From Acidihalobacter prosperus (GTDB taxonomy: Bacteria; Pseudomonadota; Gammaproteobacteria; DSM-5130; Acidihalobacteraceae), in assembly GCF_000754095.2 (NCBI RefSeq), contig NZ_JQSG02000002.1, positions 124,001 through 188,000 of the forward strand: a stretch of DNA of 64,000 nt. Reading direction: 5' to 3'. The notes under the pieces are model-generated. The model was not told the origin of the DNA. It did not search any database and saw nothing but the letters and a program-made list of their open reading frames with translations. A program made the position numbers and the translations under genes. Below, piece after piece: positions 1 to 64,000 of the stretch. Position 1 is the first letter of the stretch. Each line of letters opens with the position of its first letter.

Positions 1-856
1 GAATCGATTTGATTTTGTCGGCATAGGCTGGATCCGTGGCGTAGCCCGCCTGCTGCAGACCGTCGAGATAGGCGGCGGGATTAGAGGCCTGGGTCATGGC
101 CTCCTGGTAGCGAGGCTGCGTCGAGATGAGGTGCGCGTAGTCCGCGAAGCTCGCCGCGAGCGACGGATAGGCACGGAAGGACGCACGCTCGCGCTGTAGC
201 GCGCCGTCTCGATACTCCATCGTCGGCACGCTCACCTGCGCGCCCTGCCAACTCCCGCCTGCCTTGATGCCGAACAGGTTGAAACTGCTGCGCCCGTCCG
301 GCGTAGTCGGAATCTGCTTGCCCCAGCCGGTTTCCAGCGCCGCCTGCGCGACCAGCACCTCGGGCGCCACGCCGATCGAGACCGCGGCCTGACGTGCGTA
401 CGGCAGTACCGCACGCACGAATTCGCCCGGCGTCGCCGGCGGCCACGCCGCCGGACGGGCTGCCTCGCCCGCACCCGCGGTCGGATTCGGCGGCGGCGCG
501 AGCGGCATCGAAACGGCCGGCGCGGCCGGGGGCTTGGCGGGACGACCGCCCAGCGAATGGTCGATCAGACCGCCGAGCTTGAGCGCGTCCCGGCCGGCCA
601 GTTCGATCGCGAGCTGATGGTCGTACAATCCCTGGTACAGGCGCGTCTGCGAGTTGTCGAGCAGGCCATGTTGCGGCGTGGCCTCGCGCATGGCCTTGAG
701 CATCATCTGAATGAACACGGCCTCGAACTGCTTGGCCGCCGCCCGCCGCGCGCCCGGGCTATTGGTCTGCGCCGCCGCCTTGAGCTGCGCCAAGCCCTGG
801 AAATCGGTATAGGTCGAAGCCAGGGCACCGACGTTGCTGGCGAGAGCTCCGGCCAT
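1..856 (-). CDS. flgJ: Flagellar rod-cap/peptidoglycan hydrolase FlgJ (3' end off window)
   Basis: Partial gene: the start is inside the window and the C-terminus continues beyond position 1. The N-terminal part (about residues 1-100) is the rod-capping domain, with the conserved stretch AAKQFEAVFIQMMLKAMR. A proline/alanine-rich linker follows. The C-terminal part is a glucosaminidase-type muramidase domain with the catalytic-Glu motif AALETGWGK and later FNLFGIKAG. Two-domain FlgJ is typical of gamma- and betaproteobacteria: it caps the growing rod in the periplasm and opens peptidoglycan for it. The ATG overlaps the flgI stop by one base, so the two are translationally coupled. It is the last visible gene of the flgB operon. 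Confidence 0.95.
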   Translation of the reverse strand, partial: MAGALASNVGALASTYTDFQGLAQLKAAAQTNSPGARRAAAKQFEAVFIQMMLKAMREATPQHGLLDNSQTRLYQGLYDHQLAIELAGRDALKLGGLIDHSLGGRPAKPPAAPAVSMPLAPPPNPTAGAGEAARPAAWPPATPGEFVRAVLPYARQAAVSIGVAPEVLVAQAALETGWGKQIPTTPDGRSSFNLFGIKAGGSWQGAQVSVPTMEYRDGALQRERASFRAYPSLAASFADYAHLISTQPRYQEAMTQASNPAAYLDGLQQAGYATDPAYADKIKSI

Positions 857-1974
857 CAGATCACCACCAGCTGCGCGCGCAGCGCGCCGGCACGCTTGAG
901 TGCCTCCAGGATCGCGATCAGGTCGTCGGGCGTGGCGCCCACCCGATTGATCGCCTTGACGATCGAGTTGAGCGTCACCCCGGGCTTGAACACGAAGGCA
1001 TGCGCCTTGGCCTGCTTCGCGCTGACCTGGGTATTGGGCGTGACCACCGTATTGCCGCCGGATAGCGCATTCGGCTGACTGACCTGCGGGCTTTCCGAAA
1101 TGGTCACGGTCAGATTGCCGTGGGCGACCGCGGAAGGCAGCACGCGCACGCTGCTGCCGATGATCACCGTACCCGTGCGAGCGTTGACCACCACGCGCGC
1201 CGGCGGTGCCGCGGGATCGATATTGATATTTTCCAGATAGGACACGAAGGCCACGCGCTGCCCTCGATCGAGCGGAGCGTTGACCTTCACCGACGCGGCA
1301 TCCATGGCCTCGGCGGTGCCGGGACCCATGGCCTGGTTGATGGCGTGCGAGAGCCGGGTGGCCGTGGTGTAGCTCGGGTTGTTGAGGTCGAGGGTGATGC
1401 TGTTGCCGCGATCGAAGGCGGTGGGCACGTCGCGTTCGACGGTGGCCCCATTGGGCACCGTACCGACACTGAGGACATTGACCTGCACACTGGAACCGCC
1501 GCCGCCCGCGCCGTAGCCGCCCACCACCAGATTGCCCTGCGCCATCGCATAGACCTGGCCGTTGGCGCCACGCAGCGGCGTCATCACCAGCGTGCCGCCG
1601 CGCAGGCTTTTGGCATTGCCGATCGAGGATACGGTCACGTCGATGTTCTGACCGGGTTTGGCATAAGGCGGCAGACTGGCCGTCACCAGGACGGCGGCGA
1701 CGTTCTTGAGCTGCGGATTCACATTGCCCGGCAGGGTGACGCCGAAACGCGTGAGCATGTTCTCGATGCTCTGGATGGTGAACGGCGCCTGGCTGGTCTG
1801 GTCGCCCGTGCCGTCGAGCCCCACGACGAGCCCGTAACCGACCAGCTGGTTGCTGCGCACCCCGGCCACCGTCGCGAGATCGCGCACCAGTTCGGCCTGT
1901 GCACCGCCAGCCAGACCGAGCAGCATGACCAGCACGGCCAGACCGCGGAACATCACAACATGTGGTTCGCGCAT
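856..1974 (-). CDS. flgI: Flagellar P-ring protein FlgI
   Basis: The 372-residue product matches the usual FlgI length. It begins with a Sec signal peptide ([23 protein letters not shown]) and continues with the family hallmarks [20 protein letters not shown] and [10 protein letters not shown]. It forms the periplasmic P ring around the flagellar rod in the peptidoglycan layer. The ATG at 1974 was chosen over a longer open frame because it is preceded by a G-rich ribosome-binding site and starts the signal peptide. It lies between flgH and flgJ, the canonical order. Confidence 0.96.
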
Positions 1975-1985
1975 CGTCGCCCCCC

Positions 1986-2693
1986 TCACAGCGGCCACCA
2001 GGCGGCGTTGAAGAATTTCGCCAGCCAGCCCTCTCGATTGGCGTCGTTGAGCACGCCGCGGCCGCCATAGGCGATCTCGGCATTGGCGACCTGGGTCGAC
2101 AGCACCGTGTCCTGCGGGGTGATGTCCGCCGAGCGCACGATGCCACGGAAGCGCACGTACTCGCGCCCCTGATTGAGCGCGATCCACTTCTCACCCTGCA
2201 CGACCAGATTGCCGTTCGACAACACCTGCGCCACGGTCACCGAGATGGTGCCGCTGAGCTGGTTGCTCTGGGTGCTGCTGCCCTTGCCTGCAAAGGCATT
2301 CTTGCTGGCGAGACCAGTGCTGAGCAATGACTTGCCGTTATAAGTGACACCGGCCCCGAGCACCGTCGGCGCGGAGACGTCGACGCTGGTGTCGCGCGAC
2401 GTGGAGGTGTCTGCCGACTTGTTGGCGTTGGTGTTTTCGTTGAGCACCACCGTCAGAATGTCGCCGACATGGCGCGCGCGCTGATCCGAGAACAACGGCA
2501 CGCTGTCGGCGCTCTGATAGATCGCACCGTTGTTCTGCGAGGCCGGCTTGGGCGGCACCGGCATCACGGCGGTGAAATCGGGATTGCTGCCGCGGGTCGG
2601 TCCGGGCTGCAGGCTGGCGCAGCCGCCAAGCGCCGCCAGCGCCGCCAGCAGCGCGGCGAAGCGTATTCCCCCTGCCATCTTCTGTGCGTTCAT
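1986..2693 (-). CDS. flgH: Flagellar L-ring lipoprotein FlgH
   Basis: This 235-residue outer-membrane lipoprotein has a short signal sequence ending in the lipobox ALGGC (Cys at about residue 24). The body shows typical FlgH features: [19 protein letters not shown]-like text, NENTNANK, and the C-terminal [13 protein letters not shown]-like stretch (here [14 protein letters not shown]). FlgH forms the L ring that supports the rod in the outer membrane. The start at 2693 puts the lipobox at the expected distance; upstream in-frame codons belong to the flgG overlap region. It sits directly after flgG and before flgI. Confidence 0.95.
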
Positions 2694-2707
2694 ATGGGTC
2701 CCAAGCC

Positions 2708-3493
2708 TCACAGGGTCTGGTTGACGTACTGCAGCATCTGGTCGGTGGTGGCGATGGCCTTCGAGTTGATCTCGTAGGCACGCTGGCATTCGATCATGTT
2801 CACTAACGACTCGACCGTGTTGACGTTCGAACTTTCCAGCGCGCCCTGCTGCAGCGAGCCCAGGCCATTGACGCCCGGCGTGCCCGATTGCGCGGTGCCG
2901 CTGGCCGCGGTTTCCAGATACAGGTTCTGCCCGACCGCCTGCAGACCCGCCGGATTGATGAAATCCGCCAACTGCACCGTGCCGATCTGCGTCGGTGTGG
3001 TGCTGCCGGCCACGGTCGCGGTCACGGTGCCGTCGGTGCCGATGGTGATCGACTGGGTATTCGGCGGCACCGTGATGCCAGGCTGCAGCGGATACCCGTT
3101 GGCGGTCACCACTTGGCCGTTGCTGTTGAGCTGAAACTCGCCGTCACGGGTGTAGGCCACGGTGCCATCGGGCATGGTGATCTGGAAAAAACCGCGTCCC
3201 TGGACGGCCAGATCGAGATTGTTGCCCGTCTGGATGATGTTGCCCTGGGTGAAGATTTTTTCGGTCGAATCGATACGCACGCCGGTGCCGATCATCAGGC
3301 CGGAGGGCAACTGGGTATTCTGCGACGACTGCGCACCCGGCTGGCGCACGTTCTGATACAGCAGATCCTCGAACGACGCACGCCCCTTCTTGAATCCAGT
3401 GGTGCTGACGTTGGCTAGATTGTTGGCGATCACGTCCATGCGCGTCTGCTGCGCATCGAGTCCGGTTTTCGCGATCCACAAGGCTGGATTCAT
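2708..3493 (-). CDS. flgG: Flagellar distal rod protein FlgG
   Basis: At 261 residues it is exactly the family length. The N-terminus ([37 protein letters not shown]) is the rod/hook axial-protein signature, and the C-terminus has the matching [22 protein letters not shown] helix. These two coiled ends pack into the D0 domain of the distal rod. A GGGAGA ribosome-binding site precedes the ATG. It follows flgF in the operon. The longer middle domain separates it from FlgF. Confidence 0.97.
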
Positions 3494-3511
3494 GTTCTTA
3501 TCTCCCGATCA

Positions 3512-4252
3512 TCAGGCCAGGCGTATCAGCTGGGCGCTGGCCTGATCGTTGTTTTGTGCGGTCTTCATGAGCTTGACCTGCATCTCGAACTGGCGCGCCA
3601 GCGAAATCATTTTGACCATCGCATCGATCGTGTTGACGTTGCTGCCCTCCAGCGCCCCCGAGACCACCGATACGTCCGCGCTCGCAGGCAGTGGCTGGTT
3701 GTTGCGCGTGTGCATCAGGCCGTCCAGGCCTTTTTTCAGCTCGCTGTCCGGCGGATTCACCAGCTTGATCCGATCCACTACCGCCAAGGCGTTGGGCTGC
3801 TGTCCGGTCGGCAACACCGTGATCGTCCCATCATGGCCGATATCGACCTTTTCATGCGGCGGCACCGCGATCGGTCCGGAGTTGCCGAGCACCGGGTACC
3901 CCTGGCTGGTGGTCAGCAAGCCATTGCCGTTGAGTTTCAGCTCGCCGGCGCGCGTATAGGCTTCCTGGCCGTCTGGCCCCTGCACCGCAATCCAGCCGGG
4001 CCCGTTGATGGCCACATCCAGCGAACGGCCGGTGGTGATGAGCGGACCCTGCGTGAAATCCGTGCCCGTACCCTCGTCCTGCGTGTAGACCCGGCTGGCG
4101 TAGCCCGGCCCCTCGATGGGCACCGACTTGAAGGCCTCCAGGTCGCGCTTGAAGCCGACCGTGTTGGCATTGGCCAGATTGTTGGTCGTGTTCGCCTGCG
4201 CCAGGAGAGTTTCCTTGGCTCCGGACATGGCGATATAGAGCATGCGATCCAT
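3512..4252 (-). CDS. flgF: Flagellar proximal rod protein FlgF
   Basis: The 246-residue product starts MDRMLYIAMSGAKETLLAQ, the typical FlgF beginning, followed by the NNLANANTVGFKRDL axial signature. The C-terminal helix EGSNVNTIDAMVKMISLARQFE matches the family. It is a structural part of the proximal rod, exported by the flagellar type III apparatus, so it has no Sec signal. A second in-frame ATG three codons downstream is also possible. It lies between flgE and flgG as in enteric and pseudomonad operons. Confidence 0.95.
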   Translation of the reverse strand: MDRMLYIAMSGAKETLLAQANTTNNLANANTVGFKRDLEAFKSVPIEGPGYASRVYTQDEGTGTDFTQGPLITTGRSLDVAINGPGWIAVQGPDGQEAYTRAGELKLNGNGLLTTSQGYPVLGNSGPIAVPPHEKVDIGHDGTITVLPTGQQPNALAVVDRIKLVNPPDSELKKGLDGLMHTRNNQPLPASADVSVVSGALEGSNVNTIDAMVKMISLARQFEMQVKLMKTAQNNDQASAQLIRLA

Positions 4253-4272
4253 GGCGCGTCACCGAATCCCGA

Positions 4273-5541
4273 TCAGGTCATGTTGATGATGGTCTGGGTC
4301 ACCGTATTGGCCGTGGTGATCACCTTGGCATTGGCCTGGTAGTTGCGCTGCTCGGTAATCAGGTCGACGAGCTGCTTGGCTTCGTCGACATTGGAATTCT
4401 CCAGCGACCCGGCCTGTATCTGCCCAAGGCTGCCCGTGCCCGGCGCACCGAGGATTGGCGTGCCCGAGGCATAGGTCTGCCCCCAACCGGTATTTCCCAC
4501 GGCCTGCAAGCCCTGCGGGTTGGTGAAGTTCGCCAATGCGATCTGCCCCAGCGCCTGCGACTGGCCGTTGGTGTAACGCGCCGAAATCACGCCGGAATTA
4601 TCGATGTTCAGGCCGGCGAGCTGGCCCGAGGTATAACCGTTCTGGGTCAGACTGTTGACACTGCTGGTATTACCGAACATGGTCGAACCGGTCAGATTCA
4701 GCGTGACGTTCATGGCCGCCGCGCCATTGGTCGGCGAATAGGCGTCGTAGGGGATTTGGCCGTTTGCGGGCGTCACCAGGTTGCCGTTGGCGTCGAAGGT
4801 CAGCGTCGCCTGCGGGTTACCGCCGGTGGTCACCGTGGTGCCGTCGACCTGGGTCAGCACCTGCCAGGTCGTATTGCCGGGCGTGGTCGTGGTCGAGGGC
4901 GTGGTCGTGTCCTTGCGGAAGTAGAAAATCGCGGTATGCGGCGCGCCCAGCGAATCGTAGACCGTGGCTGGCGTGGAGTAGGTATACGACGCGGTATTGG
5001 TCGGATTGATCGTGCCAACGCCGAGGTCGGGCGCTGCCGCGTTGAGGTTGATCGAGGCGGCGATAGTGGAGGTCGCCTGCGGTGGGCCCGCGCTGGTGGA
5101 GAGCTGCAGGTTGGTCAGACTGCCCTGGTTGAAGGTCGGGTTGGTGGACTGCGGATTGATCGGCGCATAGACCTGCAGCTGCTGCCCCTGGGCATTGACC
5201 ACGTAACCCTGCTGGTCGACCTGCATGGCGCCGGCGCGGCTGTAGACCTGCGTGCCGTTGTTGCTGAAGATGAAAAATCCCTGGCCGTTGATCGCGGCAT
5301 CGAGGGTGTTGCCCGTATTGTGCAGCGTGCCCTGGCTGAACTGCTGGGTCACCGCCTGCAGCTGCACGCCCGAACCCACGGCCTTGTTGCTGATGCCGTT
5401 GTAGGCCGTGGCGTAGATGTCGCCGAACTCCGCGCGCGAGGATTTGAAACCCGTGGTGCCGGCGTTGGCGATGTTGTTGGCGGTCACGTTGAGCGCCTCG
5501 GACGCCGCGTTCAAACCGGTCAGTGCCGTTCCGAAAGACAT
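4273..5541 (-). CDS. flgE: Flagellar hook protein FlgE
   Basis: This 422-residue protein begins [19 protein letters not shown], with the axial signature [20 protein letters not shown], and ends with [22 protein letters not shown] and a short terminal helix. The central part is rich in Thr, Asn, Ser and Gly, as expected for the exposed hook domains. It polymerises into the hook joining rod and filament, with FlgD as its assembly cap. An AAGGAGA site lies seven bases before the ATG. Length and position after flgD fit. Confidence 0.97.
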
Positions 5542-5584
5542 TGTGCGTTCTCCTTATCTAATGCGCCTTAACTGCCGGATCGCT

Positions 5585-6301
5585 CTAACTGATCTGCCGT
5601 ACCTGGGAAAGGTCGACGCTGCCCATGCCGTCGCCCAGAGAAAGGGTGATCGGCCCCCCGTTCTGCGCCAGCGTGACGCTCGATACCTGCGCAGGGGACA
5701 GCACGTTGAGCCCCTGGTTCTGACCGTTGACCTGACCGACCGCCTTGACCTCGTAGGTCCCGGCCGGCATCGGCGTGCCCTGCATGTTGGTGCCGTCCCA
5801 GCTGAAATTTGCCAGACCCTGCGCCTGTGTGCCGAGATCGATCTGCTTGACCAGCTGGCCGCTGCGGTCATAAATCCCCACCGAAACCTGCGAGGCCGGC
5901 GAGCTGATGTCGACCGAACCCTGCAGCGAGCCGGTCGCCGGCAGCACCGCCATCGAGGACGGCGCCAGCACGGTCCGACCGACCAGACTGGCCGCCTGCA
6001 ATGCCTGATTGGTCGACAGCGACTTCGACAGCGTGGCGAACGATGAGGACATGTTCTGGATACCGGACACGGTACTGAACTGCGCCAACTGGGCCAGCAT
6101 GTTCTGACCGCTCATCGGCTGCGTGGGATCCTGGTTCTTGAGTTCGGCCACCATCAGGTTCAGGAACGCCTGCTGCCCCAGCTGGCCGGTGGATGAAGCC
6201 GTACCACTGGTCGCGGTGGTCGGGGAACTCGTGCTGCCGGTAATACCGAGCTGCGCGAGAATGCTGGGGTCGAAACTCGAATTGACGGCGCTTGTGCTCA
6301 T
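5585..6301 (-). CDS. flgD: Flagellar hook-cap (hook assembly scaffold) protein FlgD
   Basis: The 238-residue protein has a disordered Ser/Thr-rich N-terminus, then the conserved FlgD N-domain (LGQQAFLNLMVAELKNQDP, QNMLAQLAQFSTVSGIQNM). A C-terminal Ig/tudor-like part contains SWDGTNMQGTPMPAGTYEV. It caps the growing hook and is needed for FlgE polymerisation. An AGGTGG site precedes the ATG. Its position just upstream of flgE is canonical. Confidence 0.96.
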   Translation of the reverse strand: MSTSAVNSSFDPSILAQLGITGSTSSPTTATSGTASSTGQLGQQAFLNLMVAELKNQDPTQPMSGQNMLAQLAQFSTVSGIQNMSSSFATLSKSLSTNQALQAASLVGRTVLAPSSMAVLPATGSLQGSVDISSPASQVSVGIYDRSGQLVKQIDLGTQAQGLANFSWDGTNMQGTPMPAGTYEVKAVGQVNGQNQGLNVLSPAQVSSVTLAQNGGPITLSLGDGMGSVDLSQVRQIS

Positions 6302-6318
6302 GCTTCCACCTCGAAGGA

Positions 6319-6735
6319 TTACTTGCCGAGCTGCTGCACGGTGCTGAGCAGCAGCTGCTGGGTTGTGGACAGGACGTTGACGTTGTTCTGGTAGCTGCGC
6401 GAGGCCGAGATCATATTGGCCATCTGCTCGACCGTATTGACATTGGTCGTGTAAACGTAGCCCTGCTTGTCGGCGAGCGGATTGCCCGGCGAATATTCAC
6501 GTCGGACGGGCGCCTGGCTCTCCTGGATATCGGTCACGCGCACGCCCACTGCCGAACCGCCGCCCTGGGCATGGAACAGCGCGGTGGCGAAGACCGGCTG
6601 ACGGGCGCGATAGGCCGCCTGCTCGCTGGAGGCGACGTCGTCGGCATTGGCGAGGTTGCTGGCCACGGTATTCAGTCGCACGCTCTGCGCGGCGAGGCCT
6701 GAACCGGCGATATTGAAAATACTGTACAGACTCAT
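6319..6735 (-). CDS. flgC: Flagellar proximal rod protein FlgC
   Basis: The 138-residue protein begins MSLYSIFNIAGSGLAAQSVRL and carries the rod signature NTVASNLANADD. The C-terminus (NVNTVEQMANMISASRSYQNNV) is the conserved axial helix. Length matches FlgC (about 135). A GGGGA site lies upstream of the ATG, and the flgB stop is only two bases before it, indicating a tight operon. It is a component of the proximal rod. Confidence 0.96.
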   Translation of the reverse strand: MSLYSIFNIAGSGLAAQSVRLNTVASNLANADDVASSEQAAYRARQPVFATALFHAQGGGSAVGVRVTDIQESQAPVRREYSPGNPLADKQGYVYTTNVNTVEQMANMISASRSYQNNVNVLSTTQQLLLSTVQQLGK

Positions 6736-6737
6736 GA

Positions 6738-7136
6738 TCAGGTCCCCATGATCGCCTTGCTGAGCCCCGAGAGACGTCCGCTCAGAATGGTCAGCGTGGC
6801 CTGGTAACGCAGCGCGTTCTCGCCGAACGCCGCCTGGTTGTACTGCAGGTTGACCGTATTGCCGTCCAGCGACGGCTGCAGCGGCACCTGATACAGCACA
6901 GGCGCAGGCCCTCCGGCGGCGGACGGCTCCATGTGCTCGGGGTTGGTGCGCATCAGCGGCAGCGCGCCACCCTGTCCGCCCTGCGCCGCCAGCGCCGCCT
7001 TGAAATCGATATCGCGGGCCTTGTAGCCAGGCGTATCGGCATTGGCGATGTTCGACGCGAGCAGTTGCGCCCGTTGCGCCTCGAGTTGCAACGCCTGCGG
7101 GAACACACCCAGTGCCTGATCGATCGAAAACGGCAT
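6738..7136 (-). CDS. flgB: Flagellar proximal rod protein FlgB
   Basis: The product of about 132 residues carries the rod signature LLASNIANADTPGYKARDIDF followed by short rod-protein sequence. It is the first gene of the flagellar operon and a component of the proximal rod. Two ATGs compete, at 7145 and 7136. The one at 7136 has AGGA (7145-7148) eight bases upstream, ideal Shine-Dalgarno spacing, whereas 7145 has no site at workable distance. A sigma-54-type promoter lies about 40 bases upstream. Confidence 0.93.
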   Translation of the reverse strand: MPFSIDQALGVFPQALQLEAQRAQLLASNIANADTPGYKARDIDFKAALAAQGGQGGALPLMRTNPEHMEPSAAGGPAPVLYQVPLQPSLDGNTVNLQYNQAAFGENALRYQATLTILSGRLSGLSKAIMGT

Positions 7137-7173
7137 TGCCAGCATCCTAAAGTTTCCACACAGTGGGTCGATA

Positions 7174-7188
7174 GCAATATGGATGCCA
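7174..7188 (-). promoter_or_regulatory. Sigma-54 (RpoN) promoter for the flgB operon
   Basis: On the minus strand the sequence reads TGGCAT, five bases, TTGC. This matches the sigma-54 -24/-12 consensus (TGGCAC-N5-TTGC) with the invariant GG and GC at correct spacing. The -24 element is 7183-7188 and the -12 element 7174-7177. A start site about 12 bases downstream would leave a leader of about 27 bases before flgB. RpoN with a FleQ-type activator drives flgB operons in pseudomonads and vibrios; FleQ control here is inference. Confidence 0.75.
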
Positions 7189-7340
7189 ATCCAGAAAGCC
7201 AGTACCCATGCGGCTTTGCGGCTGCGGCAGCCGCTCAGGCGGCAAGCTTTCGCCGCTGTCGCGGCAAGCGACGTCGCCGCAGGCCACCCCGCATATCAAG
7301 CCGATAAAGCGTTTTGATCCATGGCCTGACGGGGGTTAGC

Positions 7341-8234
7341 ATGTGCGGCCCAAGCCGGAGCGAACGAACGCCCATGCCCCAGGAACCCATTGAACAATGG
7401 ATGCAACGCGTCGCCGATGCGATCCATCCGCTTGCCGAACAGGCGCAGGCGCATCGCTGGCTGTTGAGACAGAGTCTGTTCACCCATTTCCAGCGGCTCG
7501 TCACCCTCACCAGCCTGGGCGGCATCCAGGGCCCCATCCTTGACGTGGGCGCCGGCACCGGCGCACTGACCCTGGACCTGGCCTGGCAGACGGACGGCCA
7601 GACCCGCATCACGGCCGTCGACAACGACGCCGAAGCGCTGGCGCTGCTGGCGGCTCTGGCGAAGCGGCTCGGCGTGTCCATCGAAATGCTGGCAGGCGAA
7701 GCCTCGGCGCTGCCGGCCGAAACCGCGAGCCAGGCGATGACCGTCGCGCGTTACGTGTTCCAACACCTGCCCTCGCCACAATACGCGCTGGCTGAAATGC
7801 GCCGCGTGACCCGCCCCGGGGGACGCATCATGATCATCGACGTCGACGATGGGGTCGCGCTGGGCGAGCCGCCGGAAACGCCTGCGCTGGCGACGCTTCG
7901 CGAGGCCATCGGCGCGCTGCAGATCCGTCGCGGTGGCGATCGCCGCATCGGCCGGCGCCTGTACGGTCTGATGCGCGCCGCTGGCCTTGAGGCCATACAG
8001 GTCATCCTCATGCCCCGCGTCCGCCTCGGGCTGCAGCATGGGCGCAACGCCGAAATGGAGCAGCATCAGATCGAGCGCCTGCAGAGCGAACGCGCCGCGC
8101 TGCTCGATGCGGGCTTGATCACCGCCGAAGCATTCGAGGCCGCCGTGGATGCGCTTCGGCAAGACTTCGCGCAGGACCGGTTCGAACTCGACGCCGACTT
8201 CATTGCTATCGGCCAGGTGCCCCAGAACCCGTAA
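7341..8234 (+). CDS. Class I SAM-dependent methyltransferase
   Basis: This protein of about 297 residues contains a Rossmann methyltransferase core: motif I ILDVGAGTGALTLDL, the acidic TAVDNDAEAL at the end of beta 2, and the post-motif LPSPQYALAEMRRVTRPGGRIM. The substrate is not evident. It is transcribed away from the flagellar operon. The ATG at 7341 has GGGGG five bases upstream; a later ATG at 7374 lacks a ribosome-binding site. It could be a small-molecule or quinone/lipid methyltransferase, but nothing in the neighbourhood settles this. Confidence 0.8.
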   Translation: MCGPSRSERTPMPQEPIEQWMQRVADAIHPLAEQAQAHRWLLRQSLFTHFQRLVTLTSLGGIQGPILDVGAGTGALTLDLAWQTDGQTRITAVDNDAEALALLAALAKRLGVSIEMLAGEASALPAETASQAMTVARYVFQHLPSPQYALAEMRRVTRPGGRIMIIDVDDGVALGEPPETPALATLREAIGALQIRRGGDRRIGRRLYGLMRAAGLEAIQVILMPRVRLGLQHGRNAEMEQHQIERLQSERAALLDAGLITAEAFEAAVDALRQDFAQDRFELDADFIAIGQVPQNP

Positions 8235-8298
8235 ATTCTCTTTGCAAAACGCTGATTTGCGGCTCACAATCTACGCATTGTCGAGGGAGACGATACGC

Positions 8299-10293
8299 AT
8301 GCGAGCCGTCCTGACAAGGGTGCTCATCATACTGATGCTCGCCGCTTCCGGCATGGCCTCCCAGGCCGCATCGGCCGATTCAGCGGCACGGTTCAGGGCA
8401 GCGCTCGACGCCCTGGCCTCCAATCGTATCGACCGTTTCGAGACGCTCGCGCATGACCTGCGCGGCAATCTGCTTCATCCCTACCTGCGCTACGCCTATC
8501 TCGAGCATACGATCGAACAGGCGCAACGCCCGGCGATCGACGCCTTTCTCAAAGCCCATGCCAGCCTGCCGATCAGTACCACCCTGCGTCACGACTGGCT
8601 GCTCGAACTCGCCCGTCGCCAGGACTGGGCCACCTTCATCGCCGAAGACCGGGGCCATGGCGGCTCGCGCATCGCCTGCGCGCGCGCGCGGGCACTGGCG
8701 GCAACCGGACATGTCGATCAGGCCCTGTCACTGGCCAAACGGCTCTGGCTGGCTGGCTACTCGCGTCCGCAAAGCTGCGATCCCGTGTTCGCCTTGCTTT
8801 CCGGGCACGACAGGCTGACGCCGGCGCTGATTCGCGAACGCCTGTTGCTCGCACTTGGGTCGCACAACCTCGGCCTCGCGCGGTATCTGGCACGCATGCT
8901 GCCCACCGAAGAGCGTGCCGAAACCGATCAATGGCTGCAGGTCTACGAAAACCCGGCATCCCTGCGCCATCTCGATCTTGCGGCACTCGGACCGGCGGAT
9001 GCGCGCGACCGCGTGCTGCTCGCCGCCTTCGACCGTCTCGCCCGCCGCGATCCCGCACTGGCCCGCCGCATCTGGGTGCAAACCGCCACGGCCCAGATCA
9101 CCCTGCCGGCGAGCGTGCGCAACGAAATCCTCCGCGATATCGCCCTCAATGCCGCTTGGGACGGCCTGCCCGAGGCTCATGCCTGGCTCGACGCGCTACC
9201 CGCGACCGCGGTCGACCGCATGGTGCGTATCTGGCGCGTGCGCGTGGCTCTGCGTAACGGCAACTGGCTTGACACGCTCAAGGCCATCCGGGCGATGCCC
9301 GCGGGCGAACGCAGGAAAGCCGACTGGCAATATTGGGAGGCCCGCGCGTTGGCGGCGCTCGGGCAGCCGGAGGCGGCGGAAAAAATCGCCAGCCCGCTGT
9401 CGCGGCAATTCAGCTACTACGGCTTTCTCGCCGCCGATTTTCTCCAGCGCCCGTATGCCGCCGGCAAACCCTTGCCGCCCGCCGACCCTGCATTGCAGCG
9501 CCAGGTGGCGGCCCGTTATCTGGTGCGTGTCGCCTTCGCGCTGGAAACGGCCGGGCAGCATGCCGATGCCAAGGCCGCCTGGCGCGCCGCGCTGCGCCAG
9601 ATGGGAGCGGCCGACCGCTTGGCCGCCGCCGAGTTGGCATATCGTCGGGGCTGGGCCTACGGCACCTACGCTGCCGCCGCGCGCGCCGGCATCCGCAACG
9701 CCTCAAGACTGATGTTCCCGTTCGACCAGATGCCCCACGTGCAGGCCGCGGCCGATCACAACGGACTCAAGCCCGGGCTACTGCTCGCCGTCATGCGTCA
9801 GGAAAGCGCCTTTCAGACCAGCGTCTGTTCGGACAAGGGAGCCTGCGGCCTACTGCAGCTCTTGCCCGACACCGCCTGCTGGATCGGACGCAAGACTGGC
9901 TTGGGCGATCTGACCTGCAGCCTGCAGGCGCTGTCCAGACCCTCGATCAATATCCGCGCCGGCGCCAACTATCTGGCCTATTTATTCGATCAGTTCGATC
10001 ACGATGTAGTGCTCGCGCTGGCGGCCTACAATGCCGGCCCCACCACCGTAAACCGCTGGATCGCCGCGCGTACGGCCGCAAAACCGGGTTCGGCCCGCTG
10101 GCTGGCGACATTGCCCTATGGCGAGACCCGCAACTACGTCGAGGCCGTGCTGTTCAACCGTGTGATCTACGAACGCCGTCTGAATCCCGCTGGAACGGCC
10201 AAGGACAGCACCCGGTTTGCATCCGCCAGGCATGACCATCGCCTGGCGGATGCGTTGCTGCCCCGCAGTCTGGTCTACGGGGCGAGCCGCTGA
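8299..10293 (+). CDS. Soluble lytic murein transglycosylase (Slt70-like)
   Basis: The 664-residue periplasmic protein starts with a Sec signal (MRAVLTRVLIILMLAASGMASQAASA). A long alpha-helical superhelical region follows (about residues 30-450), then a C-terminal SLT domain. The catalytic Glu is at about residue 502 in MRQESAF, with downstream GLLQLLPDTA and the AAYNAGPTTV motif. It cleaves glycan strands to 1,6-anhydromuropeptides during cell-wall turnover. A GAGGGAGA site precedes the ATG. Three cysteines (about 510, 516, 527) surround the catalytic loop, which is unusual for the family. Confidence 0.93.
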   Translation: MRAVLTRVLIILMLAASGMASQAASADSAARFRAALDALASNRIDRFETLAHDLRGNLLHPYLRYAYLEHTIEQAQRPAIDAFLKAHASLPISTTLRHDWLLELARRQDWATFIAEDRGHGGSRIACARARALAATGHVDQALSLAKRLWLAGYSRPQSCDPVFALLSGHDRLTPALIRERLLLALGSHNLGLARYLARMLPTEERAETDQWLQVYENPASLRHLDLAALGPADARDRVLLAAFDRLARRDPALARRIWVQTATAQITLPASVRNEILRDIALNAAWDGLPEAHAWLDALPATAVDRMVRIWRVRVALRNGNWLDTLKAIRAMPAGERRKADWQYWEARALAALGQPEAAEKIASPLSRQFSYYGFLAADFLQRPYAAGKPLPPADPALQRQVAARYLVRVAFALETAGQHADAKAAWRAALRQMGAADRLAAAELAYRRGWAYGTYAAAARAGIRNASRLMFPFDQMPHVQAAADHNGLKPGLLLAVMRQESAFQTSVCSDKGACGLLQLLPDTACWIGRKTGLGDLTCSLQALSRPSINIRAGANYLAYLFDQFDHDVVLALAAYNAGPTTVNRWIAARTAAKPGSARWLATLPYGETRNYVEAVLFNRVIYERRLNPAGTAKDSTRFASARHDHRLADALLPRSLVYGASR

Positions 10294-10299
10294 ATCGCT

Positions 10300-10794
10300 T
10301 CAGGGCTTGATGTAACGGAAGCCCGCGGCCTCAAGCTGCATGATGCGCACGATGCCGCCCGGCACCACTACCGCAGAATCGACCAGCTTGGGCAGATGCC
10401 CGGTCTTGCGCTTGAAGTTCATCATCGTGTTGTGGCAGGCGTCGAATTCAACACCCTCGGCGTTCAGACTCTGGATACGAGCCGCCATCTTGCTGTCCTT
10501 GAACAGCATTTTCAGACCGGGACCATAGGCCACGACCACCACCTGCGCCTTGTCAGGGCCGAAAAAATTGAGCACGTTGGCGGCGTTGTTGAGCACCAGG
10601 GTCCAGCGCTTGGGATTGGCCTGGCTCACCTGGATCACCACATGCTCCTTGGCGAACGGGTGGGAATGCACGAACTCCGGCTTGTCGTAGTTGTAGTGCT
10701 TCATCATCGACCAGTCCTCGGCCTGCGCCGGCTGGAAGGCGGCCAATGCGAACAGGGCCAGCACGGGTAAAGCCAAATGGATCTTGCGCTTCAT
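10300..10794 (-). CDS. Periplasmic DsrE-family protein
   Basis: The 164-residue protein has an N-terminal signal peptide ending ..AAFQPAQA, followed by a DsrE/DsrF-like fold: HVVIQVSQANPKRWTLVLNNAANVL, then VVVVAYGPGLKML, and the conserved cysteine in VEFDACHNTM. DsrE-fold proteins in sulfur oxidisers carry or transfer sulfane sulfur on such a cysteine. Exported single-domain forms are common but poorly characterised, so the role here is inference. It converges on slt with only six bases between the stops, and no clear terminator separates them. Confidence 0.85.
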   Translation of the reverse strand: MKRKIHLALPVLALFALAAFQPAQAEDWSMMKHYNYDKPEFVHSHPFAKEHVVIQVSQANPKRWTLVLNNAANVLNFFGPDKAQVVVVAYGPGLKMLFKDSKMAARIQSLNAEGVEFDACHNTMMNFKRKTGHLPKLVDSAVVVPGGIVRIMQLEAAGFRYIKP

Positions 10795-10987
10795 CTCCTA
10801 CTCCTTGGGTCTCATTAGAGTGATTCGAATACAGCCCAGACGGGGCGTGTCGATGGTATTTTCGATGTCGGTTACGACCCTCCAGGCAGGTGAAGGCCGG
10901 TCGACACACCATGAGACAACTTTGACGGCCGAACTATTCCATCATCTCCACGTCTGCTTGCATAAGCGGCAGCATGAGGAGCAAGAA

Positions 10988-11203
10988 ATGCGTGTATGCG
11001 ATGGCAGCTGCAGTCGGCTGGCGGTCCTGGAACGGTATTTGCGGTCGGCGCGGACCGAAGCGCTTGTCCTAAAACTCCGGCAGGAGGCATCCGTACTCGC
11101 GGCGGACGGCTACGCCTCGGCTGCCGAGACGATGATGATGGCCGCGGCGGTCCTGGACCGCCCGCCCCGCACTCGCGGCGTATCCGGCCAAGACCGCGGA
11201 TGA
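10988..11203 (+). CDS. Small protein of unknown function
   Basis: The 71-residue frame begins MRVCDGSCSRLAVLERYL and has GAGGA seven bases before the ATG, a good ribosome-binding site. The middle is helical and alanine-rich (ALVLKLRQEASVLAADGYAS, then three Met), and the C-terminus is basic. I do not recognise a family. It sits between the divergent DsrE gene and rep. The strong ribosome-binding site is the main support; a chance frame cannot be excluded. Confidence 0.5.
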   Translation: MRVCDGSCSRLAVLERYLRSARTEALVLKLRQEASVLAADGYASAAETMMMAAAVLDRPPRTRGVSGQDRG

Positions 11204-11302
11204 TCGCGTCGGGCGATCACGCTGTCGCCAGGCGCCATGGGGATGATACGATTCGCCCCCCTGACCGGATGCCTGCCGGCATCGCCGCACAATCCTGCTG
11301 AC

Positions 11303-13309
11303 ATGGCTGCCCAAACCGATCTCGAAGGACTCAATCCCGCCCAGCGCGAGGCGGTGAAACAGACCGGTCGCCCCCTGCTGGTGCTGGCCGGCGCGGGCAG
11401 CGGCAAGACCCGCGTGATCACTACCAAGATCGCCTATCTCGTCCGCGACTGCGGTATCCGGCCGCGCGGCATCGTCGCCGTGACCTTCACCAACAAGGCC
11501 GCGCGCGAGATGAAGGCCCGCGCCGCCGCCCAACTCGCACGCGACGAGACGCGCGGCCTGACGATCTCCACCTTTCATACCCTGGGGCTGAATTTCCTGC
11601 GTCAGGAAATGCGCCTCGCCGGCCTCAAGCCGGGCTTCACCATCTTCGACGCCCAGGACGGCGCCGCACTGATCAGGGAACTCACGCACAAGGACGGCGC
11701 CGGCGACGAGGAACAGATCCGCCACTGCATCTCGCGCTGGAAGAACGACCTGCTGCCGCCGGAAACGGCCCAGTCGCAGGCCGAAAACGAATTCGACCTG
11801 CGCGCGGCCAAGGTCTATCAGCGCTACCAGCGCTCGCTGGCCGCCTACAATGCGGTCGATTTCGACGATCTCATCCTGCGCCCGGTCCGCTTGCTGGGGG
11901 AGCACCCGGAAGCGCTGGAGCGTTGGCAAAACCGTGTGCGCCATCTGCTGGTGGACGAATACCAGGACACCAATGCCTGCCAGTACGCCTTCATGCGCCA
12001 GCTCGTCGGCGTCGACGGCGGACTTACCGTGGTCGGAGACGACGACCAGTCGATCTATGCCTGGCGCGGCGCCCGCCCGGAGAACCTGTCGCGGCTGCAG
12101 GCCGATTTCCCGCGCCTGCAGGTGGTCAAGCTGGAGCAGAACTACCGTTCCACCGGCAGGATTCTGGCCTCGGCCAACCACCTCATCGCCAACAACCCGC
12201 ACACCTTCGAAAAACGCCTGTGGAGCGCCTTCGGCGCGGGCGAGCTGCTGCGCGTGCAACCGGCGAGCAGCGCCGAGGACGAAGCCGCGCGCGTGGTTTC
12301 GGAAATCATCCGGCGCCACTTCCAGGATCGCTGCGAATACCGCGATTTCGCCATCCTCTATCGCGGCAATCACCAGTCGCGCCCCTTCGAGCGCTGGCTG
12401 CGCGAACACAGCATTCCCTACCGCATTTCCGGCGGCACCGGCTTCTTCGAGCGCCAGGAGGTCAAGGACTTCATGGCCTACCTGCGCCTGCTGGTGAACC
12501 CCGACGACGACGCCGCCTTCCTGCGCGTGGTCAACACCCCGCGCCGCGGCATCGGCCCCTCCACCCTGGAAATCCTGGGCGACTATGCCGGCGGACGCGG
12601 CGTCGGCCTGCTCGCGGCCGCCGGCGAAATAGGCCTGGAGCAGCAACTGTCCGGGCGCGCCATCGCCGCGCTGCGGCGCTTCACCGACTGGGTCGGCGAG
12701 CGTGCGCGCGAGGCCGAGGACGCCGAGCCGGTCCCCTTCGTGCGCCGCGTGCTGGAAGAAATCGACTACGCCGCCTGGCTGGAGGAAAACCACGACGATC
12801 CGAAGGCCGCCGCGCGCCGGCTCGATTACGTCCACGAGCTGATCGACTGGATGCAGCGCCTGTGTCAGGACGAACCCGATCGACGCCTGCCCGACCTGGT
12901 CTCGCACATGTCGTTGATGGACATCCTCGAACGCAACGGCGAGGAGGAGAACACCAATGCGGTCAACTTGATGACCTTGCACGCCGCCAAGGGGCTGGAG
13001 TTTCCGCACGTATTCCTGGTCGGCATGGAGGAAGAACTGCTGCCGCACCGCACCAGCATCGAATCGGGCGATCTCGAAGAGGAACGGCGGCTCGCCTACG
13101 TCGGCATCACCCGAGCACGTCGCAGCCTGACGCTGACCTACGCGGAAAAACGCAAGCGCTACGGCGAGGAATACGACTGCGAGCCCAGCCGCTTTCTGGA
13201 AGAACTCCCGGCAGAACATCTGGAATGGCGCCGCGAGCCGCCGAGCGCCGAGGAAGCCCGCGACCTCGGCCGAGCGCATCTGGCCAACCTCAAGGCGATG
13301 CTGGACTGA
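11303..13309 (+). CDS. rep: ATP-dependent DNA helicase Rep
   Basis: This is a superfamily 1A 3'-5' helicase of about 668 residues (E. coli Rep has 673). It shows Walker A GAGSGKTR, motif Ia TFTNKAAREMK, TISTFHTLGL typical of Rep rather than UvrD, Walker B LLVDEYQDTN, VVGDDDQSIYAWRGA, KLEQNYRS, and C-terminal MTLHAAKGLEFPHV and EERRLAYVGITRA. Rep removes proteins ahead of the replication fork. The start at 11303 (MAAQTDLEGLNPAQ) places the family N-terminus correctly, but no strong ribosome-binding site is visible. It is followed closely by murI. Confidence 0.95.
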   Translation: MAAQTDLEGLNPAQREAVKQTGRPLLVLAGAGSGKTRVITTKIAYLVRDCGIRPRGIVAVTFTNKAAREMKARAAAQLARDETRGLTISTFHTLGLNFLRQEMRLAGLKPGFTIFDAQDGAALIRELTHKDGAGDEEQIRHCISRWKNDLLPPETAQSQAENEFDLRAAKVYQRYQRSLAAYNAVDFDDLILRPVRLLGEHPEALERWQNRVRHLLVDEYQDTNACQYAFMRQLVGVDGGLTVVGDDDQSIYAWRGARPENLSRLQADFPRLQVVKLEQNYRSTGRILASANHLIANNPHTFEKRLWSAFGAGELLRVQPASSAEDEAARVVSEIIRRHFQDRCEYRDFAILYRGNHQSRPFERWLREHSIPYRISGGTGFFERQEVKDFMAYLRLLVNPDDDAAFLRVVNTPRRGIGPSTLEILGDYAGGRGVGLLAAAGEIGLEQQLSGRAIAALRRFTDWVGERAREAEDAEPVPFVRRVLEEIDYAAWLEENHDDPKAAARRLDYVHELIDWMQRLCQDEPDRRLPDLVSHMSLMDILERNGEEENTNAVNLMTLHAAKGLEFPHVFLVGMEEELLPHRTSIESGDLEEERRLAYVGITRARRSLTLTYAEKRKRYGEEYDCEPSRFLEELPAEHLEWRREPPSAEEARDLGRAHLANLKAMLD

Positions 13310-13314
13310 AGCGC

Positions 13315-14145
13315 ATGGACGTCTTGCCGGCGCATCGTCATCGTCTGCCTATCGGCGTCTTCGATTCCGGCGTCGGCGGACTCACCGTGCTGCGCGCGCT
13401 GCGCCAGCGGTTGCCCGCCGAAGACCTGCTTTATCTCGGCGACATGGCGCGCCTGCCCTACGGCACCAAGAGTCCTCAGACGGTGGCGCGCTACGCCTGC
13501 CAGGCCGCAGGCGTACTGGTCGGGCGCGGCATCAAACTGCTGGTCGTGGCCTGCAACACCGCCTCCGCCCTTGCCCTCGAGGCCCTGCGCGCGCACTTCC
13601 CAGAACTGCCGGTCATCGGCGTGCTCGAACCCGGCGCGGCGGCAGCCTGCGCCGCCACCCGCAGCGGGCGCATCGCCGTGATCGCCACCGAGGGCACCGT
13701 GCGCGGCGGCGCCTATGTGCGGGCGATCCGCGCCCTGCGCCCGGAGACTGAAGTCAGCGCCGCCGCCTGTCCGCTGTTCGTACCGCTCGCAGAGGAAGGC
13801 TGGCACTCCGGGCCGGTGGTGGAAAGCGTGGCGCGCCATTATCTGACGCCGCTGCTCGAAAACGCCGCGCCCGATGTACTGGTACTCGGCTGCACCCATT
13901 TTCCCGTGTTCGGCGACACGCTGCGCCTACTCGTCGGCCAGGACATCGAACTGGTGGATTCGGCCACCACCACGGCCGACGCGGTCGCCGAAGCATTGTC
14001 GCATGGCGGCCTCGCCGCGCCGACCGGACATGTGGGCGAAAGCCGTTACATGACGACTGATGCGCCGGAGCGTTTCGCCCGCGTCGCCGCCGCCTTTCTC
14101 GGCAACGGACAAACCCCGACACACGTCGAGCTGGTCGACCTGTGA
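13315..14145 (+). CDS. murI: Glutamate racemase
   Basis: The 276-residue enzyme converts L- to D-glutamate for peptidoglycan. It has the N-terminal substrate loop GVFDSGVGGLTVLRAL, the YLGDMARLPYGTKS motif, and both catalytic cysteines in VVACNTAS and VLGCTHFP. The ATG lies five bases after the rep stop, suggesting cotranscription. No regulatory N-terminal extension like that of E. coli MurI is present. Confidence 0.96.
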   Translation: MDVLPAHRHRLPIGVFDSGVGGLTVLRALRQRLPAEDLLYLGDMARLPYGTKSPQTVARYACQAAGVLVGRGIKLLVVACNTASALALEALRAHFPELPVIGVLEPGAAAACAATRSGRIAVIATEGTVRGGAYVRAIRALRPETEVSAAACPLFVPLAEEGWHSGPVVESVARHYLTPLLENAAPDVLVLGCTHFPVFGDTLRLLVGQDIELVDSATTTADAVAEALSHGGLAAPTGHVGESRYMTTDAPERFARVAAAFLGNGQTPTHVELVDL

Positions 14146-14193
14146 GACGTCCCAGGTTCGTGGTATGTTGGCACATCGCGCCCGGGATCATCC

Positions 14194-14400
14194 ATGGATA
14201 ACGAAAACATCGCCGACCTGCAGGCCCGCATCGCCGCCTTGAAAGTCGAACACCGCGACCTCGATGCCGCCATCGTCGCGATGAGCCTCGCGCCCGGCGC
14301 CGACCAGCTGCAGCTAACCCGTCTCAAGCGCCGCAAACTGCAGCTCAAGGACAGCATTGCGCGTCTCGAAAGCCGGCTGATCCCGGATCTGGACGCCTGA
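14194..14400 (+). CDS. YdcH/DUF465-family small coiled-coil protein
   Basis: The 68-residue protein is predicted to be two helices. It carries the family pattern of an N-terminal IAALKVEHRDLDAAI segment and a C-terminal LTRLKRRKLQLKDSIARLE segment. Members are widespread in proteobacteria but have no established function. It lies between murI and an FMN reductase gene on the same strand. Confidence 0.8.
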   Translation: MDNENIADLQARIAALKVEHRDLDAAIVAMSLAPGADQLQLTRLKRRKLQLKDSIARLESRLIPDLDA

Positions 14401-14427
14401 GCTGCAGCAAACGCGCGCAGAGTGCCG

Positions 14428-14907
14428 ATGAAAATCCTCGCGATCTCGGGCAGCCTGCGCCAGGCTTCGCTGAACAGCCTGCTGCTGCGCGCGGTCGCCC
14501 GCCTCGCGCCCGCTGGCATCGAGGTCACACTATACCGCGGCCTGGGCGAGCTGCCGCTATTCAACCCCGACCTCGAAGCCGACGTCTGCACGCCCGTGGC
14601 CGACCTGAGACGGCGGATTCTGCAGACGGACGCCCTGCTCATCGCCAGCCCCGAATACGCGCACGGCGTAACCGGCGCGATCAAGAACGGCCTCGACTGG
14701 ATGGTCGGCAACGAGACCTTCGTCGACAAGCCGGTGGCCCTGCTGAACGCATCGCCACGGGCCGTACATGCGCAGGCCGCCCTGCGCGAAACGCTCTGCA
14801 CCATGTCCGCCCGCATCATCGACGAGGCCTGCATCACCGTACCGCTCATGGGTGCGAGGGTCGACGAAGCGGACATCGCCGAACACCCGGAGATGGCGCC
14901 GCGCTGA
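14428..14907 (+). CDS. NAD(P)H-dependent FMN reductase family protein, C-terminus out of frame
   Basis: The flavodoxin-like protein begins MKILAISGSLRQASLNS, the FMN phosphate-binding loop, and contains ASPEYAHGVTGAIKNGLDW, the family hallmark. The frame stops at 159 residues in EMAPR, short of the usual 175-185. Re-reading one base from 14898 continues AALTGMLLALARATTRTDGT to a stop at 14958-14960, which is the expected final helix. A one-base deletion, sequencing error or -1 frameshift is likely. The ATG at 14428 is preferred to a GTG two codons earlier. Substrate unknown; related enzymes reduce quinones, chromate or azo dyes. Confidence 0.82.
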   Translation: MKILAISGSLRQASLNSLLLRAVARLAPAGIEVTLYRGLGELPLFNPDLEADVCTPVADLRRRILQTDALLIASPEYAHGVTGAIKNGLDWMVGNETFVDKPVALLNASPRAVHAQAALRETLCTMSARIIDEACITVPLMGARVDEADIAEHPEMAPR

Positions 14908-14979
14908 CCGGCATGCTCCTCGCTCTGGCGCGCGCCACCACCCGGACTGACGGCACATAGCCGCGAACCGGCACACGCG

Positions 14980-15201
14980 TCAATAATGCGGCGGCGGTGG
15001 CTCCTGTTCCGGCGACAGCGCCGCAGCCGGCGTCAGTTCGGCCAGCTGGCCCTTGAGGCGCTCGATGGCCATCCAGGCATCGCGCAGTTCACGCTCGCGC
15101 GCCAGCAGCGCATCGGTCAGCGCATCCATGCCGGCTTCGAGATGCGCCATGCGCTCCTCCAGCTCGATCAGACGCGGCTCGTGCGCATCCAGCCCGCTCA
15201 T
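14980..15201 (-). CDS. slyX: SlyX-family protein
   Basis: The 73-residue protein is a heptad-repeat coiled coil (LIELEERMAHLEAGMDALTD..) ending in the SlyX signature PPPPHY. Function is not established. Its ATG overlaps the stop of the upstream SPFH gene in an ATGA arrangement (15198-15201), so translation is coupled. The length fits E. coli SlyX (72). Confidence 0.9.
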   Translation of the reverse strand: MSGLDAHEPRLIELEERMAHLEAGMDALTDALLARERELRDAWMAIERLKGQLAELTPAAALSPEQEPPPPHY

Positions 15202-16145
15202 CGACCGTCCTCGCCGCCAGCGGCCGCCCCGGCGGGCAGATCGGCGATGCGCATGGCCGTCGCCACCATGCGCGAAAGGTCGCCGGTATCCGCGGGAATC
15301 ACCACCGCGGTCCCCTCCTTGGCCAAGTGGCCCCACTGCACGATGTAGTCCTTGGCCACCTGCATGCGCATCGCCTGCTCACCGCCCGGCGTCTGCAGCG
15401 AGGCGGCGATCGCGCCGATCGCGTTGGCGGTGGCCTCGGCCACCAGCTGGATCGCCTTGCCCTGCCCCTGGGCCTCGAGGATACGCGCCTGGCGCTCGCC
15501 CTCGGCCAGATTGATCTGCTGCTGACGTTCGCCCTCGGAGATGTTGATCTGCTGCTGCTTCTCGCCCTCGGAGCGGGCGATCATGGCGCGTTTCTCGCGC
15601 TCGGCGGTGATCTGCAGCTCCATCGCGCGCAGCACCTCCTCCGGCGGGGAGATGTCGCGGATCTCGTAGCGCAGCACCTTCACACCCCAGTTGATTGCCG
15701 CCTCGTCGAGCGCGCTCACCACCTCGGTGTTGAGTTCCTGACGCGAGGACAGCACCTGATCGAGGTGCAGGCGGCCAACCGCCGAGCGCATGGTGGTCTG
15801 CGCGAGCTGCACCACGGCGGCCACCGGGTCCGAGGTACCGTAGGCCGCGGCACGCGCATCGGTGATCTGGAAATACAGCACGCCGTCGACGCTGACCTGC
15901 GTGTTGTCCAGCGTGATGCAGACCTGCTTAGGAATGTCGACCGGCGTCTCGCGCAGGTCGAAGCGATAGGGCACGGCATCCACGATGGGGATGATCACGT
16001 TCAGCCCCGGCTCGAGCACCCGGTTGAAGCGGCCCAGGCGCTCCACCACCCAGCCGCGCTGCTGCGGCACGATGCGGATGCCGCGGACGATGACGAAAGC
16101 GACGATCACGGCCAGCGCGATCAGAACGACGAGCAACGGATTCAT
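15198..16145 (-). CDS. SPFH/band-7 (stomatin-like, QmcA-type) membrane protein
   Basis: The 315-residue protein has one N-terminal membrane segment (LLVVLIALAVIVAFVIVRGI), then a band-7 domain (VPQQRGWVVERLGRFNRVLEPGLNVIIPI) and a long charged coiled coil rich in EGE/QQQ repeats (about residues 190-250). Such proteins oligomerise in membrane microdomains and are usually paired with an NfeD partner, which is the next gene upstream here. It is the middle gene of nfeD - SPFH - slyX. Confidence 0.92.
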   Translation of the reverse strand: MNPLLVVLIALAVIVAFVIVRGIRIVPQQRGWVVERLGRFNRVLEPGLNVIIPIVDAVPYRFDLRETPVDIPKQVCITLDNTQVSVDGVLYFQITDARAAAYGTSDPVAAVVQLAQTTMRSAVGRLHLDQVLSSRQELNTEVVSALDEAAINWGVKVLRYEIRDISPPEEVLRAMELQITAEREKRAMIARSEGEKQQQINISEGERQQQINLAEGERQARILEAQGQGKAIQLVAEATANAIGAIAASLQTPGGEQAMRMQVAKDYIVQWGHLAKEGTAVVIPADTGDLSRMVATAMRIADLPAGAAAGGEDGR

Positions 16146-16190
16146 CTGACAAACTCCTTGGCTGGGTATGGCGGCGCACCGGCGGCCGAA

Positions 16191-16643
16191 TCAGCGCCGC
16201 AGGCTCGGTTCATCGGACGTGGCGGGACGGACGAGAATCAAGCGACTGCCTTCGCGGCGCAGGATGGTCAGCCGTTCGCCCGGCGCGACGTCACCGGGAT
16301 CGGCCAGGCTGGCGGACCATTCGCTGCCGCGGTAGCGCACGCGCAGGCTATGCGACGACACCTGCAGCACCTCGACCTCGTGGCCGCTGTCGTCCTGCGC
16401 GGTACGTTCCGATGCGGCATTGCTCATGCGGCGACGCAGACGATGCGCGGCAATCAGGAACAGCAGCGACAGCAGGGTCGCCAGCCCCAGGTCGGCGGTC
16501 GCGCCGAGCTGCCACACCAGTTCGGCACCGCCCGCCAGCAGCAGGGCCAAGCCGAAGGCAAACAGATAAAAAGTACCGCTGACGATTTCGGCGGCGCACA
16601 GCGCCGCACCCAGCAGCACCAGCACCGTACCCAGACCGTTCAT
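16191..16643 (-). CDS. NfeD-like membrane protein
   Basis: The 150-residue protein has two or three N-terminal hydrophobic segments (VLVLLGAALCAAEIVSG, LYLFAFGLALLLAGGAELVW-like, LATLLSLLFLIAAH). It ends in a C-terminal OB-fold domain with RVRYRGSEWSASL and PGERLTIL motifs. Short NfeD (YbbK-type) proteins act with the adjacent SPFH protein. The ATG at 16643 follows an AGGGGGT ribosome-binding site. It is the first gene of this three-gene minus-strand operon and is divergent from the MtfA-like gene. Confidence 0.88.
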   Translation of the reverse strand: MNGLGTVLVLLGAALCAAEIVSGTFYLFAFGLALLLAGGAELVWQLGATADLGLATLLSLLFLIAAHRLRRRMSNAASERTAQDDSGHEVEVLQVSSHSLRVRYRGSEWSASLADPGDVAPGERLTILRREGSRLILVRPATSDEPSLRR

Positions 16644-16704
16644 CACGGCACCCCCTGACCCGTTTAGAAGTTGGCGAACCGCCATCGGAGCGGTCAATTG
16701 TTGG

Positions 16705-16727
16705 GGTATCCTATACCGTGTCGACAC
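16705..16727. promoter_or_regulatory. Two adjacent perfect palindromes in a divergent promoter region
   Basis: GGTAT-CCT-ATACC (16705-16717) is directly followed by GTGTCGACAC (16718-16727); each is a perfect inverted repeat. They lie between the divergent nfeD and mtfA-like genes. They could be operator half-sites or a symmetric -10 region, but no convincing -35 elements are visible on either strand. Confidence 0.35.
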
Positions 16728-16810
16728 CGAAACCCAGCCGAGGCATCGACCGCGACGCAACGCCGCGAGACATCCGCGGCCGGCCGTCCCGCCAGCGCGA
16801 ATCTCCATCC

Positions 16811-17575
16811 ATGTGGCCATTGAACCGACACACCGATCCCACCCCTCTCACGACCGCCGCATGGGCACGCGCGCGCGCCGGCCAGGGCGTGCTCCAGGGG
16901 CTGACGATGGCGGAACGGACGCGACTGTGGGCGCTTGCCCACGACTTCCTGCACAGTCGCAGCCTCCAGGCCGCCGGCGATCTCGCGCTGGACGACGCCG
17001 CGCGGCTCAGGATCGCGCTGCTGATCTGCCTGCCCATCCTCGGCCTCGATCTCGGCTGGTACCGCGGCCTGCACGAAATCGTCGTGTATCCCGACGCGTT
17101 CGCGCCCGAACGCAGCTGGACGGACGATTTCGGCATCGTGCACGACGGCCGCATGGCGCTCGCCGGCGAAGCCTGGGACGAAGGCCTGATGCTGCTTTCC
17201 TGGCGCGACATCGAAGATGCCGGTCCGCTCGACGGGCATCACGTGGTGCTGCACGAGTGCGCCCACTGGCTGGATCTGCAGAACGGCGCCGCCAACGGCC
17301 GCCCGCCGCTGCACCGCGACATGGACCCCGCCGACTGGACGCGCGGATTCGCCGCCGCCTACGAGGCATTTTGCGCCGCGCCGAATCGCTGCGCCGCGCT
17401 CGACCCCTATGCCGCCGAGGACCCCGCCGAATTCTTCGCCGTCTGCTGCGAACTGTTCTTCGAATGGCCGCAAGCCTTGCGAGCCTGCTGGCCGGATATC
17501 CATCGCCTGCTGACCGCGTTTTTCCGGCAAAGCCCCGAAGACCGTCAGCCACCCGACAAAGGACACACTCGATGA
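16811..17575 (+). CDS. MtfA-like zinc metallopeptidase (M90 family)
   Basis: The protein of about 254 residues contains the zinc-binding HExxH motif in VVLHECAHWLD and the downstream glutamate region EFFAVCCELFFEWP, plus WYRGLHEIVVYPDAF; all are typical of M90 (MtfA) peptidases. E. coli MtfA binds the Mlc repressor and has aminopeptidase activity. Whether this one does is unknown. The ATG at 16811 gives the usual length; no strong ribosome-binding site is seen. The stop overlaps the next ATG (ATGA). Confidence 0.88.
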   Translation: MWPLNRHTDPTPLTTAAWARARAGQGVLQGLTMAERTRLWALAHDFLHSRSLQAAGDLALDDAARLRIALLICLPILGLDLGWYRGLHEIVVYPDAFAPERSWTDDFGIVHDGRMALAGEAWDEGLMLLSWRDIEDAGPLDGHHVVLHECAHWLDLQNGAANGRPPLHRDMDPADWTRGFAAAYEAFCAAPNRCAALDPYAAEDPAEFFAVCCELFFEWPQALRACWPDIHRLLTAFFRQSPEDRQPPDKGHTR

Positions 17576-18810
17576 CCCCCCGTGCGCGCCGCCGATCCAT
17601 CCAGTTCGCCAACGCTCGCGGAGAACGCCTGGCCGGTGTACTGCACCTGCCTGCAGACGCGCCGCGCGCGGCGGTGCTCTACGCCGCCTGCTTCACCTGC
17701 GGCAAGGATATTCCGGTCGCCGTGCGTCTCGGCAACGCCCTGGCCGAAGCCGGTTTCGCCATGCTGCGCTTCGACCTTGCCGGACTCGGCGAAAGCGAGG
17801 GCGATTTCACCGCCGGGAGCTTCAGCGCGCAGGTCGACGACCTGCTGCATGCCGCGGACTGGATGACGCAGCAGGCGCTGCCCCCGCAGCTGCTGATCGG
17901 CCACAGCATCGGCGGCGGTGCCGTATTGACCGCGGCCCCCCGGCTGCCCACGGTACGCGCGGTCGCAACCCTTGCGGCCCCCGCCGATCTCGAGCATCTG
18001 GTCGGCCTGCTGCGGGCGGCGGCCGGCGACTCGCTGGACGGGCGTGCCACCCTGGAACTCGGCGGGCGCCGTTTCGAGTTTTCACGCGGTTTTCTTGAGG
18101 ATCTGGCCGCCCAGACGCCCTTCACCGAAACGGCCGCACAGCTGCAGCGCCCACTGCTGGTGCTGCACGCGCCGGACGACGACACCGTGCCCTACGCGCA
18201 TGGCCTCGCGCTGTTCGAGGCGGCCGCCGAACCGCGCGGCTTTGTCAGCCTGGACGGCGCCGACCACCTGCTACGGCGCCAGGCCGACGTGGATTACGCT
18301 GCGGCGTTGATCGCGGGATGGGCAGGGCGCCACCTGACGCCGCGAGCCGGCTCGAAGGCCCAGCGGCTGCCGACCGTCGGCGACAGCGAGGTGGTGGTCC
18401 GCAGCCGCCCCGGACAGCGTTTCGCGCAGGACATCCATACCCGTGACCACCACTGGGTGGCCGACGAGCCGCTCGCGCTCGAAGGCGACAACCTGGGTCC
18501 GGCGCCCTACCCGCTGCTGCTCAGCGCGCTGGGCGCATGCACGGCGATGACACTGCAGGGCTACGCGGCGCGCAAGGGCTGGCCGCTGAGCGCGGTCACG
18601 GTGCGCCTCGAGCATCGCCAAGTCGCGGGCCAGGGTGCAGGCAGCCTGGCCATCGAACGCAATATCGAGGTCGAGGGCACGCTCGACCCCGCCCAGCGCG
18701 CGCGCCTGCTTGAAATCGCCAACCGCTGCCCGGTGCATCGCAGCCTGAGCAGCACGCCCATCGCGATCCGCACCGAGCTCAAGGCGATCGCGTCGGAAAA
18801 CGGCGGCTAG
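17572..18810 (+). CDS. Bifunctional alpha/beta-hydrolase - OsmC-family protein
   Basis: This is a 412-residue fusion. Residues about 1-255 form an alpha/beta-hydrolase with the nucleophile elbow LLIGHSIGGGAVL, the FDLAGLGESEG strand and the acid/His region HAPDDDTVPY and DGADHLL. Residues about 265-412 form an OsmC domain with the two reactive cysteines in SALGACTAMTL and NRCPVHRSL. OsmC proteins reduce organic hydroperoxides. This fused architecture occurs in many proteobacteria, but its substrate is not known to me. It is translationally coupled to the peptidase gene. Its TAG stop shares the CTAG tetranucleotide with the stop of the opposing gene. Confidence 0.92.
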   Translation: MTPRARRRSIQFANARGERLAGVLHLPADAPRAAVLYAACFTCGKDIPVAVRLGNALAEAGFAMLRFDLAGLGESEGDFTAGSFSAQVDDLLHAADWMTQQALPPQLLIGHSIGGGAVLTAAPRLPTVRAVATLAAPADLEHLVGLLRAAAGDSLDGRATLELGGRRFEFSRGFLEDLAAQTPFTETAAQLQRPLLVLHAPDDDTVPYAHGLALFEAAAEPRGFVSLDGADHLLRRQADVDYAAALIAGWAGRHLTPRAGSKAQRLPTVGDSEVVVRSRPGQRFAQDIHTRDHHWVADEPLALEGDNLGPAPYPLLLSALGACTAMTLQGYAARKGWPLSAVTVRLEHRQVAGQGAGSLAIERNIEVEGTLDPAQRARLLEIANRCPVHRSLSSTPIAIRTELKAIASENGG

Positions 18811-19124
18811 GGCGTCTCGCGATAGGCGGAAATCAGCACTTCGTGCTGCTCCAGCCGCCCTTCGCCACGAAACGCCTCCTTAGGCAGCGGGTTGCGATGC
18901 GCTTCCTTGAAATCCTCGCTCCCGATCCAGTTGCGGAAGGCCTCCTCGCTCTCCCAGCGCGTCAGCACCACCCAGGGCGCGTCCGCCGACTTGGGCCGCA
19001 TCACCTCCATACTGACGAAGCCCGGCTGATGCTCCACCTGACCGCTGCGGCGCCGAAAGCGCGTTTCGAACTCCTCTTCCCAGCCCTCGGCCACGGGCAC
19101 GCGGTTGGCCACTACATACATCAT
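18807..19124 (-). CDS. Antibiotic-biosynthesis-monooxygenase (ABM) domain protein
   Basis: The 105-residue protein is a single ferredoxin-like ABM domain: VVANRVPVAEGWEEEFETRF at the start, then QPGFVSMEVMRP and WVVLTRWESEEAFRNWIGS. Family members include small oxygenases and IsdG-type haem-degrading enzymes. The activity cannot be assigned from sequence. Two consecutive ATGs follow an AGGAG site. It is downstream of purT on the same strand. Confidence 0.82.
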   Translation of the reverse strand: MMYVVANRVPVAEGWEEEFETRFRRRSGQVEHQPGFVSMEVMRPKSADAPWVVLTRWESEEAFRNWIGSEDFKEAHRNPLPKEAFRGEGRLEQHEVLISAYRETP

Positions 19125-19159
19125 CGGATCGTCTCCTGCGGGTTGGTGGTGCTGCTGGA

Positions 19160-20356
19160 TCAAGAGGCTACCGGGCGCACGCGCGAAGCCGCTTCCGCCG
19201 CGCGCGCGCGCGCCTCGTCGACATCCTGCCCGCGCGCCAGCGCGACGCCCATGCGCCGCCGCTCGAAGGCCTCGGGCTTGCCGAACAGGCGCAGCTCGGT
19301 CCCGGGCACGGTCAGCGCCTCGGCGACGCCCTCGAAGGCGATACCGCGCGCATTCATTCCGCCGTAGACCACCGCACTGGCACCGGGGTTCAGCATTTCG
19401 GTCGACACCGGCAGACCGAGGATGGCGCGCGCGTGCAGGGCGAACTCGCTCTGCGCCTGGGTGATCAGGGTCACCAGGCCGGTATCGTGCGGGCGCGGGC
19501 TCACCTCGCTGAACCAGACCTCGTCGCCGCGCACGAACAGCTCGACGCCGAAGATGCCGCGCCCGCCGAGGGCATCGGTGACCTTGGCGGCGATCTCCCG
19601 CGCACGCGCCAGCGCGGCCTCGCTCATCGGCTGGGGCTGCCAGCTTTCCACGTAGTCGCCGCTGACCTGGCGATGCCCGACGGGCTCGCAGAACTGCGTG
19701 CCGATCTCGCCGTCGGCGCCGCGCGCGCGCACCGTCAGCAGCGTGATCTCGAATTCGAAGTCGATCATTTCCTCGACGATCACCCGATCGCGGCGCACAC
19801 GACCGCCGCTCTGCGCATACGCCCAGGCGGCCTCGACGTCGTCCTCGCCACGCAGCAGGGACTGCCCCTTGCCGGAAGACGACATCACCGGCTTGACCAG
19901 GCAGGGAAAACCGATCCCCGCGCAGGCCGCGCGCAGTTCGTCCAGCGAATCGGCGAAGGCGTAGCGCGAGGTGGGCAGACCCAGCGTCTCCGCCGCCAGC
20001 CGGCGGATACCCTCGCGGTTCATGGTGAGCTGCGCCGCGCGCGCGGTGGGGATGACCTCGGCCAACCCTTCGGCCTCGATCTCGGCCAGGGTATCGGTGG
20101 CGATGGCTTCGATCTCCGGCACGATGAGCTGCGGCCGCTCGGACTCGATCAATGCACGCAGGGCGGCGCCGTCGCTCATGTCGATGACCCGCGCATGATG
20201 GGCCACCTGATGGCCGGGCGCGTCGGCGTAGCGGTCCACGGCGATCACCTCGACGCCCAGCCGCTGCAGGGCGATGATCACCTCCTTGCCCAGCTCGCCT
20301 GCCCCCAGCAGCATCACCCGTGTGGCATTCGGCGTGAACGGCGTCCCCAATCGCAT
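19160..20356 (-). CDS. purT: Formate-dependent phosphoribosylglycinamide formyltransferase (GAR transformylase 2)
   Basis: The 398-residue ATP-grasp enzyme matches E. coli PurT (392). It has the N-terminal [29 protein letters not shown], the ATP-grasp loop [12 protein letters not shown], and [13 protein letters not shown]. It uses formate and ATP to make formyl-GAR in purine synthesis, independent of folate. GAGGG lies eight bases before the ATG. Confidence 0.96.
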
Positions 20357-20384
20357 GTCTGAATCCCTCGATGGCAAAGGCGCC

Positions 20385-20390
20385 ATTATA
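20385..20390 (-). promoter_or_regulatory. Possible -10 element for purT
   Basis: On the minus strand a perfect TATAAT lies about 29 bases upstream of the purT ATG. No good -35 hexamer is visible at 16-18 bases, so this is a partial promoter call only. Confidence 0.35.
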
Positions 20391-20491
20391 GCCATGCCCG
20401 GCCGGACGGACCGGCGCCGACATGCGCCTGTCGTCGGTCCGGTGCTAGGATATGCCCCCTCCACGTACCAATCGCCACCGAGCAGGTGCCC

Positions 20492-21520
20492 ATGAGCAGC
20501 CAGATCGATTCCCTGCGACAAGACATCATGCGCCGCGCCCAGGGCGCGGTGAGCCTGAACATCGCCTACATCGGCATCGCCAACGGCCTGTTTGCCGCCG
20601 TCGACCGGCTGACGCATGCCAGCGTGCCCGAACTCGCACAGGACACCAGCATGGATTCCGGCTATGTGGACCGTTGGTGCGACGCCGCCTACGCCTTCGA
20701 GTATCTCGAAGAGATCGAACCGGGCGTGTTTCGCCTCAGCGAGACCGGCCGGGCATTCATCCCCGACGGCCCCGGCACCCTGATGCCCTTCGCGGTGATG
20801 TCGGTGCTGTCCGCGCACATGGCCGAGCGCGCCGCCGGCCTGATGCGCACCGGCGAACGCCCCGGCGAATCCGTGCTTGCCGAACGCGAGACCATCCTGC
20901 CCTGGTTCGGTCCCATGCTCGAATACCAGTTCGGCCCGCTGCTCGACAAACAGGTGCTCGAACAGGTACCGGTTTTCCGCGACGTGGACGCACGCGGCGG
21001 TCTGGCGGTCGACCTCGGCTGCGGCAACGGCTGGTATCTGCGCCGACTGGCCCGCCGCTACCCGCGCCTGCGCGGCATCGGCATGGACGGCTTCGAGGAA
21101 AACGTCAATCAGGCGACCCGCCTGGCCGAGGCCGAAGGCCTGGGCGACCGGCTCAAGTTCGCCGTCGGCGACCTCAACCGCTTTCACATCGAGGAACCGG
21201 TCGACCTGATCGCCATGAACCGCGCCCTGCACCATGTCTGGGACCAGAAGGAAAACGTCTTCCGTATCCTTCGCGAGCACCTCAAGCCCGGTGGCGCCGC
21301 CGTCATCTGGGAGCCCAACTGGCCAGCCAGCCGCAGTGAACTGCGCAGCCCCGAACGGCGCGCCATGGCCTTCCAGAATCTGGGCGAGCACATCCAGGGC
21401 AACCACTTCCTGCGCCCGGAGGAGATCGCCGAGCAATTCCGCGCGGTCGGCCTCAAGCCTGAAGTCTATTTCGTTGCCGACGGCCGCGATGCGGTGGTCA
21501 CCGGCACCCTCGCGGAGTAA
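20492..21520 (+). CDS. SAM-dependent methyltransferase with N-terminal helical domain
   Basis: The 342-residue protein has an N-terminal winged-helix/dimerisation-like region (about 1-130; [20 protein letters not shown]). A class I methyltransferase domain follows with motif [29 protein letters not shown] and the post-motif [18 protein letters not shown]. The layout resembles O-methyltransferases acting on small molecules; the substrate is unknown. An AGGTG site precedes ATG 20492. It is the first gene of an apparent four-gene operon with an ABC exporter. Confidence 0.8.
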
Positions 21521-21524
21521 GCGC

Positions 21525-21956
21525 GTGGCCCATACCGAAAGCGGGCAGACGCCCGACGCCGCCATCGAAAAGCGCATCAGCCTGAAAACGCGCGGCGGCG
21601 AGCGCGTCAGTCTCGACGTCACCCTGGCGGACGCGAACGGGCGTCAGAGCGCGCTCGAATACCTGGAACATCTCGACGAAACCATCCGTCGCAAACTGGG
21701 CGACACGCCGGTGTTCGCCGGCTTTACCGCGCCCAATCCCTACGACCATGCGCGCATCGAGGCGATGATCGTCAACATCGCCTCGTTTCACGATGCCACC
21801 TTCGGTACTTTCAACCAGCGCACCACCTTGCCCGAGGACGAGCGCAACGAGTTCGTCGAGATATTCCTGCTCGCCTGCGCCAGCGTGGTCGAGGGTCGGC
21901 AGATCGTGATCGATCTTTCCAGGGGGCGCGTCGACCGCGACCGCAGTCTCGATTGA
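21525..21956 (+). CDS. Protein of unknown function
   Basis: The 143-residue soluble protein has no signal peptide or membrane segment. It starts at GTG with GGAG seven bases upstream and ends overlapping or abutting the ABC ATPase gene. It is acidic, with the stretches [40 protein letters not shown] and [21 protein letters not shown] do not recognise a family. Tight packing between a methyltransferase and an ABC exporter suggests a shared pathway. Confidence 0.7.
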
Positions 21957-21961
21957 ACGCC

Positions 21962-22858
21962 GTGACCGACGCCCCGCCGCAAACCGCGCTGGCCGCGAGC
22001 GGCCTGGAAAAACGCTACGGCAAGGTACATGCCGTACGCGGCATCGACTTGGCCGTGCCGGCCGGGCGCTGCCTGGGCCTGCTCGGCCCGAACGGCGCCG
22101 GCAAGACCTCGACCCTGGAAATGCTCGAAGGCCTGAGCGAGCCATCAGCCGGCGAGATCCGCTACCGCGGCGAGCCGCTCGGCGCGCGCTTTCGCAACGA
22201 GGCCGGGATCATGTTCCAGCACACCGCCCTGCCCGAGCACATCAGCGTGCGCGAGACCCTGCGCATGTTCTCGCGCCTGTATCCGCGCACCCGGTCGGTC
22301 GAGGAGCTGATCGCCCGTTGCACGCTGGAGGAATTTCTCGACCGCGACAGCCGCCGCCTGTCCGGCGGCCAGCGCCAGCGCCTGCTGCTCGCCATCGCCC
22401 TGATCAACGACCCGGACATCCTCTTCCTGGACGAGCCCACCACCGGCCTCGACCCCCAGGCGCGGCGCAATTTCTGGCACCTGATCGAGGACATCAAGGC
22501 CGAGGGCAAGACCGTTCTCCTGAGCACGCACTACATGGAGGAGGCCTACACCCTGTGCGACGAGATCGCGATCATGGACCATGGCCAGGTGATCGCCCTC
22601 GGCACCCCCGACGAACTGCTCGCCCGCCACTTCAGCGACGTAATCCTGCAGTTGCCCATCGATGCGGTAGCCGATCCCGAACGCCTGCCCTTCGAGATCC
22701 GCCGCAAGCACGATCACCTCGAAATCGAGACCGGCGACGTCAACGGCACGCTGGCCCAGCTGCTCGCCGCGCAAGTCCCCCTCGGGGGTCTTCGCATCCG
22801 CGGCCGCACGCTGGAAGACCTCTTCCTCGAACTCACCGGCGAGGCCCTGAGGGGCTAG
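21962..22858 (+). CDS. ABC transporter ATP-binding protein
   Basis: The subunit of about 298 residues has Walker A GPNGAGKTS, Q-loop FQHTALPEH, signature LSGGQRQR, Walker B ILFLDEPTTGLD and the switch His in LLSTHYMEEAY. A C-terminal extension of about 80 residues is typical of ABC-2 type drug or polysaccharide exporter ATPases. Start: GTG 21962 or TTG 21953, the latter overlapping the upstream stop (TTGA); neither has a strong ribosome-binding site. Its permease partner follows. Confidence 0.92.
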   Translation: MTDAPPQTALAASGLEKRYGKVHAVRGIDLAVPAGRCLGLLGPNGAGKTSTLEMLEGLSEPSAGEIRYRGEPLGARFRNEAGIMFQHTALPEHISVRETLRMFSRLYPRTRSVEELIARCTLEEFLDRDSRRLSGGQRQRLLLAIALINDPDILFLDEPTTGLDPQARRNFWHLIEDIKAEGKTVLLSTHYMEEAYTLCDEIAIMDHGQVIALGTPDELLARHFSDVILQLPIDAVADPERLPFEIRRKHDHLEIETGDVNGTLAQLLAAQVPLGGLRIRGRTLEDLFLELTGEALRG

Positions 22859-22867
22859 GAGAACCCA

Positions 22868-23866
22868 GTGTTCGCACGCATTTTCGCCGTCATCCAGGCC
22901 CGCAATCTCGAATTCCTGCGCGACCGCGCCGCGCTTGCCTGGAACTTCGCGCTGCCGCTGTTCGTGGTGCTCGGCTTCGCCTTCGCCTACAGCGGCAATA
23001 CGCTGAGCACCTACAAGGTCGGTGTCTACGGGCCGCATGCGGACAGCGGCTTCTTTGCCACCCGCTACATCCGCTTCGTACCCGTCCACACGCTGGACCA
23101 GGGCATCGCCTGGGTCGGCCACCAGAAGCTCGACATGTTCGTCGACCCCGGCGACAAGCGCTACTGGATCAACGACAGCTCGCCCAAGGGCTATCTGCTC
23201 GCACGCATCCTCGCCGGCAGCGAGGCCCAGGCCGGCGAGTATCGCCAGGCCACCGTCAAGGGCCGCCAGATCGGCTACGTCGACTGGCTGATCCCCGGCG
23301 TGCTCGGCATGAACATGATGTTCTCCGCCCTGTTCGGCGTCGGTTACGTGATCGTGCGCTATCGCCGCAACGGCGTGCTCAAGCGCCTCAAGGCGACGCC
23401 GCTCGCCGCCTTCGAATTTCTCGCCGCCCAGGTACTCTCGCGTCTGTGGCTGATGCTCATCGTCACCGCCATCATCTTCTTCGGACTCAAGCTGATGCTC
23501 GGCTTCCCGGTGATGGGTTCCTATCTCGATCTGCTGTTGGTATTCCTGCTCGGTTCGGCCTGCCTGATCAGCCTCGGCATGCTGGTGGCGGCCCGCATCC
23601 GCAGCGAGGAACTGGCCGGCGGCCTGCTCAACGCCATCACCTGGCCGATGATGTTTCTCTCCGGGGTCTGGTTCTCGCTCGCCGGACTCAATCCCTGGAT
23701 GCAGAAATTCGCGCTGATCTTTCCGCTCACCCACATCATCGACGCCGCCCGCGCGATCATGCTCGACGGCGACGGCCTCGCCGCCATTGCCCCCCACCTG
23801 ATCACCCTGGCGGTGATGACCGCGGTTTTCCTCGCCATCGGCGCCCGCAGCTTCCGCTGGGAGTAA
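22868..23866 (+). CDS. ABC-2 type transporter permease
   Basis: The 332-residue membrane protein has one N-terminal membrane segment (LAWNFALPLFVVLGFAFAYSG). A periplasmic loop of about 100 residues follows, then five to six C-terminal segments including WLIPGVLGMNMMFSALFGVGY, LITLAVMTAVFLAIG and the family motif NAITWPMMFLSGVWF. It starts at GTG 22868 after an AGGAG site. It forms an exporter with the preceding ATPase; substrate unknown. Confidence 0.9.
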   Translation: MFARIFAVIQARNLEFLRDRAALAWNFALPLFVVLGFAFAYSGNTLSTYKVGVYGPHADSGFFATRYIRFVPVHTLDQGIAWVGHQKLDMFVDPGDKRYWINDSSPKGYLLARILAGSEAQAGEYRQATVKGRQIGYVDWLIPGVLGMNMMFSALFGVGYVIVRYRRNGVLKRLKATPLAAFEFLAAQVLSRLWLMLIVTAIIFFGLKLMLGFPVMGSYLDLLLVFLLGSACLISLGMLVAARIRSEELAGGLLNAITWPMMFLSGVWFSLAGLNPWMQKFALIFPLTHIIDAARAIMLDGDGLAAIAPHLITLAVMTAVFLAIGARSFRWE

Positions 23867-24013
23867 GCCGCACAGCGTAACCGCGGCCCCATGCGTGCCG
23901 CCGCGCCGCGCGCTGCCCGGACCAAGCTCGCAGGGTATGATTCACCCATGCACGCCGCCGTGATACCGCCTCCTCCCAAGCTGCCCCCCGTCCCCCGGAC
24001 ACGTCGCGGGCGC

Positions 24014-25750
24014 ATGATTCGCGGCATGGCGATCCTGATGCTGACCATCGCCGGCGCGCTACCGCTCGCACCGGCGCGGGCGGCCGATGCCACGATCGCC
24101 ATCGAGGGCATTACCGGTTCGCTGCTCGACAATGCCCACGCACATCTTGCCGCGATCACGCTCGCGTGCGACGCCCCGCCCTGGCGGGCCGATTCGGCCC
24201 TGGCACAGGCGCGCCGTGCCGTGGGCAAGGCGCTGGCGGCCCTGGGCTACTACCGCCCTGAGATCGCGTCCCAGCTGAATCGCGACAAGTCATGCTGGCG
24301 AATCAGGCTCGATGTGAAGGCCGGCAAACCGGTGCGCATCACCGCACTGAAGCTCGATCTTGCCGGTCCGGGCCGACACGATGCCGGCCTGCGCGCCATC
24401 ATCGACGACAGCGGCCTGGCAACCGGGCAGGTGCTCGATCAGGGCCGCTACAGCGCGCTCAAGCAGCGACTGGAGGCCTACGCCCACGAGCACGGCTATT
24501 TCGATGCGCGCTTTGCCGAGCACCGCATCCTGGTCGACCCGACGACCCACGGCGCCAGCATCGCACTCGCCCTGGACACCGGGCCGCGTTACGCCTTCGG
24601 CCGCACGCAGCTCGACATACACGCGCTCGACCCTGCGCTGGTAAGCGGTTTTCTGACCTACCGCCCCGGCGAGCCCTATAACGCCAACGCGGTCATCGAG
24701 AGCCAGAGCGCGCTGGTCGCGAGCGGGTATTTCGACAGCGTGCGCCTGCAGACCCTCTCTCGCGAGCGCGCGCACGGCGAAGTGCCGATGCGCCTGACAA
24801 CCACGCCCGCACGGCGCTATCAGCTACTTACCGGCGCCGGCTATTCGACCGATACCGGTCCCACGCTGAAGCTCGATTTCCGCAACCGCCGGGTCAACCG
24901 CGCCGGGCACCGCTATGCCCTCAATCTGCAACTGGCACGCATACAGTCGCAGGCCACCGCACGCTACGAGATCCCGCTGGCCAACCCTCGCACCGACTGG
25001 CTGACGCTGGAGGCCGGCTACCAATATCAGAACACCCTCACCGCCCAGAACCGCACCTGGAAGCTCGCCGCCACCCGCACGCATCTGCTGTCGGACGGTT
25101 GGCTGCGCCGCCTCTCGCTCGAATACCTCAATGAGAATTCCACCATCGCCGGCGAAACGCTGTCCGGCCATTTCCTCATCCCCGGCATCGGCTTCAGTCG
25201 CACGGTGGCCGACGCCCCCGTCTACCCACAACGCGGCTGGTCGGCCGACGCGCGGCTGAGCGGCGCGGCGCGAGGCGTCGTGGCCACGGAGAGCTTCGTC
25301 CAGACCCGGCTTTCCGTACACACCATCACGCCGCTGCTTGGCGGCCGGGTATTCGCGCGCGCCGCGCTGGGCGCGACCGCGGTCCAGGATATCAATGCCT
25401 TGCCGGCCACCCTGCGCTTCTTCGCCGGCGGCGCACGCAGCGTGCGCGGCTATGCGTACCAAAGCCTTGGCCCGACGGACTCTCAGGGCGTGGTGGTGGG
25501 CGGTCGCTATCTGGCCGTGGGCAGCCTCGAATTCGATCACCATCTGGCCGGCCAGTTCTACTGGGCCATGTTCTACGATGCCGGCAACGCCTTCGACAAT
25601 TGGCCCTTCACCCTGCGCCGCGGCGCAGGCGTCGGGCTGCGCTGGCACTCTCCGCTCGGCCCCATCCGTCTGGACATCGCGACGCCGCTCAATCCTCCGC
25701 CCGGCGCCAGCCGTTTCGTCATCCAGGTCAGCATGGGGCCCGAGCTGTGA
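24014..25750 (+). CDS. tamA: Translocation and assembly module outer-membrane protein TamA
   Basis: The 578-residue Omp85-family protein matches E. coli TamA (577). The signal peptide MIRGMAILMLTIAGALPLAPARA is followed by POTRA domains (about 25-265) and a C-terminal 16-strand barrel containing the Omp85 lid motif GGARSVRGYAYQSLGP and the terminal LGPIRLDIATPL. With TamB it helps insert or transport envelope components. Earlier in-frame ATGs (23891, 23948) are possible, but 24014 gives a clean signal peptide. The stop overlaps the tamB start. Confidence 0.92.
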   Translation: MIRGMAILMLTIAGALPLAPARAADATIAIEGITGSLLDNAHAHLAAITLACDAPPWRADSALAQARRAVGKALAALGYYRPEIASQLNRDKSCWRIRLDVKAGKPVRITALKLDLAGPGRHDAGLRAIIDDSGLATGQVLDQGRYSALKQRLEAYAHEHGYFDARFAEHRILVDPTTHGASIALALDTGPRYAFGRTQLDIHALDPALVSGFLTYRPGEPYNANAVIESQSALVASGYFDSVRLQTLSRERAHGEVPMRLTTTPARRYQLLTGAGYSTDTGPTLKLDFRNRRVNRAGHRYALNLQLARIQSQATARYEIPLANPRTDWLTLEAGYQYQNTLTAQNRTWKLAATRTHLLSDGWLRRLSLEYLNENSTIAGETLSGHFLIPGIGFSRTVADAPVYPQRGWSADARLSGAARGVVATESFVQTRLSVHTITPLLGGRVFARAALGATAVQDINALPATLRFFAGGARSVRGYAYQSLGPTDSQGVVVGGRYLAVGSLEFDHHLAGQFYWAMFYDAGNAFDNWPFTLRRGAGVGLRWHSPLGPIRLDIATPLNPPPGASRFVIQVSMGPEL

Positions 25751-28700
25751 GACGGCTGCTGATTCGGCTGTTTTATGCCGGCCTGCTGGCATTCGTCATG
25801 CTCAGCGCCCTGCTCTATGTCCTGATCGGCACGGCCGCAGGCAGCCGCTGGCTCCTGTTATCCGCCGCCCATTTCACGCACGACCGTTTCACCTTCGCCG
25901 CCAGCTCGGGCAATCTGCTCGACGGGCTGCGCGTCGACGGTCTGCGGTGGCGCTCACCCGAACTCGACATCGACATCCGGCACGCCCTGCTGCGCTGGCG
26001 CGCACTGGACCTGCTTGCCGGCAGGCTGCAGATCGAAACCCTGGCCGCCGAACAGGTGCGCATCGTCCGCCACCCCGGCCCCGCCCAGGCCTCGTCAACC
26101 GGACCGCCAGTGCTGCCGGTCGCCGTCCGCGTCGCCGACCTGAGGATCGACGACCTGGTGTTCGTCGACGGCCAGCAGCGCTTCCGCCTCTCGCGCATGC
26201 GCGCCGGGCTGACGCTTGCGGGCAGCCGACTGAGCCTCGCCCGGCTGCGCCTCGAAAGTCCGCAGGGCAGCCTCGCCATAGTCGGCGACATGCATCTGGC
26301 GGCGCCTTACATGCTCGATCTGCGTACGGCCTGGCAGGTCGAACCCGAAGCGGACACGCGGTTCGTCGGCCACGGCTCGATTCGCGGACCCTTGCAGGCG
26401 CTACACATCCGCCAGCAGCTCACCGCACCCTTCACGGTCTCGCTCGACGGCCAGACCGATGCCTTGCGCCAAACCGGCAGCGTCGAATTGAGCTGGAAGC
26501 ACGCGCGCTGGCCGCTCAGCGGCCCGGCGGCAATCCAAAGCGCCGCCGGGCGGCTGCAGGCCACGGGCGGCCTTGCCGCCTACCGCCTGCACCTTGACAC
26601 CGCACTGAAGGCCCGGCAGCTCGACGTCTCTCGCCTGCAGGCCGACATCGAAGGCGATCGCACCGGCCTGCGTATCGACCGCCTTACCGCGTCGCTGCTC
26701 GGCGGCACGCTGCAGGCCCATGGCAAACTCGCCTGGCAGGCGAAACCTGCCTGGCAACTCGCGGTCAACGTCCACGACATCGATCCGGGGCTGTTCGATG
26801 CCGCCTGGCCGGGCAGACTGACGGGCAAGGCCTTTCTGCATGGCGACGACCGGCAAATCGCCTTCGCGGTCGACCCTGTCACCGGACGGCTGCGGGGGCT
26901 GCCGGCAAACCTGCGCATGCAGGGCGTGCTCGAACTCGCCAGGCGCGAGCTCAAACTCGACGGCGCGCGGCTCGATGTGCTCGGTGCCCAGGCGGACCTG
27001 AACGGACGCGCCACCGAGAGCGGCGCCGATCTGCATTTCGTGCTGGAGGTGCCCAAGCTGAAGGCCTTCGACGCGCAGGCCGGCGGCAGCCTGCGCGTCA
27101 GCGGACAGATCAGCGGCCCCTGGCGCTGGCCGCGCGTGGATGCCCGTGCAGAAGGCCGCCAGCTGCATCTGCGCGAGCTGTCCGTCGCCCGCCTGGAGGC
27201 CACCATCAAGCCCGCCGCGCAAGATAACCTGCAGGCCCGAGTGATCGTGCAGGGTCTCGATCGCGGAGGACTGCGCATCGAACGTCTCGCCCTCTCGGCC
27301 GACGGCAAACCCGCGCGCATGCGACTGGCGCTGCACGCTCAGGCACCGCAGGGCCGGCTCGATGCCGCCCTCACCGGCGGCCTGTCCAGCAGGAAAACCG
27401 GATGGGACGGCCGCCTGGAACGCCTGGAACTGCTGCCCCGCAAGGGCAGCGCCTGGCGGCTGAGCCGCCCGGCCGGACTTCGTATCGCCCCCGGCCGGAT
27501 CGATCTCGCACTCGCATGCCTACGCCCCGTGAGCGATGCGACGGCCCATCTTTGCCTGCAGATGGCCTCCTCGCCCAAGGGCATCGCGCTGCAGACCGAA
27601 TGGCAAAAACTGCCGCTGGCGATGCTCGATCCCTGGCTGCCGCCTTCACTGCGCGCGGGTGGCCATCTCAGCGGGCAAGGTCGGCTGCAAGGTCCTCTGG
27701 ATGCGTTACAGGGACAGCTGACCGCCAGCGCCCCCGACGGCCACATCGAATTGACGCGCAGCACGGGCAAGCGCCGTTATGCCCTTCCGCTCACCCAACT
27801 CACCCTCGGATTGCATCGCGAGCAACTGACGCTGAGCGTGAACGGCGGCCTGCCCGAAGGCGGGCAACTGGCAGCCCGCCTCGATACCGGGCTCGCGGCC
27901 CAGGCGGCATTGAGCGGCCACATCGACTTGAAGCTGCCTCATCTGCGCTTCCTCGACGGCCTGATACCCGACACGCAGGGCATCGAGGGCGCGCTCACGG
28001 CCAATCTCACGCTTTCGGGTACGCGCGCCGCGCCCTCGATCGAGACCCGAGCATCGCTAGAACGAGGCGCGATGACCCTCAATCGGGCGGCCATCCGGAT
28101 GCAGGACGTGCAGGCCAGTCTGCAAGGCTCCGGCCAAACCCTGGACATCGCGCTGCAGGCTCGCTCAGGCCCGGGCCGGATCGATGCCAAGGGACGGGTT
28201 AACGGCCTATTCACCCCACAACCGGTGCTGCAGCTTGACGTGAAGGGCGAACGCTTCGAAGCGGTGCATTTACCCCAGGTCAGCGCCCTGATCAGCCCTG
28301 CGCTGACCGTCACGGCCGACCCCCGAAAAATCCGGATCCGCGGGCGGGTCGAAGTGCCGCAGGCGACCATCAAGGTGAAGCGGGTACCGCCGGGTGCCGT
28401 GGACGTCTCTGCCGACACGCGCATCGTCGGCGCGGCGGCACCCTCGCCGATGCATGGCCCGCAACTCGACGCCGCCATCGAGCTCTCGCTGGGACAGGCG
28501 GTCAAGCTCGATGCCTTCGGCCTGGCCGGCCAGCTGACCGGCGACATGTTGATCAGCCAGCGAGCGGATGCCCCGACGGTTGCCGACGGCAGCCTGCGCA
28601 TCGTCGACGGCACCTATTCGGCCTACGGCCTCAACCTTGCGCTGAGTCGCGGCGTACTGAACTTCGCCGGCCCGGTGGACAACCCCGGGCTGGACGTGGT

Positions 28701-29178
28701 GGCTCAACGCCAGACCGGCGACGTCACCGCACAGCTGACGGTCACCGGCACGCTCAAGTCGCCGCGCTCGCAGGTCAGCGCCACGCCGCCGATGTCCGAA
28801 TCCGAAGCCCTGTCCTGGCTGATCACCGGGCACGGTCTGGCCGGCTCGTCGAAAAGCGATGCCGCCCTGTTGCTCAAGGCGCTCGCCAGCATGCACGCGG
28901 GCGACGGCGGCAACGGCGGCCTGCTCTCATCGCTCAAGGCGCGCACCGGCCTCAGCGACATCGGCGTGCAGGGCGGCAGCAGTCTGCAGCAGAGCTCGCT
29001 GCTGCTCGGCAAATACCTCACGCCGGATCTTTACGTGCGCTACGCGGCCGGCCTGTTCGACCACAGCAACACGGTCTCTCTGAACTACCGTCTTTCTCAG
29101 CACTTCAGCGTGGAAGCCAAATCGGGCAGCGCGCAGGGCATCGATCTGCTCTACCAGATCGTCTTCGGCCCGCGCTGA
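25747..29178 (+). CDS. tamB: Translocation and assembly module inner-membrane protein TamB
   Basis: The 1143-residue AsmA-like protein has an N-terminal signal anchor (LIRLFYAGLLAFVMLSALLYVLIG) and a long periplasmic region of repetitive beta strands. The C-terminal DUF490/TamB domain contains SVNYRL-like and QVSATPPMSESEALSWLITG sequences and ends LLYQIVFGPR. It spans the periplasm to TamA and is implicated in phospholipid transport to the outer membrane. GTG at 25747 overlaps the tamA TGA (GTGA). Confidence 0.93.
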   Translation: MRRLLIRLFYAGLLAFVMLSALLYVLIGTAAGSRWLLLSAAHFTHDRFTFAASSGNLLDGLRVDGLRWRSPELDIDIRHALLRWRALDLLAGRLQIETLAAEQVRIVRHPGPAQASSTGPPVLPVAVRVADLRIDDLVFVDGQQRFRLSRMRAGLTLAGSRLSLARLRLESPQGSLAIVGDMHLAAPYMLDLRTAWQVEPEADTRFVGHGSIRGPLQALHIRQQLTAPFTVSLDGQTDALRQTGSVELSWKHARWPLSGPAAIQSAAGRLQATGGLAAYRLHLDTALKARQLDVSRLQADIEGDRTGLRIDRLTASLLGGTLQAHGKLAWQAKPAWQLAVNVHDIDPGLFDAAWPGRLTGKAFLHGDDRQIAFAVDPVTGRLRGLPANLRMQGVLELARRELKLDGARLDVLGAQADLNGRATESGADLHFVLEVPKLKAFDAQAGGSLRVSGQISGPWRWPRVDARAEGRQLHLRELSVARLEATIKPAAQDNLQARVIVQGLDRGGLRIERLALSADGKPARMRLALHAQAPQGRLDAALTGGLSSRKTGWDGRLERLELLPRKGSAWRLSRPAGLRIAPGRIDLALACLRPVSDATAHLCLQMASSPKGIALQTEWQKLPLAMLDPWLPPSLRAGGHLSGQGRLQGPLDALQGQLTASAPDGHIELTRSTGKRRYALPLTQLTLGLHREQLTLSVNGGLPEGGQLAARLDTGLAAQAALSGHIDLKLPHLRFLDGLIPDTQGIEGALTANLTLSGTRAAPSIETRASLERGAMTLNRAAIRMQDVQASLQGSGQTLDIALQARSGPGRIDAKGRVNGLFTPQPVLQLDVKGERFEAVHLPQVSALISPALTVTADPRKIRIRGRVEVPQATIKVKRVPPGAVDVSADTRIVGAAAPSPMHGPQLDAAIELSLGQAVKLDAFGLAGQLTGDMLISQRADAPTVADGSLRIVDGTYSAYGLNLALSRGVLNFAGPVDNPGLDVVAQRQTGDVTAQLTVTGTLKSPRSQVSATPPMSESEALSWLITGHGLAGSSKSDAALLLKALASMHAGDGGNGGLLSSLKARTGLSDIGVQGGSSLQQSSLLLGKYLTPDLYVRYAAGLFDHSNTVSLNYRLSQHFSVEAKSGSAQGIDLLYQIVFGPR

Positions 29179-29183
29179 AGCAG

Positions 29184-30254
29184 TCAGGCTCGGCGGATCA
29201 GCTCGACGATCTCGGGAAAGCCGCCCACGCGCTCGGCCGCATCGAGCTTGATCGCCTCCTTGGGCATGCCGAACACCACGCAGCTCGCCTCGTCCTGCGC
29301 CATGGTCGTCGCCCCCGCCTCGCGCATCAGCCTCAGGCCGCGCGCGCCGTCCCCGCCCATGCCGGTCATGATGATGCCGACGGCATTGCGGCCGGCCACC
29401 TGCGCAGCCGAGCGGAACAGCACGTCGACCGAAGGCTTGTGGCGATTGACCAGCGGCCCGTCGAACACCTCGGCATAGTATTGCGCACCCTGGCGGGCGA
29501 TCTTCAGGTGCTGCCCACCTGGCGCGATCAGGGCCAGCCCGGGGATCAGACGATCGCCCGATTTGGCCTCGCGAACCTCGATCTGGCACAAGCCGTTGAG
29601 GCGTTCCGCGAAGGCGGCGGTAAACATCGCCGGCATATGCTGGACGATGGCGATGGGTGCGCACACCCTCGGCAAGTCGGTCAGCACGGTTTCAAGCGCC
29701 TGCGTGCCGCCGGTCGAGGTGCCGATGGCCACGATGCGCTCGGTGGTGCGCAGCATCGCCTCGCCGCCAGCGGGGGCTGGCGTTGCCGTCGCCGGCCCGG
29801 CGGGTGCCGGCGCGCGCCTTTGCAGGTTGCCGGGATTCACGCGCGCGGCCGCCTTGACCGCGGCGATCAGGTCGTTGGCGCTGTCGAGCAGAAAATCGCG
29901 GATGCCCACCGTCGGCTTGGTGACCACGTGCACCGCGCCGGCGGCCAGCGCCTGCAGTGTGGTGGCGGCGCCCTTTTCGGTCAGCGTCGAGCAGATGATG
30001 ACCGGCGTGGGCCGCTCGCGCATCAACTGCCCCAGAAAGGTGATGCCGTCCATCCTCGGCATCTCGACGTCGAGCACGATCACGTCGGGCCACTGCCGCT
30101 TCATCCTTTCCTTGGCGAACAACGGGTCGGCGGCGGCGCCGATCACTTCGATCGAGGGATCCGAGGACAAGGCCGACTGCAGGACCTGCCTGACCACGGC
30201 CGAATCGTCGACGACCAACACCTTGATCTTGCCGCCTGCGTCGGATTGCGTCAC
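29184..30254 (-). CDS. cheB: Chemotaxis protein-glutamate methylesterase CheB
   Basis: The 356-residue protein has an N-terminal receiver domain ([14 protein letters not shown]; phosphoacceptor Asp62 in [12 protein letters not shown]), a Pro/Ala-rich linker, and a C-terminal methylesterase domain with nucleophile motif [27 protein letters not shown] and [14 protein letters not shown]. It demethylates and deamidates receptors. It starts at GTG with a GGGGCGG site. It is the last gene of the chemotaxis operon and converges on tamB. Confidence 0.96.
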
Positions 30255-30273
30255 GGTCCGCCCCTCGTTTTCA

Positions 30274-30780
30274 TCATGATTTCATGGATTTATACCAGAG
30301 ATAGACCAGGCCGTCGTCAAGGTCCAGCACCAGGCTGCGATGCCCGTCGCCACCCAGATGCTCGGCGGCGACCTTGAACCCGTAAGCCGCCATCAACACC
30401 CGCGCGGCCTCCACATTGCGTGCCGACACGCCCTCCCGTGCGGGACGCGATTTCAGCGCCGGAAACATATTGCCGCCGCCGAAGAGCTTGACCTCGTAAT
30501 CCCTGGGATGCGTGCGCGAGCTGCGTATCCTGGCCATGAACAGATGCATCATCTCGTCGGCATATTTGCCGTCCCATTCGCCGGCAGCCTGGGGCGCGCG
30601 ACGCTGGCCGCGGCACGGCAGCATGAAATGCCCCATGCCGCCGCATCGCAGCTCGGGATGCCAGAGCGTCACCGCGACGCAGGAACCGAGTATGGTCTTG
30701 ATCCGTGTGCCGGCCTTGCCGAAATAGAAACCGCCCGGCGTCAGATACACATCGTATCGCTGCCAGTCCCTGCGGTTCAC
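30274..30780 (-). CDS. cheD: Chemoreceptor glutamine deamidase CheD
   Basis: The 168-residue enzyme has the catalytic Cys/His pair in [13 protein letters not shown] and GGMGHFMLP, and the C-terminal [10 protein letters not shown] and [13 protein letters not shown] motifs. CheD deamidates receptor glutamines and in some species links to CheC; no CheC is present here. GTG start overlaps the cheR stop (GTGA). Confidence 0.95.
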
Positions 30781-31646
30781 GGACGCCGGTAGATCGAGGG
30801 CGCCTCGACGATCAATTCCGATGTCACGCCGTTGAGGCTCTCGGAATGGCCGACGAAGAGATAGCCGCCCGGGCGCAAACGGGCGATCAGGCGGGCAATC
30901 AGCGCCTGCTTGGTCGGCAGATCGAAATAAATCATCACGTTGCGCAGGAAAATGACATCAAAAAGACCCAAGCCCTCCGGCAACTCGGCATTCAGATTGA
31001 GGGTCCGGAATTCCACGCGTTCGCGCAGCTTGCGGGCGACGGCGAACAGGCCTTCCTTGGAACCGGTGCCGCGCAGGCAATAGGCGCGCAGATAGGATCG
31101 CGGGATGCGCTCGGCCCGATCGAGCGGGTAGATGCCGGCCCGCGCCCGCTCCAGCACGCGCTGGCTCAGGTCCGTGGCCAGCACCGACCAGGGTCTCGCG
31201 CCGGCGTGCTCGGCCAGGGTCATGGCGATGCTGTAGGGTTCCTCGCCACTCGAACAGGCCGCACTCCAGATGCGCAACCCCTGCGGCGCGCGGGTCAAGG
31301 TCGGCAGCACATGCTCGACAAGGTAGTCGAAATGTTTCTGCTCACGGAAAAAATAGGTTTCGTTGGTGGTCAGCAGATCGATCGCCCGTTGCGCCTCGGA
31401 ACCCGGGCGCGGGTCGCCGTCCAGCAGTGCGAGATATTCGCGATAGCCCGCACAGCCGAGTTCGCGCAGCCGTTTTTCGAGACGCCCGGCGACCAGTGCG
31501 CGCTTGGCCGTACTCAGGTGTATGCCGGCGCGACGGTAGATGAATTCGCGGATGGCCTGAAACTCGCGATCGCCCAAAGGCACACCGCGGCCGGTGCCGT
31601 TCGCCGCCGCCCCCTTTTGCGGCCTGTCCGCCGTCGCGCTGGCCAT
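30777..31646 (-). CDS. cheR: Chemotaxis protein methyltransferase CheR
   Basis: The 289-residue SAM-dependent enzyme has the CheR N-domain (FIYRRAGIHLSTAKRALVAGRLEKRL), LLTTNETYFFRE, the SAM motif IWSAACSSGEEPYSIAM, and FDVIFLRNVMIYFD. It methylates receptor glutamates. Receptor tethering may use the EFVRF tail of the MCP encoded two genes upstream. Confidence 0.96.
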   Translation of the reverse strand: MASATADRPQKGAAANGTGRGVPLGDREFQAIREFIYRRAGIHLSTAKRALVAGRLEKRLRELGCAGYREYLALLDGDPRPGSEAQRAIDLLTTNETYFFREQKHFDYLVEHVLPTLTRAPQGLRIWSAACSSGEEPYSIAMTLAEHAGARPWSVLATDLSQRVLERARAGIYPLDRAERIPRSYLRAYCLRGTGSKEGLFAVARKLRERVEFRTLNLNAELPEGLGLFDVIFLRNVMIYFDLPTKQALIARLIARLRPGGYLFVGHSESLNGVTSELIVEAPSIYRRP

Positions 31647-31652
31647 TGACGT

Positions 31653-32198
31653 TCAGGACGGCCGCGGCGCGGTCGACATGGCCTCTGCGAGTGCGGACAT
31701 TTCCGTCACCGACAGGGCCTGGTCGATGTCCAACACGACGATGAAGCGACCATCGACCTTGCCGATGCCTTCGATGAAATCGTTGCGCAGCCCGGCACCG
31801 AACGCGGGCGGCCGCTCCTGGCTGCTGGGCTCGATCTCGACCACCTCATTCACAGAATCGACCAGAATGCCCAGATCCTGATGGGTCTGCTGCTTGCTCA
31901 GCTCGATGATGACGATGCAGGTTCGACGGCGGATTTCGGTTGGCGGGCGGCCAAAGCGGACCGCGAGATCGATCACCGGCACCACGCGTCCGCGCAGATT
32001 GATCACGCCGCGCAGGAAGGCCGGCATCATCGGTACTGTGGTCACGGCCTCGTATTCGATGATTTCGCGAATGTGCGTGATATTGACCGCGAAGGTTTCC
32101 TCGCCCAGCGTAAAGCTCAGGTACTGCCCGGCCTGATCGGATGCCTCGCCCGTGACCGGCTCGCGCTCCGCGTCCGAAATCTCCAGTTGATTGGCCAT
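31653..32198 (-). CDS. cheW: Chemotaxis coupling protein CheW
   Basis: The 181-residue protein has an N-terminal extension of about 25 acidic residues and a CheW domain: YLSFTLGEETFAVNITHIREI, GVINLRGRVVPVIDL and LGILVDSVNEVVEI. It bridges receptors and CheA at the membrane. It sits between the MCP and cheR. Confidence 0.95.
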   Translation of the reverse strand: MANQLEISDAEREPVTGEASDQAGQYLSFTLGEETFAVNITHIREIIEYEAVTTVPMMPAFLRGVINLRGRVVPVIDLAVRFGRPPTEIRRRTCIVIIELSKQQTHQDLGILVDSVNEVVEIEPSSQERPPAFGAGLRNDFIEGIGKVDGRFIVVLDIDQALSVTEMSALAEAMSTAPRPS

Positions 32199-32209
32199 CG
32201 AAGCCTCCT

Positions 32210-33859
32210 TCAGAACCGCACGAATTCGCCTTCATCCGGCAGCTCACTCTCCTTGCGGCTGTCCGGCGCGGCCCGCTTGAACTCCTGCGGCGTTCTGTCG
32301 ACCTTGAGGCGATGCTTGGCCTGGGTGGCTGACCCAGCCTGCTGGAACGAGCGCTGCGCACGCAGCTTGAACACCGACATGATCTGCTGGAGCTGCTCCG
32401 CCTGGCTGTTGAGTTCTTCCGCCGTCGCAGCCAGCTCCTCGGAGGCCGAGGCATTCTGCTGCGTCGCCTGGCTGAGCTGGTTCATCGCCACGTTGATCTG
32501 GCCGACGCCACTGCTCTGCTCGTCCGACGCGGCGGCGATTTCCTGCACCAGATCGGAAGTCTTGCGCACACCCGGCACGATCTCTCCCAGCAGCTGCCCT
32601 GCGCGCTCGGCCAGACCCACGCTGCTGCTGGCAAGCTGGCCGATCTCCTGCGCCGCCACCTGGCTGCGCTCGGCCAGCTTGCGCACTTCGGCCGCGACCA
32701 CCGCAAAACCCTTGCCGTGTTCGCCGGCACGCGCGGCTTCGATGGCCGCATTGAGCGCCAGCAGATTGGTCTGGTAGGCGATGTCGTCGACGATGCCGAT
32801 CTTGTCCGCGATGTCCTTCATGGCGCGCACGGTCTGCTCGACGGCCTGCCCGCCTTCGGTCGCCTTGCTGGCGGCCTCGCCGGCCATGCCGTCGGTAATC
32901 TTCGCGTTCTCGGCGTTCTGGGTGACCGACGCGCCCATTTCCTCCATGGAAGCGGTGGTTTCCTCGACGCTCGCCGCCTGCTCCGTCGATGCCTGGGAAA
33001 CCGACTGCGCGGTCGCACTGACCTCTTCCGAAGCGCTGGACAGCGAATCGGCGGCGCTGCGCACCTCCGCGATCACACCCGCCAGGTTTTCCGCCATGGT
33101 GCGCATCGCCGCCAGCAGGCGCCCGGTTTCGTCGCGCGATACCGCATCGATGGTCACGCTCAGGTCGTTGTTCGCCAGACTGTTCGCGACGTCCACCGCC
33201 TCGGCGATCGGGCGGGTGATGCTGCGCGTGGTCAGCCACGCGAAACCGACGCCCAGCAGCAAGCCAACGACAATGACGCTGATGGCCAGCGTGCGCGATT
33301 CGCTATAAACCGCATTGGCCTGCGCGTAGGAATTATCGAGATGCTGCTGCTGCAACGCAGTCAACTGATTGAGGCTGACGCGCAGTGTGTCGACCACGGG
33401 CAGCCCTCGTGCCGAAAAACTGGCAGCGGCCTGGGCCGCATTTCCCGCCTTCAGCTGCTGATGGGCTTCGTCCTTGATGCCCTTGAGCTTGTCGAGCGCC
33501 TGACTGATTTCACCCAGCCCGGCACGGCCCTGAGAGGAGGTCAGCAAGCCGTTCAGCTGTTCCAGGCGCTTGCCGATCTGGGTTTCGTGGTCATGGATGC
33601 GCGAGGCCAGCTGCTCGCGCTGGGCGGCATTGCTGGTCAGCATCATGCCCTGGAAATCGGCTTCGTCCTCCAGGATTTCGTCCTTGATCTGCATCACCAG
33701 CTTGGCCTTGACCCAATCGCGCTGGACGATCCGGTCCGTGCCCTGCTTGATCATCGACATCTCGTGCACGCCCATGCCCGCCACGATCACGAGCAAGGCC
33801 AGCAAGACGCCGAACCCGATGCCCAGACGGACACCTATTTTCAAATTTCTGAAAGACAT
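32210..33859 (-). CDS. Methyl-accepting chemotaxis protein with four-helix-bundle sensor
   Basis: The 549-residue receptor has TM1 (about 10-30, [20 protein letters not shown]), a periplasmic four-helix-bundle domain (about 33-188), TM2 (about 190-210), HAMP ([20 protein letters not shown]) and a cytoplasmic hairpin with [19 protein letters not shown]. The C-terminal residues EFVRF fit the CheR/CheB-binding pentapeptide pattern x-aromatic-x-x-aromatic. Ligand unknown. It is encoded between cheA and cheW. Confidence 0.95.
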
Positions 33860-33934
33860 AGTCCCCTCACTCGCATGTCGTCATATGCATGGTTGTTCGC
33901 ATGGTTATCCCGTTTCGTCGCTCGCGCGTCCCGC

Positions 33935-36205
33935 TCAGCCGCCTGCAGGTTCGCCCTCCGTTGCCGATACGCGCGGCAGACCCGGCGCCCCCTCACGCAG
34001 GGCCGCAAGCTGGCTCAGACCCACCGCGTCGAAAATCAGCGCCAGCTCGCCGCTGCCGAGAATCGTCGAACCGCTGATGCCCTTGAGATGTGCGAAGAGG
34101 TCGCCGAGCGGCTTGATGACCGTCTGCAGCTCGCCGAGGAGATCGTCCACCACCAGCCCGAAGCGCCGCCCGCCGGCCTGCACCACGACCAGGCTCTCGC
34201 GCCCCTGTGCGCGCGACGTCAAGCCGAAGAAATCGGCTATGCGCAGATAGGGAATCACCTCGTCACGGACTTGCACGTAGGCACCGTGCGCGGACCGCTG
34301 CTCGACGCGGTCGAAGTCGATGCATTCAACCACCATGTCCAGCGGCAGCACGAATTTCGATTCGCCGACGCCCAGCAAAAACCCGTCGATGATGGCGAGC
34401 GTCAGCGGCAGGCGCAGGCGCACGGAGGTGCCACGCCCCGGCATGCTGTCGATGTCGATGCTTCCGCGCAGCCCTTCGATGGTCTTCTTGACCACATCCA
34501 TGCCGACGCCGCGCCCGGACAGGTTGCTGACCTGTTCCGCCGTGGAAAAGCCCGGCTCGAAGATCAGTTGATACAGGGCATGCGTGGATAACTGATCCTC
34601 TTCGCCGATCAGGCCGCGACCGATCGCCTTGTTGCGGATGCGCTCGGGGTCAAGCCCGGCACCGTCGTCGCCAACCTCGATCACCACGCTGCCCGAATCG
34701 TGGAAGGCCGCCAGCCGGATCGTCCCCTTGCCGCTCTTGCCTCGCGCCATCCGCACGTCCGGCATTTCGATGCCATGGTCGATGGCATTGCGCACCATGT
34801 GGGTCAGGGGATCGGCGAGTTTCTCCACCATCGTGCGGTCGAGCTCGGTCTCGCCACCCTCAACTTGCAGGGTCACCTCCTTACCGAGTTCGCGCGCGGT
34901 GTCGCGCACGATGCGGTGGAAGCGCGCGAAGGTCTCGCCGATCTCGACCATGCGCAGCCGCAAGGTGCCTTCGCGGATCAGCTCGACGAGCCGTCCGACC
35001 TCGATCGACGCCTCCTGCTGCGGCGCATCGGGATTGGCCGCGCCCAGGGTGCGCATCGCGGAACTCGCGATCACCAGCTCTCCGACCAGGTCGATGAGGG
35101 CATCCAGCTTGTCGGCCTGCACCCTGACCGACTGCGTGTCACGCGCCTTCACTTCCTTGATCTTGTTCTGCTTTTCAAGAGCGGCCTTGACGATCGGGGA
35201 CTGGACCGCGCCTTGCTCCACCAGGATGTGACCCAGGGGCTCGGGATTTTCGGCCTTCGCCTGCGCGGCCAGGGCCTCGGTGAGTTCGCGCTGCGTGACC
35301 GTGCCGACCTTCACCAGGATCTCGCCAAGCCGGAGATCGTCCTCCGGCAGGGACTGGATCAGCGCCAGAAACTCTTCCGCCTTGCTGGCCATCGGCAGGA
35401 TGCGGAGTTCGCAGTCCTCCCTGACGAACTCGAACACATCCTCCAGGGTCTGCTTGCTGACGTCGCCGCGAAAATGGATCTCGAAACCCATGTAGCAGCA
35501 CTCGGGATCGTAATCGACCTCCGGTATCCGCTCGGGCAGCAGTTCGACGCCCACCAGCTGCCCCAGCGACTTCAGATAGCGCACGAAGGACAGCGGGTCC
35601 ATGCCGTTGCGGAAGGTGTCTTCGCCGAAACGCAGGGACAAATGCCAGCCTTCCGCCTCGGGTGGCCGGGTCCACGATTGAATCGCCGACTCGACCGCAT
35701 CCCCGGCCGAAATCAGCTTCTGCCCGTTGGACGAGCCTTGCGGCTCGGGCTTGTCGGCAGCGGGCCGGTCTGCCGGAGCGGGCGGCCTGCCGGCAACGGC
35801 ATCCACCGACTCGCCGCCTCGCAGGGCGACGATCAGCGCCCGCCCCTGCGCCTGCTGCGCGTCGTCGAGCGGGCGCGACTCCGCGGCACAGTCCACGAGC
35901 GTGCCGAGGTGATCGGTACACTGGATCAGCAGGCTGACCCACGGTGGCGCGAGTTCGAGCGCACCGTCCCGTGCGCGATCGAGCACGCTTTCCATTTCGT
36001 GGCCGAAGGCGACGACGTCGTCGAGCCCAAACAGACCGGCAGAGCCCTTGACCGTGTGCGCCGCGCGAAACAGGGCATTGACGTCCTCGGGGTCCGCTTC
36101 GGCCTCCTCCAGCCGCAGCAGGATCGACTCCATCTGCAGCAGCAGTTCGTGCGCCTCCTCGAGAAAGGTGCCCAACGCGCCGCTCATGTCGAACCCGTCG
36201 CTCAT
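33935..36205 (-). CDS. cheA: Chemotaxis histidine kinase CheA with an MshEN-like insert
   Basis: The 756-residue kinase contains an HPt domain with phospho-His50 (RAAHTVKGSAG), a Pro-rich linker (about 135-160) and a P2-like segment (about 187-272). Next come two tandem RLGxxL-type 24-residue motifs (292-315 and 323-346), then the dimerisation helices (357-425). The ATPase domain has the N-box HMVRNAIDHGIE, DDGAGLD and GRGVGMD; a CheW-like domain follows (about 600-735). The 24-residue motifs are characteristic of MshEN c-di-GMP-binding domains and are not a standard part of CheA. ATG 36205 follows GGGGGG and overlaps the STAS gene stop (ATGA). Confidence 0.96.
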   Translation of the reverse strand: MSDGFDMSGALGTFLEEAHELLLQMESILLRLEEAEADPEDVNALFRAAHTVKGSAGLFGLDDVVAFGHEMESVLDRARDGALELAPPWVSLLIQCTDHLGTLVDCAAESRPLDDAQQAQGRALIVALRGGESVDAVAGRPPAPADRPAADKPEPQGSSNGQKLISAGDAVESAIQSWTRPPEAEGWHLSLRFGEDTFRNGMDPLSFVRYLKSLGQLVGVELLPERIPEVDYDPECCYMGFEIHFRGDVSKQTLEDVFEFVREDCELRILPMASKAEEFLALIQSLPEDDLRLGEILVKVGTVTQRELTEALAAQAKAENPEPLGHILVEQGAVQSPIVKAALEKQNKIKEVKARDTQSVRVQADKLDALIDLVGELVIASSAMRTLGAANPDAPQQEASIEVGRLVELIREGTLRLRMVEIGETFARFHRIVRDTARELGKEVTLQVEGGETELDRTMVEKLADPLTHMVRNAIDHGIEMPDVRMARGKSGKGTIRLAAFHDSGSVVIEVGDDGAGLDPERIRNKAIGRGLIGEEDQLSTHALYQLIFEPGFSTAEQVSNLSGRGVGMDVVKKTIEGLRGSIDIDSMPGRGTSVRLRLPLTLAIIDGFLLGVGESKFVLPLDMVVECIDFDRVEQRSAHGAYVQVRDEVIPYLRIADFFGLTSRAQGRESLVVVQAGGRRFGLVVDDLLGELQTVIKPLGDLFAHLKGISGSTILGSGELALIFDAVGLSQLAALREGAPGLPRVSATEGEPAGG

Positions 36206-36531
36206 CGCTTGCCCCCCTTCGGGCGAATCACCAGCGGATCGCCGAAGAAACGTTCGAGCTGGCAGAGCTCGAGTGCCTCGATGACGCACGCACTGTGCTG
36301 CGCCAGGTGTAGAGCCTTGCCGTCATGCGCCGCCGCGCGCTTGCCCGCCATCAGCAACTGCAGCCCGGCGCCGTCGATGTTGTCCACGCCGGACAGATCC
36401 AGCACCAAACTGGCGCTCTGTTGCAGCGCCTCCGCGACACGCGCATGCACCTCGGCAACCGAGTAAATGTCCAGATCGCCGCCCAGCGCCAGCTGCAAGC
36501 CTTCTCCGGTTTCGCTTTCGACGATATCCAT
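36202..36531 (-). CDS. STAS-domain protein (anti-sigma-factor-antagonist-like)
   Basis: The 109-residue single STAS domain has LQLALGGDLDIYSVAEVHARV at the start and the conserved serine-region equivalent VLDLSGVDNIDGAGLQLLMAG. The usual phosphorylatable Ser in D-S-(S/T)-G is replaced by Asp-Gly-Ala-Gly (NIDGAGL). It is coupled to cheA by ATGA. STAS proteins occur in several environmental chemotaxis operons; the role is not established. Confidence 0.88.
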   Translation of the reverse strand: MDIVESETGEGLQLALGGDLDIYSVAEVHARVAEALQQSASLVLDLSGVDNIDGAGLQLLMAGKRAAAHDGKALHLAQHSACVIEALELCQLERFFGDPLVIRPKGGKR

Positions 36532-36558
36532 GCCACCACCTCCCGGGGGTGCGGATGC

Positions 36559-36927
36559 TCAGGGTCCGACCAGCTTGGACACCGCGGCCAGCATCTGCGC
36601 GGGCTGGAAGGGCTTGACCATCCAGGCCTTGGCGCCGGCCGCACGTCCCTCCTCCTTTTTCGAATCCTGGCCTTCGGTGGTCAGCATGATCACCGGTACG
36701 AAGCGGTATTCGGGCCTTTGTTTGAGCTGTTTGACGAAGGTGATGCCGTCCATTCGCGGCATGTTCACGTCGCTGATGACCAGCTGCACCTTCTTGCCCT
36801 CCAGCCGGGTCAGCGCTTCCTGCCCGTCGCCCGCCTCCATCACCTCGTATCCGGCCCCCGTCAGCGCCATTTTCACGACCTGACGCAAGGAGGCGGAGTC
36901 GTCCACAATCATCACCGTCTTAGGCAT
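36559..36927 (-). CDS. cheY: Chemotaxis response regulator CheY
   Basis: The 122-residue stand-alone receiver domain has acidic pocket D9/D10 (VMIVDDSASLRQ), phosphoacceptor D53 (LVISDVNMPRMDG), T83/T84 (IMLTTEGQ) and K105 (VKPFQP). The FVKQLKQRPEYRFVPVIMLT pattern is of the cheA-operon CheY type. It probably switches the flagellar motor, but a second CheY elsewhere cannot be excluded. Confidence 0.92.
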   Translation of the reverse strand: MPKTVMIVDDSASLRQVVKMALTGAGYEVMEAGDGQEALTRLEGKKVQLVISDVNMPRMDGITFVKQLKQRPEYRFVPVIMLTTEGQDSKKEEGRAAGAKAWMVKPFQPAQMLAAVSKLVGP

Positions 36928-36984
36928 CCCATCGCTCCCGATCCATATCCAACGATTGAAATTCGACCCACGCGGCCACGCGCC

Positions 36985-38160
36985 TCAGAAAAAGGTCACG
37001 TCGCCCGTATTCGACTGCGAACCCTGCTCGCCGCGGTGATTGCGGCGCTGCTCGTCGGTGGTGTAGCTGCGCTCCACCTCGGACAACCATTGTTCGATCA
37101 CCTCGCGCACGTCGACAGCGCCCGCGCCATGATGCCGATCGAGCAGTTCACCCAGGCTGTTCAGGCTCGATTCGGCGTGATCGAGTATCTGGCTCACGCG
37201 ATCCTGGAACTGCAGCGAGACCAGCATCTGCGCGACGTCCATGCGGATACCGTCGTTTTCGCGGTGGACCACTTCGGCGGACGTTCGCGTGTTTTCGGCG
37301 AAACGGCGGAAACGGTCGAGCACCGCATTGACCGCGGCGTCCGCGGCTTCCATCGCCTGGCGGTCGGCCTCGCCCGAGGTGCTGGCCGAGCTGCCGATTT
37401 GCCCGAGCGAGTCGGTGATGCTTTGAATCTTCTCGGCCATCCGGCGCACGGTATCGGTCGACAGGCCGGACAGTTTGCGCACCTCCTCGGCGACGACGGC
37501 GAAACCGCGCCCCTGCTCGCCGGCACGCGCCGCCTCGATGGCCGCGTTCAATGCCAGCAGATTGGTACGCGAGGCGATGACCTCCACCTCGCCGGTCATG
37601 CTGCGCAACGCCTCCGCATAGGCATCCAGCCCCTCCAGTGCCTGCGCCAGCGTGCGCCGGCGCCGCCCGGTCTCGTCGAGCGTGCTCAGCACCGACTTGA
37701 GATCGGATTCGTTACGCGCGAAATCGTCGGACGCGTCCGCACCCGAGCCGTTCGATTCCGCGCCAACGATCGAAGCGGCGGTCTGCACCGCCTGATCCAG
37801 GCGTTCCTGCAGGCTGTCGAATTGCCCGACCAGGGCATTGATGCCCTCCTCGGTCTGGAGCTTCGCCGTGTCGATTTGACGGGCCAGTATCTGCAGCGCC
37901 TGTGCGATGGCCAGAGTATCGGACTCCTGGCCGCTGACGAGATGTTCGCCGCCTGCGGAGGTCGCTGCGGCCGGCGTCGTCGGCATCGATGCCGGAACCT
38001 CGGCGCGCGCACGCCAGATCCAGGCCAACACCAGCAAGGCTGCCAACGTCAGTGCCAGCGCGCGGGGCTGTCCCCAAATCGACAGCGCCACGATCGAGAC
38101 ACTCCACGGTATGGCCGCGCCCGCGGCCCACATCCGACCAGCCAGTGTATTGCTCGTCAT
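36985..38160 (-). CDS. Short MCP-like chemotaxis signalling protein without a sensor domain
   Basis: The 391-residue protein has two closely spaced N-terminal hydrophobic segments (about 14-50) but no sizeable periplasmic domain and no obvious HAMP. A cytoplasmic coiled coil carries the MCP hairpin [20 protein letters not shown] and [15 protein letters not shown]. It then continues into [19 protein letters not shown] and a hydrophobic C-terminal tail TGDVTFF. It heads the chemotaxis operon. The tail differs from the receptor pentapeptide and may mark a distinct partner. Confidence 0.85.
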
Positions 38161-38360
38161 GCGGGTATCGCCCTTCCCTTTCGTCTGTCGCCGGCAACTG
38201 ACCGGGGCTTGTTATCAGTATTGTGATAGGCCCAAAACAGCGGACACGGTCCGAGGACCGCATCCCCATACAAGGCTTCTATGGATATATCGTCATCTGT
38301 CGGGAATAGTTGAATGCCCGTGGACAGATAGAGCTTAGCCAATCCCCAGCCGATTCCCAT
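38157..38360 (-). CDS. Possible small upstream gene (67 residues)
   Basis: An open frame starting [20 protein letters not shown] ends in TGA that overlaps the ATG of the MCP-like gene (ATGA), which would allow translational coupling. The composition looks protein-like, but no ribosome-binding site is visible and the region has lower GC than its neighbours. It may be a leader or a chance frame. Confidence 0.3.
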
Positions 38361-38513
38361 CTTGCCGGCCCAGGGCAGCGATCAACACACACGGATTGCG
38401 ACAAGCAAAACTTATTAAAGGTTCAGAATTTTCACATTTTCGTCACAATCAGCCGTGGGCGGAGACGAAAAAAATGGCGGGATGCGCGCGCGGGCAACCC
38501 GCGAGGCTGCGGC
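38161..38513. other. Intergenic region between panC and the chemotaxis operon
   Basis: About 350 bases, more AT-rich than the surroundings, particularly 38395-38450. On the minus strand it should hold the end of the panC transcript and the promoter of the chemotaxis operon. A CGCGGG-TTG-CCCGCG hairpin (38489-38503) is followed 14 bases later by seven T (38468-38474), a weak terminator. I found no convincing sigma-28 or sigma-54 promoter. A 67-codon frame described separately occupies its left part. Confidence 0.5.
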
Positions 38514-39356
38514 CTAGGCGACCGGGAGACAGTCGATCAGACGCACGCCGCCGAGCCATGCGGCGGCCAGGATGACCAGCGGCATGGCGGCGGTCTGCAC
38601 GGTCGCCAGGTCGTCCGCGCGGCGAATGGCGACGTATTCGACCTTGAAGCCGACCCGTTCTAGGGCCTCGGTCGCGGCGCGCTCGATGGTTTCGATCGCG
38701 CCGCCGCGGCGCAGCAGCGCCTCGGCCCGCACGAGTCCCTGATGCAGCAGCGCGGCGCGGACGCGATCCGCATCGCTCAAGCGCGCATTGCGCGAGCTGA
38801 GCGCGAGGCCGTCCTCGGCCCTCACCACCGGCACGCCGTGTATGCGCACGGGAATGTCGAGGTCGGCGGCCATGCGCCGCACCAGCAGCAGCTGTTGGTA
38901 GTCCTTCTCGCCGAACACGGCCTCGTCGGGCTGCACCAGGTTGAACAGCTTGCAGACCACCGTGGCGACGCCAGTGAAATGTCCCGGCCTGCGCTCGCCC
39001 TCCAGCAGATCGCCCAGCCCCGGCACGCTGACCCGCGTGGCGACGTCCAGCCCGCCCGGATAGAGCGTTTCGGCGTCCGGCGCGAACAGCAGATCGACCC
39101 CGTCGCGCACCAGCACGGCGCGGTCGGCATCCAGCGTGCGCGGGTAGCTGCTCAGGTCTTCCGGGCGATCGAACTGCAGCGGGTTGACGAATATGCTGAC
39201 CACCACGCGATCCGCGCGCTGACGCGCCTCGCGGATCAGCGCGCGGTGGCCGTCATGCAGATTGCCCATCGTGGGCACCAGCGCCACGCGCTCGCCCTGC
39301 AGCCGCCAGCCTCTGACGATGCTGCGCAGTTCCAGCGGTCTCCCCGTTTCGCGCAT
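38514..39356 (-). CDS. panC: Pantoate--beta-alanine ligase
   Basis: The 280-residue enzyme shows the nucleotidyl-transferase motif VALVPTMGNLHDGHRALI, VSIFVNPLQF, FGEKDYQQLLLVRRM and LALSSRNARLS. It makes pantothenate from pantoate, beta-alanine and ATP. It follows panB with a short gap, forming the pantothenate pair of the operon. Confidence 0.97.
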   Translation of the reverse strand: MRETGRPLELRSIVRGWRLQGERVALVPTMGNLHDGHRALIREARQRADRVVVSIFVNPLQFDRPEDLSSYPRTLDADRAVLVRDGVDLLFAPDAETLYPGGLDVATRVSVPGLGDLLEGERRPGHFTGVATVVCKLFNLVQPDEAVFGEKDYQQLLLVRRMAADLDIPVRIHGVPVVRAEDGLALSSRNARLSDADRVRAALLHQGLVRAEALLRRGGAIETIERAATEALERVGFKVEYVAIRRADDLATVQTAAMPLVILAAAWLGGVRLIDCLPVA

Positions 39357-39359
39357 GGG

Positions 39360-40172
39360 TCAGAAACCGTGTTCGGGCGCCGGGAAACGCCCCCCGCGGA
39401 CCGCCTCGACATAGGCGCGCAAGGCGTCGCCCACGCGCTCGTGTCCAGGCATGAAGTTGCGTGCGAACCGCGGCGGCTTGCCCGGCGTGATGCCGAGCAC
39501 GTCATGCAGTACCAGGATCTGTCCATCGCAGGCGGCACCGGCGCCGATGCCGATCACCGGGATGCCGGCAGCCTCGGTGATCTCGGCCGCAAGGCTGACC
39601 GGTACACATTCCAGCAGCAGCATTTCGGCGCCTGCCGCCTCCAGCGCGCGGGCATCCTCGCAAAGGGCCTGGGCGCTCGCCGCGTCGCGCCCCTGCACCC
39701 GGTAACCGCCGATTTTGTGCACGAATTGCGGGCGCAGCCCGAGATGCGCGCACACCGGCACGCCGTGCACGCTCAATTGTTCGACCACGGCCATCTGCCC
39801 GGCGCCGCCTTCTAGCTTGACCATCTCGGCACCGCCCTCCTGCATCAGCCGCGCGGCATTGCGCAAGGCCATGGCGGGATCCGTGAAGCTCATGAACGGC
39901 ATGTCGGCCATCAGCAGCGCATGCCGCCGGCCGGCGGCCGCCAGGCGGGTGTGATAGACCATTTCGTCGACGGTTACGGAGACCGTCGTCTCGTGTCCCT
40001 GCACCACCATGCCGAGCGAATCGCCGACCAGGATCACGTCGGTGCCGGCCTCGTCGACCAAGCGTGCGAAGGCCGCATCGTAAGCGGTCAGACAGGCGAT
40101 CTTGCGGCCCTCGCGGCGCGCACGGCGGAGGTCGGCGACCGTCACGCGTTTCTGTTCGTTATGTACGCTCAT
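39360..40172 (-). CDS. panB: 3-methyl-2-oxobutanoate hydroxymethyltransferase
   Basis: The 270-residue TIM-barrel enzyme makes ketopantoate. It has KIACLTAYDAAFARLVDEAG, ILVGDSLGMVVQGHETT, VKLEGG and GIGAGAACDGQILVLHD. The ATG at 40172 gives the standard N-terminus (VTVADLRRAR). It lies between the deoxynucleoside kinase gene and panC. Confidence 0.97.
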   Translation of the reverse strand: MSVHNEQKRVTVADLRRARREGRKIACLTAYDAAFARLVDEAGTDVILVGDSLGMVVQGHETTVSVTVDEMVYHTRLAAAGRRHALLMADMPFMSFTDPAMALRNAARLMQEGGAEMVKLEGGAGQMAVVEQLSVHGVPVCAHLGLRPQFVHKIGGYRVQGRDAASAQALCEDARALEAAGAEMLLLECVPVSLAAEITEAAGIPVIGIGAGAACDGQILVLHDVLGITPGKPPRFARNFMPGHERVGDALRAYVEAVRGGRFPAPEHGF

Positions 40173-40176
40173 GGAA

Positions 40177-40824
40177 TCACATCGTGAAAGGCAGAGGATT
40201 GAAATAGCGGCGCCCACTGGGCGGTGTGCGGATTTCCTCGACCAGCGCCTGATAGTCGCGCTCGTTGCGCACGATATCGATCTCGCTGGCATTGACGATC
40301 AGCAGCGGCGCCGCGTCGTAATGGTAGAAAAAATCGGTGTAACGCGCGCACAGCCGAGTGAGGTAGGCCGGGTCGAGCTGGCGTTCGTACTTGCGGGCGC
40401 GCTGTTCGATCCGCCGTAGCAATACGTCGACCGGCGCCTGCAGATAGACCACCAGATCCGGCTGCGGCGCCTCCAGCGTCAGCTGCGCATAGACCTGCTC
40501 GTAGAGCGCCAGCTCGTCGTCGTCCAGCGTCACCTCGGCAAACAGCCGGTCCTTCTCCAGCAGAAAGTCGGCCACCCGGGTCGAGGCAAACAGATCGCTC
40601 TGGCGCAGGCCGCTCATCTGGCGTACCCGCGTGAGCAGGAAGCTGAGCTGCGCAGGCAGGGCGGCGCGCGCGGGGTCTTCGTAGAAACGTTCCAGGAAGG
40701 GGTTGTCCTCGGGCGTCTCAAGCAACAGGGAGGCGCCAAAATCCTCCGACAGCCGTCGCGCCAGCGTCGTCTTGCCGACCCCGATCGGGCCCTCGATGGC
40801 GATATAGGCAGGCAGTTCACTCAT
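40177..40824 (-). CDS. Deoxynucleoside kinase family protein
   Basis: The 215-residue P-loop kinase starts YIAIEGPIGVGKTTLARRL and has ENPFL-type TPEDNPFLERFYEDP, the DRS-like region RVADFLLEKDRLFA and PDLVVYLQAPVDVLLRRI. It resembles deoxyadenosine/deoxycytidine kinases. In many gammaproteobacteria this gene sits between folK and panB as here. The ATG overlaps the folK stop by eight bases. Confidence 0.9.
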   Translation of the reverse strand: MSELPAYIAIEGPIGVGKTTLARRLSEDFGASLLLETPEDNPFLERFYEDPARAALPAQLSFLLTRVRQMSGLRQSDLFASTRVADFLLEKDRLFAEVTLDDDELALYEQVYAQLTLEAPQPDLVVYLQAPVDVLLRRIEQRARKYERQLDPAYLTRLCARYTDFFYHYDAAPLLIVNASEIDIVRNERDYQALVEEIRTPPSGRRYFNPLPFTM

Positions 40825-41320
40825 CCGCACGATCCACAGGTTTGAGTCCCCTCGCGGGACAGCGCGCAACCAGGGTGTCCAGCGCACCCAGCCCCGGAAT
40901 CGTCAGGCCCGGAGCGATTTCGGCGAGAGGATACAGGACAAAGTCGCGTTCATGCATACCCGGATGCGGCAGCGTCAGGCGCGGCGAGTCCATCCGGCAA
41001 TCGCCATGCAGCAACAGATCGAGGTCCAGGGTACGCGGCCCCCAGCGCTCGCCGCCGCGCACCCTGCCCTGTTGCTGCTCGATGGCCTGCAGGGCGTCTA
41101 GCAGCTCAAACGGCGACAGGTGCGTGTCGAGGCACGCCACCGCATTGACATAATCGGGCTGGTCACCCGGCCCCATCGGCGGCGTGAAATAAAGACGCGA
41201 ACAACGGCGCAGAGCGCTTTCCGGCAGCGCATCCAACGCCACCATCGCGCGCTCGACCTGTCGGCGCGGATCGTTCAGATTGCTGCCCAGGGCCACATAG
41301 GCCGGACAGATTTCAGGCAT
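40817..41320 (-). CDS. folK: 2-amino-4-hydroxy-6-hydroxymethyldihydropteridine pyrophosphokinase
   Basis: The 167-residue folate enzyme shows AYVALGSNLNDPRRQVERAM, FTPPMGPGDQPDYVNAV, GPRTLDLDLLLHGD and LPHPGMHERDFVLYPL, all canonical HPPK motifs. The ATG is inside the last codons of pcnB (eight-base overlap), indicating coupling. Confidence 0.96.
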   Translation of the reverse strand: MPEICPAYVALGSNLNDPRRQVERAMVALDALPESALRRCSRLYFTPPMGPGDQPDYVNAVACLDTHLSPFELLDALQAIEQQQGRVRGGERWGPRTLDLDLLLHGDCRMDSPRLTLPHPGMHERDFVLYPLAEIAPGLTIPGLGALDTLVARCPARGLKPVDRADE

Positions 41321-42641
41321 CGCTCGGCTTGGCCTTGCGGGCGCGGCTGCGACGACGCCGCTTGCGGCGCGCGCCCTCCGGCCGCCCGGCCGACTCCAGC
41401 AACTGCTGCTGGCCCGCCTCATCGGTCTCCTGCAGCCGAGTCCACCATTCGCACAGCTCGGCATCGATCTCGCCCACCTGCGCCCGCAGACACAGGAAGT
41501 CGTAGGCGGCGCGGAAGCGGGGGTGCGCCATCAGACGCATCGGGCGCTTGCCCTGGCGTTGCGAGAAGCGCGGCTGCTGGGTCCAGATCTCGCGCATCGG
41601 CAGACTGAAGCGCTTGGGCAAGCTGATGCGGCGCGTCTGCTCCGACGCCACCTCCGCCGCCGCGATCTGCAGCGCAGGGAGCTCACCCAGCTCGTCGTTG
41701 GCGAGATCGCGCACGCGCAGGCGTACCGGCTCCCACAGCAACGCGGCGAACAGGAAGGCCGGCGTGACCGGCTTGCCCTCGTTCACGCGGCGATCCGTGT
41801 TTTCGAGCGCCCGCAGCAGGAAGGTCAGCGGGAATCCATCGACTTCGCGGGCCAGCGCCGCCTCGGTGGCCGGAAACAGAACCCCGAACAGACCGTAATG
41901 CCGCAACAGCTCGAACGACTGCACCGCCGCGCCGCCCTGAAACAGCTTGAGCACCTCGTCGAACAGCCGCGCGGGCGCCACATCCGCAAGCAAGGGCGCC
42001 AGCTCGAACAGCGGCGCCTCGCTGGCCGCCTCGATACGAAAGCCCAGCTTGGCGGCAAAACGTACCGCGCGCAGCATCCGCACCGGATCCTCGCGATAGC
42101 GCACCTCGGGATCGCCGATCAGGCGCAGCACACCCTCGCGGATATCGCCCACCCCACCGGTGTGATCGACAACCGAGAAATCGCGGATGTCGTAATACAG
42201 GGCGTTGATCGTGAAATCCCGCCGCCAGGCGTCCTGCTCGAAGGTGCCGTAAACGTTATCGCGCAGGATACGGCCTTCCTCGCTCAGCGCCGCGTCGCCT
42301 TCGTCCTCGGCGATATCGTGCGGCGCGCGAAAGGTCGCGACCTCGATGATCTCCCGCCCGAAACGCACATGCGCCAGACGGAAGCGGCGGCCGATCAGCC
42401 GACAGTTGCGAAACAGCGTCTGCAGCTCCTCCGGCCGCGCGCTGGTCGCAATGTCGAAATCCTTCGGCTCGCGCCCCAGAAGCAGATCGCGCACGCCGCC
42501 GCCCACGAGGTAGGCCTCATACCCCGCATCCTTGAGGCGATACAGCACCTTCAGCGCGTTCGGACTGATCCGGGCGCGGGAGATGTCATGCTCGGCACGG
42601 GGGATGATGCGAGGGCTGGCGGGAACGGGTGGCGAATTCAA
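41313..42641 (-). CDS. pcnB: Poly(A) polymerase I
   Basis: The product of about 442 residues has the class II nucleotidyltransferase core AYLVGGGVRDLLLGREPKDF followed by DIAT, CRLIGRRFRLAHVRFG, RRDFTINALYYD, and a highly basic C-terminus rich in KRRRRSRARK. It adds 3' poly(A) tails that promote RNA decay. No ATG is available near the expected N-terminus (PASPRIIPRAEHDISR). TTG at 42641 is the best guess; GTG at 42725 would overlap the divergent tRNA promoter. Confidence 0.93.
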   Translation of the reverse strand: MNSPPVPASPRIIPRAEHDISRARISPNALKVLYRLKDAGYEAYLVGGGVRDLLLGREPKDFDIATSARPEELQTLFRNCRLIGRRFRLAHVRFGREIIEVATFRAPHDIAEDEGDAALSEEGRILRDNVYGTFEQDAWRRDFTINALYYDIRDFSVVDHTGGVGDIREGVLRLIGDPEVRYREDPVRMLRAVRFAAKLGFRIEAASEAPLFELAPLLADVAPARLFDEVLKLFQGGAAVQSFELLRHYGLFGVLFPATEAALAREVDGFPLTFLLRALENTDRRVNEGKPVTPAFLFAALLWEPVRLRVRDLANDELGELPALQIAAAEVASEQTRRISLPKRFSLPMREIWTQQPRFSQRQGKRPMRLMAHPRFRAAYDFLCLRAQVGEIDAELCEWWTRLQETDEAGQQQLLESAGRPEGARRKRRRRSRARKAKPSDA

Positions 42642-42681
42642 GCTGTATGCAGGCTCACGGTATGAATAAGGGCAATGCGTC

Positions 42682-42709
42682 TTGTGAAAACTGAACCGGC
42701 CGGTATAAT
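42682..42709 (+). promoter_or_regulatory. Sigma-70 promoter of tRNA-Glu
   Basis: The -35 element TTGTGA (42682-42687) and perfect -10 TATAAT (42704-42709) are separated by 16 bases. Transcription would begin near 42716, about 25 bases before the mature tRNA. The -10 lies in the inverted repeat GGTAT-A-ATACC (42702-42712). Confidence 0.8.
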
Positions 42710-42740
42710 ACCAGCCTTTCCGCACTACTGCAGTCTACCT

Positions 42741-42816
42741 GCTCCCATCGTCTAGCGGTCTAGGACGTCGCCCTCTCACGGCGAAAACCGGGGTTCGAGT
42801 CCCCGTGGGAGCGCCA
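42741..42816 (+). tRNA. tRNA-Glu (anticodon CUC)
   Basis: 76 bases with encoded CCA. The acceptor stem GCTCCCA (42741-42747) pairs with TGGGAGC (42806-42812), followed by discriminator G and CCA. The T-arm reads CGGGG TTCGAGT CCCCG. The anticodon stem TCGCC/GGCGA encloses loop CTCTCAC with anticodon CTC. A strong promoter lies upstream; no T-rich terminator is evident just downstream. Confidence 0.96.
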
Positions 42817-43037
42817 AACCCCAAACGGGCGGCACTGCATCCACTGTTCTTCTGGGATCAAACCGGCACTCCAGCCTCCAGGCCCCGGGACAGTCGCTAC
42901 CCCCCCATACCGCCCGCACGCTCTATTAGCTGGCAAGCCCGCCTGCCTTCTTCGGAAACCCGCACGCTGTTCTTCTGATCTATCGGGGATTGCTGGTAGG
43001 TCGGTTCATCTTCGCCCAATAGCAGCGTTCGCATGAC

Positions 43038-43070
43038 GGCACCCGCGGCGCCAATCCCGCCTCGGGTGCC
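43038..43070 (-). terminator. Inverted repeat downstream of the cytochrome c gene
   Basis: Perfect 8-base arms GGCACCCG (43038-43045) and CGGGTGCC (43063-43070) with a 17-base loop, ten bases past the stop. There is no T-tract, so it is at best a weak terminator or mRNA-stabilising structure. Confidence 0.35.
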
Positions 43071-43079
43071 GGTTGCCGC

Positions 43080-43538
43080 TTAACGCGGCTTGGCGCCCAT
43101 GGCGATCGGCTTGCCCTGGGACAATGAGGTCAGATAGGCGACCATGTCGGCCATGGCCTTGCTGCCGCCGGCCGGCGGCTTGCCGCCGAGGCCGCGCGCC
43201 ACGCAGCCGCGAATCTGGTCCTCGAGGGTGATGACCTTGTGCGCGCGGGGGTTGTAGCGCGGGAAGATGGCGGCGGCGTTGGCGAGGCTCGGGAAGTGAC
43301 GCCCGTGCACGACCGTCGGCCCCATGCCGGCTGCCCTGTGGCACGATTCGCAGGTCATGCCGCGCCCGCCGAACGTGTCATGAATGAACATATGCTTACC
43401 GTCGGCAATGGCCTGGGCCAACGGCCCTGCGGCGGCATGCGCGCTGCTCGTCGCGCCGAGACCGGCGACGACGGCGATCGCCATGACCGCGCCCAGACGC
43501 GCGAAGCGCCCTCTTCTTGCTGCAGACACTCGGGACAT
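43080..43538 (-). CDS. Monoheme class I cytochrome c, TsdA-domain-like
   Basis: The 152-residue exported protein has a signal peptide (GAVMAIAVVAGLGATSSAHA), a single haem motif CESCH (about residue 62-66), NPRAHKVITLEDQIRGCVARG and MADMVAYLTSLSQG. The TLEDxIxxCxxR...MxAxVAYLxxLSxG pattern resembles the domains of thiosulfate dehydrogenase TsdA and related cytochromes. The distal ligand may be one of the Met in the C-terminal part. It is probably a small periplasmic electron carrier; a sulfur role is inference. GGAG precedes the ATG. Confidence 0.85.
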   Translation of the reverse strand: MSRVSAARRGRFARLGAVMAIAVVAGLGATSSAHAAAGPLAQAIADGKHMFIHDTFGGRGMTCESCHRAAGMGPTVVHGRHFPSLANAAAIFPRYNPRAHKVITLEDQIRGCVARGLGGKPPAGGSKAMADMVAYLTSLSQGKPIAMGAKPR

Positions 43539-43565
43539 TCCACTCTCTCCTTGGATGGATTGAAT

Positions 43566-43585
43566 AACGGATCCGTTAACGGATC
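43566..43585 (-). promoter_or_regulatory. Nested palindromic operator-like site upstream of cytochrome c
   Basis: Two overlapping perfect palindromes, AACGGATCCGTT (43566-43577) and GATCCGTTAACGGATC (43570-43585), form three alternating AACGGATC half-sites about 28-47 bases upstream of the ATG. This is the usual place for an operator overlapping a promoter or leader. The cognate regulator is unknown. Confidence 0.5.
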
Positions 43586-43629
43586 TTCTTGAACCAAGGA
43601 GTTGGGACCGCGATCCCGCGCAAATGTTC

Positions 43630-43644
43630 CCCGGCAACGCCGGG
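43630..43644 (-). terminator. Possible terminator hairpin after the Hsp15 gene
   Basis: Perfect six-base stem CCCGGC-GTT-GCCGGG five bases past the stop on the minus strand, but followed only by a short T-run. Low-confidence terminator. Confidence 0.3.
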
Positions 43645-43649
43645 ACGGC

Positions 43650-44048
43650 TCAGTCCAGGCCACGCAGGGCGCGGATTCGCCGGCGGGAACGCTTGTCCGG
43701 ACGATGCGCCGGCGCGGCGGCGCCCGCGCGTTCCAGGCGACGGGTTTCCGCCTGATGCGCACGAACCTCACGGGAGGTTTCCGATTCGCGATAAAGCGCT
43801 TGCGCCTGCGCGGCGGGACCGCGCCGTTCGCCGAGCTGCAAGACCTCGACATCGAAACGCGCCTCGTCGCGCACGATCTCGAGGCGGTCGCCCGCCCGCA
43901 GGTTCCGCGACGGCTTTACGCGTACTCCGTTGAGATGTACCTTGCCACCGTTGACGGCGGCCGCGGCCAGGCTGCGCGTCTTGAAGAAACGCGCAGCCCA
44001 AAGCCACTTGTCGATTCTTACCCCCTCCGACGGCGACGACGGCATCAT
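43650..44048 (-). CDS. hslR: S4-domain RNA-binding heat-shock protein Hsp15
   Basis: The 132-residue protein has an N-terminal S4 domain (VRIDKWLWAARFFKTRSLAA, VNGGKVHLNG, VKPSRNLRAGDRLEI) and a basic C-terminal tail (RRLERAG..RPDKRSRRRIRALRGLD). Hsp15 binds 50S subunits carrying stalled nascent chains. The E. coli protein has 133 residues. Two consecutive ATGs (44048, 44045) are possible starts. No sigma-32 promoter was found upstream. Confidence 0.92.
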   Translation of the reverse strand: MMPSSPSEGVRIDKWLWAARFFKTRSLAAAAVNGGKVHLNGVRVKPSRNLRAGDRLEIVRDEARFDVEVLQLGERRGPAAQAQALYRESETSREVRAHQAETRRLERAGAAAPAHRPDKRSRRRIRALRGLD

Positions 44049-44090
44049 CGGCCGCCACCCCGACACCCCCACGCGATCGCGGAGTTGCCC

Positions 44091-44765
44091 ATGTCCCTCG
44101 AATTGATCAGCTTCAAGCTTTGTCCCTTCGTGCAGCGCAGCGTGGTCACGCTGCTGTACAAACAGGTGCCCTTCGAGATCACCTACATCGATCTGGCGTC
44201 GCCGCCGGAGTGGTTCCTCGCCATTTCGCCCTTCGGCAAGGTGCCGGCCCTGCGGCTGGATGACGGCAGTGCGCTGTTCGAGTCGGCCATCATCAACGAG
44301 TATATCGACGACATCACGCCGCCCCAGCTCAATCCCGCCGACCCGCTCAAGCGCGCGCGCAACCGCAGCTGGATCCAGTTTGGCGAACAGTGCATCGTGG
44401 ATCAATACCAGTTGACCGTGGCCAAGAACGAAGACGATTTCGAGGCGGTGCACACGCGTGCGCGGAACAATCTGGACAAGGTCGAGGCCATCCTCGGCGA
44501 GGGCCCCTGGTTCAACGGTCGGGATTTCTCGCTGGTCGACGCCGCCTATGCGCCGATTTTCATGCGTTATGCACTGATCAAGCCGATGGACGACGTCATG
44601 TCGGCATCGCGCTATCCGCGGCTCAATGCGTGGGCGACGGCGCTGCTCGACCTACCCGCGGTGCGACGCTCGGTGGTCGAGGATTTCGATCGACTGTTCG
44701 CGGAATACGTACGCAAGAGCAGCCCCTATGCTGCAGACCGGCTGCTCACCGCCTCGGCCGCCTGA
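44091..44765 (+). CDS. Glutathione S-transferase family protein
   Basis: The 224-residue protein has an N-terminal thioredoxin-like domain with active-site region SFKLCPFVQRSVVTL, the cis-Pro GKVPAL and DDGSALFESAIINEYID. The all-helical C-domain contains FSLVDAAYAPIFMRY. The Cys in the CPF motif resembles omega/glutaredoxin-type GSTs. GGAG lies six bases before the ATG. Substrate unknown. Confidence 0.9.
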   Translation: MSLELISFKLCPFVQRSVVTLLYKQVPFEITYIDLASPPEWFLAISPFGKVPALRLDDGSALFESAIINEYIDDITPPQLNPADPLKRARNRSWIQFGEQCIVDQYQLTVAKNEDDFEAVHTRARNNLDKVEAILGEGPWFNGRDFSLVDAAYAPIFMRYALIKPMDDVMSASRYPRLNAWATALLDLPAVRRSVVEDFDRLFAEYVRKSSPYAADRLLTASAA

Positions 44766-44801
44766 ACCGCAACCGGCTGCGCCGGGCGACCGCGACGCCG
44801 C

Positions 44802-45242
44802 TCAGCGCAGCCACTCGACGATATGGGCCTCCAGATCGGAGACCACACGCTCGCTGACGCAGCGGCCGCGCACCGAAATCCCCGCGCGATGCACCGCCTC
44901 GCGGTCGCCGCATACCAGATAATGCCATTCGGGTAATCCCCGCCCCTCCGCCAGGCGACGATAGGCGCAGCTTTGCGGCAGCCAGTCGAAACTCGCCAGA
45001 TCCTCGAAGGTCAGCTGGATGCAGTCGGGCACGATCGCGCGCCGATGCGCGTAGTCGCGGCATCTGCAATCCCCGGGGTCGAGCAGATGGCAGGCCACGT
45101 CGGTGAAATATAGCTCGTTGGTATCCTCGTCCTGCAGTTTGTGCAGGCAGCAGCGGCCGCAACCGTCGCATACCGCCTCCCACTCCTCCCGACTCATCTC
45201 GGCCAGCGGGGTGTCGCGCCAGAAACCGGGCCGCAGGGCCAT
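44802..45242 (-). CDS. YcgN/UPF0260-family cysteine-rich protein
   Basis: The 146-residue protein carries the metal-binding-like cysteine cluster [20 protein letters not shown] and [20 protein letters not shown] and CIQLTFEDL typical of this uncharacterised family (CxxCGxCC; possible Fe-S or zinc centre). ATG 45242 has GGAGGG seven bases upstream, better than the GTG at 45248 that overlaps the preceding stop. Confidence 0.92.
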
Positions 45243-45244
45243 CG

Positions 45245-45913
45245 TCACGCCCTCCCGGCCATGCGTTCGATGCGTGCGCGTACGGCAGCAAAGGCGGACG
45301 GCGTCACATAGTGCAGTACCGCGCGCCCGTCTTCGGCGCGCAACAGCGCCAGCCCGCGCCGCGGATACAGCCAGTAGACCTGCCGCTTGCCGACATCGAT
45401 CCGTGCGGCCGGCGCGCCGAACGACTTGAGCACCAGATCCTTCTCGTAACGCACCTTGGGTGCGTAGGTGATGCCCGCGATAGGCAATCCAAGCGCCTTG
45501 CCGGTGTCGGATTCCGTCAGTTGAAGACGCCAGGCGCCGGTCGCGGTGGGCTGACGCCCGACGGCGCGCGCCGCCAACCGCGCCAGCAAGCCGCCGGACG
45601 CTGCCAGACTGACGTCGACGCGCGCCTCGAACATGCCCAGCGACACATTGCCGTAATAAGCCTCCAGACTCATGCGCCCGGCCGGGGTCACAAACAGCGC
45701 GACCTGGGGAATCTTGCGCAGGCGGGCGTTGAGCGCGCGCGCGGTGGTCTTGCCCAGGGTGATGCCGAACACGCGCGAGGCGCCGTCGGGCAGGACGTCC
45801 ACCTGCCAGGGCAGATTCGTCGCCCGCTCGCCACCACCGCGCGCAAACCAGCTTGCAAGGCCGAGCGCGGCCACCAGCAGCAACGACACCAGCAGCAAAC
45901 TGTTACGCAGCAT
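45245..45913 (-). CDS. Membrane-anchored protein of unknown function
   Basis: The 222-residue protein has one N-terminal hydrophobic segment ([19 protein letters not shown]) and a periplasmic domain containing [20 protein letters not shown] and [23 protein letters not shown]-like text. I do not recognise the family. A G-rich site precedes the ATG. It is coupled to the YcgN gene: the stop lies within a few bases of both candidate YcgN starts. Confidence 0.75.
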
Positions 45914-46009
45914 GTCCCCCCCCAAAGCCTCTGCGGCATTGTAGCACCCGCCCGGCGACCGACCGGCTGATATACTGCGGCCCACCCGAGCCTGTGGAGA
46001 TGCCCCGAC

Positions 46010-46618
46010 ATGCTGCCCGATTATCAGCCGGACACCACCTTGTGCGAGCGGTTCGCCGACTTTCGCGAACGCGACCACTGGGTCTTCTACGCGCCCAACA
46101 CCAGCGAGGGCGAGGAGGCCAGAGCCTATGGCGTGCTCTTCGACATCCTGCGCAAGCAGACCGCGATCATGATGATTTCGCCCGCCGACCCCGCACGCTA
46201 CGAGCCGGTTTATTACGACGCGCTCAAGTACAGCCTGCCCACGATCCGCCACAGCCGGCTGTTCACCTCCAAGGTGCCCCGCAACAGCCGCGTCTACTTC
46301 ATCGAAGAGCCCGAGCCGGTCGCCGACTTCTACGCCTGCGCCGACGTGGTGCTGCTCGGCGGCACGCTCACCGATGAGGCGACCTCCATCCCCGACCTGA
46401 CCACCCCGATCCTGGCCGGCAAGCCGGTGATCGCCGGCCCTGGACAAAGCCGCCCGGAAGTCGCCGCCGCGGTCGCCGCCGGCGCGATCCTCAGTGCCGG
46501 GGCGGTCGAGGACATGGCCGAGGCAATCCGCACGCTCAAGGCCGACGCCGAAGCGGCGAAGGCGCTGACCGAACGGGCGCGCGAGTGGCTGCAGATACGC
46601 GAGGGCGACGCATCGTGA
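46010..46618 (+). CDS. Kdo-transferase (WaaA)-like C-terminal half protein
   Basis: The 202-residue soluble protein aligns by eye with only the C-terminal glycosyltransferase domain of WaaA: NTSEGEEA for STHEGEEA, IMMISPADPARYEP for the PRHPERF strand, and FYACADVVLLGGTL followed by GKPVIAGPG. Key donor-site residues are altered: PRHPER becomes SPADPAR and the GGHNPLEP Glu loop is lost. No N-terminal acceptor domain or membrane anchor is present. It may be catalytically inactive or have a changed role. The stop overlaps the next start (GTGA). Confidence 0.75.
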   Translation: MLPDYQPDTTLCERFADFRERDHWVFYAPNTSEGEEARAYGVLFDILRKQTAIMMISPADPARYEPVYYDALKYSLPTIRHSRLFTSKVPRNSRVYFIEEPEPVADFYACADVVLLGGTLTDEATSIPDLTTPILAGKPVIAGPGQSRPEVAAAVAAGAILSAGAVEDMAEAIRTLKADAEAAKALTERAREWLQIREGDAS

Positions 46619-47127
46619 ACGGGCGCGCGGACGAGGCGCCGCGCGCGGCGCTGGACGCCTTGTATGCGGGCTGCCGCTCGCTGATTCTCGCCACGCTGGA
46701 CGACGACGGCGTGCCGCACGCCAGCCCCGCGCCCTTCGTCCGCGACGACGCGCACGGCGATTATTACGTCTACGTCAGCGGCCTTTCCGCACATACCCGG
46801 CACCTCGCGACCGGACGCCCGGCCTCGGTCCTGCTGATCGAGGACGAGGCCGCCACGGCGCAGATTTTCGCCCGTGTCCGCCTCAGCCAGACATGCGCCG
46901 TGGACGAGATCGCCCAGGCGTCGCCGGCATGGGGGCATCGGCTCGAAGCCTTCTCGGAACGATTCGGCCAGGTGATCGAGGTGCTGCGCTCGCTGCCCGA
47001 TTTTCGCCTGTTCCGCCTGCGGCCACGGGATGGCGGGCGCTTCGTGACCGGCTTCGGCCGCGCTTTCGATCTGCGCGGCGACGAGCTCGTTGCCGTCGGC
47101 CCGCCCGCCGCGCCGCCCGAGGGCTGA
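46615..47127 (+). CDS. HugZ-like FMN-binding split-barrel protein
   Basis: The 170-residue protein has the pyridoxamine-5'-phosphate-oxidase-like fold: LILATLDDDGVPHASPAPFV, YYVYVSGLSAHTRHL, SVLLIEDEA and IFARVRLS, then RSLPDFRLFRLRPRDGGRFV. These are HugZ/HutZ-type features, a family including haem-degrading enzymes. No His-rich C-terminal loop is seen. It starts at GTG overlapping the preceding stop, so the two genes are coupled. Confidence 0.85.
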   Translation: MNGRADEAPRAALDALYAGCRSLILATLDDDGVPHASPAPFVRDDAHGDYYVYVSGLSAHTRHLATGRPASVLLIEDEAATAQIFARVRLSQTCAVDEIAQASPAWGHRLEAFSERFGQVIEVLRSLPDFRLFRLRPRDGGRFVTGFGRAFDLRGDELVAVGPPAAPPEG

Positions 47128-47141
47128 CGGCGCCGCGCCGC

Positions 47142-47783
47142 TCAGCCCTTGCGCGCGCGGAAGTCCCGCAGCCAGGCCTGGGCGGCCTCGCCGGCGCGCA
47201 GCCGATCCGCGGCCGACAGCTCCCGCGCGACGCGTTCGCGATAGCGCGCCGCATTGGCCACACCCAGTTCGGCGGCGATGAAAAACCACTTGTAGGCGTC
47301 GACGTCGCTGCGCGGCACACCCTCGCCCATGGCGAAGCAGCGCCCGAGATTGCTGGCGGCATGCGCCTCGCCCGCCTCGGCCGCGCGGTAATACCACTGC
47401 GCCGCCTGTTCGGCATCCTGCGGCAGCCCTTCGCCCGTGTCGTATTTGAGGCCCAGCCGAAACTGCGCCTGCGGGTTGCCGGCCTCCGCGGCCACCCAGT
47501 ACCAGCGCGCCGCCTCGTTGACATCGGCCGGGATGCCGTCGCCATCATCGAGCATCAGCGCCAGATTGAAGGCCGCCTCGGCATATCCCTGCTCGGCCGC
47601 GGCACGGTAGTAGGCGGCGGCGCGTGGCTTGTCTTCGGGCATGCCGTCGCCCTGGTCGTGAATCACGCCCAGATTGAACTGCGAACGCGCATCGCCCTGC
47701 TCGGCCAGCAGACGCCACAAATGCAGCGCGCCGACACGGTCGCCATGCAGGTAGAGGTCGAGTGCGGTGTTGAAATCCGTCAT
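47142..47783 (-). CDS. Sel1-repeat (tetratricopeptide-like) protein
   Basis: The 213-residue protein consists of about five Sel1 repeats (e.g. GDARSQFNLGVIHDQGDGMP, AEAAFNLALMLDDGDGIPAD, PQAQFRLGLKYDTGEGLP). No signal peptide, so cytoplasmic. Sel1 proteins are adaptors; the partner is unknown. It is divergent from the glycosyltransferase gene. Confidence 0.9.
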   Translation of the reverse strand: MTDFNTALDLYLHGDRVGALHLWRLLAEQGDARSQFNLGVIHDQGDGMPEDKPRAAAYYRAAAEQGYAEAAFNLALMLDDGDGIPADVNEAARWYWVAAEAGNPQAQFRLGLKYDTGEGLPQDAEQAAQWYYRAAEAGEAHAASNLGRCFAMGEGVPRSDVDAYKWFFIAAELGVANAARYRERVARELSAADRLRAGEAAQAWLRDFRARKG

Positions 47784-47849
47784 ACTGTCGATTCGATTGC
47801 CGTGATTGATGGGTCGTGAGTGATTAGAAGCCAAACCCGGACGCCTGCC

Positions 47850-48980
47850 ATGCATCTGTCCGACATCACCATGTTCTACGCGCCGGAAAGCGGAGGCGTG
47901 CGCCGTTATCTCGACGCCAAGCGGCAATGGCTCGCGCATAATACCGTGTGCCGCCACAGCCTGCTGGCGCCCGGCACGCGCGACACCCAGGACACGCCGG
48001 GCGTCTTCACCCTGCCCGCGCCGCCGCTGCCATTCTCCAACGGCTATCGCTTCCCGCTGCGCCGTCGCCCCTGGACGCGCAAGCTGATCGAACTCGCGCC
48101 CGACCTGATCGAGGCCGGCGACCCCTATCGGCTGGCGGGCGCCGCGCTGGCGGCCGGGCGGGCACTGGATGTGCCCGTGATCGGATTCTACCATTCCGAC
48201 CTGCCCAGACTGATCGCCAAACGGCTGGGCGATCGCTCGCTACCCATCGTCCAGGCCTACGTCCGCCGCCTCTATCGCGCGTTTGATCAGGTGCTCACAC
48301 CAAGCCGGACCATGTGCGAACACCTGCTGGAGCTGGGCGTGGAACGCGTGGCCGTGCAACCCCTCGGCGTCGACGCCGAAGGCTTCCACCCGCGCAACCG
48401 CGACCCGCACCTGCGCCGGCAATTGGGCATCGGCCCGCAGACCCATCTGCTGATCTTCGCGGGCCGCTATGCGCGCGAGAAGAATCTGGAGCAGTTGGTA
48501 CAGGCCTTCACGCGCCTCGGCCCACGCTATCACCTGCTGCTCGTCGGCCCCGACATGCCCTTCGCGTCGACCGGCAACGTGAGCTGCTTTTCGCATTTCT
48601 TTTCCGCACCGGAACTGGCGCGCATGCTCGCCTCCGCCGACGCGCTCGCGCACGCCGGCGACAACGAAACCTTCGGCCTCATCGTGCTTGAGGCCATGGC
48701 CAGCGGCATCCCCGTGGTCGGCGTCGAGGCCGGCGCAATCCCCGAGCTGGTGAATCCGGCCGTCGGGGCTTTGGCGCGCAGCAGCGCCCCGCATCATCTG
48801 GCCGAGGCCGTCGAGGCCCTGTTCACGCGCGACGTGGCCGCCATGGGCCGCGAGGCTCGCCGGCAGGTCGAGGCGCACTGGACCTGGGACCGCGCCTTCA
48901 GCCAGCTTTTCCAAACCTATTGCCGGCTGATCGACCCGCATCAGCCCGGCCACGAGACCTCGCGACGTGTCAGTGCCTGA
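47850..48980 (+). CDS. Group 4 (GT-B) glycosyltransferase
   Basis: The protein of about 376 residues has an N-terminal acceptor domain (DITMFYAPESGGVRRYLDAK, VIGFYHSDLP). The C-terminal donor domain has FAGRYAREKNLEQLVQAF and the EX7E motif in ETFGLIVLEAMASGIPVVG. It probably glycosylates a lipid or polysaccharide. The next two genes overlap it (14 and 4 bases), giving a tight envelope-type operon. Confidence 0.88.
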   Translation: MHLSDITMFYAPESGGVRRYLDAKRQWLAHNTVCRHSLLAPGTRDTQDTPGVFTLPAPPLPFSNGYRFPLRRRPWTRKLIELAPDLIEAGDPYRLAGAALAAGRALDVPVIGFYHSDLPRLIAKRLGDRSLPIVQAYVRRLYRAFDQVLTPSRTMCEHLLELGVERVAVQPLGVDAEGFHPRNRDPHLRRQLGIGPQTHLLIFAGRYAREKNLEQLVQAFTRLGPRYHLLLVGPDMPFASTGNVSCFSHFFSAPELARMLASADALAHAGDNETFGLIVLEAMASGIPVVGVEAGAIPELVNPAVGALARSSAPHHLAEAVEALFTRDVAAMGREARRQVEAHWTWDRAFSQLFQTYCRLIDPHQPGHETSRRVSA

Positions 48981-49731
48981 ACCCGTCCACCCTCGCGCCG
49001 TCAGCGTCGTGCTTCACGACGTCGCCCCCGCCACCTGGCCCGCCTGCGAAGCCCTGCTGCGCATGATCGACGGCTGCGGCCAGGTGCCCGTCACCCTGTT
49101 GGTCGTGCCCGACTACCACCATCGCGGCGGCATCGAGGCGGATGCGCGGTTCCGCCGCGCGATCGAGGCCCGGCTGGCACGCGGCGACGAGCTCGCCCTG
49201 CACGGCTTCCACCACATCGATGATACGGCAGCCGCACCGCGCGGGCCGCTGCAGTGGCTGACACGTCGCGTGTACACCGCCTCCGAGGGCGAGTTCGCGG
49301 CGCTGGAAGAAAACGCTGCCGAAGCCCTGCTCGGCCGCGGGCTGGCGATTTTCGATGCGCTGGGCTGGCCGGTCGCGGGTTTCGTGGCGCCGGCCTGGCT
49401 GATGAGCGACGGCACCCGTGCCGCACTGACACGCTCGGGTCTGCAATACACCTCGACGCGGACCGCCCTCTACCGCCTGCCCGACTGGCGCCAGACCGGG
49501 CATCCGAGCCTGGTGTGGAGCGTGCGCTCGGCCTGGCGCCGCGCGGCCTCGCGCGTGGTCAACGACATCCAGCACCGGCGGCTGCGCCACGCCCCGCTGC
49601 TGCGTCTGGGCCTGCACCCGGCCGACGCGCCGCACCCGGCGGCCGTGGTCTACTGGCAGCGCACGCTGCAACAGGCCCTCGTGGACCGCCGGCCCATGAC
49701 CAAATCCGCCTGGCTGGCGGCGGGCGCATGA
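48967..49731 (+). CDS. Polysaccharide-deacetylase-like (DUF2334) protein
   Basis: The 254-residue protein has a deacetylase-type fold: VSVVLHDVAPATWPACEALL, VTLLVVPDYHHRG, ELALHGFHHID and FVAPAWLMSDGTRAAL. HDVAP and HGFHH supply the metal and catalytic residues of the NodB/DUF2334 group. It starts at GTG inside the 3' end of the glycosyltransferase gene. It probably deacetylates the glycosyltransferase product; that is inference. Confidence 0.85.
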   Translation: MSVPEPVHPRAVSVVLHDVAPATWPACEALLRMIDGCGQVPVTLLVVPDYHHRGGIEADARFRRAIEARLARGDELALHGFHHIDDTAAAPRGPLQWLTRRVYTASEGEFAALEENAAEALLGRGLAIFDALGWPVAGFVAPAWLMSDGTRAALTRSGLQYTSTRTALYRLPDWRQTGHPSLVWSVRSAWRRAASRVVNDIQHRRLRHAPLLRLGLHPADAPHPAAVVYWQRTLQQALVDRRPMTKSAWLAAGA

Positions 49732-50738
49732 AACGCGCCCTGCTGATCGGACTTGCCACCCTATTGTTGAGTCTCGCCATCCCGCTGAGCTACGGCGGTT
49801 TCGGCGTTCTGGCGCAACTGCCAGAGGTGGCCCACTGGCTGATCCCCACCACCCTCGGCATGGTGCTGCTCGGCTGGCTGTTCAACGCGGCGCGGCTGCG
49901 GCTGCTGGTCGGAGGCGTCGAGGGCCGCGTCGACCGCAGGCAGGCACTGGCCACCGTGGTATCGACGGAATTTGCCGGAGCCGCCTCCCCGGCCGGAGTG
50001 GGCGGCCCGCTCACCTACGTCTACCTGTTGCGTCAGCACGGCGTCAAAACCGGCCACGCCGCTGCCCTGTATGCGGTCGACCACATCATGGATCTGGCCT
50101 TTTTCGCCACGGCGCTACCGCTGGCGCTGGCCGTGTTTACCTTCGACCGCGAACTCGACCACCCGGTTTGGCTGCTCGGCCTGCTGCTCGGCCTGCTGGC
50201 CGCTGGCCTCGGCTTCATGTGGCTGATGCTGCACCGCTATCGCACGGTCCTGCGCCTGTTCGGACGCCTGCTCCGGCGCCTGCGCGTGAGCGCGCTGCGC
50301 AGACGCCGGCTGGCGCGCTGGGTCATCCAGTTCCGCCATGCCGTCAAGCTGCTGCTCGGCATGCCCCGACATCGGCTGGTGCTGCTGTACATCTATTGCA
50401 TGAGTCATTGGCTGCTGCGCTACAGCATCCTGCCGGTCGTGCTCTACGGCCTGCACCATCCCGTCCCCTGGTCCTATCTTTTCATCGTCCAGGGCATGCT
50501 CCTGTTCGCCGGGCAGCTTAGCTTCCTGCCCGGCGGCACCGGCAGCGTGGAACTCGGGTTCTCCGCGCTGCTCGCGGCCTGGCTGTCTTCCGACACACTG
50601 GCGCTGGCACTGATCCTGTGGCGTTTCGCAACCTTCTACTGGTACCTGCTCGCCGGCGCGCCGGTATTCGCGGCCACCGCCGGAGCGGCGACCGGACGCT
50701 TGCTGACGGCACGACGGGAACGCGAGTCGGCGGGCTGA
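49728..50738 (+). CDS. UPF0104/lysylphosphatidylglycerol-synthase-TM-like membrane protein
   Basis: The 336-residue protein has about eight membrane segments and family motifs: GMVLLGWLFNAARLRLLVGG, STEFAGAASPAGVGGPLTYV and FLPGGTGSVELGFSALL. This fold is that of the flippase-like half of MprF. Start overlaps the preceding stop (ATGA). With the two genes upstream it may make and flip a modified glycolipid. Confidence 0.85.
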   Translation: MKRALLIGLATLLLSLAIPLSYGGFGVLAQLPEVAHWLIPTTLGMVLLGWLFNAARLRLLVGGVEGRVDRRQALATVVSTEFAGAASPAGVGGPLTYVYLLRQHGVKTGHAAALYAVDHIMDLAFFATALPLALAVFTFDRELDHPVWLLGLLLGLLAAGLGFMWLMLHRYRTVLRLFGRLLRRLRVSALRRRRLARWVIQFRHAVKLLLGMPRHRLVLLYIYCMSHWLLRYSILPVVLYGLHHPVPWSYLFIVQGMLLFAGQLSFLPGGTGSVELGFSALLAAWLSSDTLALALILWRFATFYWYLLAGAPVFAATAGAATGRLLTARRERESAG

Positions 50739-50765
50739 GGCGGGCGCCGAAGGACCGGACGTCGG

Positions 50766-51329
50766 CTACAGGCGATCAACCCAGGCCTCCAGCCGGGCCA
50801 CCTCCCGTTCGAGAAAGTCCGGATCGGCGTAAACACTGCCAAGCAGCGTCACGCCCTGACTCACCGCGAGCAGATGCATGGCCATGCCGGCCGGATCGGA
50901 CACGCCGAGCAGCCCCATCTGGGTTTCGATCCACTCGCGAAGCACCTCGAACAACGCAACGGCCTCCGCCTGCAGCCTGCGCTGGGTCTTGCTCAGTTCC
51001 TGGGTCAGCGAACCGACCGGGCAGCCATACCGCAACAGCTCGCCGCGATTGTCCTGCATCATGCCGACGAAGCGGCGCAGGCGCTCATGCGGATCGGGCG
51101 ACGCCTGCGTCCAGGCTTCCAGCCGCGCACGCAGCTGATCGCGGCGGCGGGCGATCACGGCCGAGAGGATTTCGTCCTTGCTCTTGAAGTAGTAATAGAA
51201 GTTGCCGCGCGAGAGCTCGGCGGCCTGGGCGATGTCGCTGAACGAGGTCTGGTTATAGCCTCGTTGATAGAACAGCTGGTCGGCCGCCTCCACGATCCGC
51301 TGGCGATTGTGGTCGCCCTTGCTGCCCAT
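50766..51329 (-). CDS. TetR/AcrR-family transcriptional regulator
   Basis: The 187-residue protein has an N-terminal helix-turn-helix (RIVEAADQLFYQRGYNQTSF, SDIAQAAELSRGNFYYYFKS) and a C-terminal helical ligand domain with GCPVGSLTQELS. GAGGAGG precedes the ATG. It is divergent from the nicotinate phosphoribosyltransferase gene and convergent with the UPF0104 gene; targets unknown. Confidence 0.93.
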   Translation of the reverse strand: MGSKGDHNRQRIVEAADQLFYQRGYNQTSFSDIAQAAELSRGNFYYYFKSKDEILSAVIARRRDQLRARLEAWTQASPDPHERLRRFVGMMQDNRGELLRYGCPVGSLTQELSKTQRRLQAEAVALFEVLREWIETQMGLLGVSDPAGMAMHLLAVSQGVTLLGSVYADPDFLEREVARLEAWVDRL

Positions 51330-51513
51330 TGCGCCTCCTCGTTTCTCAAGCACGGAAACCAGTATACGACCTTCCCGCTCGGACCCATCCGCCCTTGCCA
51401 GCACGGCCGCCCACCGGCAATACTGCCACCCCGGGCGGAGGCCCGGCAGCAACCGGACAGCGCACGCCTCATCCGAGGGCGCCAAGCCACCACAAGCCAG
51501 GAGAACCCTCATC

Positions 51514-52854
51514 GTGACCGAAGGCGTGCCTTGCAGCCCGCTGCTGACGGATTACTATCAGCTCACCATGATGGAGGCCTACCTCCGGCACGACATGACG
51601 CAGACAGCCGTCTTCGAGTTCTTCGTACGCAAACTGCCCGATCAACGCCGGTTTCTCATGGCAGCCGGGCTGGAGCAGGTACTCGAATTCCTCGAGCAGC
51701 TGCGCTTCTCGTCGGAAACCCTCGACTGGCTCGAACGCCATGGGCACGCCAGCCGGACGCTCATCGATTACCTCGCCGGCCTGCGTTTCACCGGCGACGT
51801 CGATGCGATGGCCGAGGGCACCGTGTTCTTTGCCGATGAGCCGGTACTGCGTATCACGGCGCCGCTGCCGGTGGCGCAGCTGGTCGAAAGCCGGGTCATG
51901 AATCTGCTCCATTTCCAGTGCATGATCGCATCCAAGGCGGCGCGCATGGTACTCGCCGCACCCGGCAAACGCCTGGTCGACTTCGGTCTGCGCCGCGCGC
52001 ACGGCGCGGAGGCCGGGCTGCTCGCGGCGCGGGCGGCCTATGTGGCCGGTTTCGACGGCACGGCAACCGTGCTCGCCGGGCAAGCCTTCGGCATCCCGCT
52101 CTACGGCACCATGGCGCATTCCTTCATCCTCGCCCACGGCGACGAACTCGCCGCCTTCGAGGACTTCGTGCGCATCCATCCCGACAACACGATCCTGCTG
52201 ATCGACACCTACGACACCCGCCGCGGTGCGCAGCGGGTGGTCGAACTCGCCGAGCGGCTGCGCGGCACCGATATCCGCATCCGCGGCGTGCGCATCGACA
52301 GCGGCGATCTCGATACCGCCTCACGCGAGGTGCGCGCGATCCTCGATGCCGCCGGGCTGCACGAGGTCACGATCTTCGCCAGCGGCAATCTCGACGAATC
52401 GCGTCTCGCCCGTCTGCAGCGCGACGGCGCGCCCATCGACGGCTTCGGCGTCGGCACGCGCATGGACGTCTCGGATGACGCGCCCTACCTCGAATGCGCC
52501 TACAAGCTGCAGGAATACGCCGGCCAGCCGCGCCGCAAACGCTCCGAAGGCAAGGCCACCTGGCCGGGCAGCAAACAGGTCTACCGCCGCCATGACGAAC
52601 ACGGGCAGCTACGCGGGGACCTCATCGCCCTGGCATCCGAACGCGCCGAGGGCGAACCGCTGCTGCAACCGGTCATGCGCGGCGGCCAACGCGTGGCCCC
52701 GGCACCGGGTCTTGCGGCGGCACGGGCACATGGCGAACGGCAACTGGCCGGCCTGCCGGCAATGCTACGCGACCTGGCCCCCGGCCCGGCGGACGGCCCG
52801 GCGGTCTCGGACGCGCTGCGCGCGCTCGCCCGGCAGCTCGACGCCACCGGGTAA
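51514..52854 (+). CDS. Nicotinate phosphoribosyltransferase
   Basis: The 446-residue NAD-salvage enzyme shows SPLLTDYYQLTMMEAYL, VDFGLRRAHGAEAGLLAARA, GTMAHSFILA, IRIRGVRIDSGDLD and IDGFGVGTRMDV, the substrate and PRPP regions of NAPRTase. It starts at GTG with AGGAG about ten bases upstream; no ATG is available nearby. It converges on htpG. Confidence 0.93.
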   Translation: MTEGVPCSPLLTDYYQLTMMEAYLRHDMTQTAVFEFFVRKLPDQRRFLMAAGLEQVLEFLEQLRFSSETLDWLERHGHASRTLIDYLAGLRFTGDVDAMAEGTVFFADEPVLRITAPLPVAQLVESRVMNLLHFQCMIASKAARMVLAAPGKRLVDFGLRRAHGAEAGLLAARAAYVAGFDGTATVLAGQAFGIPLYGTMAHSFILAHGDELAAFEDFVRIHPDNTILLIDTYDTRRGAQRVVELAERLRGTDIRIRGVRIDSGDLDTASREVRAILDAAGLHEVTIFASGNLDESRLARLQRDGAPIDGFGVGTRMDVSDDAPYLECAYKLQEYAGQPRRKRSEGKATWPGSKQVYRRHDEHGQLRGDLIALASERAEGEPLLQPVMRGGQRVAPAPGLAAARAHGERQLAGLPAMLRDLAPGPADGPAVSDALRALARQLDATG

Positions 52855-52865
52855 GCGCGTCTCCG

Positions 52866-54758
52866 CTAGCTGGCCAGCGCCAGCATCAGCTGGTTGAGCC
52901 GGGCGACGAAACCCGCCGGATCCTCCAGCTGACCGCCCTCCGCCAGCACGGCCTGATCGAGCAGCAGCATCGACCACTCCTTGAAGCGCGTCTCATCGGA
53001 TTCGGTATCCAACCGCGCGACCATCGGGTGACCGGGATTGATCTCCAGTACCGGCTTGCTGCCCTGCATCTCGTGCCCGGCCTGCTTGAGCAGCTGCTGC
53101 ATGTACAGCGCCATGTCGTGCTCTCCTAGCACGATGCACGCCGGCGAACTGGTCAGCCGATGCGATACCCGAACCGACTCGACCTTGTCGCCCAAGGCCT
53201 CCTTGATGCGTTCCACCAGTGCCTTGGCTTCGTTCTCGACCGCCTCCTGCGCCTTGCGCTCCTCCTCTGACTCGACCGCGCCGAGATCGAGATCGCCCTT
53301 GGCGACCGACTGGAACTGCTTGCCGTCGAACTCATTCAGGTTGCCCATCAGCCACTCGTCGACGCGGTCGTACATGAGCAGCACCTCGATGCCCTTCTTG
53401 CGCAGCAGCTCGAGATGCGGGCTGTTTTTCGCCGCCATGAAGGAATCGGCGGTGATGTAGTAGATCTTGTCCTGCCCTTCGGGCATGCGCGCAATGTAGT
53501 CGTGCAGCGAAACCGTCTGTGTCTCGGTATCGGTGTGCGTGCTGGCAAAGCGCAGCAGTCCGGCAATGGTTTCACGGTTGGCGAAATCCTCCGCCGGACC
53601 TTCCTTGAGCACGCGGCCGAATTCGTTCCAGAATTTCTGGTAATCCTCGGGGCGCTTCTCCGCCATGTCCTCGAGCATGCCCAGCAGCTTCTTCACCGAG
53701 CCGGCGCGGATCTGTTCGATCACCCGGCTGTCCTGCAGAATCTCGCGCGACACGTTCAGCGGCAGATCGGCCGAATCCACCACGCCGCGCACGAAACGCA
53801 GATAGCGCGGCATCAGGTGTTCCGCGTCGTCCATGATGAACACGCGCTGCACGTAGAGCTTGAGGCCATGGGTGTGATCGCGGTCCCACAGGTCGAACGG
53901 CGCCTTGGCCGGCACATACAGCAGGCTGGTGTATTCGAGCCTGCCCTCGACGCGGTTGTGGGTCCAGGCCAGGGGTTCGCCAAAGTCGTGGGCCACATGT
54001 TTGTAGAAGGCCTTGTACTCGTCCTCGCTGATTTCCGACTTGGAACGCTGCCAAAGCGCGGAGGCCTTGTTCACGGTCTCCCATTCCTCGCCGGGCTTGC
54101 CGTCGTCGTCGCGCTTGCGCATGCGGATCGGCAGCGGGACGTGGTCGGAGTACTTGGTGACGATGCTGCGCAGGCGCCAGTCGTTGAGCAGATCCTCGCG
54201 CTCATCCTCGCGCAGATGCAACACGATCTCGGTGCCACGCGGCGCAACTTCAAGCGTTTCCAGCGTATAGCTGCCGCTGCCATCCGACTCCCAGCGCACG
54301 CCGTGCTCGGCCCCCATGCCGGCACGGCGCGTGGTCAGCACCACGTGCTCGGCCACGATGAAGGCGGAATAGAAGCCGACGCCGAACTGGCCGATCAGCC
54401 GTGCATCCTTGGCCTGATCGCCGGTCAAACGTTCGAAGAACTCCCGCGTACCGGACTTGGCGATGGTGCCGATGTTGCCGATCACCTCCTCTCGACTCAT
54501 GCCGATGCCGTTGTCGCGCACCGTCAGCGTGCCGGCCTCACGATCGAATTCGACATCGACCACCAGGCAGTCATCGCCTTCATAAAGCGCGTCGTCGGTC
54601 AATGCCTCGAAACGCAGCTTGTCGCAGGCATCTGAGGCATTCGAAATCAGTTCGCGCAGGAATATTTCCTTATTCGAATACAACGAATGGATCATCAGCT
54701 TCAGTAGCTGGTTGACCTCGGTTTCGAATGTCAGCGTTTCCTTGGTTGAGCTGTTCAT
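52866..54758 (-). CDS. htpG: Molecular chaperone HtpG (Hsp90)
   Basis: The 630-residue chaperone has N-terminal [20 protein letters not shown], the ATP-binding [26 protein letters not shown] and [14 protein letters not shown]. The middle and C-terminal dimerisation domains are complete, without the eukaryotic tail. GGAG precedes the ATG. A near-perfect sigma-32 promoter lies upstream. Confidence 0.97.
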
Positions 54759-54826
54759 GCCTTCTCCCGTGTCAAAACGTTCCGCCACGCCGGCGCGCGC
54801 GGCAGGGCGATTATGCGATCAGTGCG

Positions 54827-54856
54827 TTTTATGGGGCTCCACCCCCGATTTTCAAG
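54827..54856 (-). promoter_or_regulatory. Heat-shock (sigma-32) promoter of htpG
   Basis: Minus-strand sequence reads CTTGAAA (54850-54856), 13 bases, CCCCATAAAA (54827-54836). This matches the sigma-32 consensus CTTGAAA-N(11-15)-CCCCATnT closely. It leaves a leader of about 60 bases before htpG. Confidence 0.85.
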
Positions 54857-54889
54857 CACGGACGATGCACGGACGCCGAAAATGTGACA

Positions 54890-54912
54890 TATTCCGGGCC
54901 AAGCGCGGAATA
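54890..54912 (+). promoter_or_regulatory. Inverted repeat upstream of the diguanylate cyclase gene
   Basis: TATTCCG (54890-54896) and CGGAATA (54906-54912) flank nine bases, 25 bases before the GGDEF ATG. Just upstream, GCACGGACG occurs twice (54856-54864, 54867-54875) with an 11-base period. Position and symmetry suggest regulator binding, unproven. Confidence 0.35.
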
Positions 54913-54936
54913 AATGCACAAGAACTGGAGATCCGC

Positions 54937-56109
54937 ATGGCAGACGGGGGTGCCCCGCTTGCTGGTAGTCGACACCGGAGCGAAACGCCTACCGACGACT
55001 TCGAGCGCATCAAGCGCCGAATGGCGCTGTTGGGCCTTTCCAGCGGCGCCCTCGCCAGCCTGGTCGCGGCGGCGTTCGCTTCGCGGGTCGGCCTGCCCAA
55101 CCCCGTCGACGCCCATGTCCTGCCCTTTCTCGGCGCGGGCCTGCTGGCATTGAGCATCGCCCTTTGGCGATCTCCAAGACTGCTACCCTGGATCGAGCGT
55201 ACCGGCTGGAGCCTGCTCACGGCCTACCTGCTCGCGGCGCTCGCCTACAAAGTCATCCACTTCCCGTTCGAGCACGTGCCGCTCGGCGCCCGCAGCTACT
55301 GGTTTTTCTTCAGCTATCTGCTGGCCTTTCTGATCTGGTCGCCGCGAGGCGCGCTCACCGTCAGCCTGAGCGTGATCGCCTGCCTGACGGGACTGGCCGC
55401 ATGGATATCGGTCGAAACGCACGCCGGGAATGCCACCCTGCTCGCCTCGCTCATACAGCTGGTCATTGCCAGCATCGCGTATGTCTTCGTGCACTACAGC
55501 TTCGCGCAGCTGCGGCCGCAGTACGCGCGCATGCGAACGCTGGCCTTTTCCGATCCGCTCACGGGCTGCGCCAACCGCCGCAGGGCCGAAGAGCTGCTCG
55601 CGCTGGAGGTTTCACGTGCCGGCCGTTACGCCCGCCCGCTTTCGCTGATCCTGTTCGACCTCGATCACTTCAAGCAGATCAACGACCAGCACGGACACGC
55701 CATCGGCGATGCGGTGCTGCGCACCGTCACCAACGCCGTGCGCAGCGATCTGCGCGGTCTCGATCACCTGGCGCGCTGGGGTGGCGAGGAATTCGTGATC
55801 ATCGCACCGGAGCTGTCGCAGGCGCGCGCGATGCAGTTCGGGGAACGGCTGCGCAAACGCATTGCGGCCTTGCGCATCGGCAGCAGCATCCAGCCCACCG
55901 CCAGTTTCGGCATCGCCAGTTTTCGTCTGGGGGAAACCGTCGACTCGATGGTGTTGCGCGCCGACCGGGCGATGTATCGCGCCAAGGCCCAGGGACGCAA
56001 CCGCGTGGAACTCGAACGCCCGCAAACCGCGGCGGCCGAGGCGCCGGAAACCGTGCCGCCGCTAGAAGAAACGGCGGCAACCGCGGCCGCCCCGTCGCAA
56101 CCCGATTAG
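54937..56109 (+). CDS. Membrane diguanylate cyclase (GGDEF)
   Basis: The 390-residue protein has six predicted membrane segments (about 30-190) and a C-terminal GGDEF domain. The active site reads WGGEEF, preceded five residues earlier by an I-site RGLD, so it should make c-di-GMP with product inhibition. The substrate region LILFDLDHFKQINDQHGH is intact. A Pro/Ala/Glu-rich tail follows. GGAG lies six bases before the ATG. Its TAG stop overlaps the stop of the opposing gene. Confidence 0.93.
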   Translation: MADGGAPLAGSRHRSETPTDDFERIKRRMALLGLSSGALASLVAAAFASRVGLPNPVDAHVLPFLGAGLLALSIALWRSPRLLPWIERTGWSLLTAYLLAALAYKVIHFPFEHVPLGARSYWFFFSYLLAFLIWSPRGALTVSLSVIACLTGLAAWISVETHAGNATLLASLIQLVIASIAYVFVHYSFAQLRPQYARMRTLAFSDPLTGCANRRRAEELLALEVSRAGRYARPLSLILFDLDHFKQINDQHGHAIGDAVLRTVTNAVRSDLRGLDHLARWGGEEFVIIAPELSQARAMQFGERLRKRIAALRIGSSIQPTASFGIASFRLGETVDSMVLRADRAMYRAKAQGRNRVELERPQTAAAEAPETVPPLEETAATAAAPSQPD

Positions 56110-56615
56110 GCCAGGGAGGTCACGCCTTCGTGCGTCAGCAGCCCGCGCTTGATATCCATCAGGCGGCCGTCAACCGCCCCCGCATACCCACCCCAGCCAT
56201 CGGCGGCCACTACCCGATGGCACGGCACTACGAGCGCCCATGGATTGGCGCGGCAGGCTTGCGCGACCGCCCGCGGCGCACTCTCCAGCGCCCGCGCGAG
56301 CGCGCCATACGTGCGCGTTTCGCCGGCCGGAATCTCGCATAGCGCGCGCCAGACGCGACGCTGGAATACCGTACCGCATTCAGGCAGCGGCAGCGCGAAA
56401 CGATGATCGGGATCGCGCAGATAGGCGTCGATTTCCGTCCGGCATCGCTCAAACATTTCAGATGCGCCCAGGCCGGCCATCTCATTCCCCATGGCCAGCC
56501 AGTCGCTGCCGATCAGCAAGCCATCGTGGATGTAAATTCCCAATCGCCCCCAGGGCAGCAGCAAGCTGCCTGCCGGCACGGACACCGTTGATCCATTTGT
56601 TTTGCGGGTACTCAT
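56106..56615 (-). CDS. Methylated-DNA--protein-cysteine S-methyltransferase
   Basis: The 169-residue suicide repair protein has the active-site motif ALVVPCHRVVAADG, helix-turn-helix region GETRTYGALARAL and CEIPAG. It removes O6-alkyl groups from guanine. The N-terminal part is short, as in Ogt. No Ada regulatory domain. Confidence 0.94.
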   Translation of the reverse strand: MSTRKTNGSTVSVPAGSLLLPWGRLGIYIHDGLLIGSDWLAMGNEMAGLGASEMFERCRTEIDAYLRDPDHRFALPLPECGTVFQRRVWRALCEIPAGETRTYGALARALESAPRAVAQACRANPWALVVPCHRVVAADGWGGYAGAVDGRLMDIKRGLLTHEGVTSLA

Positions 56616-56630
56616 CGGCTTGGATAGAAT
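56602..56630 (+). promoter_or_regulatory. Possible sigma-70 promoter of the TRAP operon
   Basis: TTGCGG (56602-56607) and TAGAAT (56625-56630) are separated by 17 bases on the plus strand, about 55 bases upstream of the first TRAP gene. The -10 matches five of six consensus bases; the -35 is weaker. Confidence 0.5.
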
Positions 56631-56685
56631 ACGCCCCCTTCGGGCTTACCATAAATCAAGGCAACACAATGAATAAGGCATCGTT

Positions 56686-57242
56686 ATGCGCGGCTGGCTG
56701 AGGTTCGCGCGAATCATCGATGCGCTGAACGAGCGCGTCGGCCAACTGATGTACTGGCTGGCCTTCGCCATGATACTGCTCGGCGCCTACAATGCCACGG
56801 TTCGCTATCTCGGCCAGTACATCGGCGCGAACCTGTCGTCGAATGCCTATCTCGAAGCACAATGGTACCTGTTCGGCGCCATGTTCATGCTCGGTGCGGC
56901 CTACACCCTCAAACACAACGCCCATGTACGGGTCGATATCATGTACGGGCGCCTCTCTCCCAAGGGGCAGGCCTGGATCGAGCTCGTCGGCACATTGGTG
57001 TTCCTGCTCCCCTTCAGCCTGTTGGTGCTTTGGCTGTCGCTGTCCTGGGTCGAGTTTTCCTGGAAATTTCACGAGATGTCGCCGAATCCCGGCGGTCTTG
57101 CCCGCTACCCGATCAAGACGGTGGTGCCCATCGCCTTCGTGCTGCTGATCCTGCAGGGGCTGGCGCAGGCCATCAAGGCCGTTGCCGTGATCCGCGGCCA
57201 CCGCGCCGCCGTTTATGAATCCACACAGGAAGACGCGGTGCT

Positions 57243-57246
<4 letters not shown>
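56686..57246 (+). CDS. TRAP transporter small permease (DctQ)
   Basis: The 186-residue protein has four membrane segments (MYWLAFAMILLGAYNATVRY, MFMLGAAYTLKHNAHVRVDI, LVFLLPFSLLVLWLSLSW, VVPIAFVLLILQGL). The KHNAHVRVDI motif is typical of the small TRAP subunit. Stop overlaps the large permease ATG (ATGA). Confidence 0.92.
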
Positions 57247-58568
<1,322 letters not shown>

Positions 58569-58647
58569 GCGTTCGTCGGCAAGCTGGTCGACCGACGGTA
58601 TCGGTACTACAGTCAAACGATCAATCAAACAACAAAGGGAGAAGACC

Positions 58648-59757
58648 ATGAAACGTCGCGACTTCATCAAGGGTGGCACAGTGGGACTGGCGGCCGGGGC
58701 GGCCGCGCTCGCGGCCCCCGCCGCCTTCGCCGAAAAAACCTCGCCGCGTCTGCGCTGGCGGCTGGCGGCAAGCTGGCCAATCAGCCTGGACACCGTGTAC
58801 GGCGGCGCCGAGTTCTTCGCCAAGCGCGTAGGCGAACTGACCGGCGGGCGCTTCAGCATCCGCGTCTATGCCGGTGGCGAGATCGTTGGCGGCCTGCAGG
58901 TGCTCGACGCCGTGCAGCAGGGCACCGTGGAAATGGGGCATACGGCTTCTTACTACTACATCGGCAAAATGCCGTCCCTGGCGTTCGACACCACGCTCCC
59001 CTTCGGCATGAACTATCGCCAGCAGAACTCCTGGCAAAGCTTCGGCGGCGGCAACGACCTGCTCAACAAGGAGGTCTTCTCCCAGTTCAACATCGTCTCC
59101 CTACCCGCCGGCAACACCGGCACGCAGATGGGCGGGTGGTTCCGCAAACCGCTGGAAGGCCTCGGCTCCCTGAAGGGCCTCAAGATGCGCATCCCAGGTT
59201 TCGGCGGCAAGGTCATGGCCCGTCTGGGTGTCAATGTGCAGACCCTGGCTGGCGCCGAAATCTACCCCGCGCTCGAGCGCGGCGTAATCGACGCCACCGA
59301 GTGGGTCGGCCCGTATGACGACCAGAAGCTCGGCTTCTACCGAGTCGCCAAGAACTACTACTACCCGAGCTGGTGGGAGCCCTCCACCCAGTTCTCGCTG
59401 TACGTCAACAAGACGGCCTGGGACAAGCTACCCAAGGAATACCAGGCCGCCGTGCGCGCGGCGGCGGCCGAGGCCAATGTTCGCGTCATGGCACATTACG
59501 ACGCGGTCAACCCGCCGGCACTCAAGCAGCTCATCGACAAGGGCGTTACCCTGCGGCCGTTCAGCAAGGACATCATGGCGGCGGCGCAGAAGAACGCCTT
59601 CGAGCTCTACGAAGAGCTGGCGAGCAAGGATCCGACCTGGCGCAAGATCTACGCGGAATGGAAGAAATACCGCGACATGGAATACGCCTGGTTCAACGTG
59701 GCCGAACAGGGTTTTGCGGACTTCGCGTTCCCGCAGGTGCAGCGCACCGAACTCTGA
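58648..59757 (+). CDS. TRAP transporter substrate-binding protein (DctP, possibly 2-oxo-acid type)
   Basis: The 369-residue periplasmic protein has a twin-arginine signal (MKRRDFIKGGTVGLAAG). The family pattern includes VYAGGEIVGGLQVLDAVQQG, LKMRIPGFGGKVMARLGV and DATEWVGPYDDQKLGFY. Residues around EWVGPYDD and YYYPSWWEP resemble TakP-type 2-oxo-acid binders; ligand assignment is inference. A strong terminator follows. Confidence 0.92.
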   Translation: MKRRDFIKGGTVGLAAGAAALAAPAAFAEKTSPRLRWRLAASWPISLDTVYGGAEFFAKRVGELTGGRFSIRVYAGGEIVGGLQVLDAVQQGTVEMGHTASYYYIGKMPSLAFDTTLPFGMNYRQQNSWQSFGGGNDLLNKEVFSQFNIVSLPAGNTGTQMGGWFRKPLEGLGSLKGLKMRIPGFGGKVMARLGVNVQTLAGAEIYPALERGVIDATEWVGPYDDQKLGFYRVAKNYYYPSWWEPSTQFSLYVNKTAWDKLPKEYQAAVRAAAAEANVRVMAHYDAVNPPALKQLIDKGVTLRPFSKDIMAAAQKNAFELYEELASKDPTWRKIYAEWKKYRDMEYAWFNVAEQGFADFAFPQVQRTEL

Positions 59758-59781
59758 TCGCCGCAAGCGATGGCAAAACCC

Positions 59782-59812
59782 AAAAGGGGCGCCCCGATGG
59801 GCGCCCCTTTTT
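59782..59812. terminator. Bidirectional rho-independent terminator
   Basis: Nine-base perfect stem GGGGCGCCC / GGGCGCCCC with loop CGAT (59786-59807), preceded by four A and followed by five T. It can stop transcription from the TRAP operon and from the convergent gene on the minus strand. Confidence 0.95.
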
Positions 59813-59839
59813 CATGTCCATTCGGCGCGCGGTTGCACG

Positions 59840-61723
59840 CTAGCGGGGGCGTGCGCCGGTGACAGCCGCGTCTCCGATCGACACGTGGCTGTGGGCCAGC
59901 TCGGCCAGTTTCTGCTTGAGGAAGGTCACGCGTTCCGGCGACTGCGTCCGAGCCAGGAGATCGCCCAGTATTCGGCGGGCATCGCCATCCATACCGGCCT
60001 TGGCCAAGGCTTGCGCGGCATTGTAACGGGCGGTTTGTCCCCATTGATCGTAGCCCTGCGCCGCACCAGCCAGCATCGCGGAATCGAGGTAACGCCTGGC
60101 TGCCTCTCGGTCCTTGCCCATCGCCTTGTAGGAGTCGCCTTCCCAGTACAGGACCTCGCGTTTGAGCTGGACATCGCTCAGATGCGGCAGCATGGCCTGG
60201 AACAAGACAACGGCCTGCTGATCGAGCTTGAGTGACTGCAAGTTGAACAATACCTGCATCAAGCGATCCGCCTGCGTCTTGTCCAGGGTTTTGCTGTCGT
60301 CGATCAGTGTCTGCAGTTGCGCGACACCTTGCTTCGGTTTGCCGCCGAGGATCAGCACGCGCGCGACGCGCAACGTCCAGTCGAAAGGGTTTTCGCCTGA
60401 CGGCACGTGATCCACGCCGACCATGAGACGCGCCGCCAGTGGAAGATCATGTCGATCGACGGCATCGTTCGCGAGCACGAGGCGGACCGGTACCGGCAAG
60501 GCCGACAGATGCGGAAACGTCTTCGGCGCGGTCAGAAACAGACGGTCGACCAGCGTCGTGCCCCCAGGTTCGGCCAATAATGCAGTCAACAGCCAGCGGT
60601 ACCCCGTCATGCGTCCCGCTGGCGCCTGCCCGGTAAGCGCCAGCATGGCGTTGTAGGCCCGTGCCTGCACGGCATGATGGGCCGCACCAGCGCGCTTGGC
60701 TGCGGTTTCCCAGGCCGAATCGTCGCCCAGCAGCAGTTGGTGGCGGTTGCCGAGCTGCTCGCCGAGGCGGCGGTAGGTCTGCCACAGGGTATCGCCGTCG
60801 TAAGGCAGCAAGGGATTCAGCGGCAACTCCGGCGCCAACGCCAGGAAACGCTCCAGCGCGCTCACTGCCACCGGCCAGTTGCGGCGTTGCAGCGCCGCGG
60901 TCGTCACTACGCCCCACAGCCGCGCGGCATCCGCTGGGGCAGCGCCTTTCGCGCCAGCAGCATGCGCCGCATCCCGCTCCACCGCAGCTGCGGGGCGATC
61001 TCCCGCACGCAGGCTCGCCAGCAAATAAAGCCAGTTGCCTTTATGGGCATCGGCCTTGAGCAGTCTGAGGGCGTAGCGGGGTTCTCCGACGCGCAACCAG
61101 ACGCGTGCGAAAACGTCGCGTTCGCGCGCATCTTCGATAGGGTAGTCGCTTTGGTATTCCAACAACGCAAGCCGGGCGTCGTCGGTGAGATTGTCTTCCA
61201 GGTAGGCTTCGATCAACAGACGGCGCCAGATGCGCACCGACGCGGCGGGCGGCGACGCGGCCCCGGACCATAGCAGCCCCAGCAGCAACTTGCGGGCCTC
61301 GCTCCCGCGATGCAGCCGCAACCATGCCCTCGCCCCATCGGTTTCGAATATTCGGCGGTCGTTCGCGGGCAGTGTGGCCGGCAGACTCGATGCCGCGTCG
61401 GCCACATCCTGCCAGCGTGACGCGCGCTGCAACAACCGAAACTTCAGGCGCTCCCATCCCAGCCAGGCCTGTGGGTGCTGGGCGTAGTCCGGCTGGCCGT
61501 GCGCGATCGAGGCCAAGGCCAGATCGAGTGCGCCGGCTTCGGCAAAGGCGCGAATCCGGGACAACGACAACGCCCCGTCTGCCCCGGAAGCTGCGGAGGG
61601 GGCGGACGAGGCGTGCGCTGTGTTCTGGGCGGCGCAGGCCACCGCCGGCGCCAGCGATACCAGCATCAAGGCGCCAACCAACGCCGGATGGCCTCCAGGC
61701 CGCCGGCGCACTCGACGAAACAT
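59840..61723 (-). CDS. Large exported TPR-like protein of unknown function
   Basis: The protein of about 627 residues has an N-terminal signal (GGHPALVGALMLVSLAPAVACA), possibly a lipoprotein because a Cys follows AVA. The rest is alanine/leucine-rich helical repeat sequence with TPR character (e.g. LGWERLKFRLLQRASRWQDV, YNAAQALAKAGMDGDARRIL). I do not recognise the family. ATG 61723 was chosen for its GGGA site; 61753 is possible. It lies downstream of rplS and is closed by the shared terminator. Confidence 0.75.
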   Translation of the reverse strand: MFRRVRRRPGGHPALVGALMLVSLAPAVACAAQNTAHASSAPSAASGADGALSLSRIRAFAEAGALDLALASIAHGQPDYAQHPQAWLGWERLKFRLLQRASRWQDVADAASSLPATLPANDRRIFETDGARAWLRLHRGSEARKLLLGLLWSGAASPPAASVRIWRRLLIEAYLEDNLTDDARLALLEYQSDYPIEDARERDVFARVWLRVGEPRYALRLLKADAHKGNWLYLLASLRAGDRPAAAVERDAAHAAGAKGAAPADAARLWGVVTTAALQRRNWPVAVSALERFLALAPELPLNPLLPYDGDTLWQTYRRLGEQLGNRHQLLLGDDSAWETAAKRAGAAHHAVQARAYNAMLALTGQAPAGRMTGYRWLLTALLAEPGGTTLVDRLFLTAPKTFPHLSALPVPVRLVLANDAVDRHDLPLAARLMVGVDHVPSGENPFDWTLRVARVLILGGKPKQGVAQLQTLIDDSKTLDKTQADRLMQVLFNLQSLKLDQQAVVLFQAMLPHLSDVQLKREVLYWEGDSYKAMGKDREAARRYLDSAMLAGAAQGYDQWGQTARYNAAQALAKAGMDGDARRILGDLLARTQSPERVTFLKQKLAELAHSHVSIGDAAVTGARPR

Positions 61724-61757
61724 CACATCCCAGCCAGCGGGACGTGCGCGCATCGGG

Positions 61758-62102
61758 TCAGAGCTTTTCCTTGATGCGGGCGGCCTTGCCGGTGCGACCG
61801 CGCAGGTAGTACAGCTTCGCACGACGGATATCGCCGCGTCGCTTCACGCTGATCTCGGCCACGCTGGGGCTGTGCGTCTGGAACACACGCTCGACGCCTT
61901 CGCCGTGCGAAATCTTGCGCACCGTAAAGGCCGAATTGAGCCCCCGGTTACGCTTGGCGATAACCACGCCCTCGAAGGCCTGCAGACGCTCGCGATTGCC
62001 TTCCTTGACCTTGACCTGCACGACAACGGTGTCGCCTGGGCCAAAGCTCGGGATGGCCGTCTTCAACTGCTCGGCTTCCAGCGCCCTGATAATCTCGTTC
62101 AT
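61758..62102 (-). CDS. rplS: 50S ribosomal protein L19
   Basis: The 114-residue protein has [52 protein letters not shown] and [21 protein letters not shown], all typical of L19. Last gene of the rpsP-rimM-trmD-rplS operon. Confidence 0.98.
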
Positions 62103-62125
62103 GCTCTCGATCCTCTACGATAGAC

Positions 62126-62872
62126 CTAACGCTTCGACCGACCGGCCTCGCGCTCGGCCAAATATTCATCCAGTAAGGCCCGATCTTCAGCTGCAAGCGT
62201 CACGCTCGACAGCAGATCGGGCCGGCGCTCCCAGGTACGCCCCAGCGACTGCTTGCGCCGCCATTTTGCGATCTGCGCATGATTCCCTTCCAGCAGCACC
62301 GCAGGCACGGAAAGGTCGCCCATGCGCTCCGGCCGCGTGTAATGGGGGCAATCCAACAGGCCGTCCTGGAACGAGTCCTGCTCGGCCGACTCCGCGGCAC
62401 CCAATACACCCGGCAAAACCCGGGTAATCGCATCGATCATGACCATTGCCGGCAACTCGCCACCACTCAGGACGTAATCGCCGATCGACCATTCCTCGTC
62501 CACTTCCAACTCGACCAAGCGCTCGTCGATGCCTTCGTAGCGCCCCGCCAGCAGCGTCAGGTTGCCATCGGCGAAACGCCTGACGGCTGCCTGGTCCAGG
62601 CGACGACCTTGCGGGCTGAGATAAACCACCCGCCCGGCGCCGTCATGCCGCGCCGCCTCGAGGGCCCGCCTGAGCGGCGCCACCTTCAACAACATGCCCG
62701 GCCCGCCGCCATAGGGGCGGTCGTCAACGGTGCGATGCCGGTCCGTGGTGTAGTCGCGCGGGTTCCAGGTGCGCAAACTCAGCAAGCCGCGTTCGACCGC
62801 GCGCCCCACGACGCCATAACGGGCCACCTCGGCCACGAAGTCCGGAAACAGGGTGACGACGTCGATGCGCAT
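62126..62872 (-). CDS. trmD: tRNA (guanine-N1)-methyltransferase TrmD
   Basis: The 248-residue SPOUT methyltransferase makes m1G37 in tRNA. It shows [42 protein letters not shown] and [20 protein letters not shown], the trefoil-knot SAM site. Eight bases follow the rimM stop. Confidence 0.98.
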
Positions 62873-62880
62873 GCGCTGCC

Positions 62881-63384
62881 TCAGAAATCCGCATCCCAAT
62901 CCACCTGCAGCTCACCGGCTTCCAGGTCGATGGCCCGCACCACGTGGGGACGAATGAACGGAATCAGACGCTCTCGGTCACCCCGCACCACCAGCACATC
63001 GTTCGCGCCGGTTTCCATCAAACGCTCGACCGCGCCAAGGCGGGAGCCATCCGCATTCACCACCGTCAGTCCGATCAGATCGGCCCAGTAGTACTCGCCT
63101 TCCGGCAGATCGGCCAGAGCCTCGCGCGCTATCGCCACCTCCAAACCACGCAAAAGCGCCGCCTGATCTCGATCTTCAACATCTTCGAAGCGCACTGCCA
63201 GCACCGGGCCGGACTGGGCACGCCCTTCGATCACGCGCCGCTCATGCCACTCACCTGCACGCCCCAACTGCCAAACCGGGAAGTCCAGCAGCGCCTCGGG
63301 CGGCTCGGCGTAGGAATGGACCTTGACCCACCCCTTGACGCCAAATGGCGCGGACACGCGCGCCATGCTCACCCGCCGCGTCAT
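62881..63384 (-). CDS. rimM: Ribosome maturation factor RimM
   Basis: The 167-residue protein has N-terminal [20 protein letters not shown] and the C-terminal PRC-barrel with [24 protein letters not shown] and LIPFI. It assists 30S head maturation with S19/S16. Standard position between rpsP and trmD. Confidence 0.97.
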
Positions 63385-63397
63385 GCCAGACGGCGCC

Positions 63398-63649
63398 TCA
63401 GGCTGCCGACTTGCGCGCTTCCTTGATCAGTTGCGCAACACGCTCGCTGGGCGCGGCGCCCTGTGTCAGCCAGTGCTCGATACGCGCGGCATCCATGTGC
63501 AGGCGCTGCTCCTGACCACGCGCGACCGGGTTGAAGAAACCCAGACGCTCAATGTAGCCGGAGTCGCGACGACCGCGTGAGTCGGTCACAACGATGTGAT
63601 AAAAGGGACGCTTCTTGGCGCCGCCTCTGGCCAGTCGAATCGTTACCAT
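63398..63649 (-). CDS. rpsP: 30S ribosomal protein S16
   Basis: The 83-residue protein starts [20 protein letters not shown] and has [19 protein letters not shown], the S16 signature. Tandem AGGACT repeats precede the ATG and provide the ribosome-binding site. First gene of its operon. Confidence 0.98.
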
Positions 63650-63721
63650 TTAGTCCTAGTCCTGATGCAAATGCATGAGGTATGCGCAAACGGCCGGAGC
63701 CGCTCTGCTACCGGGCCGGCA

Positions 63722-63749
63722 ATTTTACGCGATTTGACACAAAAGTGAA
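63722..63749 (-). promoter_or_regulatory. Likely sigma-70 promoter of the rpsP operon
   Basis: On the minus strand TTCACT (63744-63749) and TAAAAT (63722-63727) are spaced by 16 bases, about 73 bases upstream of rpsP and just downstream of ffh. A stem of five bases (GCCGG/CCGGC) lies in the leader. Confidence 0.55.
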
Positions 63750-63768
63750 GCGTCGGGCGCACGATACA

Positions 63769-64000
63769 TCAAAAAGGCATCCCACCGCCGGGAATACGCC
63801 CCTTCATCGCACGCATCATCTTCGCCATGCCGCCTCCCTTCGAGAACTTTTTCATCGCCTTGCGCATCTGCAGATGCTGTTTGAGCAAACGATTCACGTC
63901 CTGCACCTCGGTGCCCGAACCGCCTGCAATACGGCGCTTGCGCGAACCCTTGATGATGTCGGGGAAACGGCGCTCCTCCAGGGTCATCGAATCGATGATG
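63769..64000 (-). CDS. ffh: Signal recognition particle protein Ffh (C-terminal end only)
   Basis: Only the last 76 or so codons are in the window; the start lies beyond position 64000. Visible is the M-domain end: [39 protein letters not shown] and the methionine/glycine-rich [19 protein letters not shown]. It binds signal peptides and 4.5S RNA. Its position upstream of rpsP is conserved in gammaproteobacteria. Confidence 0.95.

Follow-up and report, generated by a model that had tools for sequence, protein, structure and literature searches.

Whether a cell swims or settles is a choice that c-di-GMP and chemotaxis make jointly. To our knowledge, the links so far described between the two involve the receptors, adaptors of CheR, or the motor. 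In Azorhizobium, c-di-GMP acts on a chemotaxis component through the PilZ chemoreceptor Cbp1 (PMC6454048), and the adaptor MapZ provides a c-di-GMP input by acting on a methyltransferase of chemotaxis (Xu et al. 2016, as cited in PMC12564702; PMC6370697). Cbp1 and MapZ rely on PilZ domains and work at the level of the receptor or of methylation, whereas the module described here is placed at the level of the kinase.

The closest described relatives of this module are MshEN domains. According to Wang et al. 2016 (PMC5013675), Vibrio cholerae MshE carries Arg1 in each of its two motifs, which are separated by a 5-residue spacer; Gly3 makes backbone hydrogen bonds to the guanine, Gln24 interacts with the ribose and phosphate, and isolated MshEN_N binds c-di-GMP at 0.35 μM, slightly tighter than the full domain. 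Among the domains of Thermus thermophilus PilF, GSPII-C deviates from the consensus only in having Pro1 in motif II and binds c-di-GMP with a KD similar to that of MshEN, about 500 nM, while GSPII-B lacks both arginines and yet binds it at 6 nM (PMC11731258). The module is also found on an enzyme that is not an ATPase, the c-di-GMP-controlled glycosyltransferase NfrB of E. coli, where it has been proposed to act as an allosteric switch; the same study lists chemotaxis proteins among the mostly uncharacterised carriers of MshEN (PMC8669469). Wang et al. 2016 had already associated MshEN with a 'chemotaxis protein kinase CheA', the same pairing as seen here, though in the available text this is a mention and no functional test of the CheA is reported (PMC5013675). 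The pairing has been on record since 2016, and the CheA described below is a further instance. In the open-access literature searched, we found no experiment on an MshEN-CheA.

The gene lies in the window, by which we mean the whole 64,000-nucleotide stretch of DNA that was analysed, within a cluster in the order MCP-like, CheY, STAS, CheA, MCP, CheW, CheR, CheD, CheB.

36985..38160, minus strand: short MCP-type signalling protein (PF00015, E 1.6e-22)
36559..36927, minus strand: CheY-like single receiver (PF00072, E 6.9e-29)
36202..36531, minus strand: STAS-domain protein (PF13466, E 7.5e-16), overlapping the start of cheA (ATGA)
33935..36205, minus strand: cheA with an inserted MshEN_N module, 756 aa, ATGA overlap with the STAS stop
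32210..33859, minus strand: MCP with a 4HB sensory domain (PF00015, PF12729)
31653..32198, minus strand: CheW (PF01584, E 2.3e-41)
30777..31646, minus strand: CheR (PF01739, E 1.6e-57)
30274..30780, minus strand: CheD (PF03975, E 1.9e-20)
29184..30254, minus strand: CheB (PF01339, E 9.2e-63)

The gene set recurs in 44 full-length homologous loci, with CheY present in 43, CheW in 42, STAS in 36 and CheD in 29. Since the flagellar che operon is located elsewhere in the genome, where a CheA is accompanied by CheZ, CheY, a sigma-70-family factor, a ParA/MinD-type ATPase, an SRP54-type GTPase and an FHIPEP/FlhA-family protein, the cluster in the window represents a second chemosensory system. Neither a genome search with the MshE-related profile NF053729 nor the tree described below revealed an insert in the flagellar CheA. 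A third P3 match in the genome is weak and falls within a frame of 1811 aa.

The cheA reading frame starts with an ATG at 36205. Its domains are given below; the P0001 numbering refers to the CheA with one extra leading residue, so that each number is one higher than in the protein itself.

35906..36175, minus strand: Hpt (P1) domain (PF01627, E 1.3e-18; P0001 residues 12-101)
35399..35653, minus strand: domain at the P2 position, predicted to be ferredoxin-like (AlphaFold pLDDT 83)
35261..35332, minus strand: MshEN motif I, RLGEILVKVGTVTQRELTEALAAQ (CheA residues 292-315; NF053729)
35240..35260, minus strand: spacer AKAENPE, 7 residues (CheA residues 316-322)
35168..35239, minus strand: MshEN motif II, PLGHILVEQGAVQSPIVKAALEKQ (CheA residues 323-346; NF053729)
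34997..35134, minus strand: P3 dimerisation domain (PF02895, E 3.4e-9; P0001 residues 359-404)
34400..34813, minus strand: P4 ATP-binding kinase domain (PF02518, E 7.3e-20)
34013..34384, minus strand: P5 CheW-like domain (PF01584, E 1e-23)

The Pfam matches to Hpt, P3, the P4 ATPase and the CheW-like P5 follow one another in this order, and the Hpt contains the motif HTVKGSAG with the phospho-accepting histidine, the predicted substrate site of the kinase. The insert is placed between the P2 position and P3, directly ahead of the dimerisation domain. The domain at the P2 position gave no Pfam match and was not identified by a profile search against the PDB. Its model matches many ferredoxin-like folds, including P2 of T. 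maritima CheA (1u0s_A, Z 7.1), and this common fold is consistent with P2, though unspecific.

The original prediction had placed two 24-residue motifs with a 7-residue spacer at 35168-35332, and this position is exact to the base; the residues it had named, Gly10, Leu or Val at 17, Leu21, Gln24 and Pro1 of motif II, are all present. Both motifs have Leu2, Gly3, hydrophobic residues at 17 and 21 and Gln24, position 17 of motif II being valine. Arg1 is found only in motif I; with Pro1 in its place motif II is without the stacking arginine. The profile NF053729 ('cyclic di-GMP-binding domain-containing protein, MshE-related', short name 'c-di-GMP_motif, MshE-related') matches the whole CheA with 41.0 bits (curated cut-off 38, E 1.2e-10), all 53 positions being aligned to P0001 residues 293-347, and the segment alone with 45.8 bits. 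The tandem motif did not appear in any of 200,000 shuffles of the CheA, a single motif appearing in 54, and nowhere else in the 3.36-Mb genome does NF053729 score above its cut-off. This score, the shuffles and the uniqueness of the site together exclude chance. A phmmer search with the segment retrieved Thermus PilF (E 4.6e-8) and PilB (1.7e-4), and a profile search against the PDB gave PilF (E 1.8e-20), PilB (6e-9) and MshE (1e-6), with GSPII-C of PilF aligned best. A further hit of the segment was to part of the NfrB family models.

A profile match to MshEN had also been anticipated, and here the outcome was divided: NF053729 matches above its cut-off, but the Pfam MshEN family PF05157 gave no match to the CheA. 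The reason for this may be seen at C6:111139-111546 of the same genome (minus strand), where a single frame is matched by PF05157 at 111139-111378 and by NF053729, below its cut-off, at the adjoining N-terminal stretch 111406-111546. Because the two stretches adjoin without overlap, PF05157 seems to model the sub-domain that follows the tandem motif. P3 starts directly after the motif pair (P0001 residue 359), and the CheA therefore has the MshEN_N half only; the miss is probably due to the absence of the part that PF05157 models and would seem to be no test of the motif pair itself. Surveys by Pfam alone would overlook MshEN_N-only proteins of this kind.

An MshEN fold, as had been proposed for the insert, was obtained by structure prediction: the segment is predicted to form a four-helix bundle like those of c-di-GMP-bound MshE and PilF-GSPIIB. 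The AlphaFold2 model, based on an alignment of 76 rows, has a pLDDT of 85, and its helices at 29-36, 41-53, 60-66 and 72-94 of the modelled segment follow the plan of MshEN_N. Only six chains exceeded a Foldseek probability of 0.25; these are of c-di-GMP-bound MshE and PilF-GSPIIB, with probabilities of 1.00 and rmsd values of 1.0-1.9 Å, the E values (0.15-0.4) being weak because the domain is small. In the VIA comparison the first 10 entries were all GSPII/MshEN domains, with Z scores of 6.3-8.8 over 56-63 residues. Taken by themselves, such scores would be unremarkable when the fold is a helical bundle; here, however, fold and sequence agree. The match to MshE itself (5HTL; Z 8.8, 2.0 Å over 59 residues) goes with the shared pattern of two tandem 24-residue motifs bearing Gly3, the residues at 17 and 21, and Gln24. 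The CheA module differs from MshE in having Pro1 rather than arginine and Val17 rather than leucine in motif II, a spacer of 7 rather than 5 residues, no MshEN_C half and, as its host, a CheA in place of a pilus ATPase. In the prediction the last helix, on which Val17, Leu21 and Gln24 of motif II lie, reaches P0001 residue 359, the start of P3. Since the model is of the module alone and its confidence drops to ~62 at this C-terminal end, coupling of the helix to P3 is a suggestion only.

Homologues were collected by a scan of named genomes with patterns taken from P3. The best 80 loci all align across the insert, but they were ranked on the whole query and so the list favours carriers. These are mostly beta- and gammaproteobacteria, with two Actinoplanes and one spirochaete, and NF053729 matches all 76 of the aligned homologue segments. 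In a set of 70 CheA sequences with less than 80% mutual identity, Gly3 and Gln24 of both motifs and Leu21 of motif I are conserved in every sequence and Arg1 of motif I in 83%. Position 1 of motif II is proline in 46 of the 70, Gly10 of motif II is frequently replaced, and the spacers of the homologues range from 6 to 20 residues. The twelve contact positions have a mean of 3.70 bits compared with 2.52 at the other 36 (permutation p ~2e-4). All of these figures on the conservation of contacts are biased upward because the sequences were collected by similarity over the whole segment. Conservation of ligand contacts is in itself no proof of which nucleotide binds.

Taken with the profile match and the matches to solved c-di-GMP receptors, the invariance of contact residues in the 70 homologues supports the proposal that the kinase may sense c-di-GMP directly, and the many GGDEF and EAL proteins of the genome are in keeping with it. 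By homology, the insert very probably binds c-di-GMP. Anatomy and position make it likely that the ligand also controls the output of the kinase, and a little more so if binding is granted. We therefore favour a direct c-di-GMP input to the second chemosensory system through an MshEN_N module ahead of P3, to which we would give a probability of roughly 0.7. The module would consist of the two MshE motifs, folded as a four-helix bundle but lacking the C-terminal half of the full MshEN, and would hold one c-di-GMP, half of it by each motif. The helix of motif II (17, Leu21, Gln24) is predicted to continue to about residue 359, at the start of P3. Once the ligand is bound, the bundle would become closed and more rigid beside the dimer interface. 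This would alter the freedom of P1 and P2 relative to P4, and this freedom would in turn set the autophosphorylation of CheA or the transfer to the CheY and CheB of the cluster, such that c-di-GMP tunes the second chemosensory array. If this is true, a c-di-GMP receptor in CheA places the messenger at the central kinase, downstream of all the receptors of the array, and the messenger of the swim-or-settle choice acts directly on the sensory machinery. Direct testing is feasible, as the homologues include cultured hosts such as Dechloromonas, Thiomonas, Methylobacter and Shewanella.

It is much less likely, though it is the best of the alternatives, that the module binds c-di-GMP mainly for placing or assembling the array, for example at a pole or by recruiting a partner, with the activity of the kinase unchanged. 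There are precedents for such a role: the N-terminal domain of Xanthomonas citri PilB, which has the MshEN fold (7lko, among the fold matches), is a docking site for PilZ, and in P. aeruginosa CheA brings Pch, a phosphodiesterase of c-di-GMP, to the cell pole (PMC10212136). However, the position right before P3, with a predicted connecting helix, suits allostery of the kinase, and mutants in the MshEN and glycosyltransferase domains of E. coli NfrB behave as would be expected if c-di-GMP activated the attached enzyme allosterically (PMC8669469). In NfrB the module is terminal and sits on a membrane glycosyltransferase.

The original prediction had itself raised the doubt that Pro1 of motif II and the longer spacer might alter or abolish binding. 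Together with the lack of a Pfam MshEN match, these features would suit a degenerate MshEN that serves as a non-binding spacer or as a domain for protein interaction. XpsE of Xanthomonas shows that such a loss occurs (PMC5013675). The doubt is largely answered by PilF, whose residues 293-360, the best profile match in the PDB, read RLGEVLVQEGKLSREALKEALEVQ-KGLPRAK-PLGEILVELGLARPEDVEEALQKQ and thus have a 7-residue spacer and Pro1 in motif II. As GSPII-C has the identical Pro1 and spacer and binds c-di-GMP (PMC11731258), neither feature seems a ground to expect that binding is lost, and the MshE arrangement of two arginines and a 5-residue spacer is not a strict requirement. GSPII-C belongs to an assembly ATPase, possesses a third motif and extends further at its C-terminal end. 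XpsE, on the other hand, no longer has residues of the Gly3, Leu and Gln positions (G11V, R38G, G40L, L54H, L58C and Q61V; PMC5013675), whereas the CheA keeps Gly3, Gln24 and the hydrophobic residues at 17 and 21 in both motifs, Gly3 and Gln24 being those that are invariant among the 70 homologues. Moreover, CheAs that are without the motifs have lost or scrambled the whole module, which is what would be expected if selection is for ligand binding. A degenerate module therefore appears improbable, more so than one that places the array.

That the module prefers another cyclic dinucleotide over c-di-GMP is hardly credible: the contacts in MshE are for the most part hydrophobic or made with guanine at its Hoogsteen edge (PMC5013675), which might allow it, but the MshEN of NfrB selects c-di-GMP over other nucleotides (PMC8669469), GSPII-C binds c-di-GMP (PMC11731258) and the genome contains 47 GGDEF and 30 EAL matches. 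For a genome of 3.36 Mb this is a dense c-di-GMP network.

The module is shared by a large CheA clade. The original prediction had suggested a survey of CheA homologues for the insert and of their genomes for GGDEF/EAL proteins; GGDEF was found in 30 of 30 surveyed carrier genomes, with 12-70 matches each (29 carriers of the class sample and one congener, carriers only being counted). Among 370 genomes sampled from the class, about 30 encode an insert-bearing CheA (E <1e-18), and 21 of 299 do so in the sample of the phylum at E 1e-14, some by a partial match only. Some genomes have two or more MshEN-CheA genes, as for L040 and L041 in one Propionivibrio genome, and also in G371, G213 and G227.

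In a FastTree tree of the P3-P5 cores nearly all carriers fall into one clade, the sampling being uneven and the topology read without support values. Scattered inside this clade are CheAs without the module or with decayed copies, e.g. L150, L151 and L144; the module is mostly deleted in L150 and scrambled in L151, L159 and L144. These four would be natural losses and potential comparison strains. Two carriers, L142 and L145, lie outside the main clade among other CheAs. L145 (1-2361) is a CheA beside the flagellar CheA in the tree, with an MshEN-like pair between P1 and P3 and no space for a P2, and is apparently a separate fusion event. L142 (415-2616) has the module in a CheA that groups with insert-free CheAs, and is possibly a second independent gain. 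The pattern suggests that the module was acquired long ago and retained because of its ligand, that it was lost now and then, and that perhaps two more fusions took place. We would give about even odds to the broader view that MshEN is ancestral and functional throughout this clade of CheAs, which spans beta- and gammaproteobacteria with members in Actinoplanes and a spirochaete. In that case c-di-GMP would gate this chemosensory class directly at its kinase, and other branches of the CheA tree would have gained the fusion independently.

Two further families touch on the module. DUF4388 was considered as its identity, but in the CheA of the window the match (E 0.013) covers motif II only and was judged a distant echo; partial matches occur in 43 of the 76 homologue modules (best E 3.6e-4). 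The model of the EpsG exopolysaccharide tyrosine kinase, TIGR03029, matches 21 of the 76 modules, for the CheA of the window at its N-terminus. The EpsG and DUF4388 families may contain MshEN-like half motifs.

Follow-up and report, generated by a model that had tools for sequence, protein, structure and literature searches.

A free-standing WaaA-related GT-B half in a gammaproteobacterial family that has dropped its acceptor half at least twice

The first of two overlapping genes (ORF1 and ORF2) in the window, the whole 64,000-nucleotide stretch of DNA analyzed here, encodes what sequence comparison and predicted structure identify as a free-standing homolog of the CMP-Kdo-binding C-domain of WaaA. 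Relatives show that the other half was lost on at least two occasions and that the conserved surface has shifted, and for these reasons ORF1 probably does a different job from WaaA. The reading preferred here, with a probability of about 0.6, is that a WaaA-derived GT-B half became a binding module for something other than Kdo. The proteins concerned form an unnamed gammaproteobacterial family, a new variant within the GT-B/WaaA kind; coupling of ORF1 to its HutZ-like neighbor, ORF2, is a novelty restricted to a single genus. Features are collected in Table 1.

Table 1. Features at the ORF1 locus (positions within the window). Neighbor counts refer to regions of 20 kb or shorter at 15 family genes, those of G093, G226, G210, and G244 being shortened by contig ends.
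Feature	Position	Strand	Evidence or occurrence
YcgN-like protein, PF03692, CxxCxxCC	44802..45248	-	near family gene in 9/15 genomes
Divergent neighbor, 222 aa, N-terminal hydrophobic stretch	45245..45913	-	no Pfam match; near family gene in 7/15 genomes
TGGAGA, ribosome-binding-like, upstream of ORF1	45995..46000	+	inspection of three genus sequences
ORF1, predicted free-standing C-terminal GT-B domain, WaaA-derived family, 202 aa, ATG start	46010..46618	+	profile, alignment, tree, fold match
Residues 9-117 of ORF1, strongly constrained	46034..46360	+	dN/dS, close pairs
Family motif KY-x5-R[HQ]xR-xx-TS-xx-P-x3-R, residues 73-94 of ORF1	46226..46291	+	14/14 members (the same 14 from which the pattern was derived), 0/39 WaaA
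GTGA start/stop overlap, ORF1/ORF2	46615..46618	+	read from sequence
ORF2, HutZ/HugZ-like split barrel, 170 aa, GTG start, no C-terminal histidine	46615..47127	+	profile and structure matches
Sel1-repeat protein, PF08238, convergent	47142..47783	-	near family gene in 7/15 genomes

Homology, distribution, and domain loss in the ORF1 family

The WaaA models of NCBIfam cover ORF1 by their C-terminal part only, and weakly: NF004386 aligns over profile positions 224-414 of 433 at 44 bits (E 1.2e-11), short of the curated equivalog cut-off of 524, and a Pfam scan of ORF1 returned no match to PF04413, the N-terminal acceptor domain. Its best PDB sequence match is 4bfc, a WaaA C-domain structure (E 1.5e-5). 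The same entry is the nearest solved structure to an AlphaFold2 model of ORF1 (pLDDT 74.4, pTM 0.77), a model biased toward WaaA by two rows of that protein in the input alignment (Foldseek E 1.1e-10; Z 21.9, rmsd 2.6, 188 aligned residues, 19% identity; Foldseek rows beyond the GT-B fold, e.g., receptor entries, were disregarded). A three-way alignment gave ORF1 29% and 28% identity to the C-domains of two WaaA from other organisms, and the family and WaaA alignments are homologous over the C-domain (hhalign 99.95%); alignment and fold match alike point to a GT-B C-terminal Rossmann domain. The earlier note had described the first protein as a stand-alone WaaA C-domain scaffold keeping SEGEEA, ADVVLLGGTL, and GKPVIAGPG, with the membrane anchor gone and the PRHPER and GGHNPLEP loops changed. 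All of this is borne out: the three motifs are present, there is neither anchor nor acceptor domain, and PRH and GGHN..EP are missing.

A profile of six orthologs, searched against 369 genomes of the class, identified the family in 14 (E ≤ 1.5e-53), the next match standing at 4.5e-21, where WaaA-length proteins start. A fifteenth family gene, frameshifted near residue 117, occurs in G001, of the same genus as the window; ORF1 is intact in the two other genus members. Of 299 genomes drawn from across the phylum, none but that of the window gave a match at E ≤ 1e-30; in the orders to which three members belong, the family gene occurs in 1/1, 3/3, and 1/12 of the genomes. A search of contigs from close relatives returned seven loci, with no ORF1 ortholog among them. 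All 14 members match WaaA models in NCBIfam (member 1 at 60 bits versus 438). These NCBIfam matches are weak and chiefly to WaaA, and no Pfam family was over its cut-off in six two-domain members scanned. Those six and the one-domain protein L054, the seven other members scanned, gave no PF04413 match. No published description of the family or of the gene pair was found in an open literature collection, judged by titles and the opening lines of abstracts.

The 14 members form one group in a tree with 18 WaaA C-domains (the first 18 carrying GGHN and of at least 400 aa), and the split between family and WaaA has support of 100/100; the frameshifted G001 gene was excluded from the alignment, tree, and invariant counts, its two pieces being compared separately. 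The window genome also has a full-length WaaA, on another contig, with PRHPERF, GGHNPLEP, and a PF04413 match of 230.6 bits. A recent truncation of waaA, which the earlier note had named as an outcome that would refute it, is rejected, as the full-length gene lies elsewhere and the family split is deep.

Seven of the 14 members (G244, G131, G339, G226, G023, G210, and G093) are proteins of ~335-380 aa that keep the GT-B layout, with an extra N-domain of ~125-165 aa. The other seven (G000, G002, G003, G004, G030, G175, and G282) start at the inter-domain linker, where the two-domain G244 has ALPEYAPDTSLCERF and ORF1 has MLPDYQPDTTLCERF. The family N-domain is collinear with that of WaaA and not significantly similar to it alone (hhalign E 0.16); the whole two-domain alignment matches WaaA at E 2.5e-34. 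Well supported branches force at least two changes of state on the tree. Half of the members still have a reduced N-domain, so the stand-alone form arose by secondary loss and does not define the family; the absence of an acceptor domain claimed in the earlier note holds for ORF1 and fails as a family feature. An N-domain profile found nothing at E ≤ 1 in seven of eight one-domain genomes and, in the eighth (G282), a single place at E 0.2 with three stops; leave-one-out profiles recovered all seven two-domain loci at E ≤ 3e-12, values scaled to an assumed genome size. The N-domain was dropped in two lineages without detectable replacement. Gene fission, with the N-domain moved elsewhere, is rejected on this search: seven of eight genomes without a match and one with the interrupted place in G282, at a sensitivity of 7/7.

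Other WaaA-like proteins occur in these genomes. A second, degenerate one of ~400 aa (L084, G000:C1 near 589.8 kb; also L109-L111) lies between msbA-like and lpxK-like genes in the window genome and in G210, and in G339 and G131 it precedes an lpxK-like gene; the flanking genes are presumed to be msbA and lpxK from their sequences. Of the 15 genomes with a family gene, 12 give a weak PF04413 match (24-33 bits) and G210 gives one at 43 bits, and a diverged WaaA-like protein, L112 (G093:C4 near 174 kb; PF04413 53.9 bits), adjoins canonical WaaA. KdsB is present (257-310 bits) in G131, G339, and G210 (L109-L111, L113, L114, L118). Canonical WaaA was not found in these three whole genomes (completeness 100% for G131 and 99% for G210), the only PF04413 match being of 27-43 bits; another protein may transfer Kdo there.

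Conserved residues and selection

The WaaA signatures tested are absent from all 14 members of the family. On counts redone on all 39 WaaA, PRH occurs in 39, G.N..EP in 34, GGHN in 33, S[ST]H.GE and SVGE in 32 each, and [EQ]TE.WPN in 31. Of these, PRH and GGHN..EP are taken to be the donor-site motifs of WaaA, and the glutamate of SVGE is presumably its catalytic residue. The family retains E35, the GG(T/S)L turn, G143-P144, and, mostly, P58 and R63. Because E35, the turn, and mostly P58 and R63 are kept, part of nucleotide binding may survive; two-domain members could still be enzymes.

Conservation has shifted along the domain. Mean pairwise identity over residues 75-99 is 0.678 in the family versus 0.337 in WaaA, and over residues 111-150, the site of the WaaA donor loops, 0.455 versus 0.619; the comparison used 31 of the 39 WaaA, picked for GGHN and a length of at least 400 aa, such that their G/H/N invariance is by construction. 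The proposal of the earlier note that this is a repurposed GT-B fold and not an enzyme of LPS synthesis therefore has good support with regard to what ORF1 is not, the WaaA motifs tested being absent from the family and a different segment conserved. Placing all invariant residues in a rebuilt donor pocket is unsupported, as the loops at that edge contain 9 of the 21, a share compatible with chance (P 0.18); invariants and near-invariants together give 16 of 35 (P 0.04). The location of the new functional site on ORF1, read from one segment, is a guess.

The first half of the ORF1 domain is the constrained part, under purifying selection. For four close pairs, dN/dS (Nei-Gojobori) was 0.110, 0.050, 0.079, and 0.157 over residues 9-117 and 0.432, 0.188, 0.349, and 0.414 from residue 118 to the end; two wider pairs gave 0.18 and 0.30 versus 0.67 and 0.54 for the same parts. 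The split between slow and fast parts is a trait of the family, appearing also in a two-domain pair with intact genes. The frameshift in G001 falls at the border of the two parts and may be either a sequencing error or a real truncation.

Gene neighborhood and ORF2

The older neighbors of the family gene are YcgN (as we take the PF03692 protein to be), an unnamed membrane protein or lipoprotein, and a Sel1-repeat gene. The divergent 222-aa neighbor carries a DLPW motif and, in 7 of 15 genomes, separates YcgN from the family gene; a single-sequence fold (pLDDT 41) was too poor for use. G023 has a Sel1-repeat gene 7 kb off, outside the count in Table 1. The divergent neighbor of the one-domain family gene is minC in G030 and G175 (L044, L076), followed in G175 by minD- and minE-like genes; the min names are our presumption.

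A HutZ-like gene lies near the family gene in 3 of 15 genomes, all of the window's genus, and coupling to ORF1 was found in 3/3 genus members and 0/12 of the other family-bearing genomes. Whole-genome searches recovered HutZ-like homologs in 6 of those 12, always unlinked (two of them weak, E 2e-4 and 5e-4), and none in the sister genus. Given this restriction, the HutZ-like gene most likely arrived in the window's genus, coming in between ORF1 and the Sel1 gene. The overlap itself, which the earlier note had called translational coupling, reads GTGA in the window genome and G001 and ATGA in G002, the GTG start of ORF2 overlapping the ORF1 stop; such coupling implies that ORF1 and ORF2 are co-produced. 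The TGGAGA element, ~10 nt 5' of ORF1, recurs in both other genus members. Lack of conserved linkage in relatives, which the earlier note had named as refuting, is what the genomes outside the genus show, whereas the pair recurs within it; a functional pairing with the HugZ-like protein is accordingly weak.

The assignment of ORF2 itself as a HugZ-like split barrel was sound: it matches TIGR04110 (HutZ) at 133 bits (E 7e-39; cut-off 225) and the HugZ model at 87 bits (cut-off 240), in both cases below cut-off. Its best solved relatives are alr5027 (1vl7), HutZ (3tgv), and HugZ (3gas), with E values of 8e-24 to HutZ (3tgv), 2e-14 to HugZ, and 5e-11 to 6vna (Pden_1323). In alignment, HutZ His63, Arg92, and Asp132 (PMC3472187) correspond to H60, R89, and D129 of ORF2. 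The histidine nearest the C-terminus of the 170-aa ORF2 is residue 108, and the C-terminal axial histidine (HutZ His170, HugZ His245) is missing. Pden_1323 is described in PMC8131568 as a c-type heme oxygenase without the N-terminal domain and C-terminal histidine loop of HugZ, retaining a pocket His and an Arg. ORF2 has the same layout, with no N-terminal domain and no C-terminal histidine and with H60 and R89 present, and by this analogy a heme-peptide role is plausible.

Competing readings and related systems

Under the binding-module reading, the family would have split anciently from WaaA or from a shared GT-B ancestor, losing the anchor and the Kdo-transfer signatures, and two lineages would then have dropped the entire N-terminal domain. 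The ORF1 domain would no longer transfer Kdo. Its likely contact surface would be a new basic patch on and after the third strand (K73, Y74, R80, H81, R83, T86, S87, and R94), and the basic character of segment 73-94 would suit a ligand that is anionic or a partner protein that is acidic. That the acceptor half is dispensable argues for binding, not catalysis; its loss on two occasions, the disappearance of the Kdo signatures, and selection on another segment together make a binding module the most likely role. In the window's genus, ORF1 would later have joined the HutZ-like gene in a two-gene operon.

A family that remains a glycosyltransferase, with another donor and with an acceptor half supplied by another protein such as the WaaA-like ORF at msbA/lpxK, seems doubtful. 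The GT-B layout of the ~335-380-aa members speaks for it, as do the second weak PF04413 protein in the window genome and most family-bearing genomes and the precedent of KdoT for base-independent inverting GT-B catalysis (PMC12856342). However, the family N-domain was not found elsewhere in the one-domain genomes beyond the interrupted E 0.2 place, the msbA/lpxK-type ORF is present also alongside two-domain members and so does not complement the loss, and conservation within the family is lower at the donor loops. Decay presents a different picture: ORF1 has lost its N-domain, change is rapid over residues 118-202 (dN/dS 0.43, G000-G002), and G001 is frameshifted near residue 117. A remnant heading for loss is nevertheless very improbable, with dN/dS over residues 1-117 at 0.02-0.11 among genus members and, for the slow part, at 0.05 between the two species of the sister genus, the fast/slow split shared by an intact two-domain pair, and the start site and upstream signal conserved among genus members.

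Compatible with the binding-module reading, though unlikely, is a functional pair in which the GT-B half serves as scaffold, regulator, or feeder for a HutZ-like degrader of heme or heme peptides. Retention of the start/stop overlap in all three genus members at dS near 0.7-1.2 is consistent with such a pair, as is the Pden_1323-like set of ORF2 residues (PMC8131568); against it stand the lack of linkage in the 12 genomes outside the genus, six with homologs, and the state of G001, where ORF1 is frameshifted and ORF2 still open. More specific, and distinctly improbable, is the idea that the donor half is now an autonomous sensor or docking module whose functional surface has shifted from the nucleotide cleft to the strand-3 edge, wired in one genus to a HutZ-like c-type heme-peptide enzyme; if true, it would join envelope chemistry to heme turnover. 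A heme link, should it exist, would be confined to a single genus.

These data show that a GT-B donor half can stay under selection once the acceptor half is gone, as has happened twice, and with a shift of its conserved surface. In profile-based annotation, the members receive weak scores as Kdo transferases, a label that is very probably wrong. This small and testable family may reveal an unrecognized envelope or metal-linked function around ycgN.

Among known systems, the ELM1 family, which we take to be PF06258, was not among the Pfam matches at E ≤ 1 of any member scanned. ORF2 resembles HutZ, HugZ, and Pden_1323 in its split-barrel homology and its equivalents of His63 and Arg92, and departs from HutZ and HugZ in scoring under both NCBIfam cut-offs and lacking the C-terminal histidine. 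KdoT of Acinetobacter baumannii ("ELM1-like") is, according to PMC12856342, a WaaA-independent envelope GT-B protein with no single essential catalytic base reported; the ORF1 family resembles it as a GT-B protein apart from WaaA, and any closer relation would be putative. ORF1 shares with WaaA/KdtA (GT30; 4bfc, 2xci) the predicted C-domain fold, an alignment over the full length of that domain, E35, GG(T/S)L, and G143-P144. The ORF1 family differs from WaaA/KdtA in lacking the anchor, SVGE, ETELWPN, S-T-H-x-G-E, PRH, and GGHN..EP, in the absence of the N-domain from 7 of 14 members, and in a conserved segment that has moved to residues 73-99.
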